Below, in pieces: positions 1-64,000 of a stretch of 64,000 nucleotides of DNA; position 1 is the stretch's first letter, and every line of letters starts with the position of its first letter. Made by a program: the position numbers and the translations under genes. This DNA is from an uncultured Alphaproteobacteria bacterium (GTDB lineage Bacteria > Pseudomonadota > Alphaproteobacteria > Micropepsales > Micropepsaceae). Location of the stretch: positions 1-64,000 of the forward strand of contig CADECX010000008.1 of NCBI GenBank assembly GCA_902825865.1, given 5' to 3'. The notes below the pieces were generated by a model. The model saw only the letters and a list, made by a program, of their open reading frames with translations, did no database searches and was not told the origin of the DNA.

Positions 1-87
1 ACGCGCGTGGCTGGTTATCTTTTCGTCTTCTGCTGATCCCGTCACGCGCCTAAGGAATCCACCTCGGTTCTTTTCACAGGGGCCCTC

Positions 88-714
88 ATGTCTGACAGCG
101 ACTCGAACAAGACCGGATCCGATACTTCCATTCGCGCCTCGCGACGTACCGTCATCAAAGGCGTCATCGCATCCGGCATCGCCGTGTCGGCCGCCGGCTA
201 TATCGTCTATGACCGCTTTGGCTCGCGAGGCTCGGTATCCGGCGCGGTCGAACGGCTGGTCACCTTGAACGTCAACGGCAGGGAACGCCGTGTCGATGTG
301 CTGCCGCAGGAAACCCTGGCCCATACCGTCCGCTACAAGCTGGGACTGACCGGCACCAAGATCGGCTGCGACCATTCGGAATGCGGCGCCTGCTCGGTGA
401 TGGTCGACGATGTCTCGACCTATTCCTGTTCCACCCTGACCCACAGCGTGCGGGGACGGAAGATCACCACGATTGAAGGTATCGAAGGCCCCAACGGCGA
501 GTTGCACAAGGTCCAGAAGGCGATGATCACCGAACTGGGACCGCAGTGCGGCTTCTGCACACCCGGCCAGGTCGTCGCGGCGGTGGCGCTGCTCAAGCAC
601 AATCCCAAACCGACTGTCGATGAAGCGCGCCGCGGAATGTCGGGCAATCTCTGCCGCTGCGGCGCCTATGACCATTATCTCAAGGCGGTCATGACCGCCT
701 CGCGGGAGGCCTAA
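88..714 (+). CDS. Tat-exported 2Fe-2S subunit of a molybdenum hydroxylase
   Basis: Small iron-sulfur subunit of the xanthine dehydrogenase family, 208 aa. It passes electrons from the molybdenum centre towards the FAD subunit. An N-terminal extension carries a twin-arginine signal (SRRTVIKG, Arg19-Arg20, then a hydrophobic stretch), so the folded complex should be exported to the periplasm as in E. coli PaoABC. The plant-type ferredoxin domain has Cys94, 99, 102 and 114. The all-helical second cluster domain has Cys154, 157, 189 and 191 (QCGFCTPGQ and GNLCRCG). An AGGGG ribosome site precedes the ATG. It is the first visible gene of the operon, three bases ahead of the large subunit. The substrate cannot be read from this subunit. 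Confidence 0.93.
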   Translation: MSDSDSNKTGSDTSIRASRRTVIKGVIASGIAVSAAGYIVYDRFGSRGSVSGAVERLVTLNVNGRERRVDVLPQETLAHTVRYKLGLTGTKIGCDHSECGACSVMVDDVSTYSCSTLTHSVRGRKITTIEGIEGPNGELHKVQKAMITELGPQCGFCTPGQVVAAVALLKHNPKPTVDEARRGMSGNLCRCGAYDHYLKAVMTASREA

Positions 715-717
715 GCC

Positions 718-3120
718 ATGGCATACAATCTGATCGGAAAAGAATTCACGCCCGTGGATGTCGAGGCCAAGATCACCGGCCGCGCGAAATATGCCGAAGA
801 CTTCCGCGCCGACAATATGGTCTTCTGCAAGATGCTGACCAGCTCCATTCCGCACGCCAGGATCCGCAGTATCGACACCTCGGCGGCGCTGAAAATGCAG
901 GGCGTGCTGGGCATTCTCACCGCCGACGATGTTCCGGAATTCCCGCCGCCCGCGCCGCCGATCCTGGCCAAGGATGAAGTTCATTATATCGGCGAACCGA
1001 TTCTGGCGATTGCGGCGGAAAGCGAATTGATAGCGGCGGAAGCGCTGGAAGCGATCAAGATCGACTACGAACAACTGCCGCATGTGATCGATCCGCTGGA
1101 AAGCCTTTTCCCCGGCGGCCCCAATGCACGCTCCGCCGGCAATGTCGCCGCCGGCCAGATCGCGCTGCAGACCGTGAAATGGGAGGCCTCCGACTTTGCC
1201 GCCGCGGGCGAAACCAAACTGCCGATGGGACGCGCGGCGGAAGAATGGAGCTATGGCAATGTCGATGCCGGCTTCAAGGCCGCGAAGGTGACAATCGAGG
1301 AGACCTTCGTCACCGGCACCTATTCCCACAATTGCATGGAAACCCGCAGTTCCTTTGCCTACTGGCAGGGCGGCAAGTGCTTCCTGCACGGCTCCAACCA
1401 GAGCCACACCTCCGCGATCGCCAATATTTCCCGCTATATCGGCATTGAACCGGAAAATCTGGTGCTGATCGCGGAATATTGCGGCGGCGGCTTCGGCAGC
1501 AAGATTCCCGGCTATCCCAACATGGCGGTCGCCGCCTTGCTGTCCAAGAAAATCAACCGCCCGGTGATGCACCGCATCACGCGGACGGACGAATACGGCA
1601 TCGGCGCCGCCCGGCCCGGCTTCCAGGGCTATATCAAGATGGGCTTCGGCGCCGACGGCAAGATGCTGGCCGCCGACATGTACCTGGTGCAGGAAAGCGG
1701 TCCTTCGGCAACGGCGGGCGATTTCCGCGCTGCCGGCAATGCCCTCACTCTTATGTATCAGCCGAATGCGGTGAAATTCCGCAGCGTTCCGGTTCTGACC
1801 AACACCGTGCCGGTCGGCGCCCATCGCGGCCCGGGCGAAAATCAGTTCGCCGCCTTGGTCGAACCCATGATGGACAAGGCCGCCCGCCAGCTCGGCATCG
1901 ACCGTATCGCGATCCGCAGGATCAACGCGCCCGATTCCAAGGGCACGGTCGGCAAGGAACGCGGTCCTCTGACCAGCGCCTTCCAAAAAGAAGCGCTGGA
2001 CAAAATGGCCCTGCTCTTCAAATGGAATGAGAAGAAGGCCAAGTCGGGCCAGCGCGTCGGCAACAAGGTGACCGGCATCGGCATCGGCCAAGGCTATCAT
2101 TCCGCCGGAACCAACGGCTTTGACGGGTTGTTGCGCATCACGCCGGACGGCGTTCTCCACATCCATACCGGCATCGGAAATCTGGGTACCTTCTCCCATT
2201 CGGCGACGGCCCGCGTCGCCGCCGACCTGCTGAATTATGAATGGGAAAATACCGTCGTTGAGCGCGGCGACACCCGCCGCGGCCTGCCGTTCAACTCGCC
2301 GCAAGCCGGCAGTCTCAGCTGCTCGACCCAATCCCGCACCATGTATGTCGCGGCGCTGGACATGAAGGACAAGCTCACCGACATCGCCGCCAAGAGTCTG
2401 GGCGGCGCCGCCGCCGATTACGAACTGGGCAAGGAAAAGGTGGTCCATAAGTCGGACGCCAGCAAGTCCATCACCTACAAGCAGGCGGTTGAGAAGGCGG
2501 TCGAGCTTGGCGGCAAATATGTCGGCAAGGAGGTCCCCGAGGACCTCAATCCCATCACCAAAAACTCGGTTGCGATGATCGCGGGATCGGGCCTGATCGC
2601 GGTCGCCAAGGATAATCTTCCCCGCGTTGGCGTTACCCCCGGCCTGTCCGCCACCATCGCCGAGATCGAACTCGACGTTGAAACCGGAAAATTCGAGATC
2701 AAGGAAATGCTGTGCGTCGCCGATTGCGGCACCGTGCTGCATCCCCTGGGCCTGGGTCACCAGATTTCCGGCGGCAACGTGATGGGCATCGGCATGGTGA
2801 TGGAACGCCATATCTATGATCCCAAGCTGGGCATTCCGGCCTCGGTCGGCTTCCATCAAGGCAAGCTGCCGACCTATCTCGACGTTCCCGTCGAGGTTGC
2901 CTGGGCGGCGGTCGAAAAACCGGACCCGCAAAATCCCATCGGGGTGAAGGGCGTGGGTGAGCCGGTCCTGGGCTCCGGCGCCGCCGCTATTACATCGGCC
3001 ATCGCCGATGCCTTGGGCGGTCATCTGTTCAACCGCACCCCGGTCTCGCCGGACATGATCCTCAATCACTTGGCGGGGCGCCCACCGGCGCACAAGCCCC
3101 TCCAAGTCAACGCGGTCTGA
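718..3120 (+). CDS. Molybdopterin-binding large subunit of a xanthine dehydrogenase-family hydroxylase
   Basis: Catalytic subunit of 800 aa that binds the molybdenum cofactor and hydroxylates an aldehyde or N-heterocycle; the substrate is unknown. Family landmarks are the CGGGFGSK cofactor loop near residue 258, the GAHRGPGENQ segment near 366, and the GVKGVGEP motif, whose Glu748 is the expected catalytic base. It has no signal peptide of its own, so export probably relies on the Tat signal of the small subunit. The gene lies 3 bases after the 2Fe-2S subunit and 12 before the FAD subunit. The order small-large-FAD differs from PaoABC (small-FAD-large). A PaoC-like aldehyde oxidase is plausible but not proven. 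Confidence 0.93.
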   Translation: MAYNLIGKEFTPVDVEAKITGRAKYAEDFRADNMVFCKMLTSSIPHARIRSIDTSAALKMQGVLGILTADDVPEFPPPAPPILAKDEVHYIGEPILAIAAESELIAAEALEAIKIDYEQLPHVIDPLESLFPGGPNARSAGNVAAGQIALQTVKWEASDFAAAGETKLPMGRAAEEWSYGNVDAGFKAAKVTIEETFVTGTYSHNCMETRSSFAYWQGGKCFLHGSNQSHTSAIANISRYIGIEPENLVLIAEYCGGGFGSKIPGYPNMAVAALLSKKINRPVMHRITRTDEYGIGAARPGFQGYIKMGFGADGKMLAADMYLVQESGPSATAGDFRAAGNALTLMYQPNAVKFRSVPVLTNTVPVGAHRGPGENQFAALVEPMMDKAARQLGIDRIAIRRINAPDSKGTVGKERGPLTSAFQKEALDKMALLFKWNEKKAKSGQRVGNKVTGIGIGQGYHSAGTNGFDGLLRITPDGVLHIHTGIGNLGTFSHSATARVAADLLNYEWENTVVERGDTRRGLPFNSPQAGSLSCSTQSRTMYVAALDMKDKLTDIAAKSLGGAAADYELGKEKVVHKSDASKSITYKQAVEKAVELGGKYVGKEVPEDLNPITKNSVAMIAGSGLIAVAKDNLPRVGVTPGLSATIAEIELDVETGKFEIKEMLCVADCGTVLHPLGLGHQISGGNVMGIGMVMERHIYDPKLGIPASVGFHQGKLPTYLDVPVEVAWAAVEKPDPQNPIGVKGVGEPVLGSGAAAITSAIADALGGHLFNRTPVSPDMILNHLAGRPPAHKPLQVNAV

Positions 3121-3132
3121 GGAGAACCAGCC

Positions 3133-4131
3133 ATGGTCGTCAAAGATATGATGCCGAACTTCGAGCTGTTCCAACCCACGCAGGTCAAGGACGCTCTGGC
3201 CATTCTCGACAGTTACGGAAAAGACGCGTGGAAGATGGCCGGGGGCTATGACAGCCTGGTGTGGTTCAAGGAACGCATCAAGCGTCCCAAGGCCGTGATC
3301 GATCTCAGCGGCATTGCGGAGATGCAGGGGATCAAGGAAACCGCCGATGGCGTGGAAATCGGCGCCCTGACCACCCTGACGGACATCGAGAACAATTCGA
3401 TCATCAAAACCAAGTACCGGCTGCTGGCCGACGCCGTCGCCAAGGTCGCCAGTCCCCAGATCCGCCATGCCGGCACCATCGGCGGCAACGCCTCCCAGGA
3501 TGCGCGTTGTCTTTATTACCGCTATGGCCTGCCCTGTTACCGGGCGGGCGGCACCACCTGCTATGCCGACACCCCGGAAGGCATCAACCGCGAACACGCC
3601 TTGTTTGAATCCGACCGCTGCGTGGCGGTGACGCCGTCCGACGGCGCCCCGGCCCTGGTGGCGCTGGACGCCAAGTATGTCTTGCGCAGCTCCAGCGGAG
3701 AGCGGGTTGTCGGCAGCGAGGAGTTCTATGTCGGGCCGAAGATCGACATCACGCACATGACCTCGACAAAACCAGAGGAAATTCTGGTCGCCATCCGGAT
3801 TCCCAACACATGGGCCGGGTCCCATTTCTATTTCGAGAAGGTCGCGGACCGGAACGTCTGGGACTTTGCCCTGGTGAACGTGGCGGCGGCGCTCAAGGTG
3901 CAGAACGGCGTCATACGAGAAAGCCGCATCGCCTGCGGCGGCGTCAGCGCCGTGCCGCGCCGCCTGACCGCGGTCGAGGAAATCCTCAAGGGGCAGCCGA
4001 TGAACGAGACCGTCGCCAAGCTGGCCGGCAATTCGGCCACACGCGGGGCAAGGCCGCTCAATTATAACGGCTTCAAGATCCCCCTGATGGCAAACCTCGT
4101 GACACGCGCCGTCCGCGACGCCAAGGCCTGA
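3133..4131 (+). CDS. FAD subunit with an extra 4Fe-4S site (PaoB/HcrB-like)
   Basis: FAD-binding medium subunit of the molybdenum hydroxylase, 332 aa. It has the N-terminal FAD_binding_5 fold (MAGGYDS; HAGTIGGNAS near 112-121) and a C-terminal CO dehydrogenase flavoprotein domain. Between them is a cysteine-rich insertion with Cys126, 135, 143 and 163, ending in the VTPSD segment. The same pattern houses a 4Fe-4S cluster in E. coli PaoB and 4-hydroxybenzoyl-CoA reductase beta, so a fourth cluster is expected here. AGGAG lies 8 bases before the ATG. The cytochrome b encoded downstream is the likely electron acceptor, in place of soluble NAD or oxygen. Confidence 0.92.
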   Translation: MVVKDMMPNFELFQPTQVKDALAILDSYGKDAWKMAGGYDSLVWFKERIKRPKAVIDLSGIAEMQGIKETADGVEIGALTTLTDIENNSIIKTKYRLLADAVAKVASPQIRHAGTIGGNASQDARCLYYRYGLPCYRAGGTTCYADTPEGINREHALFESDRCVAVTPSDGAPALVALDAKYVLRSSSGERVVGSEEFYVGPKIDITHMTSTKPEEILVAIRIPNTWAGSHFYFEKVADRNVWDFALVNVAAALKVQNGVIRESRIACGGVSAVPRRLTAVEEILKGQPMNETVAKLAGNSATRGARPLNYNGFKIPLMANLVTRAVRDAKA

Positions 4132-4139
4132 GGCAAAGC

Positions 4140-4304
4140 GTGCAGCTCTTCCGCCATGCCAACTCCATTTATGGAGGCAGCGACGTTATTATCGGCGCTT
4201 CCTACGATCTTTTGCTATGGTTTGCCGCGGCCGGCGCGGCGTTCATCCTGATGCACGCCGTTTTCAAGGCTGTCACCAAAACCGGTGAGCGCGCCAGTCA
4301 TTGA
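4140..4304 (+). CDS. 54-residue single-pass membrane peptide, unknown function
   Basis: Small reading frame of 54 aa with a GTG start, beginning 8 bases after the FAD-subunit stop and preceded by GAGG at good spacing. The protein is short and polar, then has a hydrophobic segment at about residues 22-42 (DLLLWFAAAGAAFILMHAVF), then a basic tail, which suggests one membrane helix with the C terminus in the cytoplasm. It fills almost all of the gap before the cytochrome b gene, so it is probably co-translated and may anchor or couple the exported hydroxylase to the cytochrome. I recognise no family. The evidence is the ribosome site, the tight packing and the membrane helix. Confidence 0.62.
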   Translation: MQLFRHANSIYGGSDVIIGASYDLLLWFAAAGAAFILMHAVFKAVTKTGERASH

Positions 4305-4328
4305 TCGCGGTTTTAGGAACAAGCCAGG

Positions 4329-4964
4329 ATGAGCACACCCGACATAACCAGGCCTGACCCGGCGCCGACCGGCCGCGTCCTGCGCCACAAGCTGATCGAC
4401 CGGATATATCACTGGCTGATGGCGCTGTCCGTTCTGATCCTGATGGCGACGGCCTTCCTGCCGATATTGGGCTGGAAATTCGAATGGCTCGATCTGCACT
4501 GGATCACGGGCGTGGTGCTGACCCTCGCCGTCCTGTTTCACATTATCCGCGCCGTCTGCTGGCAGGATATCTGGGCGATGTTCCTGGGCGGCCAGGACTT
4601 GCGGGACATCACGGGAGGCGGCAAACCGGGAAAATACACGCCGGCGCAGAAACTTTATCATCTGGGTGTCTCCCTCCTGATCCTGGCCGCCATCGGAACC
4701 GGCCTTCTGATGTTGCTGAAGATCGACACGCCCTGGTGGCGGCGAGACCCCTACTGGTTCAGTGATACGCAATGGGGCGTGATCTATGCCATTCACGGCT
4801 TCGGGGCCATGGCCCTGATCACCATGGTGATGATCCATATCTATTTCGCGCTTCGTCCAGACGAATGGCGGCTGACGCGTTCCATGTTCCGCGGCTGGAT
4901 GACCTCCAAGGAATATCTCGACCACCACGATCCAAAACGGTGGAAAGCCAAAGAGGACGCCTGA
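4329..4964 (+). CDS. Cytochrome b, formate dehydrogenase gamma / b561 type
   Basis: Di-heme membrane cytochrome of 211 aa that would pass electrons from the periplasmic hydroxylase to the quinone pool. About four membrane helices are visible (roughly 28-48, 58-76, 110-131, 150-174). Candidate heme ligands are His28 (RIYHW), His57, His71 (LFHIIRA), His156 (AIHGFG) and His170 (MIHIYFA), the spacing typical of the FdhG/Ni-Fe hydrogenase cytochrome b family. It follows the small membrane peptide by 24 bases. A cytochrome b in place of an NAD- or oxygen-linked acceptor makes this a respiratory molybdenum hydroxylase (inference from context). Confidence 0.88.
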   Translation: MSTPDITRPDPAPTGRVLRHKLIDRIYHWLMALSVLILMATAFLPILGWKFEWLDLHWITGVVLTLAVLFHIIRAVCWQDIWAMFLGGQDLRDITGGGKPGKYTPAQKLYHLGVSLLILAAIGTGLLMLLKIDTPWWRRDPYWFSDTQWGVIYAIHGFGAMALITMVMIHIYFALRPDEWRLTRSMFRGWMTSKEYLDHHDPKRWKAKEDA

Positions 4965-5010
4965 GCGTCATCCGGCAAGCAGGAGCAAACGTGATTTTCA
5001 AGGAGCAGCA

Positions 5011-5400
5011 ATGAGTTCTTCCAGCACGGCAGGCGTTATGGACTTGGACGGGGCGATGGAGGCCGTCGAGGAGACTTACGAATTCATGCTGGCTTATGCC
5101 GCGCAGGGCCGCCGCACCGAGGAGGACAAGTCCAGCGCGGGCATCCGGTCGTATCTGCAACGCGCCGAAGGCGCGCTGGCGGTGATCGCCGCCGCGCAGC
5201 TTCCCGGGGATGCCGCCCAGAAATTTCTCGACGTGGTGCGCGGCGATGCGGTCAAGGCCGGAGCGGCCCTGCACCTGGTTCTGGCCCAGCCCAATATCAG
5301 CTCACAGCTTGTCGACAACCTCAACGCATCGATCCATCTGCGCGCGCTGCTGACCGACCTTTTCCTGCTCGATGAAGCGCTTAAGATAAGCGCTTCCTGA
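5011..5400 (+). CDS. Hypothetical 129-aa mostly helical protein in the hydroxylase operon
   Basis: I do not recognise a family. The start is well supported: AAGGAG lies 6 bases before the ATG. The protein is 129 aa, rich in Ala and Leu, looks all-helical, and has no signal peptide, cysteine or membrane segment. It is therefore probably cytoplasmic. It sits 46 bases after the cytochrome b and 39 before the HIBADH-like gene on the same strand, so it belongs to the operon by position. A dedicated maturation or Tat-proofreading chaperone is one possibility, but nothing in the sequence proves it. Confidence 0.75.
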   Translation: MSSSSTAGVMDLDGAMEAVEETYEFMLAYAAQGRRTEEDKSSAGIRSYLQRAEGALAVIAAAQLPGDAAQKFLDVVRGDAVKAGAALHLVLAQPNISSQLVDNLNASIHLRALLTDLFLLDEALKISAS

Positions 5401-5439
5401 TGCCGCCCCGGCAAGCAGGCTGGTAGAAAGACGTCCGCT

Positions 5440-6375
5440 ATGTCCGCATTGAGGGTAGGTATCATCGGTCTTGGCGCTTTCGGTTCGCGTGTCGCGATGC
5501 GCCTCTTGTGGTCCGGTTTTCACACCTTGCAAATTTACGATCTGTCCGAGGAAACCCCGCGCGTCTTCTCCAACAATTGGGGTGGCCTTCATGTCGGCTC
5601 GCCCAAGATGATGGCGCAGAGCAGCGACGTCATCGTCACCGTCCTGCCCTCGGCGGCCGCGATACGCGACGTCTGTTTTGGCTGGCAGGGACTGGCGACC
5701 GGTTTCAGCCGCGGCGGCATCCTGATCGATCTCGGTGTTACCGATCCGATGGAAACCGTCGCCCTGGCCAAGGAGCTGAAATCCCACAATGTCGATCTGG
5801 TCGACGCGCCGGCCTTTGGGACACCGGATGCCGCCGGCGAAGGCAAACTCACCTTGATCGTGGGCGGTGAGGACAATGCGGTGGAACGCTCCCGGCCTGT
5901 GCTGGAAAAGCTTGCAGCGAAGATCATCCGCGCCGGCGCCCCCGGTTCCGCCCAGGCGGCCGGAGCGATCGCGGATTATATGCGCGCGGTTCGCTTGCTG
6001 GCGGCGGGCGAGGCAATCCAGCTCGGCGCGCAGTTCGGTTTTGAAGCCGCCAACCTGCTCGGCGTTTGCGACGCGCTGGGCGGGTCCGAACTGCCCGAAA
6101 TGTTGCGGAACGACATGGCGGCGCGCCGCTTCAAGAGCGGACATTCGCTTGGAATTCTGCGCGCCAATGTCGAGCTTGCGGCGCGGCTGGCCAAGTCCGC
6201 CGGCGTGACGCTGCCGTTGATGACGCCGGCGCAAAAGGCCCTGAGCGAGGCGGAAGCGCGGCTGGGATATGGCGCGGACCAGACCGCCATCGTGAAATGG
6301 CTGGATACTTTGACGGCGCAATCGGAAAACGCGGAAAAAGAAGCGGGCCCCGCCGACAACATCAGCTCGGCATAG
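5440..6375 (+). CDS. HIBADH-family NAD(P) oxidoreductase lacking the catalytic lysine
   Basis: Beta-hydroxyacid dehydrogenase superfamily protein, 311 aa. The N-terminal Rossmann fold has GIIGLGAFG (residues 7-15), and the substrate-loop region GTPDAAGEGK lies near 127-136. The family's catalytic Lys (pattern G-x-G-x-x-x-K-x-x-N) should fall at residue 175. Here the stretch is GSAQAAGAIAD, with Gly at that place and no Asn after it. The second HIBADH gene of this window (62032-62910) keeps both residues. The protein may therefore use different chemistry or only bind substrate. It ends the hydroxylase operon and converges on the HiPIP gene with 2 bases between. Confidence 0.85.
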   Translation: MSALRVGIIGLGAFGSRVAMRLLWSGFHTLQIYDLSEETPRVFSNNWGGLHVGSPKMMAQSSDVIVTVLPSAAAIRDVCFGWQGLATGFSRGGILIDLGVTDPMETVALAKELKSHNVDLVDAPAFGTPDAAGEGKLTLIVGGEDNAVERSRPVLEKLAAKIIRAGAPGSAQAAGAIADYMRAVRLLAAGEAIQLGAQFGFEAANLLGVCDALGGSELPEMLRNDMAARRFKSGHSLGILRANVELAARLAKSAGVTLPLMTPAQKALSEAEARLGYGADQTAIVKWLDTLTAQSENAEKEAGPADNISSA

Positions 6376-6377
6376 CT

Positions 6378-6626
6378 TCAGTCGGCGAAATAGTTGCAAG
6401 TGCCCCACGGGCTGACCGGCCCTTCGACCAGCATGCATTCGATGGGGTCGAGGTAGAAATGGCACGCGATGCAGTTCTGCGTGCTGTCGGTTTTCCTGTC
6501 GATATAGCCCGCGACTTTCTTGCTTGCCTTGGTGATCTTGTGTTGCTGCGCTTGGGCGCGGCAGGTCCCAGATGCCACGCCCAGCAAGGAAAGCTGAAAG
6601 AGGCGGCGCCGCGTGACGTCCGTCAC
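6378..6626 (-). CDS. High-potential iron-sulfur protein (HiPIP) with Tat-like signal
   Basis: Small periplasmic electron carrier of 82 aa in the start chosen here. A twin-arginine-like leader (TRRRLFQLSLLG, residues 5-16) is followed by a mature region with Cys52, Cys55, Cys64 and Cys77, in the C-x2-C-x8-C-x12-C arrangement of HiPIPs that hold one 4Fe-4S cluster. I prefer the GTG at 6626, 25 bases after the upstream stop and behind a GGGGAAAG stretch. ATG starts at 6689 and 6722 would give a long polar extension before the Tat motif and overlap the upstream gene. It could carry electrons to or from the adjacent hydroxylase, which is inference from position. Confidence 0.8.
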   Translation of the reverse strand: MTDVTRRRLFQLSLLGVASGTCRAQAQQHKITKASKKVAGYIDRKTDSTQNCIACHFYLDPIECMLVEGPVSPWGTCNYFAD

Positions 6627-6651
6627 CGCCGCAGCTTTCCCCGGCTCAGGC

Positions 6652-6891
6652 TCAGCATTTCTTCTTGGCAAGGGCCTTGGCTTCGACATCGTTTGCCGCG
6701 GTAACGTGGCTAATGAGCTCATCGCCGCTGGAATCTTCTATGCAGCTCAGCACATAGTCGAACTTACCGGGATTTTTCGACGCTTTTTTCGTTTGAATCG
6801 TGCAGCCTGTCGTACATCCCGCGGCCATGGCGGGCGCGGACAGCAACGTGGCGGAACCGGCCACCAATGCGCAAGCAATCCAAAGCTTCAT
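6652..6891 (-). CDS. Small secreted four-cysteine protein, unknown function
   Basis: 79 aa with a clear Sec signal peptide (MKLWIACALVAGSA... ending AMAA near residue 24) and a mature part of about 55 residues with Cys26, 30, 50 and 79, enough for two disulfides or a metal site. GAGGAT sits just before the ATG at 6891. Longer in-frame starts upstream would bury the signal peptide, so I reject them. It lies 25 bases upstream of the HiPIP gene on the same strand, so the two are likely co-transcribed. No family recognised. Confidence 0.72.
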   Translation of the reverse strand: MKLWIACALVAGSATLLSAPAMAAGCTTGCTIQTKKASKNPGKFDYVLSCIEDSSGDELISHVTAANDVEAKALAKKKC

Positions 6892-7056
6892 AACCACTAT
6901 CCTCATTTGTCGAACGCGATGATGCCCAAGGAATCCGGCCCGGTTGCGGCCAAGCCGAATCCCTTTCTCCTGGGGCATGAGAATATCCAAATGGCAGCCA
7001 TATTGCAAAAAATGGTCAGCGCGGAAATGGTATTTAGCCAAGAAAACCAGGACCTT

Positions 7057-7099
7057 ATCCTGACCATCTCAGGATTGCCGGCCCAAGCCTGCGCCGGCA
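7057..7099. repeat. Two inverted repeats ahead of the histidine kinase
   Basis: The 278-base divergent region 6892-7169 holds two perfect 7-base inverted repeats: ATCCTGA/TCAGGAT (7057-7063 and 7069-7075, 5-base loop) and TGCCGGC/GCCGGCA (7076-7082 and 7093-7099). A third short palindrome, GGGA...TCCC, lies around 7109-7121. They could be operators or leader hairpins for the two-component genes. No NarL heptamer pair is evident. Confidence 0.4.
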
Positions 7100-7169
7100 G
7101 CCCTTGGCGGGAAAAAATCCCGTGCGGCGGCTGCCCCGCCTCCTGCCGTCCTGGGCTATAAAGAGGCCG

Positions 7170-8504
7170 ATGTCGCTGAAATTCCGCGTTCTGGGCTCGA
7201 TTGCCGCCCTTCTCGTCCTGTCCCTGCTGGCGGGCGCGGTCCTGCTTTCGATCCATGCGCATGCCCTGATCGATCTGGAAGTGCGCACCGCCTTTAGCGG
7301 CGCGGCGCAATCGGTGCGCGACACGCTGCGCTCCGACGTTCAGCATACCGTCACCCTGCGCGAAGTGGTTTCCAGCTTTCAGGGCCAACGCCATGTGCGG
7401 GCGGCGCTGGTCAACGAAAAAGGCAAGGTCATCGTGCAATCCGACATCGGACCTTTGTCCGATCCGGCCCCGGCCTGGTTCGCCCGCCTGATGGCGCCGC
7501 CGCCGCTAACCACCCGCATTCCCATCGCCCTGCCCGGCTTTCCCTGCGTGGTGGTGCTCACCAGCGTCCCCAGCAGTGAGCTCGCCGAGGTGTGGGGGCA
7601 TGTGCGCGACGCCTTTGTCATCATGCTGCTGTTCTGCGTCTCGACCATGGCGGTGGTGTCGCTGGCGGTGGGCGCGGCATCGCGCTTCCTGGACCGCTTC
7701 CAGACCGGCCTCCAGGCAATCTCCGACAGCCGCTATGAAACCCGCATGGATGTCAAAGGCCCGCCGGAATTCGCCCGCCTGGCCCAGGGCTTCAATCACA
7801 TGGCCTCGCAACTGTCGGCTTTTTCGAGCGCCAACCGCCAGCTTTACGCCCAATTGCAGAATGCCCAGGAAGAGGAGCGTGCCGAAATCGCCCGCGACCT
7901 TCATGACGAGGTCGGGCCTTACCTGTTCGCGCTCCAGGTCGATGCCAAGGCCATCGGCAAGATCGACACGCCGGAAGCCTCGCGCCTCAGCGCCTCGGTG
8001 CGCGAGGCCGTCGTCCACATCCAGCGTCATGTCCGCAATATTCTGCGACAACTGCGGCCCGTGACGCAGCTGGAATTCGGCCTGGAAGCGGCGGTCGGCG
8101 ATCTGATCGCCTTTTGGACCCGCCGCAATCCGGAAATCCGTTTTGAACGCAATATCCGCCTGCACGGCACGCTGGAACGCCGGCATGAGGAGGCCGCTTA
8201 CCGCATCGTCCAGGAAGCGGTCAGCAATGCGGTGCGCCATGGCAATCCGGCGCTTGTCCGCGTCGACATTCAATCCGGCGCCGGAGAATTGACGGTGAGC
8301 GTGCAGGACGACGGCGGCGGCACCAAGGCCAGCGCCGAGGACGATATCAGCCTTGCACCCTTGAGTTTGGGCAAGGCCGGAATTTCCGGCATGCGCGAGC
8401 GCGTGCTCGCGCTGAAAGGCAAACTCGATATCGAAAACATTCCCGGCCATGGCGTGCGGCTGTGCGCGGTCCTGCCCCTGGCACGGGAGGTTGAACCGGC
8501 ATGA
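7170..8504 (+). CDS. NarX/UhpB-type sensor histidine kinase
   Basis: Membrane sensor kinase of the HisKA_3 class, 444 aa from the ATG at 7170 (AAGAGG 3 bases upstream; a start at 7104 would add a basic extension before the first membrane helix). Order: membrane helix about 8-28, a periplasmic sensing region of about 115 residues, a second helix about 148-170, HAMP about 170-222, the dimerisation helix with phospho-acceptor His245 (ARDLHDEVG), and a C-terminal HATPase with DDGGG and GISGMRER boxes. It overlaps the response-regulator gene by 4 bases (ATGA), so the two are translationally coupled. The signal is unknown. Confidence 0.92.
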   Translation: MSLKFRVLGSIAALLVLSLLAGAVLLSIHAHALIDLEVRTAFSGAAQSVRDTLRSDVQHTVTLREVVSSFQGQRHVRAALVNEKGKVIVQSDIGPLSDPAPAWFARLMAPPPLTTRIPIALPGFPCVVVLTSVPSSELAEVWGHVRDAFVIMLLFCVSTMAVVSLAVGAASRFLDRFQTGLQAISDSRYETRMDVKGPPEFARLAQGFNHMASQLSAFSSANRQLYAQLQNAQEEERAEIARDLHDEVGPYLFALQVDAKAIGKIDTPEASRLSASVREAVVHIQRHVRNILRQLRPVTQLEFGLEAAVGDLIAFWTRRNPEIRFERNIRLHGTLERRHEEAAYRIVQEAVSNAVRHGNPALVRVDIQSGAGELTVSVQDDGGGTKASAEDDISLAPLSLGKAGISGMRERVLALKGKLDIENIPGHGVRLCAVLPLAREVEPA

Positions 8505-9130
8505 CGCGCCTTCTGGTCGTCGACGATCACGCCATTGTGCGTTCCGGAATCCGCCGGCTGTTGAGCGAACGGCCGGATATCGAGGTTTTGGAAGCCGCGA
8601 GCGGCGAAGAGGCGATGAGCGCGGTGCTGGACGGGCCCGTCCATCTCATCGTGCTGGATCTCAATCTTCCGGGTCTCGGAGGGTTGGAACTGCTGCGGCG
8701 CCTGGTGCGCGCGGTTCCCAAAGTCCCAATCCTGATCTTCTCCCAGCATGCCGAGGCGATTTATGCCACCAAGGCGCTGGAGGCCGGCGCCCAGGGTTTT
8801 GTCAGCAAGAACGCCATGCCGGAGGAGTTTCTGGAAGCGGTGGATGCCGTGCTGGGCGGCGGCATCGCCGTCGAAAAGAGCATCCAGCGGGACATGGCCA
8901 TCCGCGATGTGGTCGAGGATGCCTATCTTAAGCCGCTCACCGAGCGTGATATCGAAATCCTGCGCCTGCTGGCGGCGGGAAACAGCCTGTCGGAAATCGC
9001 GGCCAAACTGGGCATCGCCTACAAGACGGTGGCCAACACGTTGAGCCGCATCAAGGAAAAGCTGGGCGCCGGACAGACGTCCGATCTCGTCCGTATCGCC
9101 ATCGGCCGCGGGCTGACGGACCTGTCGTAA
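8501..9130 (+). CDS. NarL/LuxR-type response regulator
   Basis: Partner of the preceding kinase, 209 aa. The receiver domain has the acidic pair Asp8-Asp9, phospho-acceptor Asp53 (VLDLNLPG), a conserved Ser in IFSQHA and Lys in SKNA. The C-terminal LuxR-type helix-turn-helix (LTERDIEILRLLAAGNSLSE onward, about 146-200) binds DNA. Targets are not visible. Its position between the molybdenum hydroxylase/HiPIP genes and moaA makes those the first candidates (inference). It converges on moaA with 6 bases between. Confidence 0.92.
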   Translation: MTRLLVVDDHAIVRSGIRRLLSERPDIEVLEAASGEEAMSAVLDGPVHLIVLDLNLPGLGGLELLRRLVRAVPKVPILIFSQHAEAIYATKALEAGAQGFVSKNAMPEEFLEAVDAVLGGGIAVEKSIQRDMAIRDVVEDAYLKPLTERDIEILRLLAAGNSLSEIAAKLGIAYKTVANTLSRIKEKLGAGQTSDLVRIAIGRGLTDLS

Positions 9131-9136
9131 CCGCCG

Positions 9137-10162
9137 CTATCCGCCGGTGACAGACATGTGCCGCTTGACGGCGGGTTTGGCGCCGCGCACAGGCAGAAGA
9201 AAATCATGCGATTTGGGCTTGGCGGCGAGCGCGCGGTCGATCGCTTGATTGAGCAAATCATCCTGGGCCGAAGCGCGCAGCGGTCCGCGCAAATCCTCCG
9301 AACCTTCCTGGCCCAGGCACATGAACAAGGTGCCGGTGCAGGTGATGCGCACCCTGTGGCAGCTTTCGCAGAAATTGTGCGTCAGGGGCGTGATGAAGCC
9401 CAGCTTGCCGCCGGTTTCGGCGATCCGCACATAGCGCGCCGGCCCGCCGGTCCGCATCCCCAATTCGGTCAGGGTCCAATAGGATTCCAGCTCGCGGCGC
9501 ACCTCCGCCAGCGACAGGAACTGGTCGGTGCGGTCCTCGTCGACCGCGCCCAGCGGCATGGTCTCGATCAAGGTGATGTCCATGCCGCAATCATGCGCCC
9601 AGCGGATGATGGAAGGCAGGTCGTTGGCATTGTCGCGTTTCAACGCCACGGTATTGATCTTGACCTTCAATCCCGCATCCTGCGCCGCGGCGATGCCGTC
9701 CAGCACCTGCGCCAGGCAATCGGCGCGGGCGATGCGGGCAAAGGTGGCGCGGTCCAGACTGTCCAGCGAAACATTCACCCGCCGCACGCCGGCCTGGTAC
9801 AGGCCTTGCGCAAACTCCTTTAGCCGTACGCCATTGGTGGTCAGGGTCAGCTCGTCCAGTGCGCCGCTGTCCAGATGCCGCGACAGGCCCCGCACCAGGT
9901 CCAGGAAGCCCCGCCGCATCAGCGGCTCTCCGCCGGTGAGCCGCAGATGGCGCACACCCCGCCGCACAAAGGCGGTGCAGACACGGTCCAGCTCCTCCAG
10001 GCTCAAAAGCTGCGCCTTGGGCAGGAATTTCATCTCCTCGCTCATGCAATAGGTGCAGCGAAGATTGCAGCGGTCGGTGACCGACACGCGGACATAATCG
10101 ACCGTTCGGCCGAACGGGTCGATGAGGCCATGTGCTTGCCGGATGTCCGCAGCCATGCTCAT
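9137..10162 (-). CDS. moaA: GTP 3',8-cyclase MoaA
   Basis: Radical SAM enzyme that begins molybdopterin synthesis by rearranging GTP to 3',8-cyclo-GTP in the cytoplasm. 341 aa. N-terminal radical SAM cluster Cys32, Cys36, Cys39 ([10 protein letters not shown]). The C-terminal second 4Fe-4S site is in [10 protein letters not shown] plus the Cys of RITCTG. The protein ends in Gly-Gly, as required for MoaA activity. AAGGAGGT lies about 15 bases before the first ATG, slightly far; the second ATG six bases on is equally possible. It is transcribed divergently from the XdhC genes and apart from the main moa cluster at 25-29 kb. Confidence 0.96.
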
Positions 10163-10323
10163 AGTATACGGCAGAAACCTCCTTCAAAAAAGTGCGATAT
10201 TTCAGCCACTTATTACGAACCTCTTTTGAACTGCTTTAGCTTTGCGGCTGGTGTCAAACGACTCGCCGCCGCCGCGGCAGCGCCGCTAGAATAACCCAGA
10301 CTTGTCCATCATTGGGGGATCAC

Positions 10324-10650
10324 ATGTCCTTTCCGGCCACTGAGGCCGATGTCCTGGCGGTGGCCGCCGGCTGGCTGGCGCGCGGCCACAAGGTGGCCCT
10401 GGCCACGGTGGTCAAAACCTCCGGCTCGGCGCCGCGCCAGCTTGGCAGCCATATCGTGGTGCGCGATGACGGCGCCTTTGAAGGATCGGTGTCGGCGGGC
10501 TGCGTCGAGAATGCGGTTATCGAACTGGCGCAAGCGGTTCTGAGCGACGGTAAAAACCGCACCGCCAGCTTCGGTGTCAGCGACGGCCTGTTGGCGCCCG
10601 GCCTGCTCTGCGGCGGGGAAATCGAAATTCTGGTCGAGCCCATCACCTGA
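10324..10650 (+). CDS. XdhC/CoxI N-terminal domain protein
   Basis: Stand-alone 108-aa version of the XdhC_CoxI N-terminal domain (conserved TVVKTSGSAPRQLGSH and SAGCVEN segments). The family guards and sulfurates the molybdenum cofactor for xanthine dehydrogenase-type enzymes, so the likely client is the hydroxylase at 88-4131. The ATG at 10324 is preceded by GGGGGA; a TTG 12 bases earlier is less likely. The rest of XdhC is encoded by the next gene, one base beyond the stop, so the usual single chaperone is split here. Confidence 0.88.
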   Translation: MSFPATEADVLAVAAGWLARGHKVALATVVKTSGSAPRQLGSHIVVRDDGAFEGSVSAGCVENAVIELAQAVLSDGKNRTASFGVSDGLLAPGLLCGGEIEILVEPIT

Positions 10651-10651
10651 C

Positions 10652-11905
10652 ATGCAACGCGCGACCCTGGAAAGATTGATGGCGGCACGGCGCGAAGGAC
10701 GCGCCTTGGTTCGCGCCCTGCATTTGGCCAGTGGCGAGGAAAGGCTGCTTGACCCCGCATCCGACACCTCTCCGCTGGGCCAAGCGGCGGCTGGGGCCGT
10801 CCGGGACGACGCAAGCCGCCGTATCGCATTGGAGGATGGCGACTGGTTTCTGACCGTCTATCACGCGCCCTGGGAAATTGTGGTCGTCGGCGCGGTGCAT
10901 ATTGCTCAGGCGCTGGCGGCGTTTGCCGTCCCGGCAGGATACCGGGTGCGGGTGATCGATCCGCGTGCGCCCTATGCCACCGAGGAACGCTTTCCCGGCA
11001 TCAGCCTGCAACGCGCCTGGCCGGATGAAGCCCTGTCGGCGCAGCCGCTCACACAACACAGCGCCCTGGTGGTGCTGGCCCATGACGCCAAGCTGGACGA
11101 CAGCGCCTTGGCGCAGGCCCTGCCCTCCTCCGCTTTCTACATCGGCGCGCTGGGCTCGACACGGACCCATTCCCGCCGTCTGGCGCGCTTGGCGGCCCAA
11201 GGCTATTCGCAATCCCAGCTTGCCCGCATCCAGGGTCCGGTCGGCTTGGCCATCGGCGCGCGTTCCCCCAGCGAGATCGCCATCGCCATCCTGGCCGAAC
11301 TGGTCCGGCTGCGGCGGTCCGTCCGGGCGCCCCGTATCGCCGGCATCGTGCTGGCAGGCGGGACTTCGAGCCGGATGGGCCGCAACAAGCTGATCGAAAC
11401 GGTGCGGGGCAAGCCCCTGATCGCAAGGGCGGTCGATGCCGCCGCCGCAAGCCGGCTGGACCCCATCCTGGTGGTCACCGGACATCAGGCCGACAAGATC
11501 GCTGCCGCGCTGGCTGGCTCTCGGGCCGCGCTTGTCCATAATGAGCGCTTCGCGGAAGGCCTCAGCAGCTCGCTACGGGCCGGCCTGGCGGCGGTGCCTG
11601 AGGACTGTGACGGCGCCATGATCCTGTTGGGCGACATGCCCGACATCACACACGGGCTGATCGACCGCCTGATCGCGGCCTTCGATCCCGGCGCGATATG
11701 TGTTGCGGCCACGGGAAAGCGGCGCGGTCACCCAGTTTTATGGGCCCGGCGATTTTTCGGGGAACTGATGAGGGTGACAGGCGACAAGGGCGCCCGCGAC
11801 GTCATGCAAGCCCATGGCGATCAGGTGTTGGAGATCGAAGCGGGAAACGATGCGCCCCTGGCCGATATCGACACCGTCGAGGCGCTTGCCGCTTATCGCA
11901 ACTAG
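10652..11905 (+). CDS. XdhC C-terminal domain fused to a MobA-like nucleotidyltransferase
   Basis: Bifunctional 417-aa protein. Residues about 1-230 are the Rossmann-type XdhC C-terminal domain (WEIVVVGAVHIAQAL; FYIGALGSTRTHSRR). Residues about 238-417 are an NTP_transf_3 domain (AGIVLAGGTSSRMGRNKL) resembling MocA/MobA, which would cytidylylate the cofactor to the MCD form for hydroxylases. The start codon follows the previous stop by one base. The fusion joins cofactor modification and insertion in one chain. Whether CTP or GTP is used is not provable here, but MocA-like CTP use fits a hydroxylase client. Confidence 0.88.
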   Translation: MQRATLERLMAARREGRALVRALHLASGEERLLDPASDTSPLGQAAAGAVRDDASRRIALEDGDWFLTVYHAPWEIVVVGAVHIAQALAAFAVPAGYRVRVIDPRAPYATEERFPGISLQRAWPDEALSAQPLTQHSALVVLAHDAKLDDSALAQALPSSAFYIGALGSTRTHSRRLARLAAQGYSQSQLARIQGPVGLAIGARSPSEIAIAILAELVRLRRSVRAPRIAGIVLAGGTSSRMGRNKLIETVRGKPLIARAVDAAAASRLDPILVVTGHQADKIAAALAGSRAALVHNERFAEGLSSSLRAGLAAVPEDCDGAMILLGDMPDITHGLIDRLIAAFDPGAICVAATGKRRGHPVLWARRFFGELMRVTGDKGARDVMQAHGDQVLEIEAGNDAPLADIDTVEALAAYRN

Positions 11906-11907
11906 GC

Positions 11908-12726
11908 CTAGGCCTCGCGGGAACGCCGGCGCAGGCTGGCAGCGCCCGCCAATCCCACCGCGAACAGCGACAGGGTCAGCGGTTCGGGCACTTCGGTCAC
12001 GCTAATCTCGGTGACCGGCGTATTTTCGTCCTCAGGCCCACCTTCGGTCTTGGGCTGGTCGTCGTCACCGCCGCCGAAATTCGGGTCAACGAATTCATTG
12101 GGCTTTTCGTCTTCGGGCGGCGTGAGGGCCAGCAGCGGAATCTCGGGATCGGAGTCGCCGGTCTTGTCCCCAGTCTTATCCTCAGGCTCATCGCTGCTCT
12201 TGTCGCCGGCCTTGTCGCCGGATTCGTCGGAGCCGGCCTTGTTGCCGCCATCGCCCACGCCGCTGCCAGAACCGCCACCGCCCGCACCGCCGCCGGGAGC
12301 GCCGCCGCTCCAATAGTTGGTGGTATAGTGACCATTGTCGTTGGGCGAGCCTTCGCCACCCTGCGCGCCGCCGCCGGGATAGCCGCTCTCAAAGTTGTCG
12401 GGATTGCCGCCGTCAAACGCGTCGGGGTCATCCAAAATCGCGCAAGGATAGACGCCGCCTTCCACGCAGAAGGGCGTGTCATGCGCATTGCCGTGTTGGT
12501 GGCCGAACGCGTTCCAGCCATCCCCGGCGGGCGAACCATGCGCGCCGCCCGGACCGCCAGGACCACCAATGGGATGACCGGAGCCCGGCATGCCGTCATG
12601 ATGCTTTCCCCCGTCCTTGTTGGCCGAGGCCAGAGTGGGGGCGAGCAACACAGCAATCAGCACCATGAAGAAGGCCGCCAACAGGCCCAGTGCCGCCATG
12701 CTCAATTTGAAACGCTTCTTGGTCAT
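11908..12726 (-). CDS. Glycine-rich PEP-CTERM sorting-domain protein
   Basis: Secreted 272-aa protein. An N-terminal signal (MTKKRFKLSMAALGLLAAFF... to ASA near 35) is followed by a long low-complexity region rich in Gly, Asp, Asn and Pro with repeated GDK segments, and a C-terminal sorting signal: VPEPLTLSLFAVGLAGAASL then RRRSRE. That tripartite tail (PEP, hydrophobic helix, basic end) is recognised by exosortase in exopolysaccharide-producing bacteria. No exosortase is in the window. The gene converges on the XdhC-MobA gene. An exosortase-associated acyltransferase lies 1 kb away (13702-14469). Confidence 0.88.
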   Translation of the reverse strand: MTKKRFKLSMAALGLLAAFFMVLIAVLLAPTLASANKDGGKHHDGMPGSGHPIGGPGGPGGAHGSPAGDGWNAFGHQHGNAHDTPFCVEGGVYPCAILDDPDAFDGGNPDNFESGYPGGGAQGGEGSPNDNGHYTTNYWSGGAPGGGAGGGGSGSGVGDGGNKAGSDESGDKAGDKSSDEPEDKTGDKTGDSDPEIPLLALTPPEDEKPNEFVDPNFGGGDDDQPKTEGGPEDENTPVTEISVTEVPEPLTLSLFAVGLAGAASLRRRSREA

Positions 12727-13135
12727 GCCCTATTGGACAGCAAGTTTGATGCCGACACGCCAAAAAGTTGGGTTTCCGGTTAAGCGGACACAATCCAATC
12801 CGCTTTTCCGCCAAGCGCAGCGTTAACAACGCAAAACTCTTGGAGCAGGCGCGCCCGCTGTCCCGCGGCCTTTCGGGACGCAGCCGAAAACCGGACCTGA
12901 CCCGTTTTGGGATCGCGGTTTGAGAGGCTCGGAAATTCCATAGGTAGAAACACGGCCGGACTGCCGCGTTAATCGTGATAGGGCGGTGTCGCGGGCGCAA
13001 AGCCGCGCTTATCGCCGGTCCCGACGCCGCGCCGCGCCAAGACGGTTAACCTCCCTGCGGCTTTTTTAGCGGTTCGCAAAACCCGCTTCTAATGGCTTTG
13101 GAACACTCTGATGCCAACGACCTGGAGGAGTAGCA
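12727..13135. other. 409-base divergent intergenic region with one inverted repeat
   Basis: Separates the PEP-CTERM gene from the PilZ gene and must hold both promoters. The clearest structure is a perfect 7-base inverted repeat AAGCGGA/TCCGCTT (12782-12788 and 12799-12805, 10-base spacer), a possible operator 55-80 bases ahead of the PEP-CTERM start. GGAGGAG lies just before the PilZ ATG. I see no credible gene or terminator. Confidence 0.4.
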
Positions 13136-13705
13136 ATGGCATCGACGCCGGCCCATGACAACCGCAAGTATGAGCGCATCAAGCTCTTCTTGCCGGGCCA
13201 ATTGTTCAACCCGCTCAACGAGCAATCGGTTGAGTGCAAAGTCCTGAATCTGTCGGCGGGCGGCGCGGCGGTGCAATGCGATGCGAAGTTTCCCGTCGGC
13301 CTCACGCTGGTCCTGTACATCGAGAATTTCGGACGCTTTGAAGGCAAGACGATTGTCCATGCCAGCGGACAGTTGGCGCTGGAATTCGCCATCGGCGAAG
13401 GCAAGCGCGGCCGGCTGAAGGACATGATAAAATCCTTCGCTGCCGACGGCGTCGCCGGCGTGACCCAGATGCGCCAGCATTCCCGCATGCCGTCCCTGAT
13501 CAGCGGCAGCATCACCCGGGCTAATGGCGAGCATATTTCCTGCGATGTGCTCGATATCTCGCTCGACGGCGTATCGCTGAGGACGTCCATTCGTCCGCAG
13601 GTGGGCGAGATCATCAACCTGGGACGCACCCGCGGGCGCGTCGTGCGGCACCATCAGGACGGCATCGCGGTCCAGTATGTGCGCGAGGCCGGTCGGGCCG
13701 CTTAG
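13136..13705 (+). CDS. Tandem PilZ domain protein (c-di-GMP effector candidate)
   Basis: 189 aa with two PilZ domains, each with both cyclic-di-GMP signature elements. The first has RKYER near residue 10 and NLSAGG near 38. The second has RQHSR near 117 and DISLDG near 139. No signal peptide or membrane helix is visible, so it is probably cytoplasmic. GGAGGAG is at good distance from the ATG. Its stop codon overlaps that of the convergent acyltransferase gene by 4 bases. Sitting between a PEP-CTERM protein and an exosortase-associated enzyme, it may tune surface or polysaccharide functions (inference). Confidence 0.85.
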   Translation: MASTPAHDNRKYERIKLFLPGQLFNPLNEQSVECKVLNLSAGGAAVQCDAKFPVGLTLVLYIENFGRFEGKTIVHASGQLALEFAIGEGKRGRLKDMIKSFAADGVAGVTQMRQHSRMPSLISGSITRANGEHISCDVLDISLDGVSLRTSIRPQVGEIINLGRTRGRVVRHHQDGIAVQYVREAGRAA

Positions 13706-14469
13706 GCGACCTGCCTGAGATCGGCCGCCACGGCCGGCGCATAAACCAATTCGCCGCCATTTGTCACCACATACCAGAATTCGGGCTTGGTCCGGGCCAA
13801 TTCGCGCAACATGGTGGGCAGATGGCAATAGCTGGGCTGGCGCAGGCCGTGATGAGAAACCATCGGCCCGATCGGCTCAAAGCAAATCCCCAGCATCGCC
13901 AGCCAGCGCAACAATTGCGGCTCCATGACCGCCCCCCAATATTCGACCCCAAGATCGATGCTTTGCCGCAGCAGAATCTGAACCAGACCCAGACACGGCA
14001 GGTAACTGCGCCGTTCGCGGTCGGCTTCGGCGCTGAGGGGCGCCTCAAGACCGAAATCGCGGCGGCGGAATTCCTTCGAGACCGCGAAACGCGATATCTC
14101 CGCGGTTGCCTCGCTGGGGAAATAATCGGCCGCATTCAGGCCGTGGTTCTTGAGCAATTGCTGAATGGGCAGGCTGTTGGGCCGTGCTTCGGGCAGAATC
14201 AGGCGGGCCGTGCCGATCGCTTCCTCGCAGGAGCGGTGGAAGAGCAGGCTGTGAACGGCATGACGGTCGAACTGGTCGGTCTCCAGCCCGCCCTGTTGCC
14301 GGGCCGGATCCTCGAACTTCCGTTCGACGCAATAGACCTGATAACGAAGCGCGAAAGCGGCTTCCATCAGGGCCCGCGTATTGGCTGAAACCAGCTCAAA
14401 ATACGCGTTAAAACGATTTAGGGTGTCGCTTTCGGGAGACGACGAGGCTCCTTGCGGGAGCCTATCCAA
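13702..14469 (-). CDS. PEP-CTERM/exosortase system-associated acyltransferase
   Basis: GNAT-fold protein of the family regularly found beside exosortase/PEP-CTERM genes (TIGR03694 type), resembling acyl-homoserine-lactone synthases. Hallmarks are ALRYQVYCVERKFEDP near residues 40-55, IGTARLILP near 85, and the EISRFAVSKEFRRRDF segment. The chemical role in the family is unknown; N-acyl amino acid synthesis has been suggested from homology. I place the start at TTG 14469 because GGAGGT lies 6 bases upstream. An earlier TTG at 14490 has no ribosome site. About 255 aa. Confidence 0.85.
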   Translation of the reverse strand: MDRLPQGASSSPESDTLNRFNAYFELVSANTRALMEAAFALRYQVYCVERKFEDPARQQGGLETDQFDRHAVHSLLFHRSCEEAIGTARLILPEARPNSLPIQQLLKNHGLNAADYFPSEATAEISRFAVSKEFRRRDFGLEAPLSAEADRERRSYLPCLGLVQILLRQSIDLGVEYWGAVMEPQLLRWLAMLGICFEPIGPMVSHHGLRQPSYCHLPTMLRELARTKPEFWYVVTNGGELVYAPAVAADLRQVA

Positions 14470-14960
14470 CGGCAGACCTCCGCACCACAATATCCGACAG
14501 CAATGATGTTGCTCCCTCTAACCCGGATTAATGATTCCCCCCATCAATCCCGACCGTCCCAGCAATACGTCAGTTCTTCAAGACCGACAAATGGCAAAGA
14601 ACGGGCAACAGAATCACCCTAACGGCTCTGACAGAATGATCAATAGGAAAAAGCCCGTACTCGAATCATTCATCAGCGCAAGATGGTGCCGTCGCAAAAG
14701 CACAACCTGGGCTTCATCATCTCATCGCCATAACGCGGAGACACCGTGGCCGCGATGCAAGGATCGTGGAGATGCGGCAACAGACCGGTTCACCAACCGG
14801 AACTCGGTAACGAATTTTCGCGGCACCTTGAAAGGCCTGTGTTCGAAATGGGGCAAGTCCCGGCCGGGTTCGCCGCTTGCCCGTTTCTTGCGAGGCCCCC
14901 TTCAGCGCCAAGTTATTTGCCCCGATTTGGCACGCGTGAAAGCTTGCCGGTCGAGGAAAG
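14470..14960. other. 491-base region without a convincing gene
   Basis: Lies between the acyltransferase start and the small membrane protein. Open frames cross it but lack ribosome sites and have arginine-rich, low-complexity translations. Structures seen: a perfect 6-base hairpin CCGGTT/AACCGG at 14785-14800, and a 7-base inverted repeat GGGCAAG/CTTGCCC at 14851-14857 and 14876-14882 about 80 bases before the next gene. Confidence 0.45.
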
Positions 14961-15248
14961 ATGCACAATTTCATCGTTTTTCTGTTTGCCATTGGCGCCG
15001 GAATCACGGCTTCGGGCCTGATCGGCAGCATTTACCGCTTGATCGCCAGCGAGCCCAAAACCAAGACCGCCACCGTGCTTCACTATGCCGTGATGGCGAT
15101 TGCGGGACCCGTCATCCTGTTCGGCAACAGCACCAAGTCCTATCGCAAGAAAGAATGCTCCAAGATCGCCTACGCGCTGGCGGTCGCCTTGAGCGGCTAT
15201 TGGTCGTTCGCGATGGGTGTCTTGATCTTGACCCTATGGGCGGCATAG
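14961..15248 (+). CDS. Small membrane protein, unknown function
   Basis: 95 aa with GAGGAAAG directly before the ATG. Three hydrophobic stretches are visible (about residues 3-24, 41-56 and 71-93), separated by polar Lys/Ser/Thr-rich loops, one of which holds SYRKKECSK. It looks like an inner-membrane protein. It stands alone on the plus strand and converges on nasS with 14 bases between. I recognise no family; the frame is chosen for its ribosome site and coherent membrane profile. Confidence 0.65.
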   Translation: MHNFIVFLFAIGAGITASGLIGSIYRLIASEPKTKTATVLHYAVMAIAGPVILFGNSTKSYRKKECSKIAYALAVALSGYWSFAMGVLILTLWAA

Positions 15249-15262
15249 CGGGCCGCTGAATT

Positions 15263-16411
15263 CTATCCCCGCGCCAGGGCGTCGACATAGGCTTTGAGGT
15301 CCGAAGCATCGAAAGCCGGACCGAAATGAAGCCCAATCGGGTCTTGCGCTTCCGGCAGCGCGTTATTTCCGGTCGCCGCATCGAAAACATCGGGACGAAA
15401 CACCGCCGCCGCGGCCTGAGCCTGACCCTCATCCAGCGGCCGGCGCAAGCCGCTGGCGATCTCGGCATAAAGCCAGCGCGCCTTGCGCGGATCGGGCCAG
15501 TTGATGCCGTCGCCCTGAAAGACCAGGAAATCGGACGCCGAACGGGCTTCGGTGCGATTGACCGCCAGGCTGCCGGACAAGGCATTCAGCACGGTCTTGG
15601 GCGCCACGTTCAGGTATTCCGGCTGGGCCAGCATATTCGCCAGGTTGGCGTGATTGGAAGAATCCTGGCACCAGCGTGCGGCCAGCTGATAGGTCCGCAG
15701 CAAACGGTGAATCGATTCCGGGTTCTCCACGACCGTCTCGTTGCGCAGCGCCAAAACCTTGTCGGGCGCGCAGCGCGAAATCTCAGATCCGAAGACAACG
15801 ATGCTGCCCACGCCGCTTTCCACGGCGCGGCTGTTCCAGGGCTCGCCGACACAACAGCCCTCGATCTCGCCCTCCGACAGGCGGGCGACCATGAAAGGCG
15901 GCGGCACGACCTGGAACTGCACGTCATTGTGGGGATCGATCCCGCCCAGACGCAGCCAATGACGGACGATGATGGCATGGACCGAAAACGGAAACACGAC
16001 GCCGAAGGTGATCGGTGGATCGCCGTTGGCTTTGCGCCGGTCGATGACGCGCTTGAGGGCCTGAGCGGATTGCCGCGGGTCCCGCGGCGCATGCCCCAGG
16101 ACCTCCTCCAGCGCGCGATACAGCCGGGCGGCCAAGGTAATGCAGTTGCCATTGGCGTTCAGGCCGAAGGGCACGGACAGCGGAACCTTGGCGTTTCCGA
16201 TCCCCAAACTGGTCGCCACCGCCAGCGGCGCCAGCATATGGGAGGCATCGAACAGGCCATGGATCAGCTTGTCGCGGATATTGGCCCAGGATGTTTCGCG
16301 CACCAGCTCGATCTGCAGCCCCTCGCGTTCGGCAAAGCCGCATTCCCTGGCCGCGATCGGAATCGCGGCATCGATCAAGGGAATAAAACCGACCCGGATG
16401 CTGCTCGTCAT
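15263..16411 (-). CDS. nasS: NasS-type cytoplasmic nitrate/nitrite sensor
   Basis: 382 aa, CmpA/NrtA periplasmic-binding-protein fold but with no signal peptide, so cytoplasmic. In the known NasS/NasT systems this protein holds NasT inactive until nitrate or nitrite binds. Conserved features are RVGFIPLIDAAIPI at the N terminus, ETSWANIRDKLIHG near 43-56, and the GEIEGCCVGEPWN ligand-pocket segment. I start at the ATG at 16411, 7 bases after the nasT stop with GAGGCGG between, not at the frame start 48 bases upstream inside nasT. It is the last gene of the nitrate uptake/regulation block. Confidence 0.88.
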   Translation of the reverse strand: MTSSIRVGFIPLIDAAIPIAARECGFAEREGLQIELVRETSWANIRDKLIHGLFDASHMLAPLAVATSLGIGNAKVPLSVPFGLNANGNCITLAARLYRALEEVLGHAPRDPRQSAQALKRVIDRRKANGDPPITFGVVFPFSVHAIIVRHWLRLGGIDPHNDVQFQVVPPPFMVARLSEGEIEGCCVGEPWNSRAVESGVGSIVVFGSEISRCAPDKVLALRNETVVENPESIHRLLRTYQLAARWCQDSSNHANLANMLAQPEYLNVAPKTVLNALSGSLAVNRTEARSASDFLVFQGDGINWPDPRKARWLYAEIASGLRRPLDEGQAQAAAAVFRPDVFDAATGNNALPEAQDPIGLHFGPAFDASDLKAYVDALARG

Positions 16412-16418
16412 GGCCGCC

Positions 16419-17003
16419 TCATTTGAGCATGCTTTCCGCCAGAACGATGGCGCGGGCAACCTCGATCAGCCGGCGCTTCTGGTCCATCGCCGTCTTGCGC
16501 ATCAGGACATAGGCCTCCTGCTCGTTCAGCGATTTGGCTTCCATCAAGATGCCCTTGGCGCGCTCGATCACCTTGCGGTCGGCCAGCGCGGTCTTGGCCT
16601 CGTGCAATTCCTCGGTCAGGCGCGAAAAGACGTCGAACCGCTGCACACACATGTCCAGTATGTGCTTGACCCGGTCCTTTCGGAGGCCGTCCACGACATA
16701 GGCCGAGACCCCCGCCATCATCGCCTCCCGGATGGAGGCGCTATCGCTCTGGTCGACGAACATGGCCACCGGCCGCTTGACCAGGCGGCTGACCTGGAAC
16801 ATCTGTTCCAGCACGTCGCGGTTCGGGCTTTCCAGATCGATAACAATGACGTCCGGGTCGATCTTGGCGATCTGTTTGAGAAGATTGCCGGTCTCACTCA
16901 ACCACCGGACATTGGCATGGCCGGCTTCGCGAAGCCCGTCCTGGATGATCGCGGCGCGCGCATGGTTCTCGTCGATGATCAATATGCTCGGCTGATCCAT
17001 CAT
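16419..17003 (-). CDS. nasT: NasT-type ANTAR antitermination regulator
   Basis: 194 aa. An N-terminal receiver-like domain (ILIIDEN; Asp near 54 in VIVIDLESPN) is followed by the C-terminal ANTAR RNA-binding domain (about 133-190: RKVIERAKGILMEAKSLNEQ... ending VARAIVLAE). ANTAR proteins bind paired hairpins in leader RNA and prevent terminator formation. NasT does so for nitrate assimilation genes when released by NasS. The pairing with the adjacent nasS supports this role. The obvious local target is the terminator-bearing leader at 21409-21600. Confidence 0.92.
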   Translation of the reverse strand: MMDQPSILIIDENHARAAIIQDGLREAGHANVRWLSETGNLLKQIAKIDPDVIVIDLESPNRDVLEQMFQVSRLVKRPVAMFVDQSDSASIREAMMAGVSAYVVDGLRKDRVKHILDMCVQRFDVFSRLTEELHEAKTALADRKVIERAKGILMEAKSLNEQEAYVLMRKTAMDQKRRLIEVARAIVLAESMLK

Positions 17004-17146
17004 GAACTTCTGCTGCGCCCCCGGCCGACTGTAGCAAATCCGGGCATGGCAACAATCGAGACATGATCACGCAGCCCTTTTACGGTCGCGCCGGAAGGCC
17101 CTGCGCGGCCACTGCGTAGCCGCTCCGGGTTTGCGGTCGCTCCTGA

Positions 17147-17935
17147 TCACGCGGCCTTGGCATGCCGCTCATACAGAAATTGCAGCACCTGCTTGCGGCA
17201 GCGGGCATATTCGAGGCTGTCGGCCATCTCCAGGCGGCGGCGCGGACGATCCAGTCCCACTTGGCAGATATCGCCGATGGTCGCCGCCGGTCCATTGGTC
17301 ATCATCACGATGCGGTTCGACAGCAGAACCGCCTCGTCCACGTCATGGGTGATCATGATGGCGGTGCTCTTGGTCGCCTGATGAATTTCCATCACCGTGT
17401 CCTGCAGATGGGCGCGGGTCAGCGCATCCAGCGCGCCGAACGGCTCGTCGAGCAGCAGGATCTTGGGCTGCATGGCGAGCGCCCGGGCGATGCCGACGCG
17501 CTGGCGCATGCCGCCCGACAGCTCGTCCGGTTTCTTGTGCAAGGCGTGGTTCATATGGACCAGATCGAGATTGTGCTTGGTCCATTCGTCACGCTCGGCG
17601 CTCGACTTGGTCTTGCCGAATACCTTGTCGACCGCCAGCCGGACATTGGCATAGGCCGACAGCCAGGGCAGCAGGCTGTGGTTCTGGAACACCACCGCGC
17701 GGTCCGGGCCCGGCTCATCGACCGACACACCATCCAGCAGCACTGCCCCGGTCGTTGCCCGCGACAGGCCTGCCACGATGTTGAGCAAGGTGGATTTGCC
17801 GCAGCCGGAATGGCCGATAATGGTGACGAATTCGCCTTTTTCGATGGCCAGGGAGACATTCGACAGAGCGGTGAACTTGCCGCTTTGGGTATCGAATGTC
17901 TTTCCAACCTGCTCGATTGTCAGATAGCCGCGCAT
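17147..17935 (-). CDS. nrtD: Nitrate ABC transporter ATP-binding protein NrtD
   Basis: 262-aa ATPase of the NrtD/TauB/SsuB family that powers nitrate import. Walker A GHSGCGKST (about 41-49), signature LSGGMRQR (about 139-146), Walker B ILLLDEPFGALDALTR, and the H-loop His in MITHDVDEA are all intact. It starts 9 bases after the permease stop. The 143 bases between its stop and nasT carry no clear terminator, so read-through into nasT is possible. Confidence 0.93.
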   Translation of the reverse strand: MRGYLTIEQVGKTFDTQSGKFTALSNVSLAIEKGEFVTIIGHSGCGKSTLLNIVAGLSRATTGAVLLDGVSVDEPGPDRAVVFQNHSLLPWLSAYANVRLAVDKVFGKTKSSAERDEWTKHNLDLVHMNHALHKKPDELSGGMRQRVGIARALAMQPKILLLDEPFGALDALTRAHLQDTVMEIHQATKSTAIMITHDVDEAVLLSNRIVMMTNGPAATIGDICQVGLDRPRRRLEMADSLEYARCRKQVLQFLYERHAKAA

Positions 17936-17944
17936 GCATGCCTC

Positions 17945-18796
17945 CTAGATCGGCCGGCCGGCAATCAGCCGTCCGAAAAAGCCGATGATACGGTCCAGCA
18001 GAAAGCCGATGATGCCGACATAGATCAGCGCCAGGATGATTTCGCTGAGCAGCGAGGAATTCCAGCCGTCCCAGATGAAGAAGCCGATGCCGACGCCGCC
18101 GACCAGCATTTCAGCGGCCACGATGGCCAGCCAGGACAGGCCCACGCCGATGCGCAACCCGGTGAACATGTAAGGCACGCTGGCGGGCAGCATGATCTTG
18201 AAGAAATATTCCCACCCGTTGAGCCTGAGCACGCGCGCGACATTGCGATAGTCTTCCGGAATCTGGCGCACCCCGACGGCGGTGTTGAGGATGACGGGCC
18301 AGATGGCGGTGATGAAGATCACGAAGATCGCCGAAGGATTGGAATCCTTGAAAGCGGCAAGCGAGATCGGCAGCCAGGCCAGCGGCGGCACCGTGCGCAG
18401 AACCTGGAAGATCGGGTCCAAGCCGCGATAGGCGAAACTGCTCTGGCCGATCAGCACGCCCAGCGCCACGCCGCAGACCGCCGCCAGGCTGAAGCCGATG
18501 CAGACCCGCTTCAGGCTGGCCAGTATCTGCCAGAACAGCCCGACATCGGTGCCGCCATTGTCGAAAAAGGGATCGCTGATCAGCTGCCAGGTGTCTTTGA
18601 TCACTTTACTGGGCGGCGGCAAAGAAGCGCCCGGCTGGCTGCACAGCATCTGCCACAGCAAAAGCAGCAAGCCGATGGTGATCAGCGGCGGCACCACCAG
18701 CAAGGCGCAATCGCGCGCCTTGTCCTGAAGGCGCAACCCTGCCAGCCACGGCCTGAGCCGCGCCGGCTTGGCAGCCTCTCCCATGGTCATTGTCAC
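17945..18796 (-). CDS. nrtB: Nitrate ABC transporter permease NrtB
   Basis: 283-aa inner-membrane permease of the nitrate/sulfonate/taurine family with six likely helices. The typical EAA-loop region (ARVLRLNGWEYFFKIMLPAS, near 187-206) contacts the ATPase. Its ATG overlaps the nrtA stop (ATGA), indicating translational coupling. Two further ATGs follow within five codons, so the exact start is uncertain by a few residues. Confidence 0.93.
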   Translation of the reverse strand: MTMTMGEAAKPARLRPWLAGLRLQDKARDCALLVVPPLITIGLLLLLWQMLCSQPGASLPPPSKVIKDTWQLISDPFFDNGGTDVGLFWQILASLKRVCIGFSLAAVCGVALGVLIGQSSFAYRGLDPIFQVLRTVPPLAWLPISLAAFKDSNPSAIFVIFITAIWPVILNTAVGVRQIPEDYRNVARVLRLNGWEYFFKIMLPASVPYMFTGLRIGVGLSWLAIVAAEMLVGGVGIGFFIWDGWNSSLLSEIILALIYVGIIGFLLDRIIGFFGRLIAGRPI

Positions 18797-20082
18797 GCAA
18801 TCCTCCGGATCTTGAGACTGGCCAGATAGGCCTTGGGATTGTCCGGATCGAAAGTCTTGCCGTCGAAGAATTTCTCAATGCCGCGCGAGGTGGATTTGGG
18901 AATTTCCGCGTCCTTGACACTCACCGTTTTGGCCGCATCGCGCCAGATTTCCTCGCGATTGACGGTCTTGAGCATCGCCTTGATGTCGGTGTCGGGTGGC
19001 AAGAAGCCCCAGCGCATATCCTCCGCCATGAACCAGGACTCGTGGCTCTGGAAGGGATAAGAGGCAAAGTCGTTCCAGAATTTCATCAGATAGGGGAAAT
19101 TTTCGACCTTCTTGCCATTGCCGTAATCGATCGCGCCCGAGGTGCGGCCGATAATATCTTCCACCGGCACCTTGAAATATTCCCGCCGCGCCACGATCTC
19201 GCACAATTCCTTGCGGTTTTGCGGGTTGTCGCTCCAGCGCTGCGCCTCGATCACCGCCATGGTCAGCGCCTTGGCGGCTTTGGGGTTCTTGTCCACCCAG
19301 TCGGCGCGCATGCAAAAACTCTTTTCCGGATGGTCGCGCCACAACTCGCCCGTAGTCAAAGCGGTGAAACCGATGCCCTGATTGACCAGTTGGGCGTTCC
19401 AGGGTTCGCCGACACAGAATGCCTCCATGGTCTTGACCTTCATATTGGCGACCATTTGCGGCGGCGGCACCACGATGACCGAGACGTCCTTGTCGGGATC
19501 GATGCCGCCCGCCGCCAGCCAATAGCGCATCCACAAATCATGGGTGCCGCCGGGGAAAGTCACCGCGACCTTGGGGTCGACGCCGTTCTGGCGCTGCTTG
19601 ACGAAGGCCGCCTTCATCTTGGAAGAATCCAGGCCCACGCCCATGCTCTGATAATATTTGGAGACGGAAATCGCCTGGCCGTTGGTATTGAGGCGCGCCA
19701 GAATATTCACCGGCAGTTTGCCGCCCTTGGTCACCTTGCCGGCCGACATCAGATAAGGCATCGGCGTGAGGATATGCGCGCCGTCGATGCCGCCATGGCC
19801 GCCGCCCAATTCGATATTATCGCGGGTGGTGCCCCAGGACGCCTGTTTCGCCAGCTTGACGTCGGGCATGCCGAACTTGGCGAAGAATCCCTTTTCCTTG
19901 GCAATAATCAGCGGCGAGGAATCCGTCAGGGCGATAAAGCCCAAGGTGGCGGCGGTGGTTTCCGGCCCATCGGCGGTCGCCGCCCAGGCGCCGCCCGGCA
20001 CCACAGCCCGCGCCGCCGTGAGTAGCGCGGCGCTGCCCGCGCCCTTGAGAATGGTCCGGCGACTCTTGATGCTATTGGTCAT
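18793..20082 (-). CDS. nrtA: Tat-exported nitrate-binding protein NrtA
   Basis: 429 aa, CmpA/NrtA family periplasmic substrate-binding protein that delivers nitrate to NrtB-NrtD. It has a twin-arginine signal (SRRTILKGAG, residues 7-16) and a hydrophobic stretch ending near AWA. Conserved ligand-region motifs GGTHDLWMRYWLAAGGIDP and MEAFCVGEPWN match cyanobacterial NrtA. It follows the porin gene by 15 bases. The same fold without a signal peptide occurs twice more in this window, as the two NasS sensors. Confidence 0.93.
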   Translation of the reverse strand: MTNSIKSRRTILKGAGSAALLTAARAVVPGGAWAATADGPETTAATLGFIALTDSSPLIIAKEKGFFAKFGMPDVKLAKQASWGTTRDNIELGGGHGGIDGAHILTPMPYLMSAGKVTKGGKLPVNILARLNTNGQAISVSKYYQSMGVGLDSSKMKAAFVKQRQNGVDPKVAVTFPGGTHDLWMRYWLAAGGIDPDKDVSVIVVPPPQMVANMKVKTMEAFCVGEPWNAQLVNQGIGFTALTTGELWRDHPEKSFCMRADWVDKNPKAAKALTMAVIEAQRWSDNPQNRKELCEIVARREYFKVPVEDIIGRTSGAIDYGNGKKVENFPYLMKFWNDFASYPFQSHESWFMAEDMRWGFLPPDTDIKAMLKTVNREEIWRDAAKTVSVKDAEIPKSTSRGIEKFFDGKTFDPDNPKAYLASLKIRRIA

Positions 20083-20097
20083 GAGTTTTCTCCGCGA

Positions 20098-21408
20098 TCA
20101 ATATTTGTAGGCCAGTTGCAGCCAGAAGATGGACTTGTCGGGGAAGCCGCCGAACGCCGCGCCGGCGCCGCGATAAGCGGAGTACTTGGCCAGCAGCGAG
20201 GTCTGGGGATCGACCGCCAGTTCCAGGCTGGCATCCCATTCGCTGCCGATGCCCTGGGTGAGATTGTCGGTGGTGAAGTCGTGGTAGAACACCGTGGCGG
20301 TCAGGCTTCGCATTTCAATGAAGTCCGCCGGCAGGACGTAAGCGGCCTTGAGGTAGAAATCCTTCAAGCCATTGGCCGGGGTGGTGAGAAACATGTCCGC
20401 CCAACCGTTAAAGGCATGCAAGGTGGCCAGCGGCGTGGCGAAGCCGATGGTGCCATTACCTTCCAGCACTTCATAACCGATCAGGCCGGTCAGGCCTTTG
20501 TAGGTCACACTGCCCTCGCCCAGCCAGTAATTGAGGCTGATGGATAAGGGATTGTTGGCGTAATTGGTCTGATGCGCGACTTCGCCGGTCAGCTTGCCGG
20601 TGACATCTTCGGCCAGCGCAATGCTGTAATCGGCGCGTCCGCCATAGGTGGCGGTGGAAAGGCGCGAAGTGGCGGTCAGCTGCGCCGGCGCGGTGGCAAA
20701 ACCCGGGGCCGAGAAATCGAGCAGGAAGGCGTAAGCTTCCAGCCGGAGATTATCGACACCGATATAGACGGCATCCATCACATGGCTGTCGCTCTTGAAG
20801 TAGTTGGCCAGGCCGGTCAACGAAGCCGCGGTATTGGACGGCACGGGAATGGCCGGGCCGCCGATACGGTTGACGCGATAGAGATAGGCATAGGTGAAGG
20901 TCAGGTCTTCGATCGAGGTGTTGACCAGCGAAAGCGAGTCATAAGTCTGTTCATGCTGGCGCCATCCGGCATTGCCGACAAAGCGCTGGTTGCCGATCAA
21001 AAGCCGCTGGCGGCCGATGGTGAATTTGGTGTCGAAGTCGGAGGCATAGGTCAAAGTCAGGCGATTGAGCGCGGTCATCGCCGGATCGACGACCGTGGGA
21101 TAGGCCGTCTTGCCATTGCGGGTGCTGTTGTAAGTGGCGCCGCCCACGCTCCAGATTTGGTCGAAATCGAAGCCCAGCTGGAAGCTGTTCCAATAACCGG
21201 TGTCATAACCCAGCCGTGCGCGCACCGTGCCGGCATTGGCGTCCAGCGTCTTGCTGTTATCCGTCACTGTCTCATAACGCGCGCGCAAGTCGATCACCGC
21301 GCGCCCCTGCGCAATGATGCCGACCAGCGGCAGTTCGGCATGTGCCGCGGTCGAACCCAACAAACACAGGGCACTCGCAGCAAGACCCTGCTTCGACAAA
21401 ACACGCAT
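20098..21408 (-). CDS. Outer-membrane porin at the head of the nitrate transport operon
   Basis: 436 aa with a Sec signal peptide (about residues 1-24, ending AHA) and alternating beta-strand sequence throughout, rich in Tyr, Phe and Asn, ending in a C-terminal aromatic pattern (FWLQLAYKY) typical of outer-membrane barrels. It resembles the alginate-export/porin superfamily. As first gene before nrtABD it probably lets nitrate cross the outer membrane (inference from operon position). AGGGGG precedes the ATG at good spacing. Its leader holds an intrinsic terminator (21444-21493). Confidence 0.85.
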   Translation of the reverse strand: MRVLSKQGLAASALCLLGSTAAHAELPLVGIIAQGRAVIDLRARYETVTDNSKTLDANAGTVRARLGYDTGYWNSFQLGFDFDQIWSVGGATYNSTRNGKTAYPTVVDPAMTALNRLTLTYASDFDTKFTIGRQRLLIGNQRFVGNAGWRQHEQTYDSLSLVNTSIEDLTFTYAYLYRVNRIGGPAIPVPSNTAASLTGLANYFKSDSHVMDAVYIGVDNLRLEAYAFLLDFSAPGFATAPAQLTATSRLSTATYGGRADYSIALAEDVTGKLTGEVAHQTNYANNPLSISLNYWLGEGSVTYKGLTGLIGYEVLEGNGTIGFATPLATLHAFNGWADMFLTTPANGLKDFYLKAAYVLPADFIEMRSLTATVFYHDFTTDNLTQGIGSEWDASLELAVDPQTSLLAKYSAYRGAGAAFGGFPDKSIFWLQLAYKY

Positions 21409-21443
21409 TCACGTCCCCCTTTTTTCAGCCTTGGGCTGAGATC

Positions 21444-21493
21444 AAAAAAGAAAAGGCGCCTGGCCAGCGATGCCTCGCTGATCAGACGCCTTT
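21444..21493 (-). terminator. Intrinsic terminator inside the porin-nrt leader
   Basis: On the minus strand AAAGGCGTCTG (21493-21483) pairs with CAGGCGCCTTT (21462-21452), 11 base pairs with one G-U wobble. An inner 6-base-pair hairpin CAGCGA/TCGCTG (21465-21480) extends the stem, and the run TTTTCTTTTTT (21454-21444) follows. It ends 35 bases before the porin ATG, so it would stop transcription before the operon unless anti-terminated. Confidence 0.8.
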
Positions 21494-21640
21494 GTCCGGA
21501 TTGGAGCCGTCAGGCTCCGCTGAATTTGAAATGGGTCATCTTTGACCCCGCCGAAGATTTCTCTCGGCCTTCAATCCTTGCCGAAGAGATTTTTGCGTTG
21601 CAATAGATTATTGAAAGATAAGACAGAATTTTTACCGCGC

Positions 21641-21657
21641 TGCACAATATGTATGCA
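21641..21657. promoter_or_regulatory. NtrC-like 17-base dyad upstream of the nitrate transport operon
   Basis: TGCACAATATGTATGCA: TGCA at both ends with 9 bases between, the same overall length as the NtrC consensus (TGCACCA-N3-TGGTGCA). It extends to GCTGCA/TGCAGC (21639-21659). One half-site (TGCACAA on plus, TTGTGCA on minus) matches the consensus in 6 of 7 bases; the other is weaker. The same half-sites recur upstream of narK. Confidence 0.5.
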
Positions 21658-21713
21658 GCCCGATTAGCAAACCGGCAGGCTTTGCACAGAAGTTGGCGCG
21701 TTAAGGATGCGTG

Positions 21714-24197
21714 CTAGGACGCGAAGGCGGCCTTCTGTTTCGCCAAACGCTGTTCGCGCTCGTTTGCGAAGCGTTCGATTCCCTTAAAGATCGACTCGGG
21801 ATCCAGATGCGCTTCGGCGATCACATCGCCTTCCAGGCCGCCGGTGAGCCACTGATTGTCCCAGTCCGAGGTCATCGAATAGGCGTCGGTCAGCGGCCCA
21901 AGGTTGCGCGCCGGCATGACCCGGCGCGTTCCGGTGCTGACCACCATCGCGTCCACCAAAGCCTGCGGCGGCAGAACCGCATTGCGATAGGACTCCGGCT
22001 GCAGATCGAACAGTTCCTCGCTGACGGTGGAAACGACCTTCACATTGATCCCCGCTTTTTCCAGACGCGGCAGGATCTTCACCAGATTGACGGTGGAGCT
22101 GGCGCCCTGGGCGATGACATAGCCATGCTTGGGCTTGTCCGGCGCGAAATCGCGGATCACATAAAAGCCCTTGGCGGCTGCCAACAGGTCCTTGTCGGCG
22201 AAGGTGTTGCGGTCGGCCACCGGATTGTCGGGCCGCGCCACCTCGATAATGATGGTGCTGACCTTGGGATCGCGCGCCGCGACCTGGGCGGCGGCGAAAT
22301 AAGCGGGCGCGACATCGTTATAGTCCCAGAAATTCAGGTGAATGACCTGACCGCGCGGGAACAAGCGCCAGACCTGGGGCGCGAAAATGCCGAAATGGGT
22401 GCGCCCGTCGGCTGCCGTTTCCGGCCCCGAATGCCCGACCAGAATATGCAGCACGCCCATGCGGAAGCGGCTGTCCTGGCTCTGCTGGCTCCAAACCCGC
22501 GCCGGCGTGTACATCAAGGGCGTGAAGGCGCCATAGGTGCCGCTTAGCGCCCACACGCCTTTGAATTGGTGCGGATCGACGCTGGCGCTTTGGCTGACAA
22601 GGCCGATTGCGCTCGCCACATTGCCGGCTTCCTGGATCGCCGCTTTTACCCGCGTGCCCAGCGGATTGGATTCGGGATCATAATGGCCCCAAAGGGCGCC
22701 GTGTTCGACATTGATGGATTCCGACAGATCCGCCGCCAAGGTGACGAAGCGGTTCTCGGTGACATAGTTCATCCATTTGATGATCTCGGAGATGGCGCGC
22801 CGTCCGCCCGCCGCTTCGCCCGGCTTCTTGAACAGGGAAATCGAAACTTCCTTGCTGGCGCCGGAAAGGCGGTTGGTGACACTGACCTTCACTGGGTCCT
22901 TGGGGAGATTGGCGGGCTTGAGCCTGTCATCCAGGAAGGTATCCGGCTTGTTGCCGAAATAGACATCACGGTCGTCTTTGACGCCGTCGCCGATTTGCAC
23001 CAGGCGGTCGGCCAGCCAATCGCCCAGCCCGTTCTGATCGAACACCGACATCACCTTGTCGATATTGGTCTTGAACTGGATCAGCCGCTCGCGCTCGCTG
23101 GTGACGGGACCCTTGCGGATGCCGTCGAATTCGATCCCGTAACGCTCTTCAAATGTGCTGGCGAGCGCGATGAAATAATCGGAATTCATCTTGTAGCCAT
23201 AAGGATGGCTTTGATAGCTGACGATCTGCTTGACGGTGGGCGTCAATTGTCCGTTGGACGCCGCCGGCCAATAGCCCTTGGTGGTTTTGGCGATGGCGAT
23301 CACCGGACGCTTGTCGGCCGGGTCGATCGCTTCCATCGCCTCCAGCATGCCGATCACCTGGCCGTAATCGCCGCCATTCTCGATGGTGATCACGTTCCAG
23401 CCATAGGAGGTCCACTGATCGATCAGATTGTAGCCGGTGAATTTCCGGTCGATCACACCGCCCAACAGCACATCGTCGATGCCGGCATTGTTGTCCGACA
23501 GGATGACGCGCAGCCGCTTGCCGACCTTGAGCGCCAAGGCCTGGGTCTTAAGTTCCTGGGCATGCCCCTCGGTCATGGCGAATTCGCCTTCCAGAGCGAT
23601 GATCTTGGGCGTGTCCACCGCGCCCGCCATGTCCCAGAACGCCGCCTTGCCGGCAGCGGTGGCGATGCCGACACCCGAGGGCCCGCCATTCACGTCATTG
23701 GTAACGTCGATGCTTTCGGCATGACCCGACAGCGCCTTGATGCCGCGCGCCTTGGCCTGGGCAAACAAAGGATCGTCGGCCAGCCCCTGATCGGCGAGCA
23801 GCGTCTTGAGCGCGCCGGCGCCGCGGCGGAAACCCAGCGCGTCGATCGGCAGGATCGCGACTTCGGGATCGCACTGATAACGCTTGTCGCCGCTGAGCTT
23901 GAATTTCCGCTCCAGCGCCTGCCCCAGGATCATGTAAAGCGCATAGCAGGTGGGCACGCTGTGCCCCGCCGCCATCATGAACTTGTCGCCAAAGGGGTGT
24001 TTGGGGCGGCGATAGTCGTAGCGCATGCCGCCATGCTCCGGTCCGGCCAGATGGGCGGCGACATTGAAGGGCGTATAGGCCAAGGGGCCGCCGAAATGAC
24101 CGGTCTGGGCATAGTTCCCCAGCAGCACCAGGGTCATGCAGGTCATGAAGCCGATATCTTCCAGCCGGCGGCGGTCTTCGATGCTAAGCCCGGTCAC
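21714..24197 (-). CDS. Large transketolase-superfamily (thiamine diphosphate) enzyme
   Basis: 827 aa from the GTG at 24197 (AGGGGG 4 bases upstream; an ATG at 24230 has no ribosome site). It has the transketolase/pyruvate dehydrogenase E1 layout: an N-terminal thiamine-diphosphate domain (GDKFMMAAGHSVPTCYALYM; GEFAMTEGH then SDNNAGIDD as the Mg/ThDP motif), a middle pyrimidine-binding domain with FAPQVWRLFPRGQVIHLN, and a C-terminal domain. It is longer than ordinary transketolases (about 660 aa) and nearer to AceE in length, and it has no partner E2 gene nearby. Reaction unknown. It is isolated between the nitrate leader and the MOT1-type gene. Confidence 0.8.
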   Translation of the reverse strand: MTGLSIEDRRRLEDIGFMTCMTLVLLGNYAQTGHFGGPLAYTPFNVAAHLAGPEHGGMRYDYRRPKHPFGDKFMMAAGHSVPTCYALYMILGQALERKFKLSGDKRYQCDPEVAILPIDALGFRRGAGALKTLLADQGLADDPLFAQAKARGIKALSGHAESIDVTNDVNGGPSGVGIATAAGKAAFWDMAGAVDTPKIIALEGEFAMTEGHAQELKTQALALKVGKRLRVILSDNNAGIDDVLLGGVIDRKFTGYNLIDQWTSYGWNVITIENGGDYGQVIGMLEAMEAIDPADKRPVIAIAKTTKGYWPAASNGQLTPTVKQIVSYQSHPYGYKMNSDYFIALASTFEERYGIEFDGIRKGPVTSERERLIQFKTNIDKVMSVFDQNGLGDWLADRLVQIGDGVKDDRDVYFGNKPDTFLDDRLKPANLPKDPVKVSVTNRLSGASKEVSISLFKKPGEAAGGRRAISEIIKWMNYVTENRFVTLAADLSESINVEHGALWGHYDPESNPLGTRVKAAIQEAGNVASAIGLVSQSASVDPHQFKGVWALSGTYGAFTPLMYTPARVWSQQSQDSRFRMGVLHILVGHSGPETAADGRTHFGIFAPQVWRLFPRGQVIHLNFWDYNDVAPAYFAAAQVAARDPKVSTIIIEVARPDNPVADRNTFADKDLLAAAKGFYVIRDFAPDKPKHGYVIAQGASSTVNLVKILPRLEKAGINVKVVSTVSEELFDLQPESYRNAVLPPQALVDAMVVSTGTRRVMPARNLGPLTDAYSMTSDWDNQWLTGGLEGDVIAEAHLDPESIFKGIERFANEREQRLAKQKAAFAS

Positions 24198-24341
24198 GGT
24201 ACCCCCTAAAATTCTTATGGTTGCGCCCATAGTGGCAGAAAATGCGGATGGGCAAAATCCTGCTTCGCCAAAGTGTTATGATTGATTGTTAGCGATACCA
24301 TAGGGGCTGGGAGGCGCCCGAAAACGCGTGCGAAACCTGCT

Positions 24342-25544
24342 TTAGCGATGGGTCTTTAGAATACCGAGCGCTTTAGCGCCCCACCACACGACCAATGCAA
24401 GCGTCAGAGCAATGGCGAGGTTGCTCAAAAAGCCGATCAAACCGACAGCTATGGCCAATGCCCAGTGAAATGGCTCCGATAGATCCTTCAGCAGGGTGAT
24501 ATGGAGCAATCCCGCAACCGCGAGCAAGCCTGCGAGGATAGGCAGAGGAAAGCCACTCAAGAGTGCGGTGAGGCTGGCGCCGACGCCGACAGCAAGAACC
24601 AGCAACACACCGCCCAGCATGATTGGGGCACCGCCGGTGCGAGCGCCGAAACTGTAGTGGGCGGTCATGCCACCCGCGCCGTGGCAAATCGGCATCCCGC
24701 CGATGCCGCCCGCAACCAGATTGGCCAAGCCCAGAGTCAAGGCCAAACGCCCCGGCCACACCCGTTCAGCGGCAGCACCGAAATAGGTCCGGGCCGCGTC
24801 CGCGGTGGCAAGACAGGAGTTGGCGAACGTCAGCGGCAATTGCGGCAGAACCAGCGCGATTGCGGCCGCCGTGAATGCCTGTGTGCTCAGTTGCGGCATG
24901 TGGATTGCCGATGGTCCGAACGTCAGCGGCCCGTGATAGGCCAGCACCATACCGATAAGCGCCAGCACGATGAGAACCAGGCTTACATTGCGCCGGCGCA
25001 GCAGCAGGGCCGTCACAGCGACAACAGCGCCGCCTCCAAGCAGCAACCATACCGGCCGTGTATGGTCGGTGAAGGCCGTGGGCGGCGCCGTCGTCAGATT
25101 CCAGGCGAGTTGGCAGAACAGCAATCCAACCGAGAGCTGCACACCACGAATGATCGGCTTTGGAAATATTTCCGCGACGCGGTCGAGCAGACCGGAGACG
25201 CTCAGAACTGTAAATATTCCGCCCATCAACAGCGCGCCGGCGGCGATTTCCGCTGAGCCGAAGCCTTGGGCGATGGCGATGGCGCCGAATGCCTTTAGTG
25301 GTTGCACCGGCACCGGCAAGCGATAAAGCAAGCCCGCTACGACATACAGAATTCCAGCCGGAAGAAGCACTGCCGTCGGCGATAGCCCGTTCTTGACGAT
25401 AAGCGCCACGGCGATAGGAACCAGAACGCCCAGATCGGCGACGGCGCCGGCAAGCTCCGTACGGTCAAACCGAAGCCGCGCATCGCCCAAAGCCGACGCG
25501 GCGGAGACCGGCGATGCGGAAGCTGCTATCGAATGACTATCCAT
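24342..25544 (-). CDS. Molybdate transporter, MOT1-type (sulfate permease-like)
   Basis: 400-aa membrane protein with about ten hydrophobic helices. It resembles the MFS_MOT1 family of high-affinity molybdate carriers, with ELAGAVADLGVLVPI near residue 30 and the VPVQPLKAFGAIAIAQG motif near 78-94. The context is decisive: it stands at the end of the molybdenum cofactor cluster, and a ModE-type box lies 12-39 bases ahead of its ATG, the expected arrangement for a gene repressed when molybdate is plentiful. No modABC genes are visible in the window. Confidence 0.85.
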   Translation of the reverse strand: MDSHSIAASASPVSAASALGDARLRFDRTELAGAVADLGVLVPIAVALIVKNGLSPTAVLLPAGILYVVAGLLYRLPVPVQPLKAFGAIAIAQGFGSAEIAAGALLMGGIFTVLSVSGLLDRVAEIFPKPIIRGVQLSVGLLFCQLAWNLTTAPPTAFTDHTRPVWLLLGGGAVVAVTALLLRRRNVSLVLIVLALIGMVLAYHGPLTFGPSAIHMPQLSTQAFTAAAIALVLPQLPLTFANSCLATADAARTYFGAAAERVWPGRLALTLGLANLVAGGIGGMPICHGAGGMTAHYSFGARTGGAPIMLGGVLLVLAVGVGASLTALLSGFPLPILAGLLAVAGLLHITLLKDLSEPFHWALAIAVGLIGFLSNLAIALTLALVVWWGAKALGILKTHR

Positions 25545-25555
25545 GCCTTAGCGCC

Positions 25556-25583
25556 ATCGTTATGGTCACTTGAATATAACGAT
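25556..25583. promoter_or_regulatory. ModE-type Mo-box upstream of the MOT1-type gene
   Basis: A 28-base dyad: perfect 8-base arms ATCGTTAT (25556-25563) and ATAACGAT (25576-25583) with 12 bases between. The total length and arms match the ModE operator consensus (ATCGTTATATA-N6-TATATAACGAT): 8 of 11 positions in the left half and 10 of 11 in the right. It overlaps the likely promoter of the transporter gene. Confidence 0.82.
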
Positions 25584-25638
25584 AGCCAAAAGCCGGTTGC
25601 CGCGCCAGAGCAGCGTGGAAAAGCCAAAAAGCGATGCT

Positions 25639-26853
25639 TTATGCACCTTCCAGCGGTAGAACATCGACCATCGCACCGGCGGTCAGCTCCGGGGCATTGG
25701 CCGGCAAACGGATCAGGGCATTGGCCGCGGCAAAGATCGAGATCAGAGAGGAATCCTGATCCTCGAAGGCACGCACGATTTGCCGCCCTTCCCCATCCAC
25801 CTCCAGCCGGGCCCGCAGATAATGTTCGCGCGGACCATTGGCGGGAAGACCTTGCGTCAGCCGCGCGCGATATGTGGCGACACATTGCAGGGGATCGCGC
25901 CCCAGCATGGCTTCCATCAAGGGTCGCAGAAACAAGGCGGCGCAGGCCAGCGCCGAGGCGGGATTGCCGGGAAGCCCCAGCACCAGGCCTTGGCTCGTCT
26001 TGCCGAACCAGGTCGGCTTGCCGGGCCGCACCGCGATTTTTTCCACCGCCAAGCTGAGCCCCAACCGCATCAGGGCCGGCCGCGCATAATCATGATCGCC
26101 GACCGAGGCGCCGCCGATCACCACCAACAAGTCGCTGGCGCTGAGGCCCTCTTCCGCCGCGCGCGCAATGGCGCCGACATCGTCTTTCTCCACCGCCAGG
26201 CGATTGGCTATTCCGCCCCAGGTCTGGATCAAGCCCGCAATGCCGAAGGTGCCGGAGTCGAATATCTGATAGGGATTGGGCGGCGATCCAGGCGCCGCCA
26301 GTTCGTCGCCGCTGCTGAGGATTGCGATGCGCGGCGCGCGCGCGACAGGCACTTGCGCCATGCCCGATGCCGCCGCCAGGGACAGCGCCACGCCGTCAAG
26401 CCTGCGTCCGGCGGAAAGCAAGACCGTGCCTGCGGTGAAATCGCAGCCGCGCGGCCGGATATTTTTGCCCGCGGCGGTCGCGGGAACAGTGATGCCGTCG
26501 CCATCGCGCCGGACATCTTCCTGGATGACGACGGTATCGGCGCCATCGGGCATCGCCGCGCCGGTGGAAATGCGCACCGCCGTGCCCGCCTCGCAATGTC
26601 CTTCAAAACCATGTCCGGCGGAGGATTCCCCGATCAAGCGCAGATTGCCCGGCGTGTCGCCGCTGCGCACGGCATAGCCATCCATTGCCGATGCCGCAAA
26701 AGGCGGCTGATCGCGGACGGCGACGATGTCCTGTGTCAGCACACGCCCGAGCGCGCTCTGCAGCGGTACAGTTTCCGCCGCCAAGGGACGCATAAGCGCA
26801 AGCATCGCCGCGCGCGCTTCCGTGACGGAGAAAATATCCCTTCTAGCGTTCAC
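25639..26853 (-). CDS. moeA: Molybdopterin molybdotransferase MoeA
   Basis: 404 aa. Inserts molybdate into adenylylated molybdopterin to give the active cofactor. Recognisable stretches are SAMDGYAVRSGD near 52-63, GADTVVIQEDV near 105, the GGASVGDHDY motif of the MogA-like domain near 241-250, and GLPGNPASALAC near 293. It overlaps moaC by 11 bases, so the two are coupled. The MOT1-type gene follows 94 bases later with its own regulatory box. Confidence 0.95.
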   Translation of the reverse strand: MNARRDIFSVTEARAAMLALMRPLAAETVPLQSALGRVLTQDIVAVRDQPPFAASAMDGYAVRSGDTPGNLRLIGESSAGHGFEGHCEAGTAVRISTGAAMPDGADTVVIQEDVRRDGDGITVPATAAGKNIRPRGCDFTAGTVLLSAGRRLDGVALSLAAASGMAQVPVARAPRIAILSSGDELAAPGSPPNPYQIFDSGTFGIAGLIQTWGGIANRLAVEKDDVGAIARAAEEGLSASDLLVVIGGASVGDHDYARPALMRLGLSLAVEKIAVRPGKPTWFGKTSQGLVLGLPGNPASALACAALFLRPLMEAMLGRDPLQCVATYRARLTQGLPANGPREHYLRARLEVDGEGRQIVRAFEDQDSSLISIFAAANALIRLPANAPELTAGAMVDVLPLEGA

Positions 26854-27322
26854 GGCGATAATCGCCCGAAGCCCCGCCGCTTTTTTCCAGCAAGGTGATG
26901 CCTTCGATCACCATGGCGCGATCCGAGGCTTTGAGCATGTCGTAGATGGTGAGGCAGGCGACCGACACTGCCGTCAGCGCCTCCATCTCCACGCCCGTCT
27001 GCCCGCTGGTCCTGGCGCGCGCCGTCACCGTCAAGGCATTGGCTTTCTTGTCGGCACCGATCTCGAGTTTGATGCTGCTGAGCGCAATCGGGTGACAGAG
27101 CGGGATCAGTTCGGCGGTGCGTTTGGCCGCCATCACCCCGGCGAATTCGGCTGCCGCGCGCACACTGCCTTTTTTGGAATCGCCGTCCAGCGCCTTGCGG
27201 AAGGTCTTGGCATTCATCCGCACCCGGCCCTCGGCCACCGCCTCGCGCGCGGCTACGGGTTTGCCGCCCACATCCACCATGCGGGCCTGACCCTTTTTAT
27301 CCAGATGGGTGAGTTTGCCCAC
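26843..27322 (-). CDS. moaC: Cyclic pyranopterin monophosphate synthase MoaC
   Basis: 159 aa. Converts 3',8-cyclo-GTP from MoaA to cyclic pyranopterin monophosphate. All family motifs are present: LTHLDKKGQARMVDVG at the N terminus, AAKRTAELIPLCHPIALS, GVEMEALTAVSVACLTIYDM and the DRAMVIEGITLLEKSGG end. The start is GTG at 27322. Immediately upstream, separated by only two bases, is the end of a hairpin element (27325-27400), so the region that should hold the ribosome site belongs to the element; only a GGGA about 9 bases upstream remains. Confidence 0.95.
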   Translation of the reverse strand: MGKLTHLDKKGQARMVDVGGKPVAAREAVAEGRVRMNAKTFRKALDGDSKKGSVRAAAEFAGVMAAKRTAELIPLCHPIALSSIKLEIGADKKANALTVTARARTSGQTGVEMEALTAVSVACLTIYDMLKASDRAMVIEGITLLEKSGGASGDYRRER

Positions 27323-27324
27323 CG

Positions 27325-27400
27325 CTAGTGTCCCGATTCCGAAATTCGCATGATCTCCATATCAGGCTCCGGGCGAATTTCGGAATCGTAAGGACACTAG
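27325..27400. repeat. Palindromic element 1 (MITE-like hairpin), CTAGTGTC ends
   Basis: 76-base near-palindrome between moaC and moaB. Left arm 27325-27349 and right arm 27373-27400 pair over 25 bases, with a 3-base bulge (TTA on the complementary reading). The loop is 23 bases. Ends are CTAGTGTCC and GGACACTAG. It is a diverged relative, in opposite orientation, of element 2 (27415-27491). CTAG at both ends suits insertion into a CTAG target, as used by IS630- and IS5-type transposons (inference). Confidence 0.8.
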
Positions 27401-27414
27401 CAATTTATTGATTC

Positions 27415-27491
27415 CTAGTGTCGTTTTAGTTTTGAAGTTCGCCTACAGCTTTATATCAGTGATATTGCGAACTTCAAAACCACGACACTAG
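27415..27491. repeat. Palindromic element 2 (MITE-like hairpin), CTAGTGTC ends
   Basis: 77-base near-palindrome 14 bases from element 1. Left arm 27415-27442 (28 bases) pairs with right arm 27467-27491 (25 bases), again with a 3-base length difference but on the other arm, so it is inverted relative to element 1. Ends are CTAGTGTCG and CGACACTAG; the inner stem ends in GAAGTTCGC where element 1 has GAAATTCGC. The final CTAG supplies the stop codon (TAG) of moaB. Confidence 0.8.
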
Positions 27492-28039
27492 ACCTCCGTG
27501 AAACGCGAGATCAGTTCCGACAGATTGCAGGGCTTGTGACGGCTGTCGAGTTGCCAGCGGATCAGCCTGTCCCAGCCATCCTTGCAGGCGCCATTGGAGC
27601 CCGGCAAGGCAAAGATCAAGGTCCCTTCGGTCAGCCCGGCGCAAGCCCGGCTCTGCATGGTGGAAAGACCGACCGATTGAAAGCTGGTCATGTGCCAGAC
27701 CGTCTCGAAACCTTCGATGGTCTTGTCAAACAGGGGCCGCAGCGCTTCCGGGGTGACATCGCGCCCCGTGAGGCCGGTGCCGCCGGTGGTGATCACCACA
27801 TCGACTTCCGGATCGGCGATCCATTTTTTCACCTGGGCCTGAACCTCCGCGACCTTGTCCTTCACGATCTTGCGCGCCGCCAAAACATGACCGTCGCGCG
27901 TTACCCGTTCGGCCAAAAGCTTGCCCGATGTGTCGCTGCTTTCATCGCGCGTGTCGGAAACCGTCAGCACCGCGATGCGCAGCGGGCGGAAAGGAATCGC
28001 CGGATCCAGCTTGCCGCCGCCGGGAGGAGCGTCACTCAT
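27488..28039 (-). CDS. moaB: Molybdenum cofactor protein MoaB/MogA
   Basis: 183 aa, MoaB/MogA fold, which adenylylates molybdopterin before MoeA inserts molybdate. The signature [15 protein letters not shown] near 100-114 and the [14 protein letters not shown] segment near 149 are intact. The start follows the moaE stop directly. The stop codon lies within the end of palindromic element 2, so the natural 3' end may have been altered by insertion, though the protein looks complete. Confidence 0.93.
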
Positions 28040-28498
28040 CTAAAGTCCTTCTTCCGCTTTGGCGCGCCGCGCATGATCCTCGCTCCTGGGCTCAATCCAG
28101 CGCGCCCCCTGTGGCCCGCTTTCCTTCTTCCATAATGGTGCATCGGTCTTGAGATAGTCCATCAGTGTCTCGACCGCCTTGAAGGCGTCGGCCCGGTGGA
28201 TCGACAGCGCCGCCACCAGCACGATCGCCTCCCCTGGCCGGATGCTGCCCACCCGGTGCACGACCAACAGATCGGGACAGGCAAAACGCTTGGCGGTCTC
28301 TTCCGCCAGCCGGGCAATCTCTTTCTCGCTAAAGCCCGGATAATGGTCGATGCGCAATTCCTCGACCGCCACGTCGCCGGTCTTGGCCCGGCAGGTGCCG
28401 ACAAAACTGACCAGAGCGCCGGCATCGTCGCGGCCCGCCGCAAAAGCCGCGACCTCGGCCTGGGGATCGAACGCCTCCGCCGTTATCCGGACGCGCAT
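28040..28498 (-). CDS. moaE: Molybdopterin synthase catalytic subunit MoaE
   Basis: 152 aa. With MoaD it adds the dithiolene sulfurs to the pyranopterin. Typical segments are GALVSFVGTCR near 27-37, LRIDHYPGFSEKEI near 48-61, HRVGSIRPGEAIVLVA near 81-96, and the catalytic-lysine region DYLKTDAPLWKKE near 118-130. It sits one base after the moaD stop and abuts moaB, a tight moaD-moaE-moaB run. Confidence 0.95.
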   Translation of the reverse strand: MRVRITAEAFDPQAEVAAFAAGRDDAGALVSFVGTCRAKTGDVAVEELRIDHYPGFSEKEIARLAEETAKRFACPDLLVVHRVGSIRPGEAIVLVAALSIHRADAFKAVETLMDYLKTDAPLWKKESGPQGARWIEPRSEDHARRAKAEEGL

Positions 28499-28499
28499 C

Positions 28500-28754
28500 T
28501 CAGCCCCCGCTCATCGGCGGCAGAAAAGCGATTTCGTCGCCGTCGGCGATGGCTTGCGACAGATCATGCGCCACGCATTGATTGACGATCATCCGGGTAG
28601 GCGTGGCCGCCATGGCTTGGCCCAGAAGCGGTTCTCGCTCCGCCAGCCAATGGTTAAGCTCGCCCAATGTGCCTACGCCATCAGGCAGCGCGATTTCGCC
28701 GAGGCCGGCCGGCGCCACGTCGCCAAACTTGCCCAGGAAAACCAGATGAATCAC
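28500..28754 (-). CDS. moaD: Molybdopterin synthase sulfur carrier MoaD
   Basis: 84-aa ubiquitin-like protein ending in the essential Gly-Gly (PPMSGG). The terminal thiocarboxylate donates sulfur to MoaE. It is the first gene of the moaDEB-moaC-moeA run and is divergent from the second nasT, with 87 bases between. No MoeB or other activating enzyme is visible in the window. Confidence 0.94.
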   Translation of the reverse strand: MIHLVFLGKFGDVAPAGLGEIALPDGVGTLGELNHWLAEREPLLGQAMAATPTRMIVNQCVAHDLSQAIADGDEIAFLPPMSGG

Positions 28755-28841
28755 TTAGGCCTCCGCCGCCTGCGTCAATCGTCACCTACAATAGGCCAAG
28801 AGGCTTGGCGAAAAAAGCGCAGCTGCCGTTATACTGGCGCC

Positions 28842-29426
28842 ATGTCCTTGACCATTCTCCTGATCGATACCGAGGAAAACCGCGCCCGGGCGTTGGAAGA
28901 AAAGCTCTCCCAATCCGGTTTTGCGCGGGTGATCCGCGCCGAAGGCCCCGACTTGGCGCAAGCGGTGGAACGTGCCAAGCCCGATCTGGTGATCATTGAT
29001 ATGGCGTTGCCGGACCGCGACGCGCTGGAAGACATCCGCGCCGTGTCCGCCGCCAATCCGGTGGTGATGTTCGCGGGCACCGACGATCCCGCTTTCGCCC
29101 AGGAAGCCATCGCCGCCGGTGTCTGTTCCTACAATCTTTCCGGCGTGGCGCTTCAGGATGTGCGGCCGATCATGGCTTCGGCGGTGGCCCTGTTCAAACG
29201 CTACCACCATGTCGAAACCGAGCTTGCCGCCGCCAAGGCGCTGCTGGACGAGCGCCGCCTGATCGAACGCGCCAAGGCCATCCTGATGAAAGACCGCAAG
29301 ATGACCGAGCCGGAAGCCTATCGCTGGCTGCAGAAGAAGGCGATGAACGAAAGCCGCAAGCTGGCGCAGGTGGTCGCGGATTTTGTCGCGGAGGATGAAA
29401 ATCAGCGGCGGGAGAGCAAGCCATGA
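28842..29426 (+). CDS. nasT: Second NasT-type ANTAR antitermination regulator
   Basis: 194 aa from the ATG at 28842 (the long frame upstream is not coding). A receiver-like domain with Asp in DLVIIDMALPDRD is followed by a C-terminal ANTAR domain (RRLIERAKAILMKDRKMTEP... VVADFVAED). It is paralogous to the nasT at 16419-17003 with clear divergence. It overlaps the next gene, a NasS-type sensor, by 4 bases (ATGA) and stands ahead of the narK-nirBD-nasA operon. I infer that it controls that operon; no strong terminator was found in the narK leader. Confidence 0.92.
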   Translation: MSLTILLIDTEENRARALEEKLSQSGFARVIRAEGPDLAQAVERAKPDLVIIDMALPDRDALEDIRAVSAANPVVMFAGTDDPAFAQEAIAAGVCSYNLSGVALQDVRPIMASAVALFKRYHHVETELAAAKALLDERRLIERAKAILMKDRKMTEPEAYRWLQKKAMNESRKLAQVVADFVAEDENQRRESKP

Positions 29427-30613
29427 GCGAAGTGATCGCCTTGAAAAGCCCGCGCTCCGGAACCAGGCTGCGCATCGGCTTCCTGCGGCTGACGGATTCG
29501 GCCACCGCCATCGTGGCGCAGGAGTTCGGCTATTTCGCCGAGGAGGGCATCGACGCCGAACTGATCGAAGAGCCGTCCTGGGCCAATATCGCCGACAAGC
29601 TGGCTTACGGTTTTCTGGACGCGGCGGTGATCATCCCGCCGCTGGCCTTTGCCATTGAGCTGGGCCTGCGAGGCATCAGCCAGAAGCTGATAATCCCCTG
29701 CAATATCAGCCTGGGCGGCAACACCATCACCCTGGCCCGCGATCTGGCGCTGCAAGTGCGCGAGACCGCCGACAAGAAAGCGATTTCGACGCCGCATGCC
29801 CTGGCGGCCTGCCTGAAGGCGCGTCCCCAGCCTTTGCCGCTGGGCATCGTGCATTCCTATTCCACCCACAATCTGCTGCTGCGCTATTGGCTGGCGACGG
29901 CGGGTTTGGAAGCGGGCCGCGATGTGCGCCTCAGCGTGGTGCCGCCGGCGCGCGCCGTCGAAGCCTTGCAGTCGGGGCAGATCAGCGGCTTCTGCGCCGG
30001 CGCGCCCTGGGGCGAAATCGCGGTCCGGGCCGGCGCCGGGATCAATGTGGCATCGTCCGACGATGTCTGGCGCGCCGCGCCCGAAAAAGCCTTTGCGGTG
30101 CGCGCCCATTGGGCGGAAGAAAATCCCGCCGCGCTCAAAGGCGCGGTGCGCGCCCTGGTGCGCGCGGCGCAATTCTGTGACGCGCCGGAAAACGCCTCCT
30201 ATACCGGGGCCCTGTTGTCGCGGCAAAAATATTTGGGCGTCGACAGTCACGCGATCCTGTCCTCCCTGCCCGGCGGCGCCATCGCACCCGACAACCAGTC
30301 GCGCTTCTGGCGCGGCGCCGCGATGTTTCCCTGGAGAAGTCATGCGCTGTGGTTCCTGGGGCAGATGGCGCGCTGGGACCTGATCGGGAACGTCGACCAA
30401 GAGGCGCTGGCGGCGCGGGTCTATCGCTGCGACCTTTATCGCGCCGCCGTCTTGCCGTTGGGTGTCGATGTTCCCAAAGCCGATGCCAAAAGCGAAGGCG
30501 CCCATCCCGCCAATTGGGAGCTGGATGCCAGTCCCAGGCCCATTGCCATGGGTCCGGATGGCTTCTGCGACGGGGCGATTTTTGAGGCCGCCCCTGTCAC
30601 GGCTAGTTTTTAG
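29423..30613 (+). CDS. nasS: Second NasS-type nitrate sensor
   Basis: 396 aa, NrtA/CmpA binding-protein fold without a signal peptide. Conserved RIGFLRLTDSATAIVAQEFG at the N terminus, EEPSWANIADKLAYG near 52-66, and GQISGFCAGAPWGE in the ligand region. That last segment differs from the other NasS (CCVGEPWN) and NrtA (FCVGEPWN) by Ala for Val and Ala for Glu, so ligand preference may differ. It overlaps nasT, ends at 30613 and is followed by a weak hairpin-T-run. Confidence 0.88.
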   Translation: MSEVIALKSPRSGTRLRIGFLRLTDSATAIVAQEFGYFAEEGIDAELIEEPSWANIADKLAYGFLDAAVIIPPLAFAIELGLRGISQKLIIPCNISLGGNTITLARDLALQVRETADKKAISTPHALAACLKARPQPLPLGIVHSYSTHNLLLRYWLATAGLEAGRDVRLSVVPPARAVEALQSGQISGFCAGAPWGEIAVRAGAGINVASSDDVWRAAPEKAFAVRAHWAEENPAALKGAVRALVRAAQFCDAPENASYTGALLSRQKYLGVDSHAILSSLPGGAIAPDNQSRFWRGAAMFPWRSHALWFLGQMARWDLIGNVDQEALAARVYRCDLYRAAVLPLGVDVPKADAKSEGAHPANWELDASPRPIAMGPDGFCDGAIFEAAPVTASF

Positions 30614-30640
30614 GCAGTGAGAGTGCGCTGCACAATTTTT
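30614..30640 (+). terminator. Weak intrinsic terminator after the second nasS
   Basis: Starts directly after the stop: GCAGTG (30614-30619) pairs with CGCTGC (30626-30631) through one G-U pair, 6-base loop, then ACAA and TTTTT (30636-30640). The stem is short, so partial termination is more likely than full. It overlaps the NtrC-like half-site at 30629-30635. Confidence 0.4.
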
Positions 30641-30876
30641 GGTCGTTTGGCATGACCTTTGTGCATGTAAGCCCACTGATTCGTTGAAAATTTCCCGGAA
30701 AACCGCCTTTTTGCGCTCGCAAAAAACTGGCCCAACTCTTGCGATGAGGTAAACGACGGGCCTGAGCGCCTGGCCGGGATGCACTCAATGGCGGGTGCTA
30801 ACCGGGAGCAAGACATGACCACCCGCGGGCCAATGGCGGTTCGCATGCGGCGCAAAAGCGCCTCAGCGAGCCATTG
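30625..30876 (+). promoter_or_regulatory. narK promoter and leader region
   Basis: About 250 bases without a gene. It contains inverted half-sites TGCACAA (30629-30635) and TTGTGCA (30659-30665), which resemble NtrC half-sites; a sigma-54-like TGGCATG...TTG (30648-30661) whose -12 GC is GT; a perfect palindrome TTTTTGCG/CGCAAAAA (30708-30725); and two direct repeats CAATGGCGG (30786-30794, 30831-30839), either of which can pair with GCCATTG (30870-30876) immediately before the narK ATG. No strong T-tailed terminator was found in the leader proper. Confidence 0.45.
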
Positions 30877-32082
30877 ATGAAGAGCGCATTCCTCAAAGCC
30901 GGGCATCTTCCGACCCTGATCGCCTGCTTCGCCTATTTCGATCTCAGCTTCATGGTTTGGGTCATTCTCGGCCCCATGGCCGTGCTGATCGCCAATGACC
31001 TGGGCCTCAACCCGGGTCAAAAGGGTCTGATGGTCGCTGTGCCGGTTCTGGCCGGGGCCTTGCTGCGCATCGTCAATGGGATCCTGGTCGGACAGCTTCA
31101 TCCCCGCCTGACTGGCATCATCATGCAACTGATCGTCATCGCCGGACTGATCGGCGCCTGGCTGATCGACATTCAAAGTTTCCAGCAGATGTTGATCTTG
31201 GGCGTTGTGCTCGGTGTCGCCGGCGCGTCCTTCGCCATCGCGCTGCCCATGGTGTCCTATTGGTATCCGCCGGAACATCAGGGCATGGCGCTGGGCCTGG
31301 CGGGCGCCGGAAATTCCGGCACCGTGCTGGCCTCGCTGTTCGTACCGGGCCTGGCGGTGGCGCTGGGCTGGCACAATGTGCTGGGCTTGGCCGCCCTGCC
31401 CCTGATCGCGGTGTTTGTGCTGTTCTTCTTCACCGCCAAGAACAGCCCGCAATGTCCGCCGCCCAAGTCGCTGGCCGACTATGGCCGTATCCTGAAATCG
31501 GGCGACGCCTGGCTGTTGATGTTCTTCTACAGCATCAGCTTCGGCGGCTTTGTCGGCCTGTCCTCCTTCCTGCCGATCTATTTCCACGACCAGTTCGGCC
31601 TGGCGCCGATCAAGGCCGGCTACTTCACCGCCGCCTGTGTTTTCGCCGGCTCCTTCGCCCGCCCCTTTGGCGGCGCCTTGGCCGACCGTATCGGCGGCAC
31701 ACGTTCGCTGGCCTTTGTCTATCTGCTGGTAGCGGGCATTCTGTTCACCATCGCGCGCGGCGCTCTGTCGGTGCAGGCCACCTTGGTGCTGCTGATCGTC
31801 GGCATGTCGGCGCTGGGCATGGGCAATGGCGCGGTGTTCCAGCTGGTGCCGCAGCGTTTCCGCCAGGATGTCGGCCTGATGACCGGTCTGGTCGGCATGA
31901 CCGGCGGGGTGGGCGGTTTCTATCTCGCCGCCAGCCTGGGCTATGCCCAGCAATATACCGGCAGCTATGCCTTCGGCTTCTCGGTCTTTGCCGGCATGGC
32001 CGTGGTCGCCTTCCTGGGCATCATGCGGGTTCGGCCCCGTTGGCGGCGCGAAGGCACCACCCTGGCAACCGCGCGCATCTGA
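30877..32082 (+). CDS. narK: Nitrate/nitrite transporter NarK (MFS)
   Basis: 401-aa inner-membrane protein of the nitrate/nitrite porter family with about twelve helices. The substrate arginines sit in the usual places: GALLRIVNG near 62 and FARPFGGALADRIGG near 265. The nitrate signature Gly-rich helix GLAGAGNSGTVLAS lies near 140. The ATG at 30877 lacks a strong ribosome site and sits at the 3' side of a possible hairpin. It heads the narK-nirB-nirD-nasA-hemD-mobA operon and provides a second nitrate route beside NrtABD. Confidence 0.94.
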   Translation: MKSAFLKAGHLPTLIACFAYFDLSFMVWVILGPMAVLIANDLGLNPGQKGLMVAVPVLAGALLRIVNGILVGQLHPRLTGIIMQLIVIAGLIGAWLIDIQSFQQMLILGVVLGVAGASFAIALPMVSYWYPPEHQGMALGLAGAGNSGTVLASLFVPGLAVALGWHNVLGLAALPLIAVFVLFFFTAKNSPQCPPPKSLADYGRILKSGDAWLLMFFYSISFGGFVGLSSFLPIYFHDQFGLAPIKAGYFTAACVFAGSFARPFGGALADRIGGTRSLAFVYLLVAGILFTIARGALSVQATLVLLIVGMSALGMGNGAVFQLVPQRFRQDVGLMTGLVGMTGGVGGFYLAASLGYAQQYTGSYAFGFSVFAGMAVVAFLGIMRVRPRWRREGTTLATARI

Positions 32083-32092
32083 GGTCACGCAC

Positions 32093-34555
32093 ATGAACAT
32101 GATCTCGGATCCCCGCGAACATCTGGTGGTGATCGGCAATGGCATGGCCGGCATGCGCACGGTCGAGGAATTGCTCAAGCTGCCGGGCGGCAAGCGCTTC
32201 CGCATCACGGTGTTCGGCGCCGAACCGCACGTGAACTACAACCGCATCATGCTTTCCAGCGTGCTGGCGGGCGACAAAAGCATCGACGAAATCGTCATCA
32301 ACAGCCGGGAATGGTATGCCGAGAATGAGATCAATCTGATCACCGGCGATGCGGTCAAGAAGATCGACCGCGAAACTCGTACCGTCATATCAGCTTCCGG
32401 CGTGGAAGTGCGTTATGACAAGATCCTGATCGCCACCGGATCGCGGCCGCTGGCGCCGCCCATTCCCGGCCTGGGCCTGCCCGGCACCTGCGCCTTCCGC
32501 GATATCGCCGATGTCGACAAGATGCTGGCAGCGGCCAAGACCCACAAACGCGCCGTGGTGATCGGCGGCGGCTTGCTGGGCCTGGAAGCGGCCTGGGGCC
32601 TCAAGCAGCGCGGCATGTCGGTGGCGCTGGTTCACTTGATGCCCACCTTGATGGAGCGCCAGCTCGATGCCGCGGCGGGTCAGCTGTTGCAGCGCGACCT
32701 GGACCGGCGCGGTATCGCGTTCTTCACGGATGGCCAGACGGAAGAAATCACCGGTACCGATCGCGCCGAGGGTGTGCAACTGGCCGATGGCCGCTTCATT
32801 CCCGCCGATCTGGTGGTGCTGGCCATCGGCATCCGTCCCAATATCGATCTCGCCAAGGCCGCCGATCTGGAAGTCAATCGCGGCATCGTCGTCACCGACG
32901 ATATGCGCACCAGTGACCCCGATATCTTCTCGGTCGGGGAATGCGTCGAACATCGCGGCGCGGTGTTCGGGCTGGTCGCCCCGATCTGGGACCAGGCCAA
33001 GGTCTGCGCCTCCCGCCTGGCGGGTGACGAGACCGCCCTTTTCACCAGCCGCGCCTTGGCCACCAGTCTCAAGATCACCGGCGTCGATGTTTTCTCTGCC
33101 GGCGCCCTGATGGCAGAAGGCGGCGATGACGACGAGATCACCCTGCGCGACGACAATCGCGGGCTTTACAAGAAAATCGTGGTGCGCGACGGCAAATTGG
33201 TCGGCGCGGTGCTGTATGGCGATGTCGCCGATGGCCAATGGTATCTGGGTCTGATACGCGACAAGACAGACATACGCGAAATGCGCGACAAGCTGGTATT
33301 CGGCCGCGCCTTTGCCGAAAGCTTGCCGCCGGGCAAGACCGGTCCCGATACCGCGTCCATGCCCGACGACGCCCAGATCTGCGGCTGCAATGGCGTCTCC
33401 AAGGGCAGCATCGTCTGCGCCATCAAGGACAAGGGGCTGGTGTCGTTGTCGCAGGTGCGTTCCCACACCAAGGCCTCGGCGTCCTGCGGCCAATGCACCA
33501 ACCTGGTCGAAGCCATTCTGGCCGACACGTTGGGCGGCGCGGTGGAAAAGAAGGCGCCCTCGATTTGCGAATGCACCGATGCGGGTCATGACGCGGTGCG
33601 GCAGGGCATTGTGGCGCAAAGTCTCAAGACCATGGGCGCGGTGCGCGCCGCCTTTGGCTGGAAGAAGCCGGAGGGCTGCCACAAATGCCGTCCGGCGCTG
33701 AATTATTATCTGATTTGCGCCTGGCCGGGCGAATATTCCGACGATTCCCGCTCACGATTCATCAATGAGCGCGCCCACGCCAATATCCAGAAGGACGGCA
33801 CCTACAGCGTTGTGCCGCGCATGTGGGGCGGCGTCACCACGCCGTCGGAACTCCATGCCATTGCCGCGGTGGCGGAGAAATTCAACATCCCCACCGTCAA
33901 GGTCACCGGCGGCCAGCGCATCGATCTTTTGGGCGTGAAGAAGGAAGACCTGCCTGCCGTATGGGGCGATCTCAGCAAAGCCGGCATGGTGTCAGGCCAT
34001 GCCTATGCCAAGGGGCTGCGCACCGTGAAGACCTGTGTCGGCAGCGAATGGTGCCGCTTCGGCACCCAGGATTCCACCGGCCTGGGCATCAAGCTGGAAA
34101 AAATGTGCTGGGGCTCCTGGACACCGCACAAGGTCAAGTTCGCCGTCTCGGGCTGCCCGCGCAATTGCGCCGAAGCCACCATCAAGGATTTGGGCGTGGT
34201 CTGTGTTGAAGCCGGCTACGACCTTCTGGTCGGCGGCAATGGCGGCGTGGATGTGCGGGTCACCGATCCCTTGGTGCGCGTCGCCACCGAGGAGGATGTG
34301 CTGGAATATACCGGCGCCTTCATGCAGCTCTATCGTGAGGAGGCCCATTATCTGGAGCGCACCGCGCCCTGGATCGCGCGGGTCGGCATCGCCTATGTCA
34401 AAAAACGGCTTGTCGATGACGCGGAAGGGCGCCGCAGCCTGAATGCCCGCTTCCTTTATTCCCAGAAATTCAGTCAGGACGATCCCTGGGCGGCGCGCGC
34501 CGGCGGGCTGGATGCCCAAGAATTCACCAAGCTGCCGGAGCTGGCCGATGCATGA
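32093..34555 (+). CDS. nirB: NADH-dependent nitrite reductase large subunit NirB
   Basis: 820-aa cytoplasmic enzyme reducing nitrite to ammonium. Domains in order: FAD/NAD-binding pyridine nucleotide oxidoreductase (VVIGNGMAG at 12-20), BFD-like 2Fe-2S domain (ICGCNGVSKG ... SCGQC), then the sulfite/nitrite reductase half-repeats with siroheme/4Fe-4S ligands in TCVGSEWCRFG and SGCPRNCAEA. The ATG at 32093 has GAGGT at good spacing, 10 bases after narK. Length and motifs are those of a complete NirB. Confidence 0.96.
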   Translation: MNMISDPREHLVVIGNGMAGMRTVEELLKLPGGKRFRITVFGAEPHVNYNRIMLSSVLAGDKSIDEIVINSREWYAENEINLITGDAVKKIDRETRTVISASGVEVRYDKILIATGSRPLAPPIPGLGLPGTCAFRDIADVDKMLAAAKTHKRAVVIGGGLLGLEAAWGLKQRGMSVALVHLMPTLMERQLDAAAGQLLQRDLDRRGIAFFTDGQTEEITGTDRAEGVQLADGRFIPADLVVLAIGIRPNIDLAKAADLEVNRGIVVTDDMRTSDPDIFSVGECVEHRGAVFGLVAPIWDQAKVCASRLAGDETALFTSRALATSLKITGVDVFSAGALMAEGGDDDEITLRDDNRGLYKKIVVRDGKLVGAVLYGDVADGQWYLGLIRDKTDIREMRDKLVFGRAFAESLPPGKTGPDTASMPDDAQICGCNGVSKGSIVCAIKDKGLVSLSQVRSHTKASASCGQCTNLVEAILADTLGGAVEKKAPSICECTDAGHDAVRQGIVAQSLKTMGAVRAAFGWKKPEGCHKCRPALNYYLICAWPGEYSDDSRSRFINERAHANIQKDGTYSVVPRMWGGVTTPSELHAIAAVAEKFNIPTVKVTGGQRIDLLGVKKEDLPAVWGDLSKAGMVSGHAYAKGLRTVKTCVGSEWCRFGTQDSTGLGIKLEKMCWGSWTPHKVKFAVSGCPRNCAEATIKDLGVVCVEAGYDLLVGGNGGVDVRVTDPLVRVATEEDVLEYTGAFMQLYREEAHYLERTAPWIARVGIAYVKKRLVDDAEGRRSLNARFLYSQKFSQDDPWAARAGGLDAQEFTKLPELADA

Positions 34556-34889
34556 TGTCGTGTGGAAAAAGATCGGGCCGCTTTCCAACATTCCGGTGCG
34601 CGGCGCCCGGCGCTTGTGTTTCGGCTTGGGCGGCAAGCCGATCGCGGTGTTCCGCACCGGCGAAGACAAGTTCTTCGCCCTGGTCGATGAATGCCCCCAC
34701 AAGAAGGGACCTTTGTCGGAAGGTATCGTCTCCGGCAACACCATCACCTGCCCGTTGCACAATTGGGTGATCGGACTGGATACCGGCATCGCGGCGGAGC
34801 CCGATGAGGGCAAAACCCAAACCGTGCCGGTCAAACTGGAAAATGGCGAGCTTTATATCGGCCTGGAACTCGAGCGGGCACCTGCGTGA
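34548..34889 (+). CDS. nirD: Nitrite reductase small subunit NirD (Rieske type)
   Basis: 113 aa. Small partner of NirB with a Rieske-like fold. The 2Fe-2S ligands are present (DECPHKKGPL and TCPLHNWVIG), whereas many NirD proteins have lost them. It overlaps nirB by 8 bases and nasA by 4 (GTGA), giving translational coupling across all three genes. Confidence 0.94.
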   Translation: MHDVVWKKIGPLSNIPVRGARRLCFGLGGKPIAVFRTGEDKFFALVDECPHKKGPLSEGIVSGNTITCPLHNWVIGLDTGIAAEPDEGKTQTVPVKLENGELYIGLELERAPA

Positions 34890-37540
34890 CACGCACCACA
34901 TGTCCCTATTGCGGCGTAGGCTGCGGGGTGGCGGTAGTAGACGGCGTGCCCAAAGGCGATGCCGCCCATCCCGCCAATTTCGGCCTTCTATGCTCCAAGG
35001 GCGCGGCGCTGAAAGACACGCTGGCCCTGCCCGACCGCCTCATGGTGCCGACCATCCATGGCCGTGAGGCCACTTGGGACGAAGCGCTGGGCACCATCGC
35101 GGCGGAATTTTCCCGCATCCGCGCCGAGCACGGGCCAGACGCCATTGCCTTTTATGTCTCCGGCCAGTTTCTTACCGAGGATTATTACGCCGCCAACAAG
35201 CTGATGAAGGGCTTCATCGGCTCCGGCAATATCGACACCAATTCGCGCCTCTGCATGTCGTCTTCGGTGGCCGGTCATGTCCGCGCTTTTGGCGAAGATG
35301 TGGTGCCGGGCTGTTATGACGATCTGGAAGAAGCCGATCTGGTGATCCAGGTCGGCAGCAACATGGCCTGGTGCCACCCCGTCCTCTATCAGCGGATGAT
35401 GGCAGCCCGGGAAAAGCGCGGCACCAAGGTCGTCACCATCGATCCCCGGCGCACCGCCACCGCCGAGACCGCCGATCTGCATCTGGCGCTGGCGCCCGGC
35501 GCCGATGTGGTGTTGTGGAGCGGGCTGCTCGTCTATCTCGCCAACCACGGCAATCTCGACAAAGAATGGATCGCAAACCATGTCTCGGGCTTTGAGGAAA
35601 CGCTGGAAGCCGCCCGCACGGCCGCGCCCTCCATCGCCTTCACCGCCGCTGCCGCGGACCTGCGCGTGGAAGATGTGCGCGCTTTTTATGAGATGTTCGC
35701 CGCTACCGAACGGGTGGTGACGCTCTATTCCCAGGGCGTCAACCAATCCTCGAGCGGCACCGACAAGGTCAATGCCATCCTCAATTGCCATCTGGCGACG
35801 GCACGCATCGGCCGCCCCGGCATGGGGCCCTTCTCGCTCACCGGCCAGCCCAATGCCATGGGCGGGCGCGAGGTCGGCGGCTTGGCCAACCAGCTTGCCT
35901 CTCACATGGCCTTCACACCCAAGGACATCGATCTGGTCGGCCGTTTCTGGCGGTCACGGCAAATGGCAACCAAGCCGGGTTTGAAAGCCGTCGATCTGTT
36001 CGAAGCCGTGGGCGACGGGCGGGTGAAAGCGGTGTGGATCGCCGCCACCAATCCGGCGGACTCCATGCCGCGCGCCGGAAAGGTACGCGAAGCTTTGAAG
36101 AAATGCCCTCTGGTGATCGTGGCCGACGCCTGGCCCACCGACACCACCGCCCTGGCCCATATCGTCTTGCCCGCCGCAAGCTGGGCCGAAAAGGACGGCA
36201 CGGTCACCAATTCCGAGCGCTGCATTTCTCGCCAGCGCGCCTTTCGCGCCGGACCCGGCCAGGCGCGCCCCGATTGGTGGATGTTCGCCGAAATCGGCCG
36301 CCGCATGGGATGGGAAAAAGATTTTGCCTGGCAAGTGCCCGCCGATGTCTTTCGCGAGCATGCCGCGCTTTCGGCTTTTGAGAATAACGGCGCCCGGGCT
36401 TTCAATCTGGGCGGCCTGGCCGACATCAGCGACAGCGAATTTGACGATCTGTCGCCGGTGCAATGGCCGGTGCCCAAACCCGGCAACGGCGTCACCGGTC
36501 CACGCCTGTTCGCGCGCGGCGGATTTTCGACCCCAGACCGGCGCGCCCGCATGGTGCCGCTGGCGCTGCGCCCCGAGGAGGAAGCGGCGGAATCCTCCCT
36601 CACCTTGAACACCGGGCGGGTGCGCGACCAGTGGCACACCATGACCCGCACCGGACGGGTGCCGCATCTGATGACCCATGTCTCCGGCCCCAGCATCGCC
36701 TTGCATCGCCGCGATGCGGCGGCGCGGGGTATCACAGATAAGGGATTGGCGCGGATCGAAAGCGACCAGGGCGCGATGGTGATGCGCGCCTCGCTGGATG
36801 AAGGGGTGCGGCCCGGCGATGTCTTCGCGCCCATGCACTGGACCGACCAGTTCACCTCCTCCGGGCCCATCGACCGGCTGGTGCATGCCAAGACCGATCC
36901 GGTTTCCGGCCAGCCCGATCTCAAAGGCACCAAGGTCATCGTCCAAGCCATCGAAGAATCCTGGCGCGGCCACCTCTTCCGTCTCAGCGGCGGCGAGCCG
37001 GAGCTCAGCGAGGCTTTGTGGTGGTCCAAGGCGCAGATCGCCGGCGGTTTCGCCTTTGAGCTGGCAGGATGGAATGCCCTGCAGCGGGAAGTGCATTCCG
37101 AAGGCGTGCTGCGACGCTTGCTGCGCATTTCGGCGGAAACCGAACTGGTCTCTTATTCCGATCCGCGTAAAGCGATGTTCCGCTATGCCGGCATTCTGCA
37201 TGGCCAGCTGGTGGCTTGCGTCTTCTTCGGCCCGCCGGGCGCGGATTTCGCCGGTGTGGAGCAAGCCAAGGCGCTGCTGGGCAAAGACATCTCGGCGGTG
37301 GAGCGTATCGCGCTGTTGGCCGGAATCGCCAAAAGCGGCGAATCCGCGGCAGGCGGCAAAATCGTCTGTTCCTGCTTCTCGGTGAGTGAGGAGAAAATCA
37401 AGGCCGCCATCCAAGCCGAGGGCCTGATCACCGCGGCCCAGATCGGCGCAAGGCTCAAGGCCGGCACCAATTGCGGCTCCTGCATTCCCGAACTGAAGAA
37501 ACTGTTGCAGACTGCGCCTTCCTTGAGCGCGGCGGAATAG
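34886..37540 (+). CDS. nasA: Assimilatory nitrate reductase NasA with C-terminal BFD domain
   Basis: 884 aa, molybdopterin-bis-guanine-dinucleotide enzyme reducing nitrate to nitrite in the cytoplasm. The N-terminal 4Fe-4S motif TCPYCGVGCG (Cys6, 9, 13) has its fourth Cys in LLCSKG. The molybdopterin oxidoreductase core and dinucleotide-binding domain follow. The last 60 residues form a BFD-type 2Fe-2S domain (VCSCFSVSEEK ... NCGSC) found in NasA forms that take electrons from NADH- or ferredoxin-linked partners. GTG start overlapping the nirD stop. The gene for a separate NasC-type reductase is not seen. Confidence 0.96.
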   Translation: MTRTTCPYCGVGCGVAVVDGVPKGDAAHPANFGLLCSKGAALKDTLALPDRLMVPTIHGREATWDEALGTIAAEFSRIRAEHGPDAIAFYVSGQFLTEDYYAANKLMKGFIGSGNIDTNSRLCMSSSVAGHVRAFGEDVVPGCYDDLEEADLVIQVGSNMAWCHPVLYQRMMAAREKRGTKVVTIDPRRTATAETADLHLALAPGADVVLWSGLLVYLANHGNLDKEWIANHVSGFEETLEAARTAAPSIAFTAAAADLRVEDVRAFYEMFAATERVVTLYSQGVNQSSSGTDKVNAILNCHLATARIGRPGMGPFSLTGQPNAMGGREVGGLANQLASHMAFTPKDIDLVGRFWRSRQMATKPGLKAVDLFEAVGDGRVKAVWIAATNPADSMPRAGKVREALKKCPLVIVADAWPTDTTALAHIVLPAASWAEKDGTVTNSERCISRQRAFRAGPGQARPDWWMFAEIGRRMGWEKDFAWQVPADVFREHAALSAFENNGARAFNLGGLADISDSEFDDLSPVQWPVPKPGNGVTGPRLFARGGFSTPDRRARMVPLALRPEEEAAESSLTLNTGRVRDQWHTMTRTGRVPHLMTHVSGPSIALHRRDAAARGITDKGLARIESDQGAMVMRASLDEGVRPGDVFAPMHWTDQFTSSGPIDRLVHAKTDPVSGQPDLKGTKVIVQAIEESWRGHLFRLSGGEPELSEALWWSKAQIAGGFAFELAGWNALQREVHSEGVLRRLLRISAETELVSYSDPRKAMFRYAGILHGQLVACVFFGPPGADFAGVEQAKALLGKDISAVERIALLAGIAKSGESAAGGKIVCSCFSVSEEKIKAAIQAEGLITAAQIGARLKAGTNCGSCIPELKKLLQTAPSLSAAE

Positions 37541-37542
37541 AG

Positions 37543-38352
37543 ATGGGTGCGTTGGACGGTTTGACGATCCTGGTGCCGGAAAGCCGCGAGCTGGACCTGT
37601 TCGCCGGCATGCTGGAAGCGCAAGGCGCGCAGGCGCTGCGCTGCCCGCTGGTACGGATCGTGGAGTTGGAGGACAGGTCCGAAGCCATGCCCTGGATCGG
37701 CGAGATGATCCGCGCGCCGTTCGATTTTACCGTGTTGTTGACCGGCGAAGGCCTGCGCAAATTGCTGAGTCTCGCCGGCGAGCAACGCGACGCCTTCATT
37801 GGCGCCTTGAAGCAGACCCGCAGCGTGACCCGCGGCCCCAAACCGGCGCGGGCGCTGCGCGAGATCGGCCTGGCCCCCAGTCTGGCGGCGAGCGAGCCGA
37901 CCTCGCAAAGCGTTTTGGAATGTCTGGAAAAACAAGGAGTCCATAGCAGCCGCATCGGCGTGCAGCTTTATCCGGGGGATGGCGCGAGTGCGCTGGTCGA
38001 GGGGTTGCGCCGCCTTGGCGCGGCAGTCTTTCCGGTGACGCCCTATCGCTATGTCACCCAGACCGAGTCCGAACAGGTCGCCCAGACCATCAACGACCTG
38101 GCCGCGGGAAAAATCGGCATGATCGCCTTCACCTCCTCGCCCCAGATCGAACGGCTGTTCGCCGTGGCGCGGGAGTTCGGCTTGATGCTGGAACTGACGC
38201 AAGGCCTGGCGCGCACCCCGATCGCCTCCATCGGCCCGGTGATGGAAAGCGCGCTGGCCGCGCACGGACTTTCCAGCGCCATCCATCCGGCCTCCAGCTT
38301 TCATCTCAAGCCGATGGTCAATGCCATCTGTGAAGCCTGGAGGAAGCCATGA
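37543..38352 (+). CDS. hemD: Uroporphyrinogen-III synthase HemD
   Basis: 269 aa. Closes hydroxymethylbilane to uroporphyrinogen III, the branch point to siroheme, which NirB needs. The HEM4 fold is recognised from LTILVPESRELD at the start, the VTPYRYV segment near 166 and IAFTSSPQIERL near 193-204. The ATG is 2 bases after the nasA stop, and the gene overlaps mobA by 4 bases. In this operon it probably boosts siroheme supply during growth on nitrate, alongside a housekeeping copy elsewhere (inference). Confidence 0.9.
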   Translation: MGALDGLTILVPESRELDLFAGMLEAQGAQALRCPLVRIVELEDRSEAMPWIGEMIRAPFDFTVLLTGEGLRKLLSLAGEQRDAFIGALKQTRSVTRGPKPARALREIGLAPSLAASEPTSQSVLECLEKQGVHSSRIGVQLYPGDGASALVEGLRRLGAAVFPVTPYRYVTQTESEQVAQTINDLAAGKIGMIAFTSSPQIERLFAVAREFGLMLELTQGLARTPIASIGPVMESALAAHGLSSAIHPASSFHLKPMVNAICEAWRKP

Positions 38353-38972
38353 GGCCCGCGGCGGTGATCCTGGCGGGCGGACGCTCCTCACGCATGGGCG
38401 GCGGCGACAAATGTCTTTTGCCCATGGGCGGCAAGCCGCTGATCGATCATATCCTGGATAGGCTGACACGGCAGACCGGCGACATATTGATCAACACCAA
38501 CAGCGATCCGGCGCCCTTCCTCAAATACGGCCAGCCGGTGCTGCCCGACGCCATTTCCGGATTTCAAGGCCCCTTGGCGGGCATTCTGACCGGCATGCTG
38601 TGGTCGCGGCGGCGTCATCCCCGCCAGGTGCATTTGCTGACGGTCGCCAGCGATGTTCCCTTCCTGCCGGACGATCTGGTGACACGCCTGGCCCGCAACC
38701 TTGGTGGCGCCGATATCGTCATCGCCAGATCACAGGATGGCACCCATCCCACCATCGGATTGTGGCCGGTGGATCTGGCTGAGCGCCTGAAACACGACTT
38801 GATGGAGAGCAATATCCGCTCGGTGCATCAGTGGATCAGCAGCTTCCGCGTCGCATGCGCGGAATTCGACAGCGAAACGCTGGCCAATATCAACACGCCG
38901 GACGATCTGGCGGCGTGCCACCGGCAATTCGATCGCCGGCCCGCCTGGCCCGTGCCGTCCGCGGTTATTTGA
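38349..38972 (+). CDS. mobA: Molybdenum cofactor guanylyltransferase MobA
   Basis: 207 aa. Transfers GMP to the molybdenum cofactor to give the MGD form that NasA requires. The nucleotide-binding LAGGRSSRMGGGDKCLLP motif is at residues 9-26. It overlaps hemD (ATGA) and is the last gene of the operon. Its stop codon lies in the first of three 14-base tandem repeats. Distinct from the XdhC-fused, MocA-like domain at 10652-11905. Confidence 0.94.
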   Translation: MRPAAVILAGGRSSRMGGGDKCLLPMGGKPLIDHILDRLTRQTGDILINTNSDPAPFLKYGQPVLPDAISGFQGPLAGILTGMLWSRRRHPRQVHLLTVASDVPFLPDDLVTRLARNLGGADIVIARSQDGTHPTIGLWPVDLAERLKHDLMESNIRSVHQWISSFRVACAEFDSETLANINTPDDLAACHRQFDRRPAWPVPSAVI

Positions 38973-39006
38973 TCTTTCTTATTTGATTTTTCTTATTTGA
39001 TCTTTC
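38965..39006. repeat. Three tandem 14-base repeats between convergent genes
   Basis: TTATTTGATCTTTC at 38965-38978 and 38993-39006, with one base changed (TTATTTGATTTTTC) in the middle copy 38979-38992. The first copy holds the mobA stop (TGA) and the third the stop (TAA on minus) of the DSD1-type gene. Each copy carries stop codons for both strands. Confidence 0.9.
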
Positions 39007-40066
39007 CGCGGCCCGCGACTTTCCACACCGCTTCCACTGCGCCCTTGCGCATGGCCACGATTTCCTCATGGAGATGGACCGTGGTGTCGGTATAGCCCAA
39101 AACAAATTCCACCCGGTCACCCACCCGCGGCGCATCGCTGGGTGCTTCCAGTTCCAGCCGCGCATGCTCGGCGGAAAGCCATACATCTTTGACCGGCGAG
39201 ACATTCAAGGGGCGCGGCGTTGCCGCGTCGCCGCTCATGGTCTTGCGGCCTGCATCCAGAATGACGCGGGTCGGGGCCGGACGGCTGGTCACCGTGGCGA
39301 GCAAGGTAAGCGAAACCGGCATGTTCACATTATGGTGCCCGCGATAGTGTTCGTCGCTGAGCACCGCGCCGCCCACCTGCACTTCCGTGACACCAGGCTG
39401 TTTGACGCAATAAAGAAAAGTGCCGGTGCCGCCGCAGCTGACGATCTGCATATCATGTCCCGCCTTGCGGCATTGAGCGGCGGTTGCGGTCAAGAGGGAG
39501 ATGGCGGCGGCCACCGTCTTTTCCTTGAGCACCGGATCGGCGATGGAGGTGGCATGCGCTTCCCATCCCATCACGCCAACCAGATGCAGGCTGGGGTGTT
39601 TGGCGATCTCCGCCGCCAGCGCCAGCGCCGGTTCGCCCGGTTCGACTCCCGCCCGGTTCATGCCGGTATTGACTTCCATCACCACCCGCAGCCGCTTGCC
39701 TTGCGCGGCCTGGGCCAGGGCGGCGATATTCTCCGGTGAGTCCACCGAGACAATCACATCGGCTGCATCCAACAGGCGCACCAAACGCGCGATCTTTGTG
39801 TCGCCGACAATCTGGTTGGCGATCAATATATCCCGGATACCCGCGGCCCCCAGAATCTCCGCCTCACCCAGCTTGGCGCAAGTGATGCCGATGGCGCCCG
39901 CCGCCAACTGCCGCTTGGCGATTTCCAGGGTCTTGTGGCCCTTGAAATGTGGCCGCCAATTCACGCCATGGGCGCGGCAGCTTTGCGCCACATGGGCGAT
40001 GTTGGCCTCCAGCACGTCCAGATCGATCAGCAGTGCCGGGGTATCGATATCGACTTTGGGGATCAT
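38993..40066 (-). CDS. DSD1-family PLP enzyme (D-threonine aldolase / D-serine dehydratase-like)
   Basis: 357 aa, fold type III PLP enzyme with an alanine-racemase-like barrel. DTPALLIDLDVLEANI at the N terminus; the PLP lysine is in RPHFKGHK near 44; the C-terminal domain carries LDAGRKTMSGD. Family members act on beta-hydroxy D-amino acids and need a divalent metal. The usual metal pair H-x-C or H-x-D near the C terminus reads Y-T-D here (VLGYTDTTVHLHEEI), so the metal site is altered. It overlaps hyuB by 4 bases, which suggests a shared catabolic pathway for D-amino acid or hydantoin-like compounds. Confidence 0.85.
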   Translation of the reverse strand: MIPKVDIDTPALLIDLDVLEANIAHVAQSCRAHGVNWRPHFKGHKTLEIAKRQLAAGAIGITCAKLGEAEILGAAGIRDILIANQIVGDTKIARLVRLLDAADVIVSVDSPENIAALAQAAQGKRLRVVMEVNTGMNRAGVEPGEPALALAAEIAKHPSLHLVGVMGWEAHATSIADPVLKEKTVAAAISLLTATAAQCRKAGHDMQIVSCGGTGTFLYCVKQPGVTEVQVGGAVLSDEHYRGHHNVNMPVSLTLLATVTSRPAPTRVILDAGRKTMSGDAATPRPLNVSPVKDVWLSAEHARLELEAPSDAPRVGDRVEFVLGYTDTTVHLHEEIVAMRKGAVEAVWKVAGRGKIK

Positions 40067-41805
40067 TCCGCCGCCCGCCTGGCGGACCGCAACCGCGCGG
40101 TTTCCGTCATATCCAGAGTGCCGCTATCATTGATCGCCACACCATAGTCCCGCGATGCGCTGAGGCGCGAAACCTTTTCGTCCAGCACATCCTGCAGGAC
40201 ACTTTCCGGCGCGCGCGCGAAGGGATCGCCCCAGCCTCCGCCCCCCGCCAACTCCGCGCGATAACATTCGCCGCGCTTGAGCGTGCGCATGAATTTGCCC
40301 GGCAAGGCTTTTCTGGGATCGTCCGCACCACGCAGATAATTGGCGGCATTGGCCCCGGGTGTCCCGCCCTTCAAGCCATAGGGGCGGAATTTCTGGCGGT
40401 CGCTGCGAACCTGCAGCACCGCTTCCTCCACTCCGGTCAGACGGTATTCCCGCACCAATCCCAGCCCACCGCGGAATTTTCCAGGACCGCAGGAATCCTG
40501 GCGAAAACCATATTCCTCGATGCGGATCGGCTGTTCGCGCTCGACAATTTCCACCGGCGTGTTGGAATAGTTCACAGCCAAAGATGAAAGGGCGTCGATG
40601 GCATCCTTGTCGGGCCGCCCGCCCCAGGTGCCGAACAGAAATTCCAGCAGCACAAAGGGCCGCCGTTCGGCGGTGTAACCGGCGATGGTCACGCCGAAAT
40701 CGCCTTGCGCGCCGCAGGAAAAGACCTTGCCCGGAAGCATGCTGGCAAGAGCGCCCCAGACCGCCTCGGTCACCCGCATGGAGGTCAGCCCACGCGCCGC
40801 CACCGGTGCGGGCGAGATCGGGTCAACGATGGAACCCGGCTCCGCGATCACCCGGATCGGCCGCATGAAGCCGGAGTTGGTGGGGACATTGGGGCCCACC
40901 ACGGAGCGCAGGCAGGCATAGACACTGGATTGAGTCATGGCGATGGGCAGGTTGATCGAGCCCTTGACCTGGCGCGAGGTGCCGGTGAAATCCACCGTGA
41001 TATCGGTGCCGCTCTTTATAACGCGAACGGCAATACGTATCGGATCGGTGCTGAAGCCGTCATCGTCCAGAAAATCCTCAAAATCCCACGCGCCGTCGGG
41101 AAAGGCGCCGAATTCAGCCCGGGTCAGGACTTCCGAATAATCCAGCAAGTTCGCCATGTCGGCGATAATCGCATCGGCGCCATGCTTCTTGGCCAGCGCG
41201 ATAAAAGCGCGTTTGCCGCGGGTGCAGGCCGCGATGGTCGCTTTGACATCCCCGATCACGGTGTCGGGAACGCGCACATTGAGCCGCAGAATATCGAAGA
41301 AAGCCTCGACCGGTTCTCCGCGATCGATGACCCGCAGCGGCGGGATGCGCAATCCCTCCTGGAAAATTTCGGTATTGTCGCAGGCATTGCCACCCGGCAC
41401 GCGTCCGCCGATATCGGTCTGATGCCCGATGGCCGCGGCGAAGGCCAGCAATTTTCCGTCATAAAAAATCGGCTTGAAGATGAAGATGTCGGGCAGATGC
41501 AGCCCGGCGCCGGTGTAAGGATCGTTCAGCGCATAAACGTCGCCGGGGCGGATCTGGCCTTCGAATTTCTCCAGCACGGTCGCCAGGGTGGGCGGAAACG
41601 ATCCCATATGCACCGGCAGGCACAGGCCCTGTGCTATCAGATTGCCTTTAAGGTCGAGCAGGCCGGTGGAAAAATCCATCGCCTCCTTGATTACCGACGA
41701 GCGCGCCGTGCGCACCACCGTCGCCGCCATTTCGTCGGCGATGGCCGCGAAGGCGTTCTTCATCAACTCCAGGCGAATGGCGTTGTTACCCATGGTCTGT
41801 CTCAT
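40063..41805 (-). CDS. Hydantoinase B/oxoprolinase family subunit
   Basis: 580 aa, HyuB family. With the A subunit it forms an ATP-dependent ring-opening enzyme for hydantoins, oxoproline or related lactams; some members are acetone or acetophenone carboxylases. Family landmarks are SVIKEAMDFSTGLLD near 37-51, GDVYALNDPYTGAGLHLPD near 87-105, and IGHQTDIGGRVPGG near 124-137. It overlaps hyuA by 20 bases and the DSD1-type gene by 4. The substrate cannot be assigned from sequence. Confidence 0.9.
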   Translation of the reverse strand: MRQTMGNNAIRLELMKNAFAAIADEMAATVVRTARSSVIKEAMDFSTGLLDLKGNLIAQGLCLPVHMGSFPPTLATVLEKFEGQIRPGDVYALNDPYTGAGLHLPDIFIFKPIFYDGKLLAFAAAIGHQTDIGGRVPGGNACDNTEIFQEGLRIPPLRVIDRGEPVEAFFDILRLNVRVPDTVIGDVKATIAACTRGKRAFIALAKKHGADAIIADMANLLDYSEVLTRAEFGAFPDGAWDFEDFLDDDGFSTDPIRIAVRVIKSGTDITVDFTGTSRQVKGSINLPIAMTQSSVYACLRSVVGPNVPTNSGFMRPIRVIAEPGSIVDPISPAPVAARGLTSMRVTEAVWGALASMLPGKVFSCGAQGDFGVTIAGYTAERRPFVLLEFLFGTWGGRPDKDAIDALSSLAVNYSNTPVEIVEREQPIRIEEYGFRQDSCGPGKFRGGLGLVREYRLTGVEEAVLQVRSDRQKFRPYGLKGGTPGANAANYLRGADDPRKALPGKFMRTLKRGECYRAELAGGGGWGDPFARAPESVLQDVLDEKVSRLSASRDYGVAINDSGTLDMTETARLRSARRAAE

Positions 41806-43882
41806 TCAAGCGAATACGGACGATATCGGCGACGGCGTGAATCTCGCCGCCGGGCGGCACGACGATGGTGGTGTCATACTCTTCCACTATCAGCGGCCCC
41901 GCCAGCACTTTTGCCGTCAAGTCGCCACGCCGCAAGATCGGGGCCTTGATCCAACCGCGTTCCGGGCCGAAAAAGACCTGCCTTTCTGTTGCAGCCTTCC
42001 TGGACCCGCTGGTCCTTAGGGCCGCGGGCGACGGCAAATGGTCCTGCCGGTCCATGCCCCGCGCCCGCAGGCGAAGGTTGACCAGTTGCACCCGCTCGGT
42101 GCGGCTGGAATAGCCATAGCTGCGCTCATGCTCGAGATGGAACTGCTCGACAACCTCGGCAAGAATTTGCGGAGAAAGCGCGGACTGGCCGACCGGGATT
42201 CCCAATTCCGAACTCTGCCCCGCATAGCGCATGTCCAGCGCCAGCCTGAGCTCGCTGCGCTCCATGGTGAGTCCTTCCGCCGCCATCATCTCGGCGGCCT
42301 GGCGATGCAGGTCTTCGACCCGCGCATTGAGCAGCGGATAATCGATCTTCTCGACATCGCGCCAATAGACCGACACCAGCCGGTGCTGGATGCGGGCGAA
42401 CAACAGGCCCAGGGCGCTGAAAACACCCGAGGCCGGAGGAATGATGATGTCGGAAATTCCGGCATGCGCGGCAAGCGTCGCGCCGTGCACCGCGCCATTG
42501 CCGCCAAAGGCCACCATGGCGAAGTCGCCGGGCGAGCGGCCGATCTCGCTGGAAACCGCCTGGATGGCGCGGGTCATGGCGGCGTCGGCCACGGCATGAA
42601 TGCCCCAGGCCGCCTCATGCACAGGCAGTCCCAAGGGCTCGGCGATATGGGAACGGATGGCATCTTCCGCCGCCTTGAGGCTGATCGGCATATCGCCATC
42701 CAGCAGATGCAAGGGATTGAGAAAACCCAGCACAACATTGGCGTCCGTCACTGTGGGGAGCGTGCCGCCGCGCTGATAACAGGCCGGTCCCGGCGCGGCG
42801 CCGGCGCTTTGCGGTCCCACGCGCAGCGCCCCGCCTTGGTCGATCCAGGCGATGCTGCCGCCGCCCGCGCCGATTTCCGCCAGATCGATGGTGGGTGAAC
42901 GCACCAGATAGCCGCCGCCGCCCAACAGACGCTGTCCGGCATTGATGCCCGCTCCCACTTCCATCTCGTCGGTCAGGCGCGGTTCATTGTCCTCGATCAA
43001 ACAGGCCTTGGCGGTGGTGCCGCCCATGTCGAAGGCAATGATGTTTTTCTCGCCCAACAACTCGCCCAGCGCCGCCGCGCCGATGGCGCCCGCCGCCGGG
43101 CCGGATTCCACGCAATAGGCGGGGAACTGCCGCGCCGTATCCGCCTTGGCGATGCCGCCGGAAGATTGCATCACCATTAACGGCGCCGTGATGCCGATCT
43201 TCTTTACACCCTGCTCCACCGAGGCGAGATAGCGGTCCACCACCGGCTTTACGAATGCGTTCACCACCGTGGTGCTGGTGCGTTCATACTCGCGGATTTC
43301 CGGCAGCACCTGATGGGACGCGGAAATCGACAGATGCGGCGCATGCTTGCGGACCAGGTCCATCACCGCGCGCTCATGGGCGGGATTGGCATAGGCGTGC
43401 AGCAGGCAGATCGCCACCGAATCCACGTCCTGGCCCCGCATCTTCTCCAACGCGGCGATCACGCTGGCGGGGTCGAGCGGCTGAACAATCGCGCCATCGC
43501 CGCCCATCCGCTCCTCGATCTCAAAGCGCAAGCGGCGCGGCACCAGCGGCTTGGGCTTGTCCCAATCCATATTGTAAAGCTGCGGCATCCGCAGCCGCGC
43601 GATTTCCAGCACGTCGCGGAAGCCTTTGGTGGTGATCAGCGCCACCCGCGCGCCATTGCCGGTCAACAGCGCATTGGTCGCCACCGTGAAGGCATGCACC
43701 AGGCTGCCGACAGATCCGGGCTGCATGTCCCCATCCTGAAACAGCCGGGCCAGCCCTTCGGCGATGGCGCGACTGTAATCATCCGGGGTTGAGAGGAGTT
43801 TCAAGGTCCGCGCCGAGCCATCGGCATGAGACACAACCAGGTCGGTGAAGGTGCCACCGACGTCAATCGCTATACGATGCAT
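41786..43882 (-). CDS. Hydantoinase A/oxoprolinase family subunit
   Basis: 698 aa from the ATG at 43882; the frame extends 19 codons upstream but the family starts with IAIDVGGTFTDLVV. Actin-like ATPase domains are seen in that phosphate loop and in IAFDMGGTTAKACLIE near 282-297. It forms the ATP-binding half of the HyuA-HyuB complex. First gene of the minus-strand operon hyuA-hyuB-DSD1 and divergent from the DUF1080 gene, with 135 bases between. Confidence 0.92.
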   Translation of the reverse strand: MHRIAIDVGGTFTDLVVSHADGSARTLKLLSTPDDYSRAIAEGLARLFQDGDMQPGSVGSLVHAFTVATNALLTGNGARVALITTKGFRDVLEIARLRMPQLYNMDWDKPKPLVPRRLRFEIEERMGGDGAIVQPLDPASVIAALEKMRGQDVDSVAICLLHAYANPAHERAVMDLVRKHAPHLSISASHQVLPEIREYERTSTTVVNAFVKPVVDRYLASVEQGVKKIGITAPLMVMQSSGGIAKADTARQFPAYCVESGPAAGAIGAAALGELLGEKNIIAFDMGGTTAKACLIEDNEPRLTDEMEVGAGINAGQRLLGGGGYLVRSPTIDLAEIGAGGGSIAWIDQGGALRVGPQSAGAAPGPACYQRGGTLPTVTDANVVLGFLNPLHLLDGDMPISLKAAEDAIRSHIAEPLGLPVHEAAWGIHAVADAAMTRAIQAVSSEIGRSPGDFAMVAFGGNGAVHGATLAAHAGISDIIIPPASGVFSALGLLFARIQHRLVSVYWRDVEKIDYPLLNARVEDLHRQAAEMMAAEGLTMERSELRLALDMRYAGQSSELGIPVGQSALSPQILAEVVEQFHLEHERSYGYSSRTERVQLVNLRLRARGMDRQDHLPSPAALRTSGSRKAATERQVFFGPERGWIKAPILRRGDLTAKVLAGPLIVEEYDTTIVVPPGGEIHAVADIVRIRLNETDHG

Positions 43883-44017
43883 GCCCCGCTCTGATATCCG
43901 TCCCGCCCTGACGCACGACTTTGGACTGTATTCCAGCATCCTGCAAATGCGGCCAATGGGCCGTTGCCGCGCCGTTCGGAACCGGGCTATTGTCTAGCAA
44001 AAACAGGGGAAAAGCGC

Positions 44018-44902
44018 ATGAAGTTCGTAAATCGCTTTATATTAAGCTTGGCTGCGCTTTGCGCCCTTTCCCTGCCGGCCATGACCCAGGATGCGGAGGT
44101 GGATCAGGCCGAACTTGCGCGCATCATGAAGGAGCATCCCGCCTGGGCGGTATGGCTGTCCGATCCGGCCTTGGCGAAACTCACGCTCGCCGGTCCCAAA
44201 ATGCCCAATTCCCCATGGCGCGCCGACGATATCCGCCGCCCGCAGCCGCCCCATGTCGATACCGGCAAGGCCTGTGCCGCCGCCCCGCCTGGCGACGCCG
44301 ACGTGCTGTTCAATGGCCGCGACCTGTCCAAATGGACCAGCGACCATATGGAGGAATGGACCCTCAAGAATGGCGAAGTGACCACCGGCGGACGGGTCTA
44401 CAATTTCCTGCGCACCAAACAATCCTATGGCGACGTTCAGATCCATGTGGAATTCAAGCTGCCGGCCCAGCCCAAGCCGCCGGTCAATCCCCAGCGTCGC
44501 GGCAACAGTGGCGTGTTTCCCATGGGGCTTTATGAACTTCAGATTCTGGATTCCCACAGCACCGATACTTATCCCGACGGCATGGTGGGCAGCATCTATT
44601 CCCAATCTCCGCCGCTTGTGAACGCGGCACGGCCCGCCGGGACCTGGCAATGTTATGACATTGTCTTCCGCGCGCCGCGTTTCTCGGGCAACACGGTGAC
44701 CAGCCCCGCGCGCATGACCGCGATGCTCAATGGCGTTCTGGTGCAGGACAATACGGTGCTGATTGGCGCGACCATCCACGGCAAGGTCGCGCAATATGCA
44801 CCCCATGCCGCCGAACTGCCGCTGACCTTGCAGGATCACGGCAATATCGAAGCCCTCGTTTCCTTCCGCAATATCTGGGTGCGGCGGCTTCCGCCAAGCT
44901 AG
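44018..44902 (+). CDS. Secreted DUF1080 protein (3-keto-disaccharide hydrolase-like)
   Basis: 294 aa with a Sec signal peptide (MKFVNRFILSLAALCALSLP..., about 22 residues). The DUF1080 fold starts at VLFNGRDLSKWTSD near 91-104 and includes GNSGVFPMGLYELQILDS near 163-180; the fold is a laminarinase-like beta-sandwich, and characterised members hydrolyse 3-ketoglycosides. AGGGGAAA precedes the ATG at 44018. It stands alone on the plus strand and converges on the gluconate-dehydrogenase-like gene. The neighbouring GMC oxidoreductase could produce keto-sugars for it (inference). Confidence 0.87.
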   Translation: MKFVNRFILSLAALCALSLPAMTQDAEVDQAELARIMKEHPAWAVWLSDPALAKLTLAGPKMPNSPWRADDIRRPQPPHVDTGKACAAAPPGDADVLFNGRDLSKWTSDHMEEWTLKNGEVTTGGRVYNFLRTKQSYGDVQIHVEFKLPAQPKPPVNPQRRGNSGVFPMGLYELQILDSHSTDTYPDGMVGSIYSQSPPLVNAARPAGTWQCYDIVFRAPRFSGNTVTSPARMTAMLNGVLVQDNTVLIGATIHGKVAQYAPHAAELPLTLQDHGNIEALVSFRNIWVRRLPPS

Positions 44903-44910
44903 ACCAGCGT

Positions 44911-45585
44911 CTAAACCGGCTTGAGGCCAAGTTTCGTCAGGCCGGCATTCAAATGCGCCAAGGCTTCCTGGGTCGGACCCGGATAGGGCCCGACGCTTGG
45001 CGTATTGCCCATATAGCCGATATCGGCCATGCCCTCCGGCATGGAGTAAAAGCCCGACATCATCAAGGTGCGCAGACGCGCGAAGAATTCCGCCGGTTTT
45101 TCATAGCCCGGCTTGATGTTCTTCTTGAACGCGATGGCATCAAAGACCTGCCGCCGCTGCGCATCGCCGGCCTTGCGGAAATCCAGTTTGAAACGCTGGG
45201 CCGATTCCGCATCCAGCCAAGCCAGGCCGGACAGTATCAAATCCCTATCCTTCTGCTGCACCGGATAGGGGGCACTGACCCACTCGTCGATAAAGGCATC
45301 GAGGTGCAGCGTGCCGGCCGAGGGCGAATGGCTGTCGGCGGGCAGCATCAGATCGGCGGCAATGCGCAGGGTTTCGCGTTGCACCGGATCCAGAGTCAGC
45401 GGCCACGGCACTGTCGGCTCGGTCAGCTTGGCATCCAACCCATAGCCTTTGGCCTGAATCGGCTCCAACGGCAGGTCTTTCCACAATCCACCTGACGTGC
45501 TTTGGGAATCGCATCCCGTTACCGCAAGACTCGAAGAGGCCGCCGCGATCCAGCTGAGGGTGACGCGCCGTGAAATCTCCGCCAT
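44911..45585 (-). CDS. Gluconate 2-dehydrogenase subunit 3-family protein
   Basis: 224 aa. Small partner of periplasmic GMC-type sugar dehydrogenases. N-terminal twin-arginine-like start (ISRRVTLSWIAAASSS) with a Cys at about residue 25 (VTGCDS), compatible with Tat export and perhaps lipidation. The domain is recognised from LRIAADLMLPADSHSPSAG near 96-114. Its ATG overlaps the stop of the GMC gene (ATGA). A longer frame upstream lies inside the GMC gene and is rejected. Confidence 0.82.
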   Translation of the reverse strand: MAEISRRVTLSWIAAASSSLAVTGCDSQSTSGGLWKDLPLEPIQAKGYGLDAKLTEPTVPWPLTLDPVQRETLRIAADLMLPADSHSPSAGTLHLDAFIDEWVSAPYPVQQKDRDLILSGLAWLDAESAQRFKLDFRKAGDAQRRQVFDAIAFKKNIKPGYEKPAEFFARLRTLMMSGFYSMPEGMADIGYMGNTPSVGPYPGPTQEALAHLNAGLTKLGLKPV

Positions 45586-47288
45586 CACACCTCTCCCTTG
45601 CGCATGCGCTCGGCCAAATGCTCGGAACTGCGCCAGGCCAGCGCCATGATGGTCAGGGTGGGATTCTTGTGGGCGTTGGACGTGAAAACACTGCCGTCCA
45701 CAATCACCAGATTGTTGACGTCCCAACTCTTGCCGAAACCGTCGGTCACCGAATTGCTGGGCTTGTCGCCCATCCGTGTGGTGCCCAGCTCGTGAATGAT
45801 GACGCCGCCGTCCTCGATCGCCTCTTCGGGGGTGCGATCCGGCGTCAGCACCGTGCCGCCCAGCCGGCCAATCATCTCCTTGGCGGTCTTGATGCCATGC
45901 GCGATCTGCCGGATTTCGTGCTGGGACCATTTCCAATGGAAGCGCAAAACCGGAAGGCCATTCTTGTCCTTCACATCCGGGTCCAGTTCGCAGAAAGAGT
46001 CCGCATTGGGGATCATCTCACCGCGCACCGTGTAGGACAGCTGCGCCCCATAATAGCGCCGCGCATCTTCCTTCAGCGATACGCCATAGCCGTCTTCCAT
46101 GCCGCCCAGTGAAAAACCGGCGCCGGGCGCGCCGAAGCGCCCCCCGATCTCATAATGATAGCCGCGCGGGAAATCGAGCTTGCCTGCCGCCTGCTCTTTA
46201 TAAAGCCACCAGGGAATGTAGAGATGCGCCACATCCATGCCGTCTTCATTGTAGCGCGGGCGTCCCTCCAGCGCCGGAATATGGCCACGGACATTGGTGC
46301 CGGTGGTATCCATCAGATTGCGCCCAACCTCGCCGCTGGAATTCGCCAAGCCCGACTTTCCGGAATTGAGCAAAATCTTGGCCGTGTCGCAGGCGCTGGC
46401 CGCAAGCACCACCACGCGGGCGCGCACCGAATGCGCCTTGCCCGCCTTGTCGAAATACTCCACGCCGGTGGCCTTGCCGCTGGCATCGGTGAGCACGCGG
46501 GTAACCGTCGCATCGGTAACAATGCGCGCCTTCCCGGTGGCCATCGCCATCGGCAACACCGAGGTGGTGGACTGGTAAGCCGCGCCGATGCCGCAGCCAC
46601 GGCCGCAGGGCGAAGCGTTGAAACAGGCCTGGCGCGGCACATCGGGATGGTCGATGTCGCGCGACAGCACCGCATAATGCGCGGGGATGCAGGGAATCCC
46701 CAGATCATTCGCCGCGGCCTTGATCATCAGCTCGGTGATGCGCGGCTTGGGGGCCGGCTGCAGCACACCGGGCGAAGAATTCGGGTGGTTCTCCAGCCCA
46801 TTGTTGGCGCCGATGACGCCGGCCAGTCTTTCGGTGCGGTCGTACCAGGGCGCCATCTCTTCATAGGAGACCGGCCAGTCCATGCCCAATCCGTCGCGGC
46901 TTTTCGGCTTGAAGTCGTAAGGCCCGAAACGGGGCGAATGGCGGCCCCAGTGATTGGTGCGACCGCCCAGCATGCGCGACCGCCACCAGCGGAATTTCGA
47001 ACCCGGCGCCACGGTGTATGGCTCGCCCGGCACCATCCAGCCGCCATTCACGGTGGCGTCGTAATAGCCGAAATGCTTGTCCGGCGTGGAACTGGCCAGC
47101 AACGGCGCTTCCCGGTTCCATTTCAGCATGGCGCTTTCCGAGACCGGGTCATAGTCGCGCCCGGCCTCCAGGATCAGCGTCTTGATGCCGGCCTTGGTGA
47201 GCACATAAGCGGCTATGCCGCCGCCCGCGCCGGACCCGACGACAACAACATCGGGCTCGAATTCGGATACTGATTTATTGTCGGGCAT
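45585..47288 (-). CDS. GMC-family FAD oxidoreductase
   Basis: 567 aa, glucose-methanol-choline oxidoreductase of the gluconate/sorbitol dehydrogenase branch. FAD motif VVVGSGAGGGIAAYVLTKAG near 15-34 and LEAGRDYD near 40; GGRTNHWGRHSPR near 108-120; the C-terminal substrate half has HELGTTRMGDKP with the active-site His, and TSNAHKNPTLTIMALAWR. No signal peptide is visible, so it may be exported with the subunit-3 partner. No cytochrome c subunit gene is adjacent. Confidence 0.9.
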   Translation of the reverse strand: MPDNKSVSEFEPDVVVVGSGAGGGIAAYVLTKAGIKTLILEAGRDYDPVSESAMLKWNREAPLLASSTPDKHFGYYDATVNGGWMVPGEPYTVAPGSKFRWWRSRMLGGRTNHWGRHSPRFGPYDFKPKSRDGLGMDWPVSYEEMAPWYDRTERLAGVIGANNGLENHPNSSPGVLQPAPKPRITELMIKAAANDLGIPCIPAHYAVLSRDIDHPDVPRQACFNASPCGRGCGIGAAYQSTTSVLPMAMATGKARIVTDATVTRVLTDASGKATGVEYFDKAGKAHSVRARVVVLAASACDTAKILLNSGKSGLANSSGEVGRNLMDTTGTNVRGHIPALEGRPRYNEDGMDVAHLYIPWWLYKEQAAGKLDFPRGYHYEIGGRFGAPGAGFSLGGMEDGYGVSLKEDARRYYGAQLSYTVRGEMIPNADSFCELDPDVKDKNGLPVLRFHWKWSQHEIRQIAHGIKTAKEMIGRLGGTVLTPDRTPEEAIEDGGVIIHELGTTRMGDKPSNSVTDGFGKSWDVNNLVIVDGSVFTSNAHKNPTLTIMALAWRSSEHLAERMRKGEV

Positions 47289-47429
47289 GTGGCCTGATGG
47301 CTCTTCTGAATCTCACAATTTGAGCATGCTAGGATAGGAGATCAGAGCGATCCAGCCATATCTGGCCGCAATAAGTAGTACCGTTGCCTTTTGCGGCATC
47401 GTGCGGAATTGGTGCCACAATCGCCACTA

Positions 47430-47936
47430 TCACATCGGACAGCCGCTGCCATATTCGTTGAAATTGCTGATCGCGGCGTCCATCCGGGCGGAAACAATTT
47501 TCTTGTTGCGCTGGCTTGCGAGAATTCGGTGATTTTCGATGATCGCCACCGACATGTTCGCCGGCTTTTCGCTTTTCTCCGCTTTCCGGGCCGCGACAAA
47601 ATCCTGGACGCATCTTTCAAATGAATCGGCGGCCGCGGCATAACGCTCCGCCGCCGCCATGCCCGCCACCACCTGCTCGCGGCTGGCGGTAAAGCCATCG
47701 ACCACGGCAGGCATGCTGGGGGCGCGGCAATTGTCGCTGGCAAAACTGGCGCGCACCCAGGCCGGTGTGGGACGCGCATCGATAACCTCATCCGATTTGC
47801 AGATGCGCGCGAACGGCTTATCGCCCGCAGGCACCGCCGGAGGCGCAAGCGCGGCGGACCGTTCGGGCAGCGCCGCGAAGCCTGCCGCGGCCACCGCCAC
47901 GGCAACGACAACACCCGCTCCGATCCACTTCAGCAT
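47430..47936 (-). CDS. Secreted 168-aa hypothetical protein with four cysteines
   Basis: I do not recognise a family. The N terminus is a strongly hydrophobic signal/anchor (WIGAGVVVAVAVAAAGFAAL). The mature part holds four cysteines (ARICKS, SDNCRA, ERCVQD, GSGCPM) and an Ala-rich helical centre. No CxxCH is present, so it is not a cytochrome c. It starts 8 bases after the beta-propeller gene and lies 141 bases ahead of the GMC gene on the same strand, suggesting a secreted accessory protein of that operon. Confidence 0.7.
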   Translation of the reverse strand: MLKWIGAGVVVAVAVAAAGFAALPERSAALAPPAVPAGDKPFARICKSDEVIDARPTPAWVRASFASDNCRAPSMPAVVDGFTASREQVVAGMAAAERYAAAADSFERCVQDFVAARKAEKSEKPANMSVAIIENHRILASQRNKKIVSARMDAAISNFNEYGSGCPM

Positions 47937-47944
47937 CTTGCCCT

Positions 47945-49231
47945 TTACGGATTGATGCGGCTGCCCCCGACCACACCCTTCTTGACCAGGTCGCTGAGCT
48001 TGATCATCCCCTTATAGGTGAACTTCTGCACCCGCTGACCGCGATAGGTCTCGGTGGTGTAGATGTCGCCCTTGGAATTGGTGACGATGCTGTGCACGGC
48101 ATAGAACTGTCCCGGCTGACGGCCGCCGCCGCCGAACCAATAGAGCTCCTTCATGCTGGCGCGGTCGAAGACATGCACCGTGGCATTGGCGCCGTCCGAC
48201 ACATACATGAACTTCTGCTGCGGATCCTTGGAGAAGGCGATTTCCCAGGCCGAGCCGTCGCCACGCGTCTCGGGCTTCAAGATGTGCTGGCGCAGATAGG
48301 TGCCATCCATCTTGAACACCTGGATGCGGTTGTTGGTGCGGTCGCAGGCATAGACCAGCCCGTCATTGGAAGGCTGGGCGCAATGCATCGGATTGCCGAA
48401 CTGCGGAGAGTTCACATCGTAATGCGGAATCGGCTTGTCGTCGGGCTTTTTGCCATAGGCGCCCCACATGCGCTTGAACTTCAGGGTGGTGGCGTCCCAC
48501 ACCGAAACGCGCTTGTTGCCGTAACCGTCGGCCAGGATCATTTCGTTGCCAACAAAGCGGATCTGGGCGACGCCGCGCACATTCTCGGTGTCCAGGCTGC
48601 CTTTGCTGGCATTGGCCTTGCCTATCTGGCCGAGATATTTGCCGTCGGGAGAGAATTTCACGATGAAGCTGTCATGATACTTGCCGACCCCGCCACCGGC
48701 ATAAAGCGGCGGCGCCGCGGCAGGCGTCTCGGCGAACTGTGCCGCACTGCCCGCCGGCGGCCGCGGCTGGTAGCCGCCATTGCCGCCCAGCCAGATATTG
48801 CCGTCCGGGCCGACGGTGATGCCGTGGTTGGAACTGGGCCAGTCATGGCCATTGCCCCGCACCTGATCGCGGCCCCAGGACTTCTTCAAATTACCGGCGG
48901 GGTCGAACTGCAAAACGTCGGGCGCCGCTATGCAGCAATCCGCTTCCTTGCGGGCGGCATAGGATTCTTTTTGCTCCAAAGTCTGGGGACGGTGGAAAAC
49001 CCAGACATTGTCCTGCTTGTCCACGTCCAACCCGATGGTCATGGCCAGGATCCAGTGATTGGGCAGCGGCTTGGGCCAATAGGGATCGACCACGAACCAG
49101 GGCACCATCACATCGCCGGCCGCCTGGGCCTGAGCCGCACCCCGGTTCAGCAGCAAGGGCGCGGTCGCGGCGGCAAGCGCGGCGCAGGCCACTCCCATCA
49201 GGAATTTCTTGGAACCGATGCGTTTTTTCAT
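47945..49231 (-). CDS. Secreted NHL-type beta-propeller protein
   Basis: 428 aa with a Sec signal peptide (to about residue 37) and a series of propeller blades, each with a GNIWLGGNGG-, NRIQVFKMDG- or GDIYTTETYRGQRVQKF-like strand. The start of the mature region (PWFVVDPYWPKPLPNHWILA) is typical of a family of periplasmic NHL-repeat proteins found with PQQ or GMC enzymes. Enzymatic role unknown; scaffold or lyase activity is possible. First gene of the four-gene minus-strand run that includes the GMC enzyme. GGGGAG precedes the ATG. Confidence 0.82.
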   Translation of the reverse strand: MKKRIGSKKFLMGVACAALAAATAPLLLNRGAAQAQAAGDVMVPWFVVDPYWPKPLPNHWILAMTIGLDVDKQDNVWVFHRPQTLEQKESYAARKEADCCIAAPDVLQFDPAGNLKKSWGRDQVRGNGHDWPSSNHGITVGPDGNIWLGGNGGYQPRPPAGSAAQFAETPAAAPPLYAGGGVGKYHDSFIVKFSPDGKYLGQIGKANASKGSLDTENVRGVAQIRFVGNEMILADGYGNKRVSVWDATTLKFKRMWGAYGKKPDDKPIPHYDVNSPQFGNPMHCAQPSNDGLVYACDRTNNRIQVFKMDGTYLRQHILKPETRGDGSAWEIAFSKDPQQKFMYVSDGANATVHVFDRASMKELYWFGGGGRQPGQFYAVHSIVTNSKGDIYTTETYRGQRVQKFTYKGMIKLSDLVKKGVVGGSRINP

Positions 49232-49250
49232 GGATATCTCCCCAGCGCCG

Positions 49251-49267
49251 GGAGGGTAACACCCTCC
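49251..49267. repeat. Short hairpin in the leader of the beta-propeller gene
   Basis: GGAGGGT (49251-49257) and ACCCTCC (49261-49267) form a perfect 7-base stem with a 3-base loop, 20 bases before the start codon of the minus-strand beta-propeller gene. It could affect translation or message stability. Confidence 0.5.
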
Positions 49268-49417
49268 TCTGTCGCGCCGAGGCTACACAGGATTGCTGCC
49301 CGCGCCAACCCGCTCAATTTGGTGAGACTTTTGGCAATCCTTACGCTTGTGCAGCATGGCATGTGAGCGCTAATTCAGAGCGCCCAGGGTTTTGACAAGG
49401 CGAGTTGAGGAGTAACT

Positions 49418-50896
49418 GTGCGCGTCCTGATTGCCGGCTTCCAGCACGAAACCAACACTTTCGCGCCCTCCAAGACCGGTTATGACGATTTTGTCAGGGG
49501 GGGCGCCTTTCCAGCCCTGACGCGCGGCGCCGATCTGCTGGTGATGCGCGACATCAATATTCCCGTGGGCGGATTCATCGGCGCCATGAGAGATGCCGAG
49601 CTGGTGCCCGTTCTTTGGGCGGGCGCAACCCCCGCCGCCCATGTCACACAAGACGCCTTTGAGCGTATCGCCCAGGAGATCACCGCAGCGGCGGACGGAC
49701 GCATCGATGCCATCTATCTCGATCTTCACGGCGCCATGGTGTGCGAGCATCTCGACGATGGCGAAGGCGAATTGCTTGGGCGATTGCGCCGCGCCGTTGG
49801 TCCGCGCGTTCCGATTGTCGCCAGCCTGGACCTGCACGCCAATGTGACGCACAAGATGCTGACCGAGGCCGATGCCCTGGTCGCCTATCGCACCTACCCG
49901 CATGTCGACATGGCCGAAACCGGGGATCGCGCGGCGTTTCTGCTGCGGAAAATTCTGCAACGCGGCAATGCGCTCTATCGGGCGTCTCGCCAGATGCCTT
50001 TTCTGATTCCGCTTAACGGCATGTGCACCTTGATGGAGCCCGCCAGCGCCATCTATCAGGCGATGGCGGCGTCCGAAGGCAAGCAGGGCGTTTCCCTGTC
50101 CTTCGCCATGGGCTTTCCGGCGGCGGATTTCCCCGAATGCGGCCCGATGGTGTGGGGCTATGGCGATGGCGAAAGCGTCGAGCGGGAAGTCGGCGCGATT
50201 GCCGATCAGGTCATTGCCCGCGAAGCAGATTGGGCCATACCGCTGCTCGCGCCCGAGGAGGCCGTACGCAAAGCCATGGCCATCGCCGCAACCGCCAGCC
50301 GCCCGGTGGTGATTGCCGATACCCAGGACAATCCGGGCGGCGGGGGCGACTCCGACACAACCGGCATGCTGCGCGCGCTGCTGGCCTGCGGCGCACAAGA
50401 TGCGGCGTTGGGACTGATGGTCGATCCGGCAGCGGCAGCGGCAGCGCATGCGGCGGGTGTCGGCGCACAGATCACCATCGGTCTGGGCGGCCATTCCGGT
50501 GTCGCGGGTGACGCGCCCTTTGAGGCGACCTATCGCGTGGAACAATTGTCGGACGGGGTTTGCCAGTATGGCGGCCCGATGATGCACGGCAAATGGAGCG
50601 GCGTCGGCCCTTCCGCGCGGCTCTCGCTGGGCGGCGTACAGATCGTGGTTTCGACCCATAAAGACCAGATGCTGGACCGCAATCTTTACCGGATGGCGGG
50701 TGTGGAACCGGAGCGGATGAAAATCCTGGTCAACAAAAGCTCGGTGCATTTCAGGGCCGATTTCCAGCACATCGCCGAAGCCGTGCTGGTTGCCAAGGCG
50801 CCCGGCCCGCTGCTCGCCGACCCGGCCGACTATCCCTGGACCCGGCTACGCAAGGGCTTGCGTCTGAGGCCCTTGGGACCGGCATTTTCGGGATAG
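49418..50896 (+). CDS. M81-family metallopeptidase (MlrC/microcystinase C-like)
   Basis: 492 aa. N-terminal MlrC domain starting RVLIAGFQHETNTFAPSKTG, with metal-ligand stretches LDLHGAMV near 106 and SLDLHANVTHKM near 137-148; C-terminal MlrC domain with DTQDNPGGGGDSDTTGML near 308-325. Known members cut the linear tetrapeptide from microcystin, but most act on unknown small peptides. GTG start behind TTGAGGAG. It stands ahead of the aldehyde dehydrogenase by 140 bases; co-transcription is uncertain. Confidence 0.9.
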   Translation: MRVLIAGFQHETNTFAPSKTGYDDFVRGGAFPALTRGADLLVMRDINIPVGGFIGAMRDAELVPVLWAGATPAAHVTQDAFERIAQEITAAADGRIDAIYLDLHGAMVCEHLDDGEGELLGRLRRAVGPRVPIVASLDLHANVTHKMLTEADALVAYRTYPHVDMAETGDRAAFLLRKILQRGNALYRASRQMPFLIPLNGMCTLMEPASAIYQAMAASEGKQGVSLSFAMGFPAADFPECGPMVWGYGDGESVEREVGAIADQVIAREADWAIPLLAPEEAVRKAMAIAATASRPVVIADTQDNPGGGGDSDTTGMLRALLACGAQDAALGLMVDPAAAAAAHAAGVGAQITIGLGGHSGVAGDAPFEATYRVEQLSDGVCQYGGPMMHGKWSGVGPSARLSLGGVQIVVSTHKDQMLDRNLYRMAGVEPERMKILVNKSSVHFRADFQHIAEAVLVAKAPGPLLADPADYPWTRLRKGLRLRPLGPAFSG

Positions 50897-51036
50897 TTTC
50901 GATTGCGCTGCAATATGACTGGCCCACGAAATGTGATCGGCATTTGCCTTCCCGTCTGGTAGCGTAACCCTCGATAAAATGACCGGCGCGCGAAGGGCCT
51001 GCGCTCCGGCAAGAAAACAAGAACAGGGAGACGGAA

Positions 51037-52557
51037 ATGAACATTCACACCACCAGCACCTCCACGCTTGAACGGGTTCCGGCAGAGCTGCGCAAGTGGC
51101 TTTCGGTGCCGCGCCCCATGCTGATCAACGGCAAATGGGTTCAGGCGAAATCCGGCAAGGTTTTCGATGTCATCGATCCCGCCACCGAAATGCATCTGGC
51201 CACCGTCGCCGAAGGCGATGCCGCCGATATCGACGAAGCGGTGCGCGCCGCCCGCAACGCGCTGGACAACGGGCCGTGGGGCCGCATGTCGCCGTCGGCG
51301 CGCGGCCGCATCGTGCACAAGATCGGCGATCTGATCCTGAAATATCTCGACGAGCTGGCGCAGCTGGAAAGCCTGGACAATGGCAAGCCCTTCGCCGTGG
51401 CGCGCGTCGCCGACGTGCCGCTGTCCGCCGACATCTTCCACTATATGTCGGGCTGGGCGACCAAGCTGGAAGGCAAGCACATTCCCATCTCCAACCTGGT
51501 GTCGCCGGGACAATATCTGTCCTTCACCCGGCTGGAGCCGGTCGGTGTGGTCGGCCAGATCATTCCGTGGAATTTCCCGCTGCTGATGGCGGCCTGGAAA
51601 CTGGCCCCTGCCCTGGCGACCGGTTGCACCGTGGTGCTGAAAGTGGCGGAAGAAACGCCGCTGTCCGGTCTCAGGCTGGGCGAAATTCTGCAGGAAGCCG
51701 GCGTGCCGGACGGCGTGGTCAATATCGTGCCCGGCTTCGGCGAAACCGCCGGCGCGGCGTTGGCCAGCCATCCCGGTGTCGCCAAGGTCGCCTTTACCGG
51801 CTCGACCGATGTCGGCAGGCTGATCGTGCAAGCCGCCTCGCGCGACCTGCGCAAGGTCAGCCTGGAACTGGGCGGAAAATCGCCCAACATCATCCTGGAC
51901 GACGCCGATATCGAAGCGGCGATCGCGGGCTCCACCGCCGGGATATTCTTCAATCACGGCCAGTGCTGCAATGCCGGCTCGCGGCTGTTCGTGCAGGAAA
52001 AGGTGTTCGACAAGGTCGTATCGGGCATCGCCGCCAACGCCGCCAAGATCAAGCTTGGTGTCGGCATGGACGCCGCCACCGAAATGGGACCGATGGTCTC
52101 GGATGTCCAGCACGGCCGGGTAAAGGGTTATCTCAAGTGCGGGCTTGAGGAAGGCGCGCGCGCCGTGACCGGCGGTTCGGCGCCGGATGGGAAAGGCTAT
52201 TTCGTCAACCCCACCGTGCTGGTCGATACCAAGCCCGACATGAAAGTGGTGCGCGAGGAAATTTTCGGACCCGTTCTGGTGGCCATTCCCTTCAAGGAGG
52301 TCGACGAAAAGCTGATCGCCACCGCCAATGACACCATTTATGGCTTGGCCGCCGGCGTATGGAGCCGCGACATTGCCAAGGCCAACCAGCTTGCCAATGC
52401 CCTGAAAGCCGGTTCGGTATGGGTCAATTGCTACCATGTGTTCGACGCCGCTTTGCCGTTCGGCGGCTACAAGCAATCAGGCTGGGGCCGGGAAATGGGC
52501 CAGGCCGTGTTGTCGAATTATCTGGAAGCCAAGGCGATTACTTCGCGCATCGCTTAG
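51037..52557 (+). CDS. NAD(P)-dependent aldehyde dehydrogenase
   Basis: 506 aa, full-length ALDH. Cofactor region PWNFPLLMAAWKLAPAL near 171-187, Gly-rich FTGSTDVGR near 249, the general-base Glu in LELGGKSPN near 272 and the nucleophile Cys in NHGQCCNAGSR near 306. Cytoplasmic. It could oxidise aldehydes produced by the neighbouring oxidoreductases, but the substrate is not readable. AGGGAGACGGAA precedes the ATG. It converges on the lactonase gene across a REP-like doublet. Confidence 0.94.
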   Translation: MNIHTTSTSTLERVPAELRKWLSVPRPMLINGKWVQAKSGKVFDVIDPATEMHLATVAEGDAADIDEAVRAARNALDNGPWGRMSPSARGRIVHKIGDLILKYLDELAQLESLDNGKPFAVARVADVPLSADIFHYMSGWATKLEGKHIPISNLVSPGQYLSFTRLEPVGVVGQIIPWNFPLLMAAWKLAPALATGCTVVLKVAEETPLSGLRLGEILQEAGVPDGVVNIVPGFGETAGAALASHPGVAKVAFTGSTDVGRLIVQAASRDLRKVSLELGGKSPNIILDDADIEAAIAGSTAGIFFNHGQCCNAGSRLFVQEKVFDKVVSGIAANAAKIKLGVGMDAATEMGPMVSDVQHGRVKGYLKCGLEEGARAVTGGSAPDGKGYFVNPTVLVDTKPDMKVVREEIFGPVLVAIPFKEVDEKLIATANDTIYGLAAGVWSRDIAKANQLANALKAGSVWVNCYHVFDAALPFGGYKQSGWGREMGQAVLSNYLEAKAITSRIA

Positions 52558-52584
52558 CGCTGCTGTGAACTAACTAGCTCAACT

Positions 52585-52672
52585 CTCCATGGGCGGGCTT
52601 GACCCGCCCATCCAGGGCGATTGATACCGTCTTTGCGGCTCTGGATGGCCGGCTCAAGGCCGGCCATGGAGA
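52585..52672. repeat. REP-like inverted hairpin doublet (REPIN-like)
   Basis: Two 23-base hairpins in opposite orientation between convergent genes: ATGGGCGGG/CCCGCCCAT (52589-52611, loop CTTGA) and ATGGCCGGC/GCCGGCCAT (52645-52667, loop TCAAG). Flanks are also mirrored: TCTCC...CCAG outside and after the first, CTGG...GGAGA before and after the second. Likely also acts as a two-way transcription end. Confidence 0.75.
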
Positions 52673-52715
52673 AGAGGAAAAAAACCTCTCGATCCGAAAC
52701 GGCTTGGGCCTGAGG

Positions 52716-53567
52716 TCAATCGTACCAACCCGGCGCCTTCACGGCGTTCTGATACCAGTCGATCGCATGCCCGATCCAAAGCTGGGCACCGGTGCGCACC
52801 ATGAAGGCGTCCACCTTCTTGCGTGAGGCGGGAGTTTCCAGGCTTTGCTCGCGCTGGGGCATACGGCCCAGGGTCTTTTCCGCCGTGTAGTGATAAAGGT
52901 CGCCCGACACCACCACCCCGCCGGTGCGCGCCAGTTTCACATAGAGCGATTGATGTCCCGGCGTGTGGCCCGGGGTGGACAAAAGCACCACCTTGCCGTC
53001 GCCGAAGACATCGTGATCGCCCTCGATATACTGGGTCTTGGACTGGGCCAAAGCCGAATACCAGTTGCGGGCGGTGGCATTGGCGTTCGGGCCGAACATC
53101 ACGTCACGCTCGGCCTTGCGCGCCAGCCAGGTCGATCCGGCATAGTCATTCGCATTGCCGACATGGTCCCAATGGGAATGGGAAATGGCGAGATAGGTGA
53201 TCATGGCGGGTGTGACGCCGATATTGGCCAGCTCGCCTTTCAGGGTGACGGTCTTGAGCTGCCCCTCATAGCCCAGCTTGTTCTCATAGATCGGCCGGCC
53301 GACCTGTGCGTCGATCAGGCCGGTGTCGTACAGCAGCATTCCCTTGGGATGCACCACCAGGAAACAGGGATCGGAGAAATTCGGATCGGGGACATCCGCA
53401 TCGGTCACGCCGAAGCGCTCGGGCTGGTGCGAAATGATGATGCCGCAATCCAGCACATACAGCCGCACATCACTGACCTTGGGCGCGGGCGGCATTCCGG
53501 TTTGCGCCATGGAAGCAGCGCCACAAACCGCAACACCCAACACGGCCAGCACAATCCGTCGGAGCAT
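52716..53567 (-). CDS. Secreted N-acyl homoserine lactonase-like metallo-beta-lactamase
   Basis: 283 aa with a signal peptide (LRRIVLAVLGVAVCGAASMA, about 21 residues). Metallo-beta-lactamase fold: the H-x-H-x-D-H metal motif is ISHSHWDHVGN near 128-138, later ligands are in TPGHTPGHQS near 198 and SGDLYHY near 220. VLDCGIIISHQPERFG near 34-49 resembles the AttM/AiiA quorum-quenching branch. Substrate may be another lactone. It follows the ankyrin gene by 38 bases on the same strand. Confidence 0.85.
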   Translation of the reverse strand: MLRRIVLAVLGVAVCGAASMAQTGMPPAPKVSDVRLYVLDCGIIISHQPERFGVTDADVPDPNFSDPCFLVVHPKGMLLYDTGLIDAQVGRPIYENKLGYEGQLKTVTLKGELANIGVTPAMITYLAISHSHWDHVGNANDYAGSTWLARKAERDVMFGPNANATARNWYSALAQSKTQYIEGDHDVFGDGKVVLLSTPGHTPGHQSLYVKLARTGGVVVSGDLYHYTAEKTLGRMPQREQSLETPASRKKVDAFMVRTGAQLWIGHAIDWYQNAVKAPGWYD

Positions 53568-53605
53568 GGCGTGTCCCCCAATGTGGATCTAAGTGTAGGC
53601 CCGTA

Positions 53606-54970
53606 TCAGTGGTCGTTCTTACTCACGATACCGCGATCCTTCAGCAGCTGGACATAGAAGATACGGATGTCCTGCTGCCCGCCCCGGTTGATGAAATCGG
53701 CAGGCGAGTCACCCTTGGCGTTGGGAACGTCCAGCTTGGCGCCCTTGTCGGCGAGATATTGCAGCATCGGGATCGCCGTATCGGGATTTTTGTTGGCGAT
53801 GGCAAAATGCATGATGCTCTTGCCCTCGGGCCCGATCGCGGTCATGTCCGGATCCAGCTGCAGCACATACTTCATCGCGTCGAGATTTCCGCTTCCCGCC
53901 GCGGCCAGGGCCACGGTGGTGCCGTCGGCCGCCTTGACGTTCACCTTGGCGCCGCCATCGACCAATGCTTTCAAGGCCTCCGCTGAACCCGCTTCGGCGG
54001 CGAACACCATCGGCGGCTTGGCGACCGGCGGCGGCGGCGGCGGCCTTGTGCCGTCGGCACGGGCAATCTTGGAGCCCGCAACCTGAACCAGCGGAGCGGG
54101 CGGCGGCGCGGGCGGCGGCTCGGAAAGGGCATTGACCTCAACGCCCTTGGACAGGACCGCCTTGACCAAATCCGCATTGCCGCTCTGCGCCGCGACATGG
54201 ACCAATTGGCGTCCCTGGCTGTCGCGCTGTGTCAGATCGGCGCCGCGCGATACCACTGCCATGGCGAAAGGCACATTGTCGGTGGCGACCGCGGCTGCGA
54301 CGACCGACGTTCCGTCCTTGAGCACGCTTTTGGGATTGGCGCCGGCATCCAGCAGCGCCTGGGAGGCGGAGGGAACCTTGCTGCGCAGCGCGAAGAACAC
54401 CGGCGCGAAACCACCCTTCGAAACCGCGTTCACATTGGCGCCACGCGCCACCAAAAAGGTAATATTGTCGGTGCGGCCCCGGGCCGCCGCCCACATCAGC
54501 GCGGTCTGGCCGGAAGGATCGGCAGCCTCCACCTTGGCGCCCTTGTCGATCAACATTCCCAACGCTTCCGGAGTCGAACTGCCGGCGCACAGCGCCAGGG
54601 CTTCGATCCCGTCCAGCCGCGCGGAGCTGGCGTTGGCGCCGGCCTTGAGCAGGCTGGCGACGATCTGAGGATCGCCACGCTCGCACGCCAGGGTCAAAGG
54701 CGAGGCGCCATTGACGTCTGCGATATTGGGCTTGGCGCCCGCCGCCAGCAGCATGTCCACCGATTGCGCATTCTGGCGATCCACCGCCCAGGACAGAACG
54801 GTGGACTTGTCCGCCAAAGGCGCATTCACGGCGGGCTTTTTGGCCAACAAGGATTTGATGGCCACCACGTCATTGTTGCGCACCGCCTCCGCCAGACGGT
54901 TTTCCAGCACGCCCGCCGAAGCCGGCAGGCTGCTCAGCAGAATGAAACCCAGCCCAAATGCTTTTTTCAT
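53606..54970 (-). CDS. Secreted ankyrin-repeat protein
   Basis: 454 aa with a signal peptide ending near residue 19 (SLPASAG). Two blocks of ankyrin repeats (for example TVLSWAVDRQNAQSVDMLLA; QTALMWAAARGRTDNITFLV) are separated by a proline-rich linker (PPPAPPPAP and PPPPPPVAKPP, about residues 284-322). It would be a periplasmic protein-binding scaffold. It follows the DUF1552 gene by 31 bases and precedes the lactonase gene. DUF1592-DUF1552-ankyrin sets recur in soil bacteria, but their function is undescribed. Confidence 0.88.
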   Translation of the reverse strand: MKKAFGLGFILLSSLPASAGVLENRLAEAVRNNDVVAIKSLLAKKPAVNAPLADKSTVLSWAVDRQNAQSVDMLLAAGAKPNIADVNGASPLTLACERGDPQIVASLLKAGANASSARLDGIEALALCAGSSTPEALGMLIDKGAKVEAADPSGQTALMWAAARGRTDNITFLVARGANVNAVSKGGFAPVFFALRSKVPSASQALLDAGANPKSVLKDGTSVVAAAVATDNVPFAMAVVSRGADLTQRDSQGRQLVHVAAQSGNADLVKAVLSKGVEVNALSEPPPAPPPAPLVQVAGSKIARADGTRPPPPPPVAKPPMVFAAEAGSAEALKALVDGGAKVNVKAADGTTVALAAAGSGNLDAMKYVLQLDPDMTAIGPEGKSIMHFAIANKNPDTAIPMLQYLADKGAKLDVPNAKGDSPADFINRGGQQDIRIFYVQLLKDRGIVSKNDH

Positions 54971-55001
54971 GCCCGTAATTCTACCCGACTTTTTAATTCG
55001 A

Positions 55002-56345
55002 CTAGGCGTTGTAGGTGGTCAATCGGCCACTGCTGTCGCCAATGCTGTCGCATTGAACACCCAGCATATCCATCATGGAGAGCATCAAATTGGCCATGGG
55101 CGTGTCCTTTGGGGCCTGCACATGGCGATTGCCCTTGATCAGGCCGCCGGCGACGAGGGTCGGCAGATCGCGATGATCGTGATTGTTGGAATCCGCCAGG
55201 CTGGCGCCGGCCAGGACCAGCGTGCTGTCCAGCAGATTGCCGTTGCCTTCCTTGGTCTCGGTCATGCGCTTCAGGTAATAGGCCACCTGCGCCATATGCA
55301 GCGTGTTGATCTTGGTCAGCTTCTCGATCTTCTCCGGATCCTTGCCATGATGGCTGAGCGGATGGTGCGCATCCGGCACCCCGATTTCGGGATAGGAGCG
55401 CCCCGACACTTCGCGGCCGATCATGAAGGTCGAGACGCGGGTCAGATCGGCCTGCATGGCCAAAACCTGCAGGTCGATCATCATATGCGCATAATCCTCG
55501 AAGGCGTCCGGAACGCCGGACGGACGCGCATAGGCCGGCAGCACGGTGGCTTCCGCCCCGCCCTTTTCGGCCTTCTGGATGCGCTTCTCGATGTCGCGCA
55601 CCGAGGTCAGATATTCGTCCAGCTTGTGCTTGTCGCTGGCGCCGATCTTGTTGGAAAGACGCTTGGCGTCCTGGGCCACGAAATCCAGGATCGAAGCCTG
55701 GCGCCGCAGTTGCGCCAGCCGGCTCTTGGCATCCAGGCTGTCGCCGTCGCCGAACAGGCGCTCGAACACTTCGCGCGGATTGATGGTAATCGGCAGCGGT
55801 GTCGAAGCATTGCTCCAGGACAGGGTGTTGGTATAGGCGCAGCTGTAGCCGCTGTCGCAGCTGCCGACCAGGCTGGGAGGCTCCAGGCCGATTTCCAGTG
55901 ACGGGATCTGCGTCAATTCACCGAACTGCTGGGCCACCACCTGGTCCATCGACACGCCGGCGGTGATGTCGGCGCCCTCGGTTTTCTTGACATGGGTCGC
56001 GGTCAGGTAACCGCCGCAGCAGCGGCCATGGTCGCCGGCGCCGTCGCCCAGGGCTTCGGCCTGCACATGCGACAGGTTGGAGAAGACCGCGAACTTGTCC
56101 TTGTAAGGCTCAAGCGGCTTGAGGATCGGCGTCAGCTCATAATTTTCGCCGGTCGCGGTCGGCGTCCAATTCTGCATCATCATGCCGTTGGGCGTGTAGA
56201 TGACTTGCAGACGCTTGCGCGTGGCGGCGCCCAGTTCCAGCGCGGTGGCGCTGGGCACCATCGCGTCCAGCAGCGGCAGCGCCATCGTGGTGCCCATGCC
56301 GCGCAGCATCGCGCGGCGGCCAATCGGTTTCTTGGTGATCATCAT
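55002..56345 (-). CDS. DUF1552 protein with twin-arginine start
   Basis: 447 aa. N terminus IGRRAMLRGMGTTMALPLLDA looks like a Tat signal, so it is probably exported folded. DUF1552 features are RLQVIYTPNGMMMQNW near 45-60, FSNLSHVQAE near 88, and the C-terminal LVLAGASLADSNNHDHRDLP near 378-397; the family is related to sulfatase/phosphatase folds (DUF1501). The ATG overlaps the DUF1592 stop (ATGA), so the two are made together. Function of the pair is unknown. Confidence 0.88.
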   Translation of the reverse strand: MMITKKPIGRRAMLRGMGTTMALPLLDAMVPSATALELGAATRKRLQVIYTPNGMMMQNWTPTATGENYELTPILKPLEPYKDKFAVFSNLSHVQAEALGDGAGDHGRCCGGYLTATHVKKTEGADITAGVSMDQVVAQQFGELTQIPSLEIGLEPPSLVGSCDSGYSCAYTNTLSWSNASTPLPITINPREVFERLFGDGDSLDAKSRLAQLRRQASILDFVAQDAKRLSNKIGASDKHKLDEYLTSVRDIEKRIQKAEKGGAEATVLPAYARPSGVPDAFEDYAHMMIDLQVLAMQADLTRVSTFMIGREVSGRSYPEIGVPDAHHPLSHHGKDPEKIEKLTKINTLHMAQVAYYLKRMTETKEGNGNLLDSTLVLAGASLADSNNHDHRDLPTLVAGGLIKGNRHVQAPKDTPMANLMLSMMDMLGVQCDSIGDSSGRLTTYNA

Positions 56346-58792
56346 GTTTCCGGAGTCCTTCTCATGGAAAAAGGCACACTTTGAACGATGCCGAGGATAA
56401 TGGTCTGCATGCGGTAATCGTCTTTGGCCGCCTCGTCGCGTACCGCGCGCACCGCCGGCATGTCGTAGGATTCAACCCCGCGTCCCAGGGCATAGGTCAT
56501 CAGCCGCTCGGTCATGGCTTCGACGAACTGATCCTTGCGGCTGAGCAGGATGCCCTGAAGGCCTTTGGGGCCCTCGAACTTGGTGCCGTCCGGCATGATA
56601 GCCGAAACGTCGAGCGGCTGACCGGCAAAGCCGGTGCGCCATTTTCCGACCGCGTCGTAATTTTCCAAGGCCAGGCCCAGCGGGTCCATCTTGGTATGGC
56701 AGGACGCGCAGACCGGATTGGCGCGGTGCAATTCCATCTGCTGGCGCACCGTCAGGGTCTTGCCGTTCTTGGCTTCATTCAGGGTGGGCACGTTGGGCGG
56801 CGGCGGCGGCGGCGGCGCGGCCAGGATATTGTCCAGGATCCACTTGCCGCGCAGCACCACCGAGGTGCGGTTGTTGTAGGAGGTCACGGTCAGTACCGAA
56901 CCCTGTCCCAACAGCCCGCCGCGATGCAGCGCCGGATCAAGCTTCACCTTGCGGAAGGTGGTGCCATAGACGCCGGGAATGCCGTAATGCTCCGCCAGCC
57001 GCTGGTTCACATAGGTGTAGTCGGAGCTCAGAAAGTCCAGCGCCGGGCGGTTGTTCCGCACCACGCCGTCGAAGAACATTTCGGTCTCGGTCTGCATCGC
57101 GTTGCGCAGGCGCAAATCGAAATCGGGGAAGGCCCGCCGGTCGGGCTTTTGATATTCCAGCCGGCGCAGGTAAAGCCACTGGCCGGCGAAATTGTCGGTC
57201 AGGGCCTTGGCGCGCGGATCGGCCAGCATGCGGGCAACCTGGCGCTTGAGAACCTCCGGCCGGTGCAGCTGGTTCTTCTCCGCCACCGCCAGAAGCTGGT
57301 CGTCGGGAATGCTGCTCCACAGGAAGAAGGACAGGCGGGTGGCCAGCTCGATGTCGCTGATGCGATGCACGGCGCCGGGCGCCGCCTTGGCCGGATCGCT
57401 CTCGCGCATGAACAGGAAGCTGGGAGAAACCAGAATGGCTTCCAGCGCCGCTTCAATGCCATGATCAAAATTGGAGCCCTTGCGGCCTTCGGCATAGATT
57501 TTCATCAGGGGCGAGATATCCGCCGCCGCTACCGGGTGGCGATAGGCATGCCGCGCCAGGTTGGAGAGGATTTTGGTGGCGCAGGCCTCTTCGGATAATT
57601 CGGCCGAAGGACGGCAGATGAATATCTTGCGGCGGCTGGCGGTATCGCCCGGCCCCTTGATGTCATAGGGGCCGACCACGGAAATCTGCATCACGTCGCG
57701 CAGATAGAAGGACTGGGAAACATTGGGCCCGGTGGCGACAGACGGCACCGTCAGGCGCTGCACCCGCGCGCCGTCCACCGAGACGTCCATCGGGATGGGG
57801 ACCGGAGTGGCCGCCGGCTCGCGCGCGCCCAGCACCGTCTTGGGCACCACATTCTCGTCCAGCGCCAGGTTCTTGGGGAAGGAGGCGCCGATGACGCGCA
57901 AGCCCGCCTTCAAGGGCACCTTCACTTCATAGCGGTTGGAGACTTCAATTCCGCCTTCCTCTGACGTGTTGGCGTTGAGGAAGACCTGAATTGTGTAGGT
58001 CGCGTCGTAGGGCACATAGAATTTGAAGGTGCCGCCACCGCGCGAATCCAGCGGAAGATCGTCATTGGCGCGCTCGTTATAAGACGCGACGCCGAAGCCG
58101 TTGACGAACAGGTCCTTGGGCACCTTGTAGTCGGTGGTGATGACCCGGCGCGAGGCCTGGCCAGTCGCCATGCGGGCAACCTTGCCCGCAACGGTGATGT
58201 AACGGTCCATCAAGGTGGGCGAAACGGTCAGGACGTCGGCGATATTGTCGAAGCCATAGCCGGTGTCGTCCGCCGGCATGTCCTTGGTGAAGTCCACGTC
58301 CAGCGCCAACAGATCGCGCACCGCATTGGCATATTCGGTGCGGTTCATGCGGCGGATGGTGGCGCGGCCGGGATTGGGTTTCGCCGCGGCTTGCGCGTCG
58401 AGCGTGGACTCCAGCCAATGGGTGAATTGATCGAGCCTCTCTTTGGGCGGGCGCGGCGCGCCGCGCAGCGGCATTTCACCCAGGCTCACGCGGCGCAGGA
58501 TTTTTTCCCATGTCGCCTGGTCGGCCTGCAGATTGTCGGCATTCAGCGGCACGACAGACATGCCGGCGGTCTTGAGCCGGTCATTGTGGCAACCGGTGCA
58601 ATACTGCATCAGCATTTTCTTGTGGTCGGCCGGCGTCAGGTCTGACGCGGCCGTGGTAGCGGTCGCAGGCGCATTCACCGCGACTTGAGCCGACTGAGCG
58701 GAAGCGCGATTGAAAGCGGCAAAGCTGGCGAGCCCGGCCAACGCGAAAACGCCCGCGGCAAAAGCGACTTGCCCGGAAATCCGTGACATCAA
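56342..58792 (-). CDS. DUF1592-type multidomain protein with c-type heme motifs
   Basis: 816 aa, exported (hydrophobic N terminus, about residues 10-30). Domain order of the DUF1587-DUF1595-DUF1592-DUF1588-DUF1585 family: an N-terminal cytochrome-like segment with CTGCH (residues 67-71), RMNRTEYANAVRDLLALD near 148-165, the DUF1592 core with RLSFFLWSSIPDDQLL near 480, and ALHRGGLLGQGSVLTVTSY near 630; a second CASCH near 700 falls in the DUF1588 part. It probably acts with DUF1552 in periplasmic oxidation. The reaction is unknown. Confidence 0.88.
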   Translation of the reverse strand: MMSRISGQVAFAAGVFALAGLASFAAFNRASAQSAQVAVNAPATATTAASDLTPADHKKMLMQYCTGCHNDRLKTAGMSVVPLNADNLQADQATWEKILRRVSLGEMPLRGAPRPPKERLDQFTHWLESTLDAQAAAKPNPGRATIRRMNRTEYANAVRDLLALDVDFTKDMPADDTGYGFDNIADVLTVSPTLMDRYITVAGKVARMATGQASRRVITTDYKVPKDLFVNGFGVASYNERANDDLPLDSRGGGTFKFYVPYDATYTIQVFLNANTSEEGGIEVSNRYEVKVPLKAGLRVIGASFPKNLALDENVVPKTVLGAREPAATPVPIPMDVSVDGARVQRLTVPSVATGPNVSQSFYLRDVMQISVVGPYDIKGPGDTASRRKIFICRPSAELSEEACATKILSNLARHAYRHPVAAADISPLMKIYAEGRKGSNFDHGIEAALEAILVSPSFLFMRESDPAKAAPGAVHRISDIELATRLSFFLWSSIPDDQLLAVAEKNQLHRPEVLKRQVARMLADPRAKALTDNFAGQWLYLRRLEYQKPDRRAFPDFDLRLRNAMQTETEMFFDGVVRNNRPALDFLSSDYTYVNQRLAEHYGIPGVYGTTFRKVKLDPALHRGGLLGQGSVLTVTSYNNRTSVVLRGKWILDNILAAPPPPPPPNVPTLNEAKNGKTLTVRQQMELHRANPVCASCHTKMDPLGLALENYDAVGKWRTGFAGQPLDVSAIMPDGTKFEGPKGLQGILLSRKDQFVEAMTERLMTYALGRGVESYDMPAVRAVRDEAAKDDYRMQTIILGIVQSVPFSMRRTPET

Positions 58793-59023
58793 AACGCGTC
58801 TCCCTGAGGACTCGGCAGATGCCCGCCGAGTCTAAAACCAGCATTCTTTATCTCCGATCAACGGATTAAAGTGAACTGCTGCTTTAAAAAATGGTTTTTG
58901 CTGCAGTTGCGAAAAGTTCCATCATTTCGCAATTGCAACATAAACCGTGCAAGGAAAATCGCCTGCCACCGAAAACAATGAGTTAGCGTGAACCGGACCG
59001 GCAAAAATCACGGAGTGTCATGG
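58793..59023. promoter_or_regulatory. Divergent promoter region with a long inverted repeat
   Basis: 231 bases between DUF1592 (minus) and an amidohydrolase (plus), AT-richer than its surroundings. At 58902-58914 and 58925-58937 lie 13-base arms (TGCAGTTGCGAAA and TTTCGCAATTGCA) that pair with one mismatch around a 10-base spacer. This is a good operator candidate for a dimeric repressor acting on both genes. Confidence 0.6.
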
Positions 59024-59962
59024 ATGGATAGGCGAACTCTTCTGGCAGGCCTGGGCGCTGCGGCTGCGACATCTTCCCTGAACTCCCCTTTGGGCGCCCA
59101 GGAAGCACCCCGCTGGAGCAGCCCGGTGATCGATATGCACTTCCATGAACGCCGCTCGCCGGAACTGAACCTCGCCCACCAACGGGGCGCGGGGGTTACC
59201 GCCGCGAACCTGCTGGCGCGCGACAGTGCCGCCGCGGCAGCGCTCCACACGGCGCAGCCGGCGACATTTCCAACCTGGTTCGTTTCGACCGACATCACCA
59301 AGCCGGACGCCGCACAGCTTCTTACCCAAGCCGTGAAGAGCGGCGCCAAAGGCTTTGGCGAACTGAAATATCCCGTCGCGGCGGACGGTGCGGAAATGCG
59401 CCGCGTCTATGCCATGGCCGCCGACCTCAATGTGCCGGTGCTGATTCATTTCCAGGAGATCGGTCAGCCGGCGGCGCCCGGCGGCTACAATACCGGCATC
59501 AAGCGCTTTGCGACGATGCTCAAGGCCTACCCCAAAACCAAATTCATCGCGCACGCCGATGCCTTCTGGGCCAATGTCAGCGCCGACTATCATGAGCAGG
59601 AAGCCTATCCCACCGGCCCCATCGTGCCCGGCGGCGTCAGCGACAAGCTGCTGGCCGACTATCCAAACCTGTTCGCCGACATGTCGGCCAATTCGGCCAA
59701 TAATGCGCTGTCACGCGATGCGGACTTCACCAAGGGATTTTTGGCCCGCCATCAGGACAAGCTGCATTTCGGCAGCGACTGCAATTGCGACGACGGCAAG
59801 GGCGGCGGCGCGGCGCAGAATTCCGACCGCGTAGCGCCGCGCATGCGCGGCAAATGCGTGGCGCAGGAGACGCTCAAATTGCTGACCGCTTCGTCCACGC
59901 CGGCGATTTTCCGCAAGCTCGCCTGGACCAATGCGCACCGGCTGCTAGGTTTATCGGCGTAA
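59024..59962 (+). CDS. Exported amidohydrolase-family enzyme
   Basis: 312 aa from the ATG at 59024 (GGAG upstream; a GTG at 58988 would hide the signal). Short twin-arginine-like leader DRRTLLAGLGAAAATS. Amidohydrolase_2-type barrel: DMHFHERR (H-x-H metal pair) near 38, FIAHADAFW near 180, HFGSDCNCDDG with the catalytic Asp near 258. Probably hydrolyses or decarboxylates a small cyclic compound in the periplasm. It is divergent from the DUF1592 gene across a strong inverted repeat. Confidence 0.85.
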   Translation: MDRRTLLAGLGAAAATSSLNSPLGAQEAPRWSSPVIDMHFHERRSPELNLAHQRGAGVTAANLLARDSAAAAALHTAQPATFPTWFVSTDITKPDAAQLLTQAVKSGAKGFGELKYPVAADGAEMRRVYAMAADLNVPVLIHFQEIGQPAAPGGYNTGIKRFATMLKAYPKTKFIAHADAFWANVSADYHEQEAYPTGPIVPGGVSDKLLADYPNLFADMSANSANNALSRDADFTKGFLARHQDKLHFGSDCNCDDGKGGGAAQNSDRVAPRMRGKCVAQETLKLLTASSTPAIFRKLAWTNAHRLLGLSA

Positions 59963-59972
59963 TCTTAGAACG

Positions 59973-60042
59973 CCTCACCCTTCGACGGGCTCAGGGTGAG
60001 GAATCACGAAAATCCTCATGCTGAGCTTGTCGAAGCATGAGG
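59973..60042. repeat. Second REP-like inverted doublet
   Basis: Two 29-base imperfect palindromes between convergent genes: CCTCACCCT...AGGGTGAGG (59973-60001) and CCTCATGCT...AGCATGAGG (60014-60042). Their centres, TTCGACGGGCTCAGG and CTGAGCTTGTCGAAG, are near reverse complements, so the doublet is in inverted orientation. This motif family is widespread in alphaproteobacterial intergenic regions and differs from the doublet at 52585-52672. Confidence 0.78.
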
Positions 60043-60049
60043 CAACAGC

Positions 60050-61036
60050 CTACTTCCCAAACATCCAGCGAAGGATCCCGGGAAGCAACCAGCCGCCATG
60101 CACATCGGAATGGGCGCCATCGCCCCATTCGTAGCGCACGTCATAACGCGCGCCGGGAATGTTCTTGGCATCGGCGGTCGCATTGGCCCATTGCAGCGAC
60201 GACAGCATCTGCTGATTGGCCAGGAACCAGCTGCCATGCTCATTGTTCAAATCGTTGGCGCCGTCCTGCAGGAAAATGCGGATGGGACGGATCGGGCTTT
60301 TGCGGATCAATCCGGGATAGGTGTCGCCGCCCACGATGACGGGCGTGGTCGCCGTCGCCGGGCGATAACCGATCGAGGTATAGCTGCCGATGAAGCTGAT
60401 CACATTGCGGAACGCTTCCGGCTTGTTCCAGGCCACCGTCCAGGCGCAGATCGCGCCGCTGGAGGTGCCGCCGATGGCCCGCTTGTTGGGATCGTCGGTG
60501 AATTTGTACGTCTTGGCGACCTCCGGCAGCATCTCCTCGGTCAGGAAGCGCGCATAGGTGTCGTTGACCGCGTCATACTCCTGGGCGCGGTGGTTGGGAT
60601 TGCCGGTACAGGCAAAACCAGTGCAACCCGCCGGTCCGAGCCCATCGGGGTAATGTTCGGTGCCGGTATTGCCGGGGGTGATGAAGATGCCCAGGGTCTG
60701 GGGGATGTCGCCCTTGGCGATCAGATTGTCCAACACCACCGGGATATTCAGCGGACCTTGCGGATTGATGGCGCGCTGGCCGTCCTGGAACACCAGCAGA
60801 TTGGGCGGTGTGTTGGCGTCATACTTGGCCGGGACATAGATCCAGTAACGCCGCACTGTCCCTGCGATGATCTTGCTGCGGAATTCCAGCGGCCCGATCA
60901 GCTTGCCCTTGGCCACACCGGGCTGGGCTATGGAGTCCGCGGTGGGCGGATATTCGCCCGGCTTGCGAGGCTCCGCCGCGAGGGCCGCCCCCGCCGTTAA
61001 CGCTACCAACAGACCGCATGTCGCCAAGATTTTCAT
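60050..61036 (-). CDS. Secreted esterase, enterochelin esterase-like alpha/beta hydrolase
   Basis: 328 aa with a Sec signal peptide (MKILATCGLLVALTAGAALA). Alpha/beta-hydrolase fold of the esterase D/Fes type: YWIYVPAKYD near 64-73, LLVFQDGQ near 80, the nucleophile Ser in IGGTSSGAICAW near 193-204, an Asp in FLQDGANDLN near 257, and His in GAHSDVHGGW near 311. Such enzymes cut siderophore, feruloyl or sugar esters. It ends against the REP-like doublet and starts 76 bases before the divergent amidohydrolase operon. Confidence 0.85.
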   Translation of the reverse strand: MKILATCGLLVALTAGAALAAEPRKPGEYPPTADSIAQPGVAKGKLIGPLEFRSKIIAGTVRRYWIYVPAKYDANTPPNLLVFQDGQRAINPQGPLNIPVVLDNLIAKGDIPQTLGIFITPGNTGTEHYPDGLGPAGCTGFACTGNPNHRAQEYDAVNDTYARFLTEEMLPEVAKTYKFTDDPNKRAIGGTSSGAICAWTVAWNKPEAFRNVISFIGSYTSIGYRPATATTPVIVGGDTYPGLIRKSPIRPIRIFLQDGANDLNNEHGSWFLANQQMLSSLQWANATADAKNIPGARYDVRYEWGDGAHSDVHGGWLLPGILRWMFGK

Positions 61037-61112
61037 TGTCCTGCCCCGGATTATTGTATGGCGTTAGTCTGCGGCATCTTTGGCCGTCCGACAACATCCA
61101 AAATCCTCATCG

Positions 61113-62024
61113 ATGACCCTGCCCGACCTGCCCATCATCGACGCGCACCAGCACTTCTGGGACCTGGAGGCCAACTACCTCCCCTGGCTCCGGGACGAGC
61201 CGCCGATCGCTTTCCGCTATGGCGACTATCGCGCCTTGAAGCGCAACTACCTGCCCGCCGACTATCGCCGCGACGCAGCTGGCCTCAATCTTGTGGGTTC
61301 GGTGTTTGTCGAAACCGAATGGGACCGCCGCGACCCGGTCGGAGAGACGCGATGGGTGCATGAGCTTGCCCGGCAATCCCGTTTTCCCAGCGTGATGATC
61401 GCTCACGCCGCCCTGCATCAGGAGGATGCGGCGGATATTCTGACTCAGCATGCCGGATTTCCGCTTGTGCGCGGCATCCGGCACAAGCCGCGCCCGGCAC
61501 CGGCACCCGGCCCCATCGAAACCGGCCTGGCGGGTTCGATCACCGATCCCGCCTGGCGGAAAGGGTATGCCTTGCTGGAGAAGCATGGATTGTCCTTCGA
61601 TCTACAAATTCCCTGGTGGCATCTGCCCGAAGCGGCGCGCCTCAATGCCGAATTTCCACGCATTGCGATTATCCTCAATCACACCGGACTGCCGCGTGAC
61701 CGCAAGCCTGCGGAACTGAACGGCTGGCGTGAGGCCATGACGATTTTTGCCGCAGCGCCCAATGTGGCGGTGAAAATCTCCGGCCTGGGCGAACCCGAGC
61801 AACCCTGGACCCTGGAACGCAATCGCACCGTCATTCTGGACACCATCAACATCTTCGGGGAGGATCGCTGCATGTTTGCCAGCAATTTCCCGGTCGACAG
61901 TCTGGTGGGAAGCCTGGCCACGATCTATTCGGGTTTCGCGGCGGCGACAAAAACTTTGGGGAGCGCGGTACAGGCCAAATTGTTCGCCGGCAATGCCAGG
62001 CGGATCTACCGCCTCCCCGCTTGA
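61113..62024 (+). CDS. Amidohydrolase_2 / sugar-lactonase-like enzyme (COG3618 type)
   Basis: 303 aa, no signal peptide, start at ATG 61113. Metal-dependent barrel hydrolase: IIDAHQHFWDLEANYLPW at the N terminus (H-x-H), ILNHTGLP near 190, and FASNFPVDSL with the conserved Asp near 265. The family includes fuconolactone and other sugar-lactone hydrolases and dicarboxylactonases. It forms a run with a HIBADH-family dehydrogenase 7 bases on and an MFS transporter, a layout typical of sugar-acid catabolic operons. Confidence 0.87.
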   Translation: MTLPDLPIIDAHQHFWDLEANYLPWLRDEPPIAFRYGDYRALKRNYLPADYRRDAAGLNLVGSVFVETEWDRRDPVGETRWVHELARQSRFPSVMIAHAALHQEDAADILTQHAGFPLVRGIRHKPRPAPAPGPIETGLAGSITDPAWRKGYALLEKHGLSFDLQIPWWHLPEAARLNAEFPRIAIILNHTGLPRDRKPAELNGWREAMTIFAAAPNVAVKISGLGEPEQPWTLERNRTVILDTINIFGEDRCMFASNFPVDSLVGSLATIYSGFAAATKTLGSAVQAKLFAGNARRIYRLPA

Positions 62025-62031
62025 GGGAAAC

Positions 62032-62910
62032 ATGACACAGCGTCCACGCATCGGGTTTGTCGGCATCGGCATCATGGGCGCGCCGATGGTGCGCCGTCTG
62101 TTGGCCAAAGGCTGGCAGGTTTCGGTGTGGAATCTGGAACCGGAACGATATGCGCAAGTGCCGGGCGCCGTGGTGTTGGACAGTCCCGCCGCGGTGCGCG
62201 CCGCCAGCGACATTGTGATTTTTTGCGTGCTCAATGGTGATGCGGTTGAGGAATGCTGCTTTGGCCCGCATGGGTTGGCGCGCAGCAAATCCGGCGCCTC
62301 GCTGCTGATCGATACCTCCACCATCAATCCCGATCGCACGCTTATCTTGGCCGAGCGCTTGAAAAGTGAAACCGGCATGTCCTGGGTGGATGCGCCGATC
62401 TCCGGCGGGCCTGCCGCCGCGGGCGAAGGCCAGCTCACCATCATGATGGGCGGAGACACAACGGATGTGGGAACGGCCAATACCGTGCTGGCCGATCTTG
62501 CCGCCAACCTCACCCATATCGGCGCGCTGGGCGCGGGCCAGACCGCCAAGATCATCAACCAGGCGATTGTCGGCGTCGGCTATGTGCTGATGGGCGAAGC
62601 CCTGGCGCTGGCGGAAGCCGCCGGCATCGACGCCGCCCGCCTGCCCGCGGCCCTGGCCGGCGGCATGGCCGACAGCACGGTGCTCAAGCGCATCTATCCG
62701 CAGCAGCAGGCGCGCGACTATGACCCGCCGCGCGGTTATGCCCGGCAGTTGGACAAGGACCTCAAGAATGTGATGGCCTTCATCAAGGAGCAGGGATTGG
62801 AGCTGCCCTTGGTGGCGCGCGCCGCGGCCCGCTATCACGATTTCGCCGTGGGCAATGAGATGGTCGACAGCGCCGCGGTGGCGCGGCTTTATGAACGGGC
62901 CAAAAACTGA
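62032..62910 (+). CDS. HIBADH-family dehydrogenase with intact catalytic residues
   Basis: 292 aa from the ATG at 62032 (GAGGG upstream). Rossmann motif GFVGIGIMGAPM at 8-19, DAPISGGPAAAGEGQLTIM near 120-138, and the catalytic Lys173 with Asn176 in GAGQTAKIIN. It likely oxidises a beta-hydroxyacid such as tartronate semialdehyde, 3-hydroxyisobutyrate or a sugar-acid intermediate. Located between a lactonase-like hydrolase and an anion-type MFS transporter. It is a useful intact comparison for the degenerate copy at 5440-6375. Confidence 0.92.
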   Translation: MTQRPRIGFVGIGIMGAPMVRRLLAKGWQVSVWNLEPERYAQVPGAVVLDSPAAVRAASDIVIFCVLNGDAVEECCFGPHGLARSKSGASLLIDTSTINPDRTLILAERLKSETGMSWVDAPISGGPAAAGEGQLTIMMGGDTTDVGTANTVLADLAANLTHIGALGAGQTAKIINQAIVGVGYVLMGEALALAEAAGIDAARLPAALAGGMADSTVLKRIYPQQQARDYDPPRGYARQLDKDLKNVMAFIKEQGLELPLVARAAARYHDFAVGNEMVDSAAVARLYERAKN

Positions 62911-62915
62911 GCGGC

Positions 62916-64000
62916 GTGCTGCAAGACGCAGAGCTGGAACGCCGCACCATGCGCAAGGTGATGTGGCGGTTGCCGCCGCTGATGGCGCTGATGTTCCTGG
63001 TCAACCAGCTCGACCGGGTCAATGTCAGCTTCGCCGCCTTGACCATGAACCGCGACATCGGGCTGGACACGGTCGCTTATGCCTGGGGCGCGGGAATATT
63101 CTTTCTCTCCTATTTCGCGTTCGAAATTCCCAGCAACCTGATCCTGGAACGCATCGGCGCGCGGGTGTGGATCGCCCGCATCATGATCACCTGGGGGCTG
63201 ATCTCCGGCGCCATGGCGCTGGTGAGCGGGCCGGTCAGTTTCATGATCGTGCGTTTCCTGCTGGGCGCGGCCGAGGCGGGTTTTGTGCCCGGCCTGGTGC
63301 TGTACATCACCTGGTGGTTTCCACCCCGCTATCGCGCCCGCGCCACGGCAGTATTTTTCTTCGCCGCGCCGTTGGGCAACGCGGTTTCCGGTCTGCTTTC
63401 GGTGCCCTTGCTGAAACTGGACAAATTGGCGGGGCTGGCGGGTTGGCAATGGATGTTCGTGATCGAGGCCCTGCCCGCCTTGCTGCTGGGTCTGTTCATT
63501 CTGCGCTATTTCAAGGACCGGCCGCGCGACGCGAAGTGGCTGACGGCGGAGGAATGCGCCTGGCTGGAACGCAATGTCGAGCCCAGGAAGCGCCACGAAG
63601 CGATTGCCACACAGCTGCGCGCCATCCTCAATCGCCGCGCGGGACTTTTGTCTTTGATTTATCTCACCCGCAACATGGCGATGTATGGCGTCAGCCTGTT
63701 CCTGCCCTTGATCCTCAGCGGCGCCGGCCTGTCCAACAGCCAGGTCGGTTTCGCCGCCACCATTCCCTTTGTCACTGCCGCGATTGGCGCGGTGTTGTGG
63801 GCGGCAAGCTCCGACCGGATGAATGAGCGGCACTGGCACACCATCAGCGCCATGCTGCTGGCCGCCGCAGGGCTCATTGTCAGCGCGCAATTGGGCGCAT
63901 CTGTCTGGTCGCTGGTGGCGATCTCCATCGCGGCCGTCGGACTTTATGCCCAGGCGGTGTGTTTCTGGTCCCTGCCCCCCTTGATGCTGAGCGCCAGCGC
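62916..64000 (+). CDS. MFS transporter, anion:cation symporter type (3' end outside window)
   Basis: Open to the window end, at least 361 aa. The start is GTG 62916, 5 bases after the preceding stop with GAGCGG between; an ATG 11 codons later is the alternative. The sequence MRKVMWRLPPLMALMFLVNQ then LDRVNVSFAALTMNRD, followed by YFAFEIPSNLILERIGARVW, is the classic start of the ACS family (phthalate, galactonate and tartrate carriers). About ten membrane helices are covered. Together with the upstream lactonase and dehydrogenase it suggests uptake of an organic or sugar acid. Confidence 0.92.
   Translation, partial: MLQDAELERRTMRKVMWRLPPLMALMFLVNQLDRVNVSFAALTMNRDIGLDTVAYAWGAGIFFLSYFAFEIPSNLILERIGARVWIARIMITWGLISGAMALVSGPVSFMIVRFLLGAAEAGFVPGLVLYITWWFPPRYRARATAVFFFAAPLGNAVSGLLSVPLLKLDKLAGLAGWQWMFVIEALPALLLGLFILRYFKDRPRDAKWLTAEECAWLERNVEPRKRHEAIATQLRAILNRRAGLLSLIYLTRNMAMYGVSLFLPLILSGAGLSNSQVGFAATIPFVTAAIGAVLWAASSDRMNERHWHTISAMLLAAAGLIVSAQLGASVWSLVAISIAAVGLYAQAVCFWSLPPLMLSAS

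Follow-up and report, generated by a model that had tools for sequence, protein, structure and literature searches.

Two long hairpins lie between moaB and moaC in the moa operon of an uncultured alphaproteobacterium, raising the question of whether they form an RNA structure that serves the operon or arrived there as mobile DNA. A first-pass annotation of the sequence had entertained both possibilities. Our window is the 64,000-nucleotide stretch of DNA analyzed here, which lies on contig C8 of a 3.77-Mb draft genome in 154 contigs (G000). Pfam searches assign the genes neighboring the hairpins to MoaE, MoaB, MoaC, MoeA and a ThiS/MoaD-like protein.

The hairpins between moaB and moaC

The first hairpin, E1, spans positions 27325-27400 (76 nt) and the second, E2, positions 27415-27491 (77 nt), with 14 nt between them. 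Both have CTAGTGTC ends and an inner GAA(A/G)TTCGC box, and in each the two arms differ in length by 3 nt. On either strand each has an RNA fold energy between -34 and -41 kcal/mol and a z-score between -7.9 and -9.2, and none of 200 shuffled sequences folds as well. These are the two hairpins of 76 and 77 bases that the first-pass annotation had described, with the common ends, inner box and arm asymmetry that it had noted, and the coordinates and Pfam-confirmed genes agree with its placing of them head-to-head, 14 bases apart, across the whole gap. E1, the spacer and E2 occupy this gap completely: the right-hand CTAG contains the TAG stop of moaB, and the GTG start of moaC lies 2 nt past the left-hand CTAG. 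The features of the locus are as follows, with A and B denoting the two hairpin types described below.

26843-27322, minus strand: moaC (PF01967, 175.8 bits), with 2 nt between its GTG start and the unit
27325-27491, minus strand (A to B direction): whole double-hairpin unit, made up of a 163-bp insertion and one retained CTAG, from empty sites in six congeners and a length match in G048
27325-27400, plus strand: B-type hairpin, outer to inner, with outer arm 27325-27349, loop 27350-27372, inner arm 27373-27400 and three extra bases 27389-27391
27325-27349, plus strand: outer IS630-like terminal repeat with GANTC, CTAGTGTCCCGATTCCGAAATTCGC, matching the G029 ends and the G047 right end at 20 of 25 positions
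27325-27328: left CTAG boundary, whose TA (27326-27327) we take as the first copy of the duplicated target
27335-27339: GANTC (CcrM methylation motif) in the B outer arm
27383-27387: GANTC in the B inner arm
27401-27414, minus strand: conserved spacer, GAATCAATAAATTG on that strand (family GAATCAATAARTTG)
27410-27414: GANTC in the spacer
27415-27491, minus strand: A-type hairpin, outer to inner, with outer arm 27467-27491, loop 27443-27466, inner arm 27415-27442 and three extra bases within about 27424-27428
27467-27491, minus strand: outer IS630-like terminal repeat without GANTC, CTAGTGTCGTGGTTTTGAAGTTCGC; the consensus A arm matches the G029 IS630 ends at 19 of 25 positions
27488-27491: right CTAG boundary, holding the moaB stop TAG (minus strand), with TA 27489-27490 read as the second copy
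27488-28039, minus strand: moaB (PF00994, 108.1 bits)
27492-27497, minus strand: GGAGGT, a Shine-Dalgarno-like site that the unit now separates from the start of moaC, judged from its sequence and the arrangement in congeners

The assembly contains two more moaB-like genes (G000:C115:220-759 and G000:C70:8137-8649; protein identity 83% and 53%), one of which sits on a 4.4-kb contig and is either a paralog or a contaminant. Elsewhere in the window, positions 52570-52690 hold an unrelated long imperfect hairpin that adjoins a CTAG (CTCTCCATGGGCGGGC...GGCCGGCCATGGAGAAGAGG).

A single insertion unit targeting CTAG

A pattern search identified eight perfect-ended hairpins in the genome and none in a reversed control, and a covariance model built from these eight returned 35 hits on the two strands, corresponding to about 19 hairpins at about ten places. 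Each complete place shows the same arrangement: an A-type hairpin with a CTAGTGTCGTGGTTTCGAAGTTCGC arm, a spacer of approximately GAATCAATAARTTG, and an opposite-facing B-type hairpin with a CTAGTGTCCCGATTCCGAAATTCGC arm. The two hairpins face each other across the 14-bp spacer, with their extra 2-4 bases toward it. The unit is short (163 bp inserted), dispersed, and carries neither genes nor a transposase. A sequence-blind search for this architecture in all fetched loci, which overlap one another, found 103 neighboring hairpin pairs with spacer lengths sharply peaked at 12-14 nt, and in 45 of 49 distinct units both hairpins have their longer arm on the spacer side.

For six of the copies in our genome, including the one between moaB and moaC, we identified orthologous sites in congeners that lack the unit. 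At moaB-moaC it is absent from six congeners, in which the moaB stop overlaps, touches or closely precedes the moaC start; removing 163 bp from our sequence so that one CTAG is left yields 26 nt, the same length as in the closest congener, G048. The insertion target is CTAG, which is present at the exact point in G048 for the copy on contig C45 and in G056 for the copy on contig C3. A further copy, on contig C23 (L031, about 2012-2176), interrupts a terminator-like inverted repeat, AAAGGCCGG..CCGGCCTTT, at its loop. The first-pass annotation had recommended a genome-wide hairpin search and a comparison with empty sites, and had held that a lack of other copies in the genome, together with identical elements at this site in distant relatives, would speak for an RNA structure; about ten units and six empty sites were found instead.

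Given the empty sites and the constant pairing of A with B, the pair is a single insertion unit, not the two independent elements first proposed. Similarly, it is true that the stems of E1 and E2 differ while keeping their pairing, but change private to this site is not the main cause: two fixed types recur in every complete unit of the genome, so what sets E1 apart from E2 is what sets B apart from A.

In our family, the length of the insertion alone fits a duplication of TA or of CTAG equally well. A sister family in G033 and G039 (L047, L048, L058, L059) has the same spacer and asymmetry and CTAAAGC...GCTTTAG ends, and each of these two genomes lacks the other's copies. Because the sister-family ends, C-TA-AAGC..GCTT-TA-G, contain no direct 4-bp repeat, and because the relative G026 has TTAG where one copy starts T-TA-AAGC, the duplication is best read, if not decisively, as TA at a C-TA-G target. 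Tenzen and Ohtsubo reportedly described in 1991 a preference for TA in CTAG. In the IS630-family element ISY100, two helix-turn-helix motifs bind the ends, and the element inserts into TA with TA duplication (PMC2170065). We also considered a 9-bp direct repeat at the G033 copy L058 as a target duplication and rejected it, reading it as a local duplication since lengths vary there among relatives and G026 has TTAG.

The family is carried by 15 of 60 congeners, with hairpin counts per genome that run from one or two to over 40. A scan for the A core in one genome per species (84,980 species) found 56 loci, almost all of them in MAGs of alphaproteobacteria, while blastn against PLSDB plasmids found no relative of the element and IMG/VR viral contigs gave no exact core match. 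UBA1303 (G058) contains near-identical copies, extra hairpin types C and D, and nested units that share one CTAG. Its loci L090-L094 are arrays of A, B, C and D hairpins linked by common CTAGs and nested in one another, and at L146 it has a separate hairpin family, CTAGAGCATTTC..GAAATGCTCTAG. In G031, single chimeric hairpins (L064, L073, L075) join the outer half of A to the outer half of B without spacer or extra bases, and are probable internal deletions. Among the matches listed in a comparison of flanks between genomes, a single insertion is clearly shared, by G008 and G045 upstream of lysA. Several Bradyrhizobium genomes and a record labeled 'Frankia sp. RB7' have one hairpin with a GTTTCGAAGTTCG core, unpaired and without CTAG ends, seemingly at a single orthologous position that lies upstream of a gene for a chemoreceptor-like protein (L099, L112, L114, L128, L130, L134, L135, L143).

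IS630 transposon ends and GANTC sites

Among the DDE_3 (PF13358) genes of the genus, we identified two kinds of transposon with ends starting CTAGTGTC: G047 has one of 1182 bp, of which we checked two copies, and G028 and G029 have one of 1217 bp. The encoded transposases are 64% identical to each other and score 275 and 267 bits against the NCBIfam IS630 model (cut-off 100). The consensus arms of our family match the 25-bp ends of these transposons at 17-20 positions; in a chance control, 4 of 200,000 random strings of CTAG plus 21 nt scored at least 19. Among 595 records of plasmid IS630 relatives, an IS630 end from a Roseomonas mucosa plasmid (CTAGTGTCCCGAATCCGAAGTTCGC) agrees at 24 of 25 positions with the B arm (CCAGTGTCCCGAATCCGAAGTTCGC) of another copy in our genome, C8:71939-72103 (C8b). 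Apart from this copy, the agreement with IS ends falls short of near-identity, which weighs against the IS630 link. IS630 was one of the groups in which the first-pass annotation had suggested seeking a transposase with matching ends, and transposons from both congeners and plasmids match. The CTAGTGTC and GAARTTCGC boxes are common to A, B and these IS630 ends; since every hairpin arm carries the terminal and internal boxes of IS630 repeats, the unit has four transposon ends. The ends of the G047 and G029 elements do not fold into such hairpins.

Neither our genome nor 21 other carriers, mostly drafts, yielded a complete transposase of this IS630 group; G044 has a fragment. Draft genomes often lose multi-copy IS. 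Because most carriers are drafts and the source need not persist in each of them, the missing cognate transposase, usual but not obligatory for a MITE, weighs against this assignment without excluding it; the source may be gone from the carriers. A search around solitary hairpins for an autonomous element flanked by full hairpins found none. A link to IS481, an element said to target CTAG, was considered from the spacer and rejected: the spacer (27401-27414) and its homologs resemble GATTCAATAGGTTG, which we take to be part of an IS481 end, possibly by chance, and five full IS630 copies contain no spacer-like stretch except for one weak match.

The two outer arms of the unit differ in GANTC, the methylation site of CcrM. 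Most B outer arms have the site, as GATTC or GAATC, the A outer arm has none, and exactly one outer arm bears the site in 34 of 49 units. Among IS630s with both ends found, exactly one end has GANTC in 10 of 12 from alphaproteobacteria versus none of six from other classes (Fisher p 0.0015, a value that ignores relatedness and concerns a pattern spotted before counting). The A and B outer ends mirror the two unequal ends of the IS630. Moreover, GANTC is about nine-fold denser in the units of our genome than in their flanks (15.1 versus 1.7 per kb), and the spacer contains it in 24 of 49 units, compared with 7.5% of shuffled spacers. Dam methylation gates the transposition of IS10 and IS50; by analogy, GANTC methylation by CcrM may couple transposition of the unit to DNA replication.

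Stem matching, probable origin and probable effect on moaC

The stems are nearly perfect while the loops vary widely. In 16 hairpins of our genome compared with their type consensus, we counted 37 compensated and 3 uncompensated changes, with changes within one divergent copy counted singly; in the wider set the ratio is inflated because the hairpin finder demands good pairing. Compensatory change, as first reported, is genuine between copies of one type. The conclusion drawn from it, that the hairpin itself is selected, does not follow, since DNA template switching can also yield double, pairing-restoring changes (PMC8794818) and G.T mismatches are not in excess. Stem mismatches in 91 hairpins (2294 pairs) comprise nine GT, eleven AC and twelve others; selection on RNA would be expected to give an excess of wobble pairs, and its absence makes hairpin-templated DNA correction a live alternative to selection. 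Template switching also predicts loss of the extra bases, as in the rare A hairpins that lack them (L111, L139, L141). At the shared lysA insertion, two apparently in-place compensated changes are accompanied by several uncompensated ones. Hairpin-templated DNA correction and selection for transposition both fit the matching of the stems.

Overall, the feature is very probably one copy of a MITE moved, now or formerly, by an IS630-family (Tc1/mariner superfamily) transposase, with mobility judged from the distribution of copies. A non-autonomous element inserting at CTAG had been one of the two initial suggestions, and the ten or so copies, six empty sites and matching IS630 ends bear it out. 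RUP of Streptococcus pneumoniae, a 107-bp MITE mobilized by IS630-Spn1, is likewise gene-less, with IS630-like ends and TA insertion (PMC2229807), whereas our unit has four IS-like ends in two hairpins, a conserved spacer and alphaproteobacterial hosts. The Correia/NEMIS elements of Neisseria are also MITEs with TA ends, hairpin potential and many copies (PMC2229807), but their stem-loop forms by pairing of the 5' and 3' ends, without two arms and a linker, and their end sequence is different. Members of the IS630 group such as ISMex18 share CTAG-GTGTC or CTAG-GTGGC-like ends and an internal GAAGTT box with the unit; unlike it, they carry a transposase gene, and the G047 and G029 ends form no such hairpins.

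Three other explanations must be weighed against an IS630-mobilized MITE. One is a structured RNA specific to the moa operon and fixed by selection as a processing, stability or translation signal. The great stability of the hairpins, their covariation and their position speak for it, and RNase III might act on such hairpins in transcripts, a proposal already made for NEMIS (reviewed in PMC2229807). However, six congeners lack the unit at moaB-moaC, the double-hairpin unit also occurs at unrelated genes, the stem mismatches show no wobble excess, and an Rfam search returned only microRNA models far under their gathering scores. The RNA processing signal raised in the first-pass annotation therefore has no positive evidence, with no relevant Rfam family and with congeners lacking it here, and we consider such an RNA highly improbable. 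We put just as little weight on a REPIN-like inverted pair of palindromes, which a RAYT transposase (Y1 tyrosine type) would mobilize by acting on hairpins in single-stranded form. REPINs and REP dimers do resemble the unit in their two inverted hairpins, conserved spacers, heterodimers and dispersed intergenic positions (PMC3116915, PMC3733652), and one RAYT gene is present in each of two high-copy genomes, G049 and G058. Yet our genome, G031, G070, G072, G073 and G075 have no RAYT, the non-carriers G002 and G016 do, and the RAYT loci checked have no such hairpins within a few kb, the one in G049 being flanked by another repeat. Moreover, REP stems span 5-13 bp and have unpaired tags, with a RAYT partner for the GTAG types, whereas the unit has stems of about 25 bp with CTAG paired inside them and no unpaired GTAG or CGTC tag; its match to IS630 ends largely refutes this origin.

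The third explanation, which we regard as unlikely if less so than these two, is a domesticated intergenic repeat of the CIR type, linked to CcrM, held in place and no longer moving. CIR repeats of Caulobacter and Brucella, compared here by description, share with the unit their alphaproteobacterial hosts, two inverted-repeat arms with a linker, and conserved GANTC, which is enriched in our units; the mechanism of their mobility is described as unknown (PMC2229807). They differ in length (about 110 bp versus about 163 bp) and in carrying GANTC at the terminal loop rather than in the spacer and B stem. The unit shared upstream of lysA by G008 and G045, with its apparent in-situ compensated changes, would suit a repeat held in place, but this copy also shows several uncompensated changes, all six tested copies in our genome have empty sites, G058 has near-identical recent copies, and the ends match IS630.

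In the IS630-mobilized MITE that we favor, the transposase would bind the outer A and B ends as the pair in use, excise the unit by cutting at the flanking TA, and integrate it at the TA within a different CTAG, with duplication of that dinucleotide. Inverted duplication of each end could have produced the facing arms, which would stay matched through hairpin-templated DNA correction, selection for transposition, or both. CcrM methylation of GANTC may gate transposition in step with replication. We raise tentatively, and with more doubt than belief, the broader possibility that there is a class of CcrM-gated four-ended IS630 MITEs, perhaps including the Caulobacter CIR repeats, that are passengers whose stems are kept by hairpin-templated DNA correction.

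An IS630-type MITE is in itself ordinary; what is unusual here is the arrangement of four ends as two hairpins, the conserved spacer and the one-sided methylation site. The four-ended double-hairpin form looks new among IS630-mobilized MITEs, and our analysis connects a structured repeat of intergenic DNA with a specific family of transposases. It also provides a hypothesis for the presence of GANTC in alphaproteobacterial intergenic repeats, namely that the site sits in a transposon end. The units form a natural set of hairpins in which DNA correction and selection can be tested as sources of compensatory change, and they warn against taking covariation as proof of a functional RNA. For the moa operon itself, the element puts 163 bp between two genes that overlap or touch in congeners. 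Since GGAGGT has been moved 163 nt from the GTG and the former stop-start overlap is gone, the insertion probably weakens the translational coupling of moaC.
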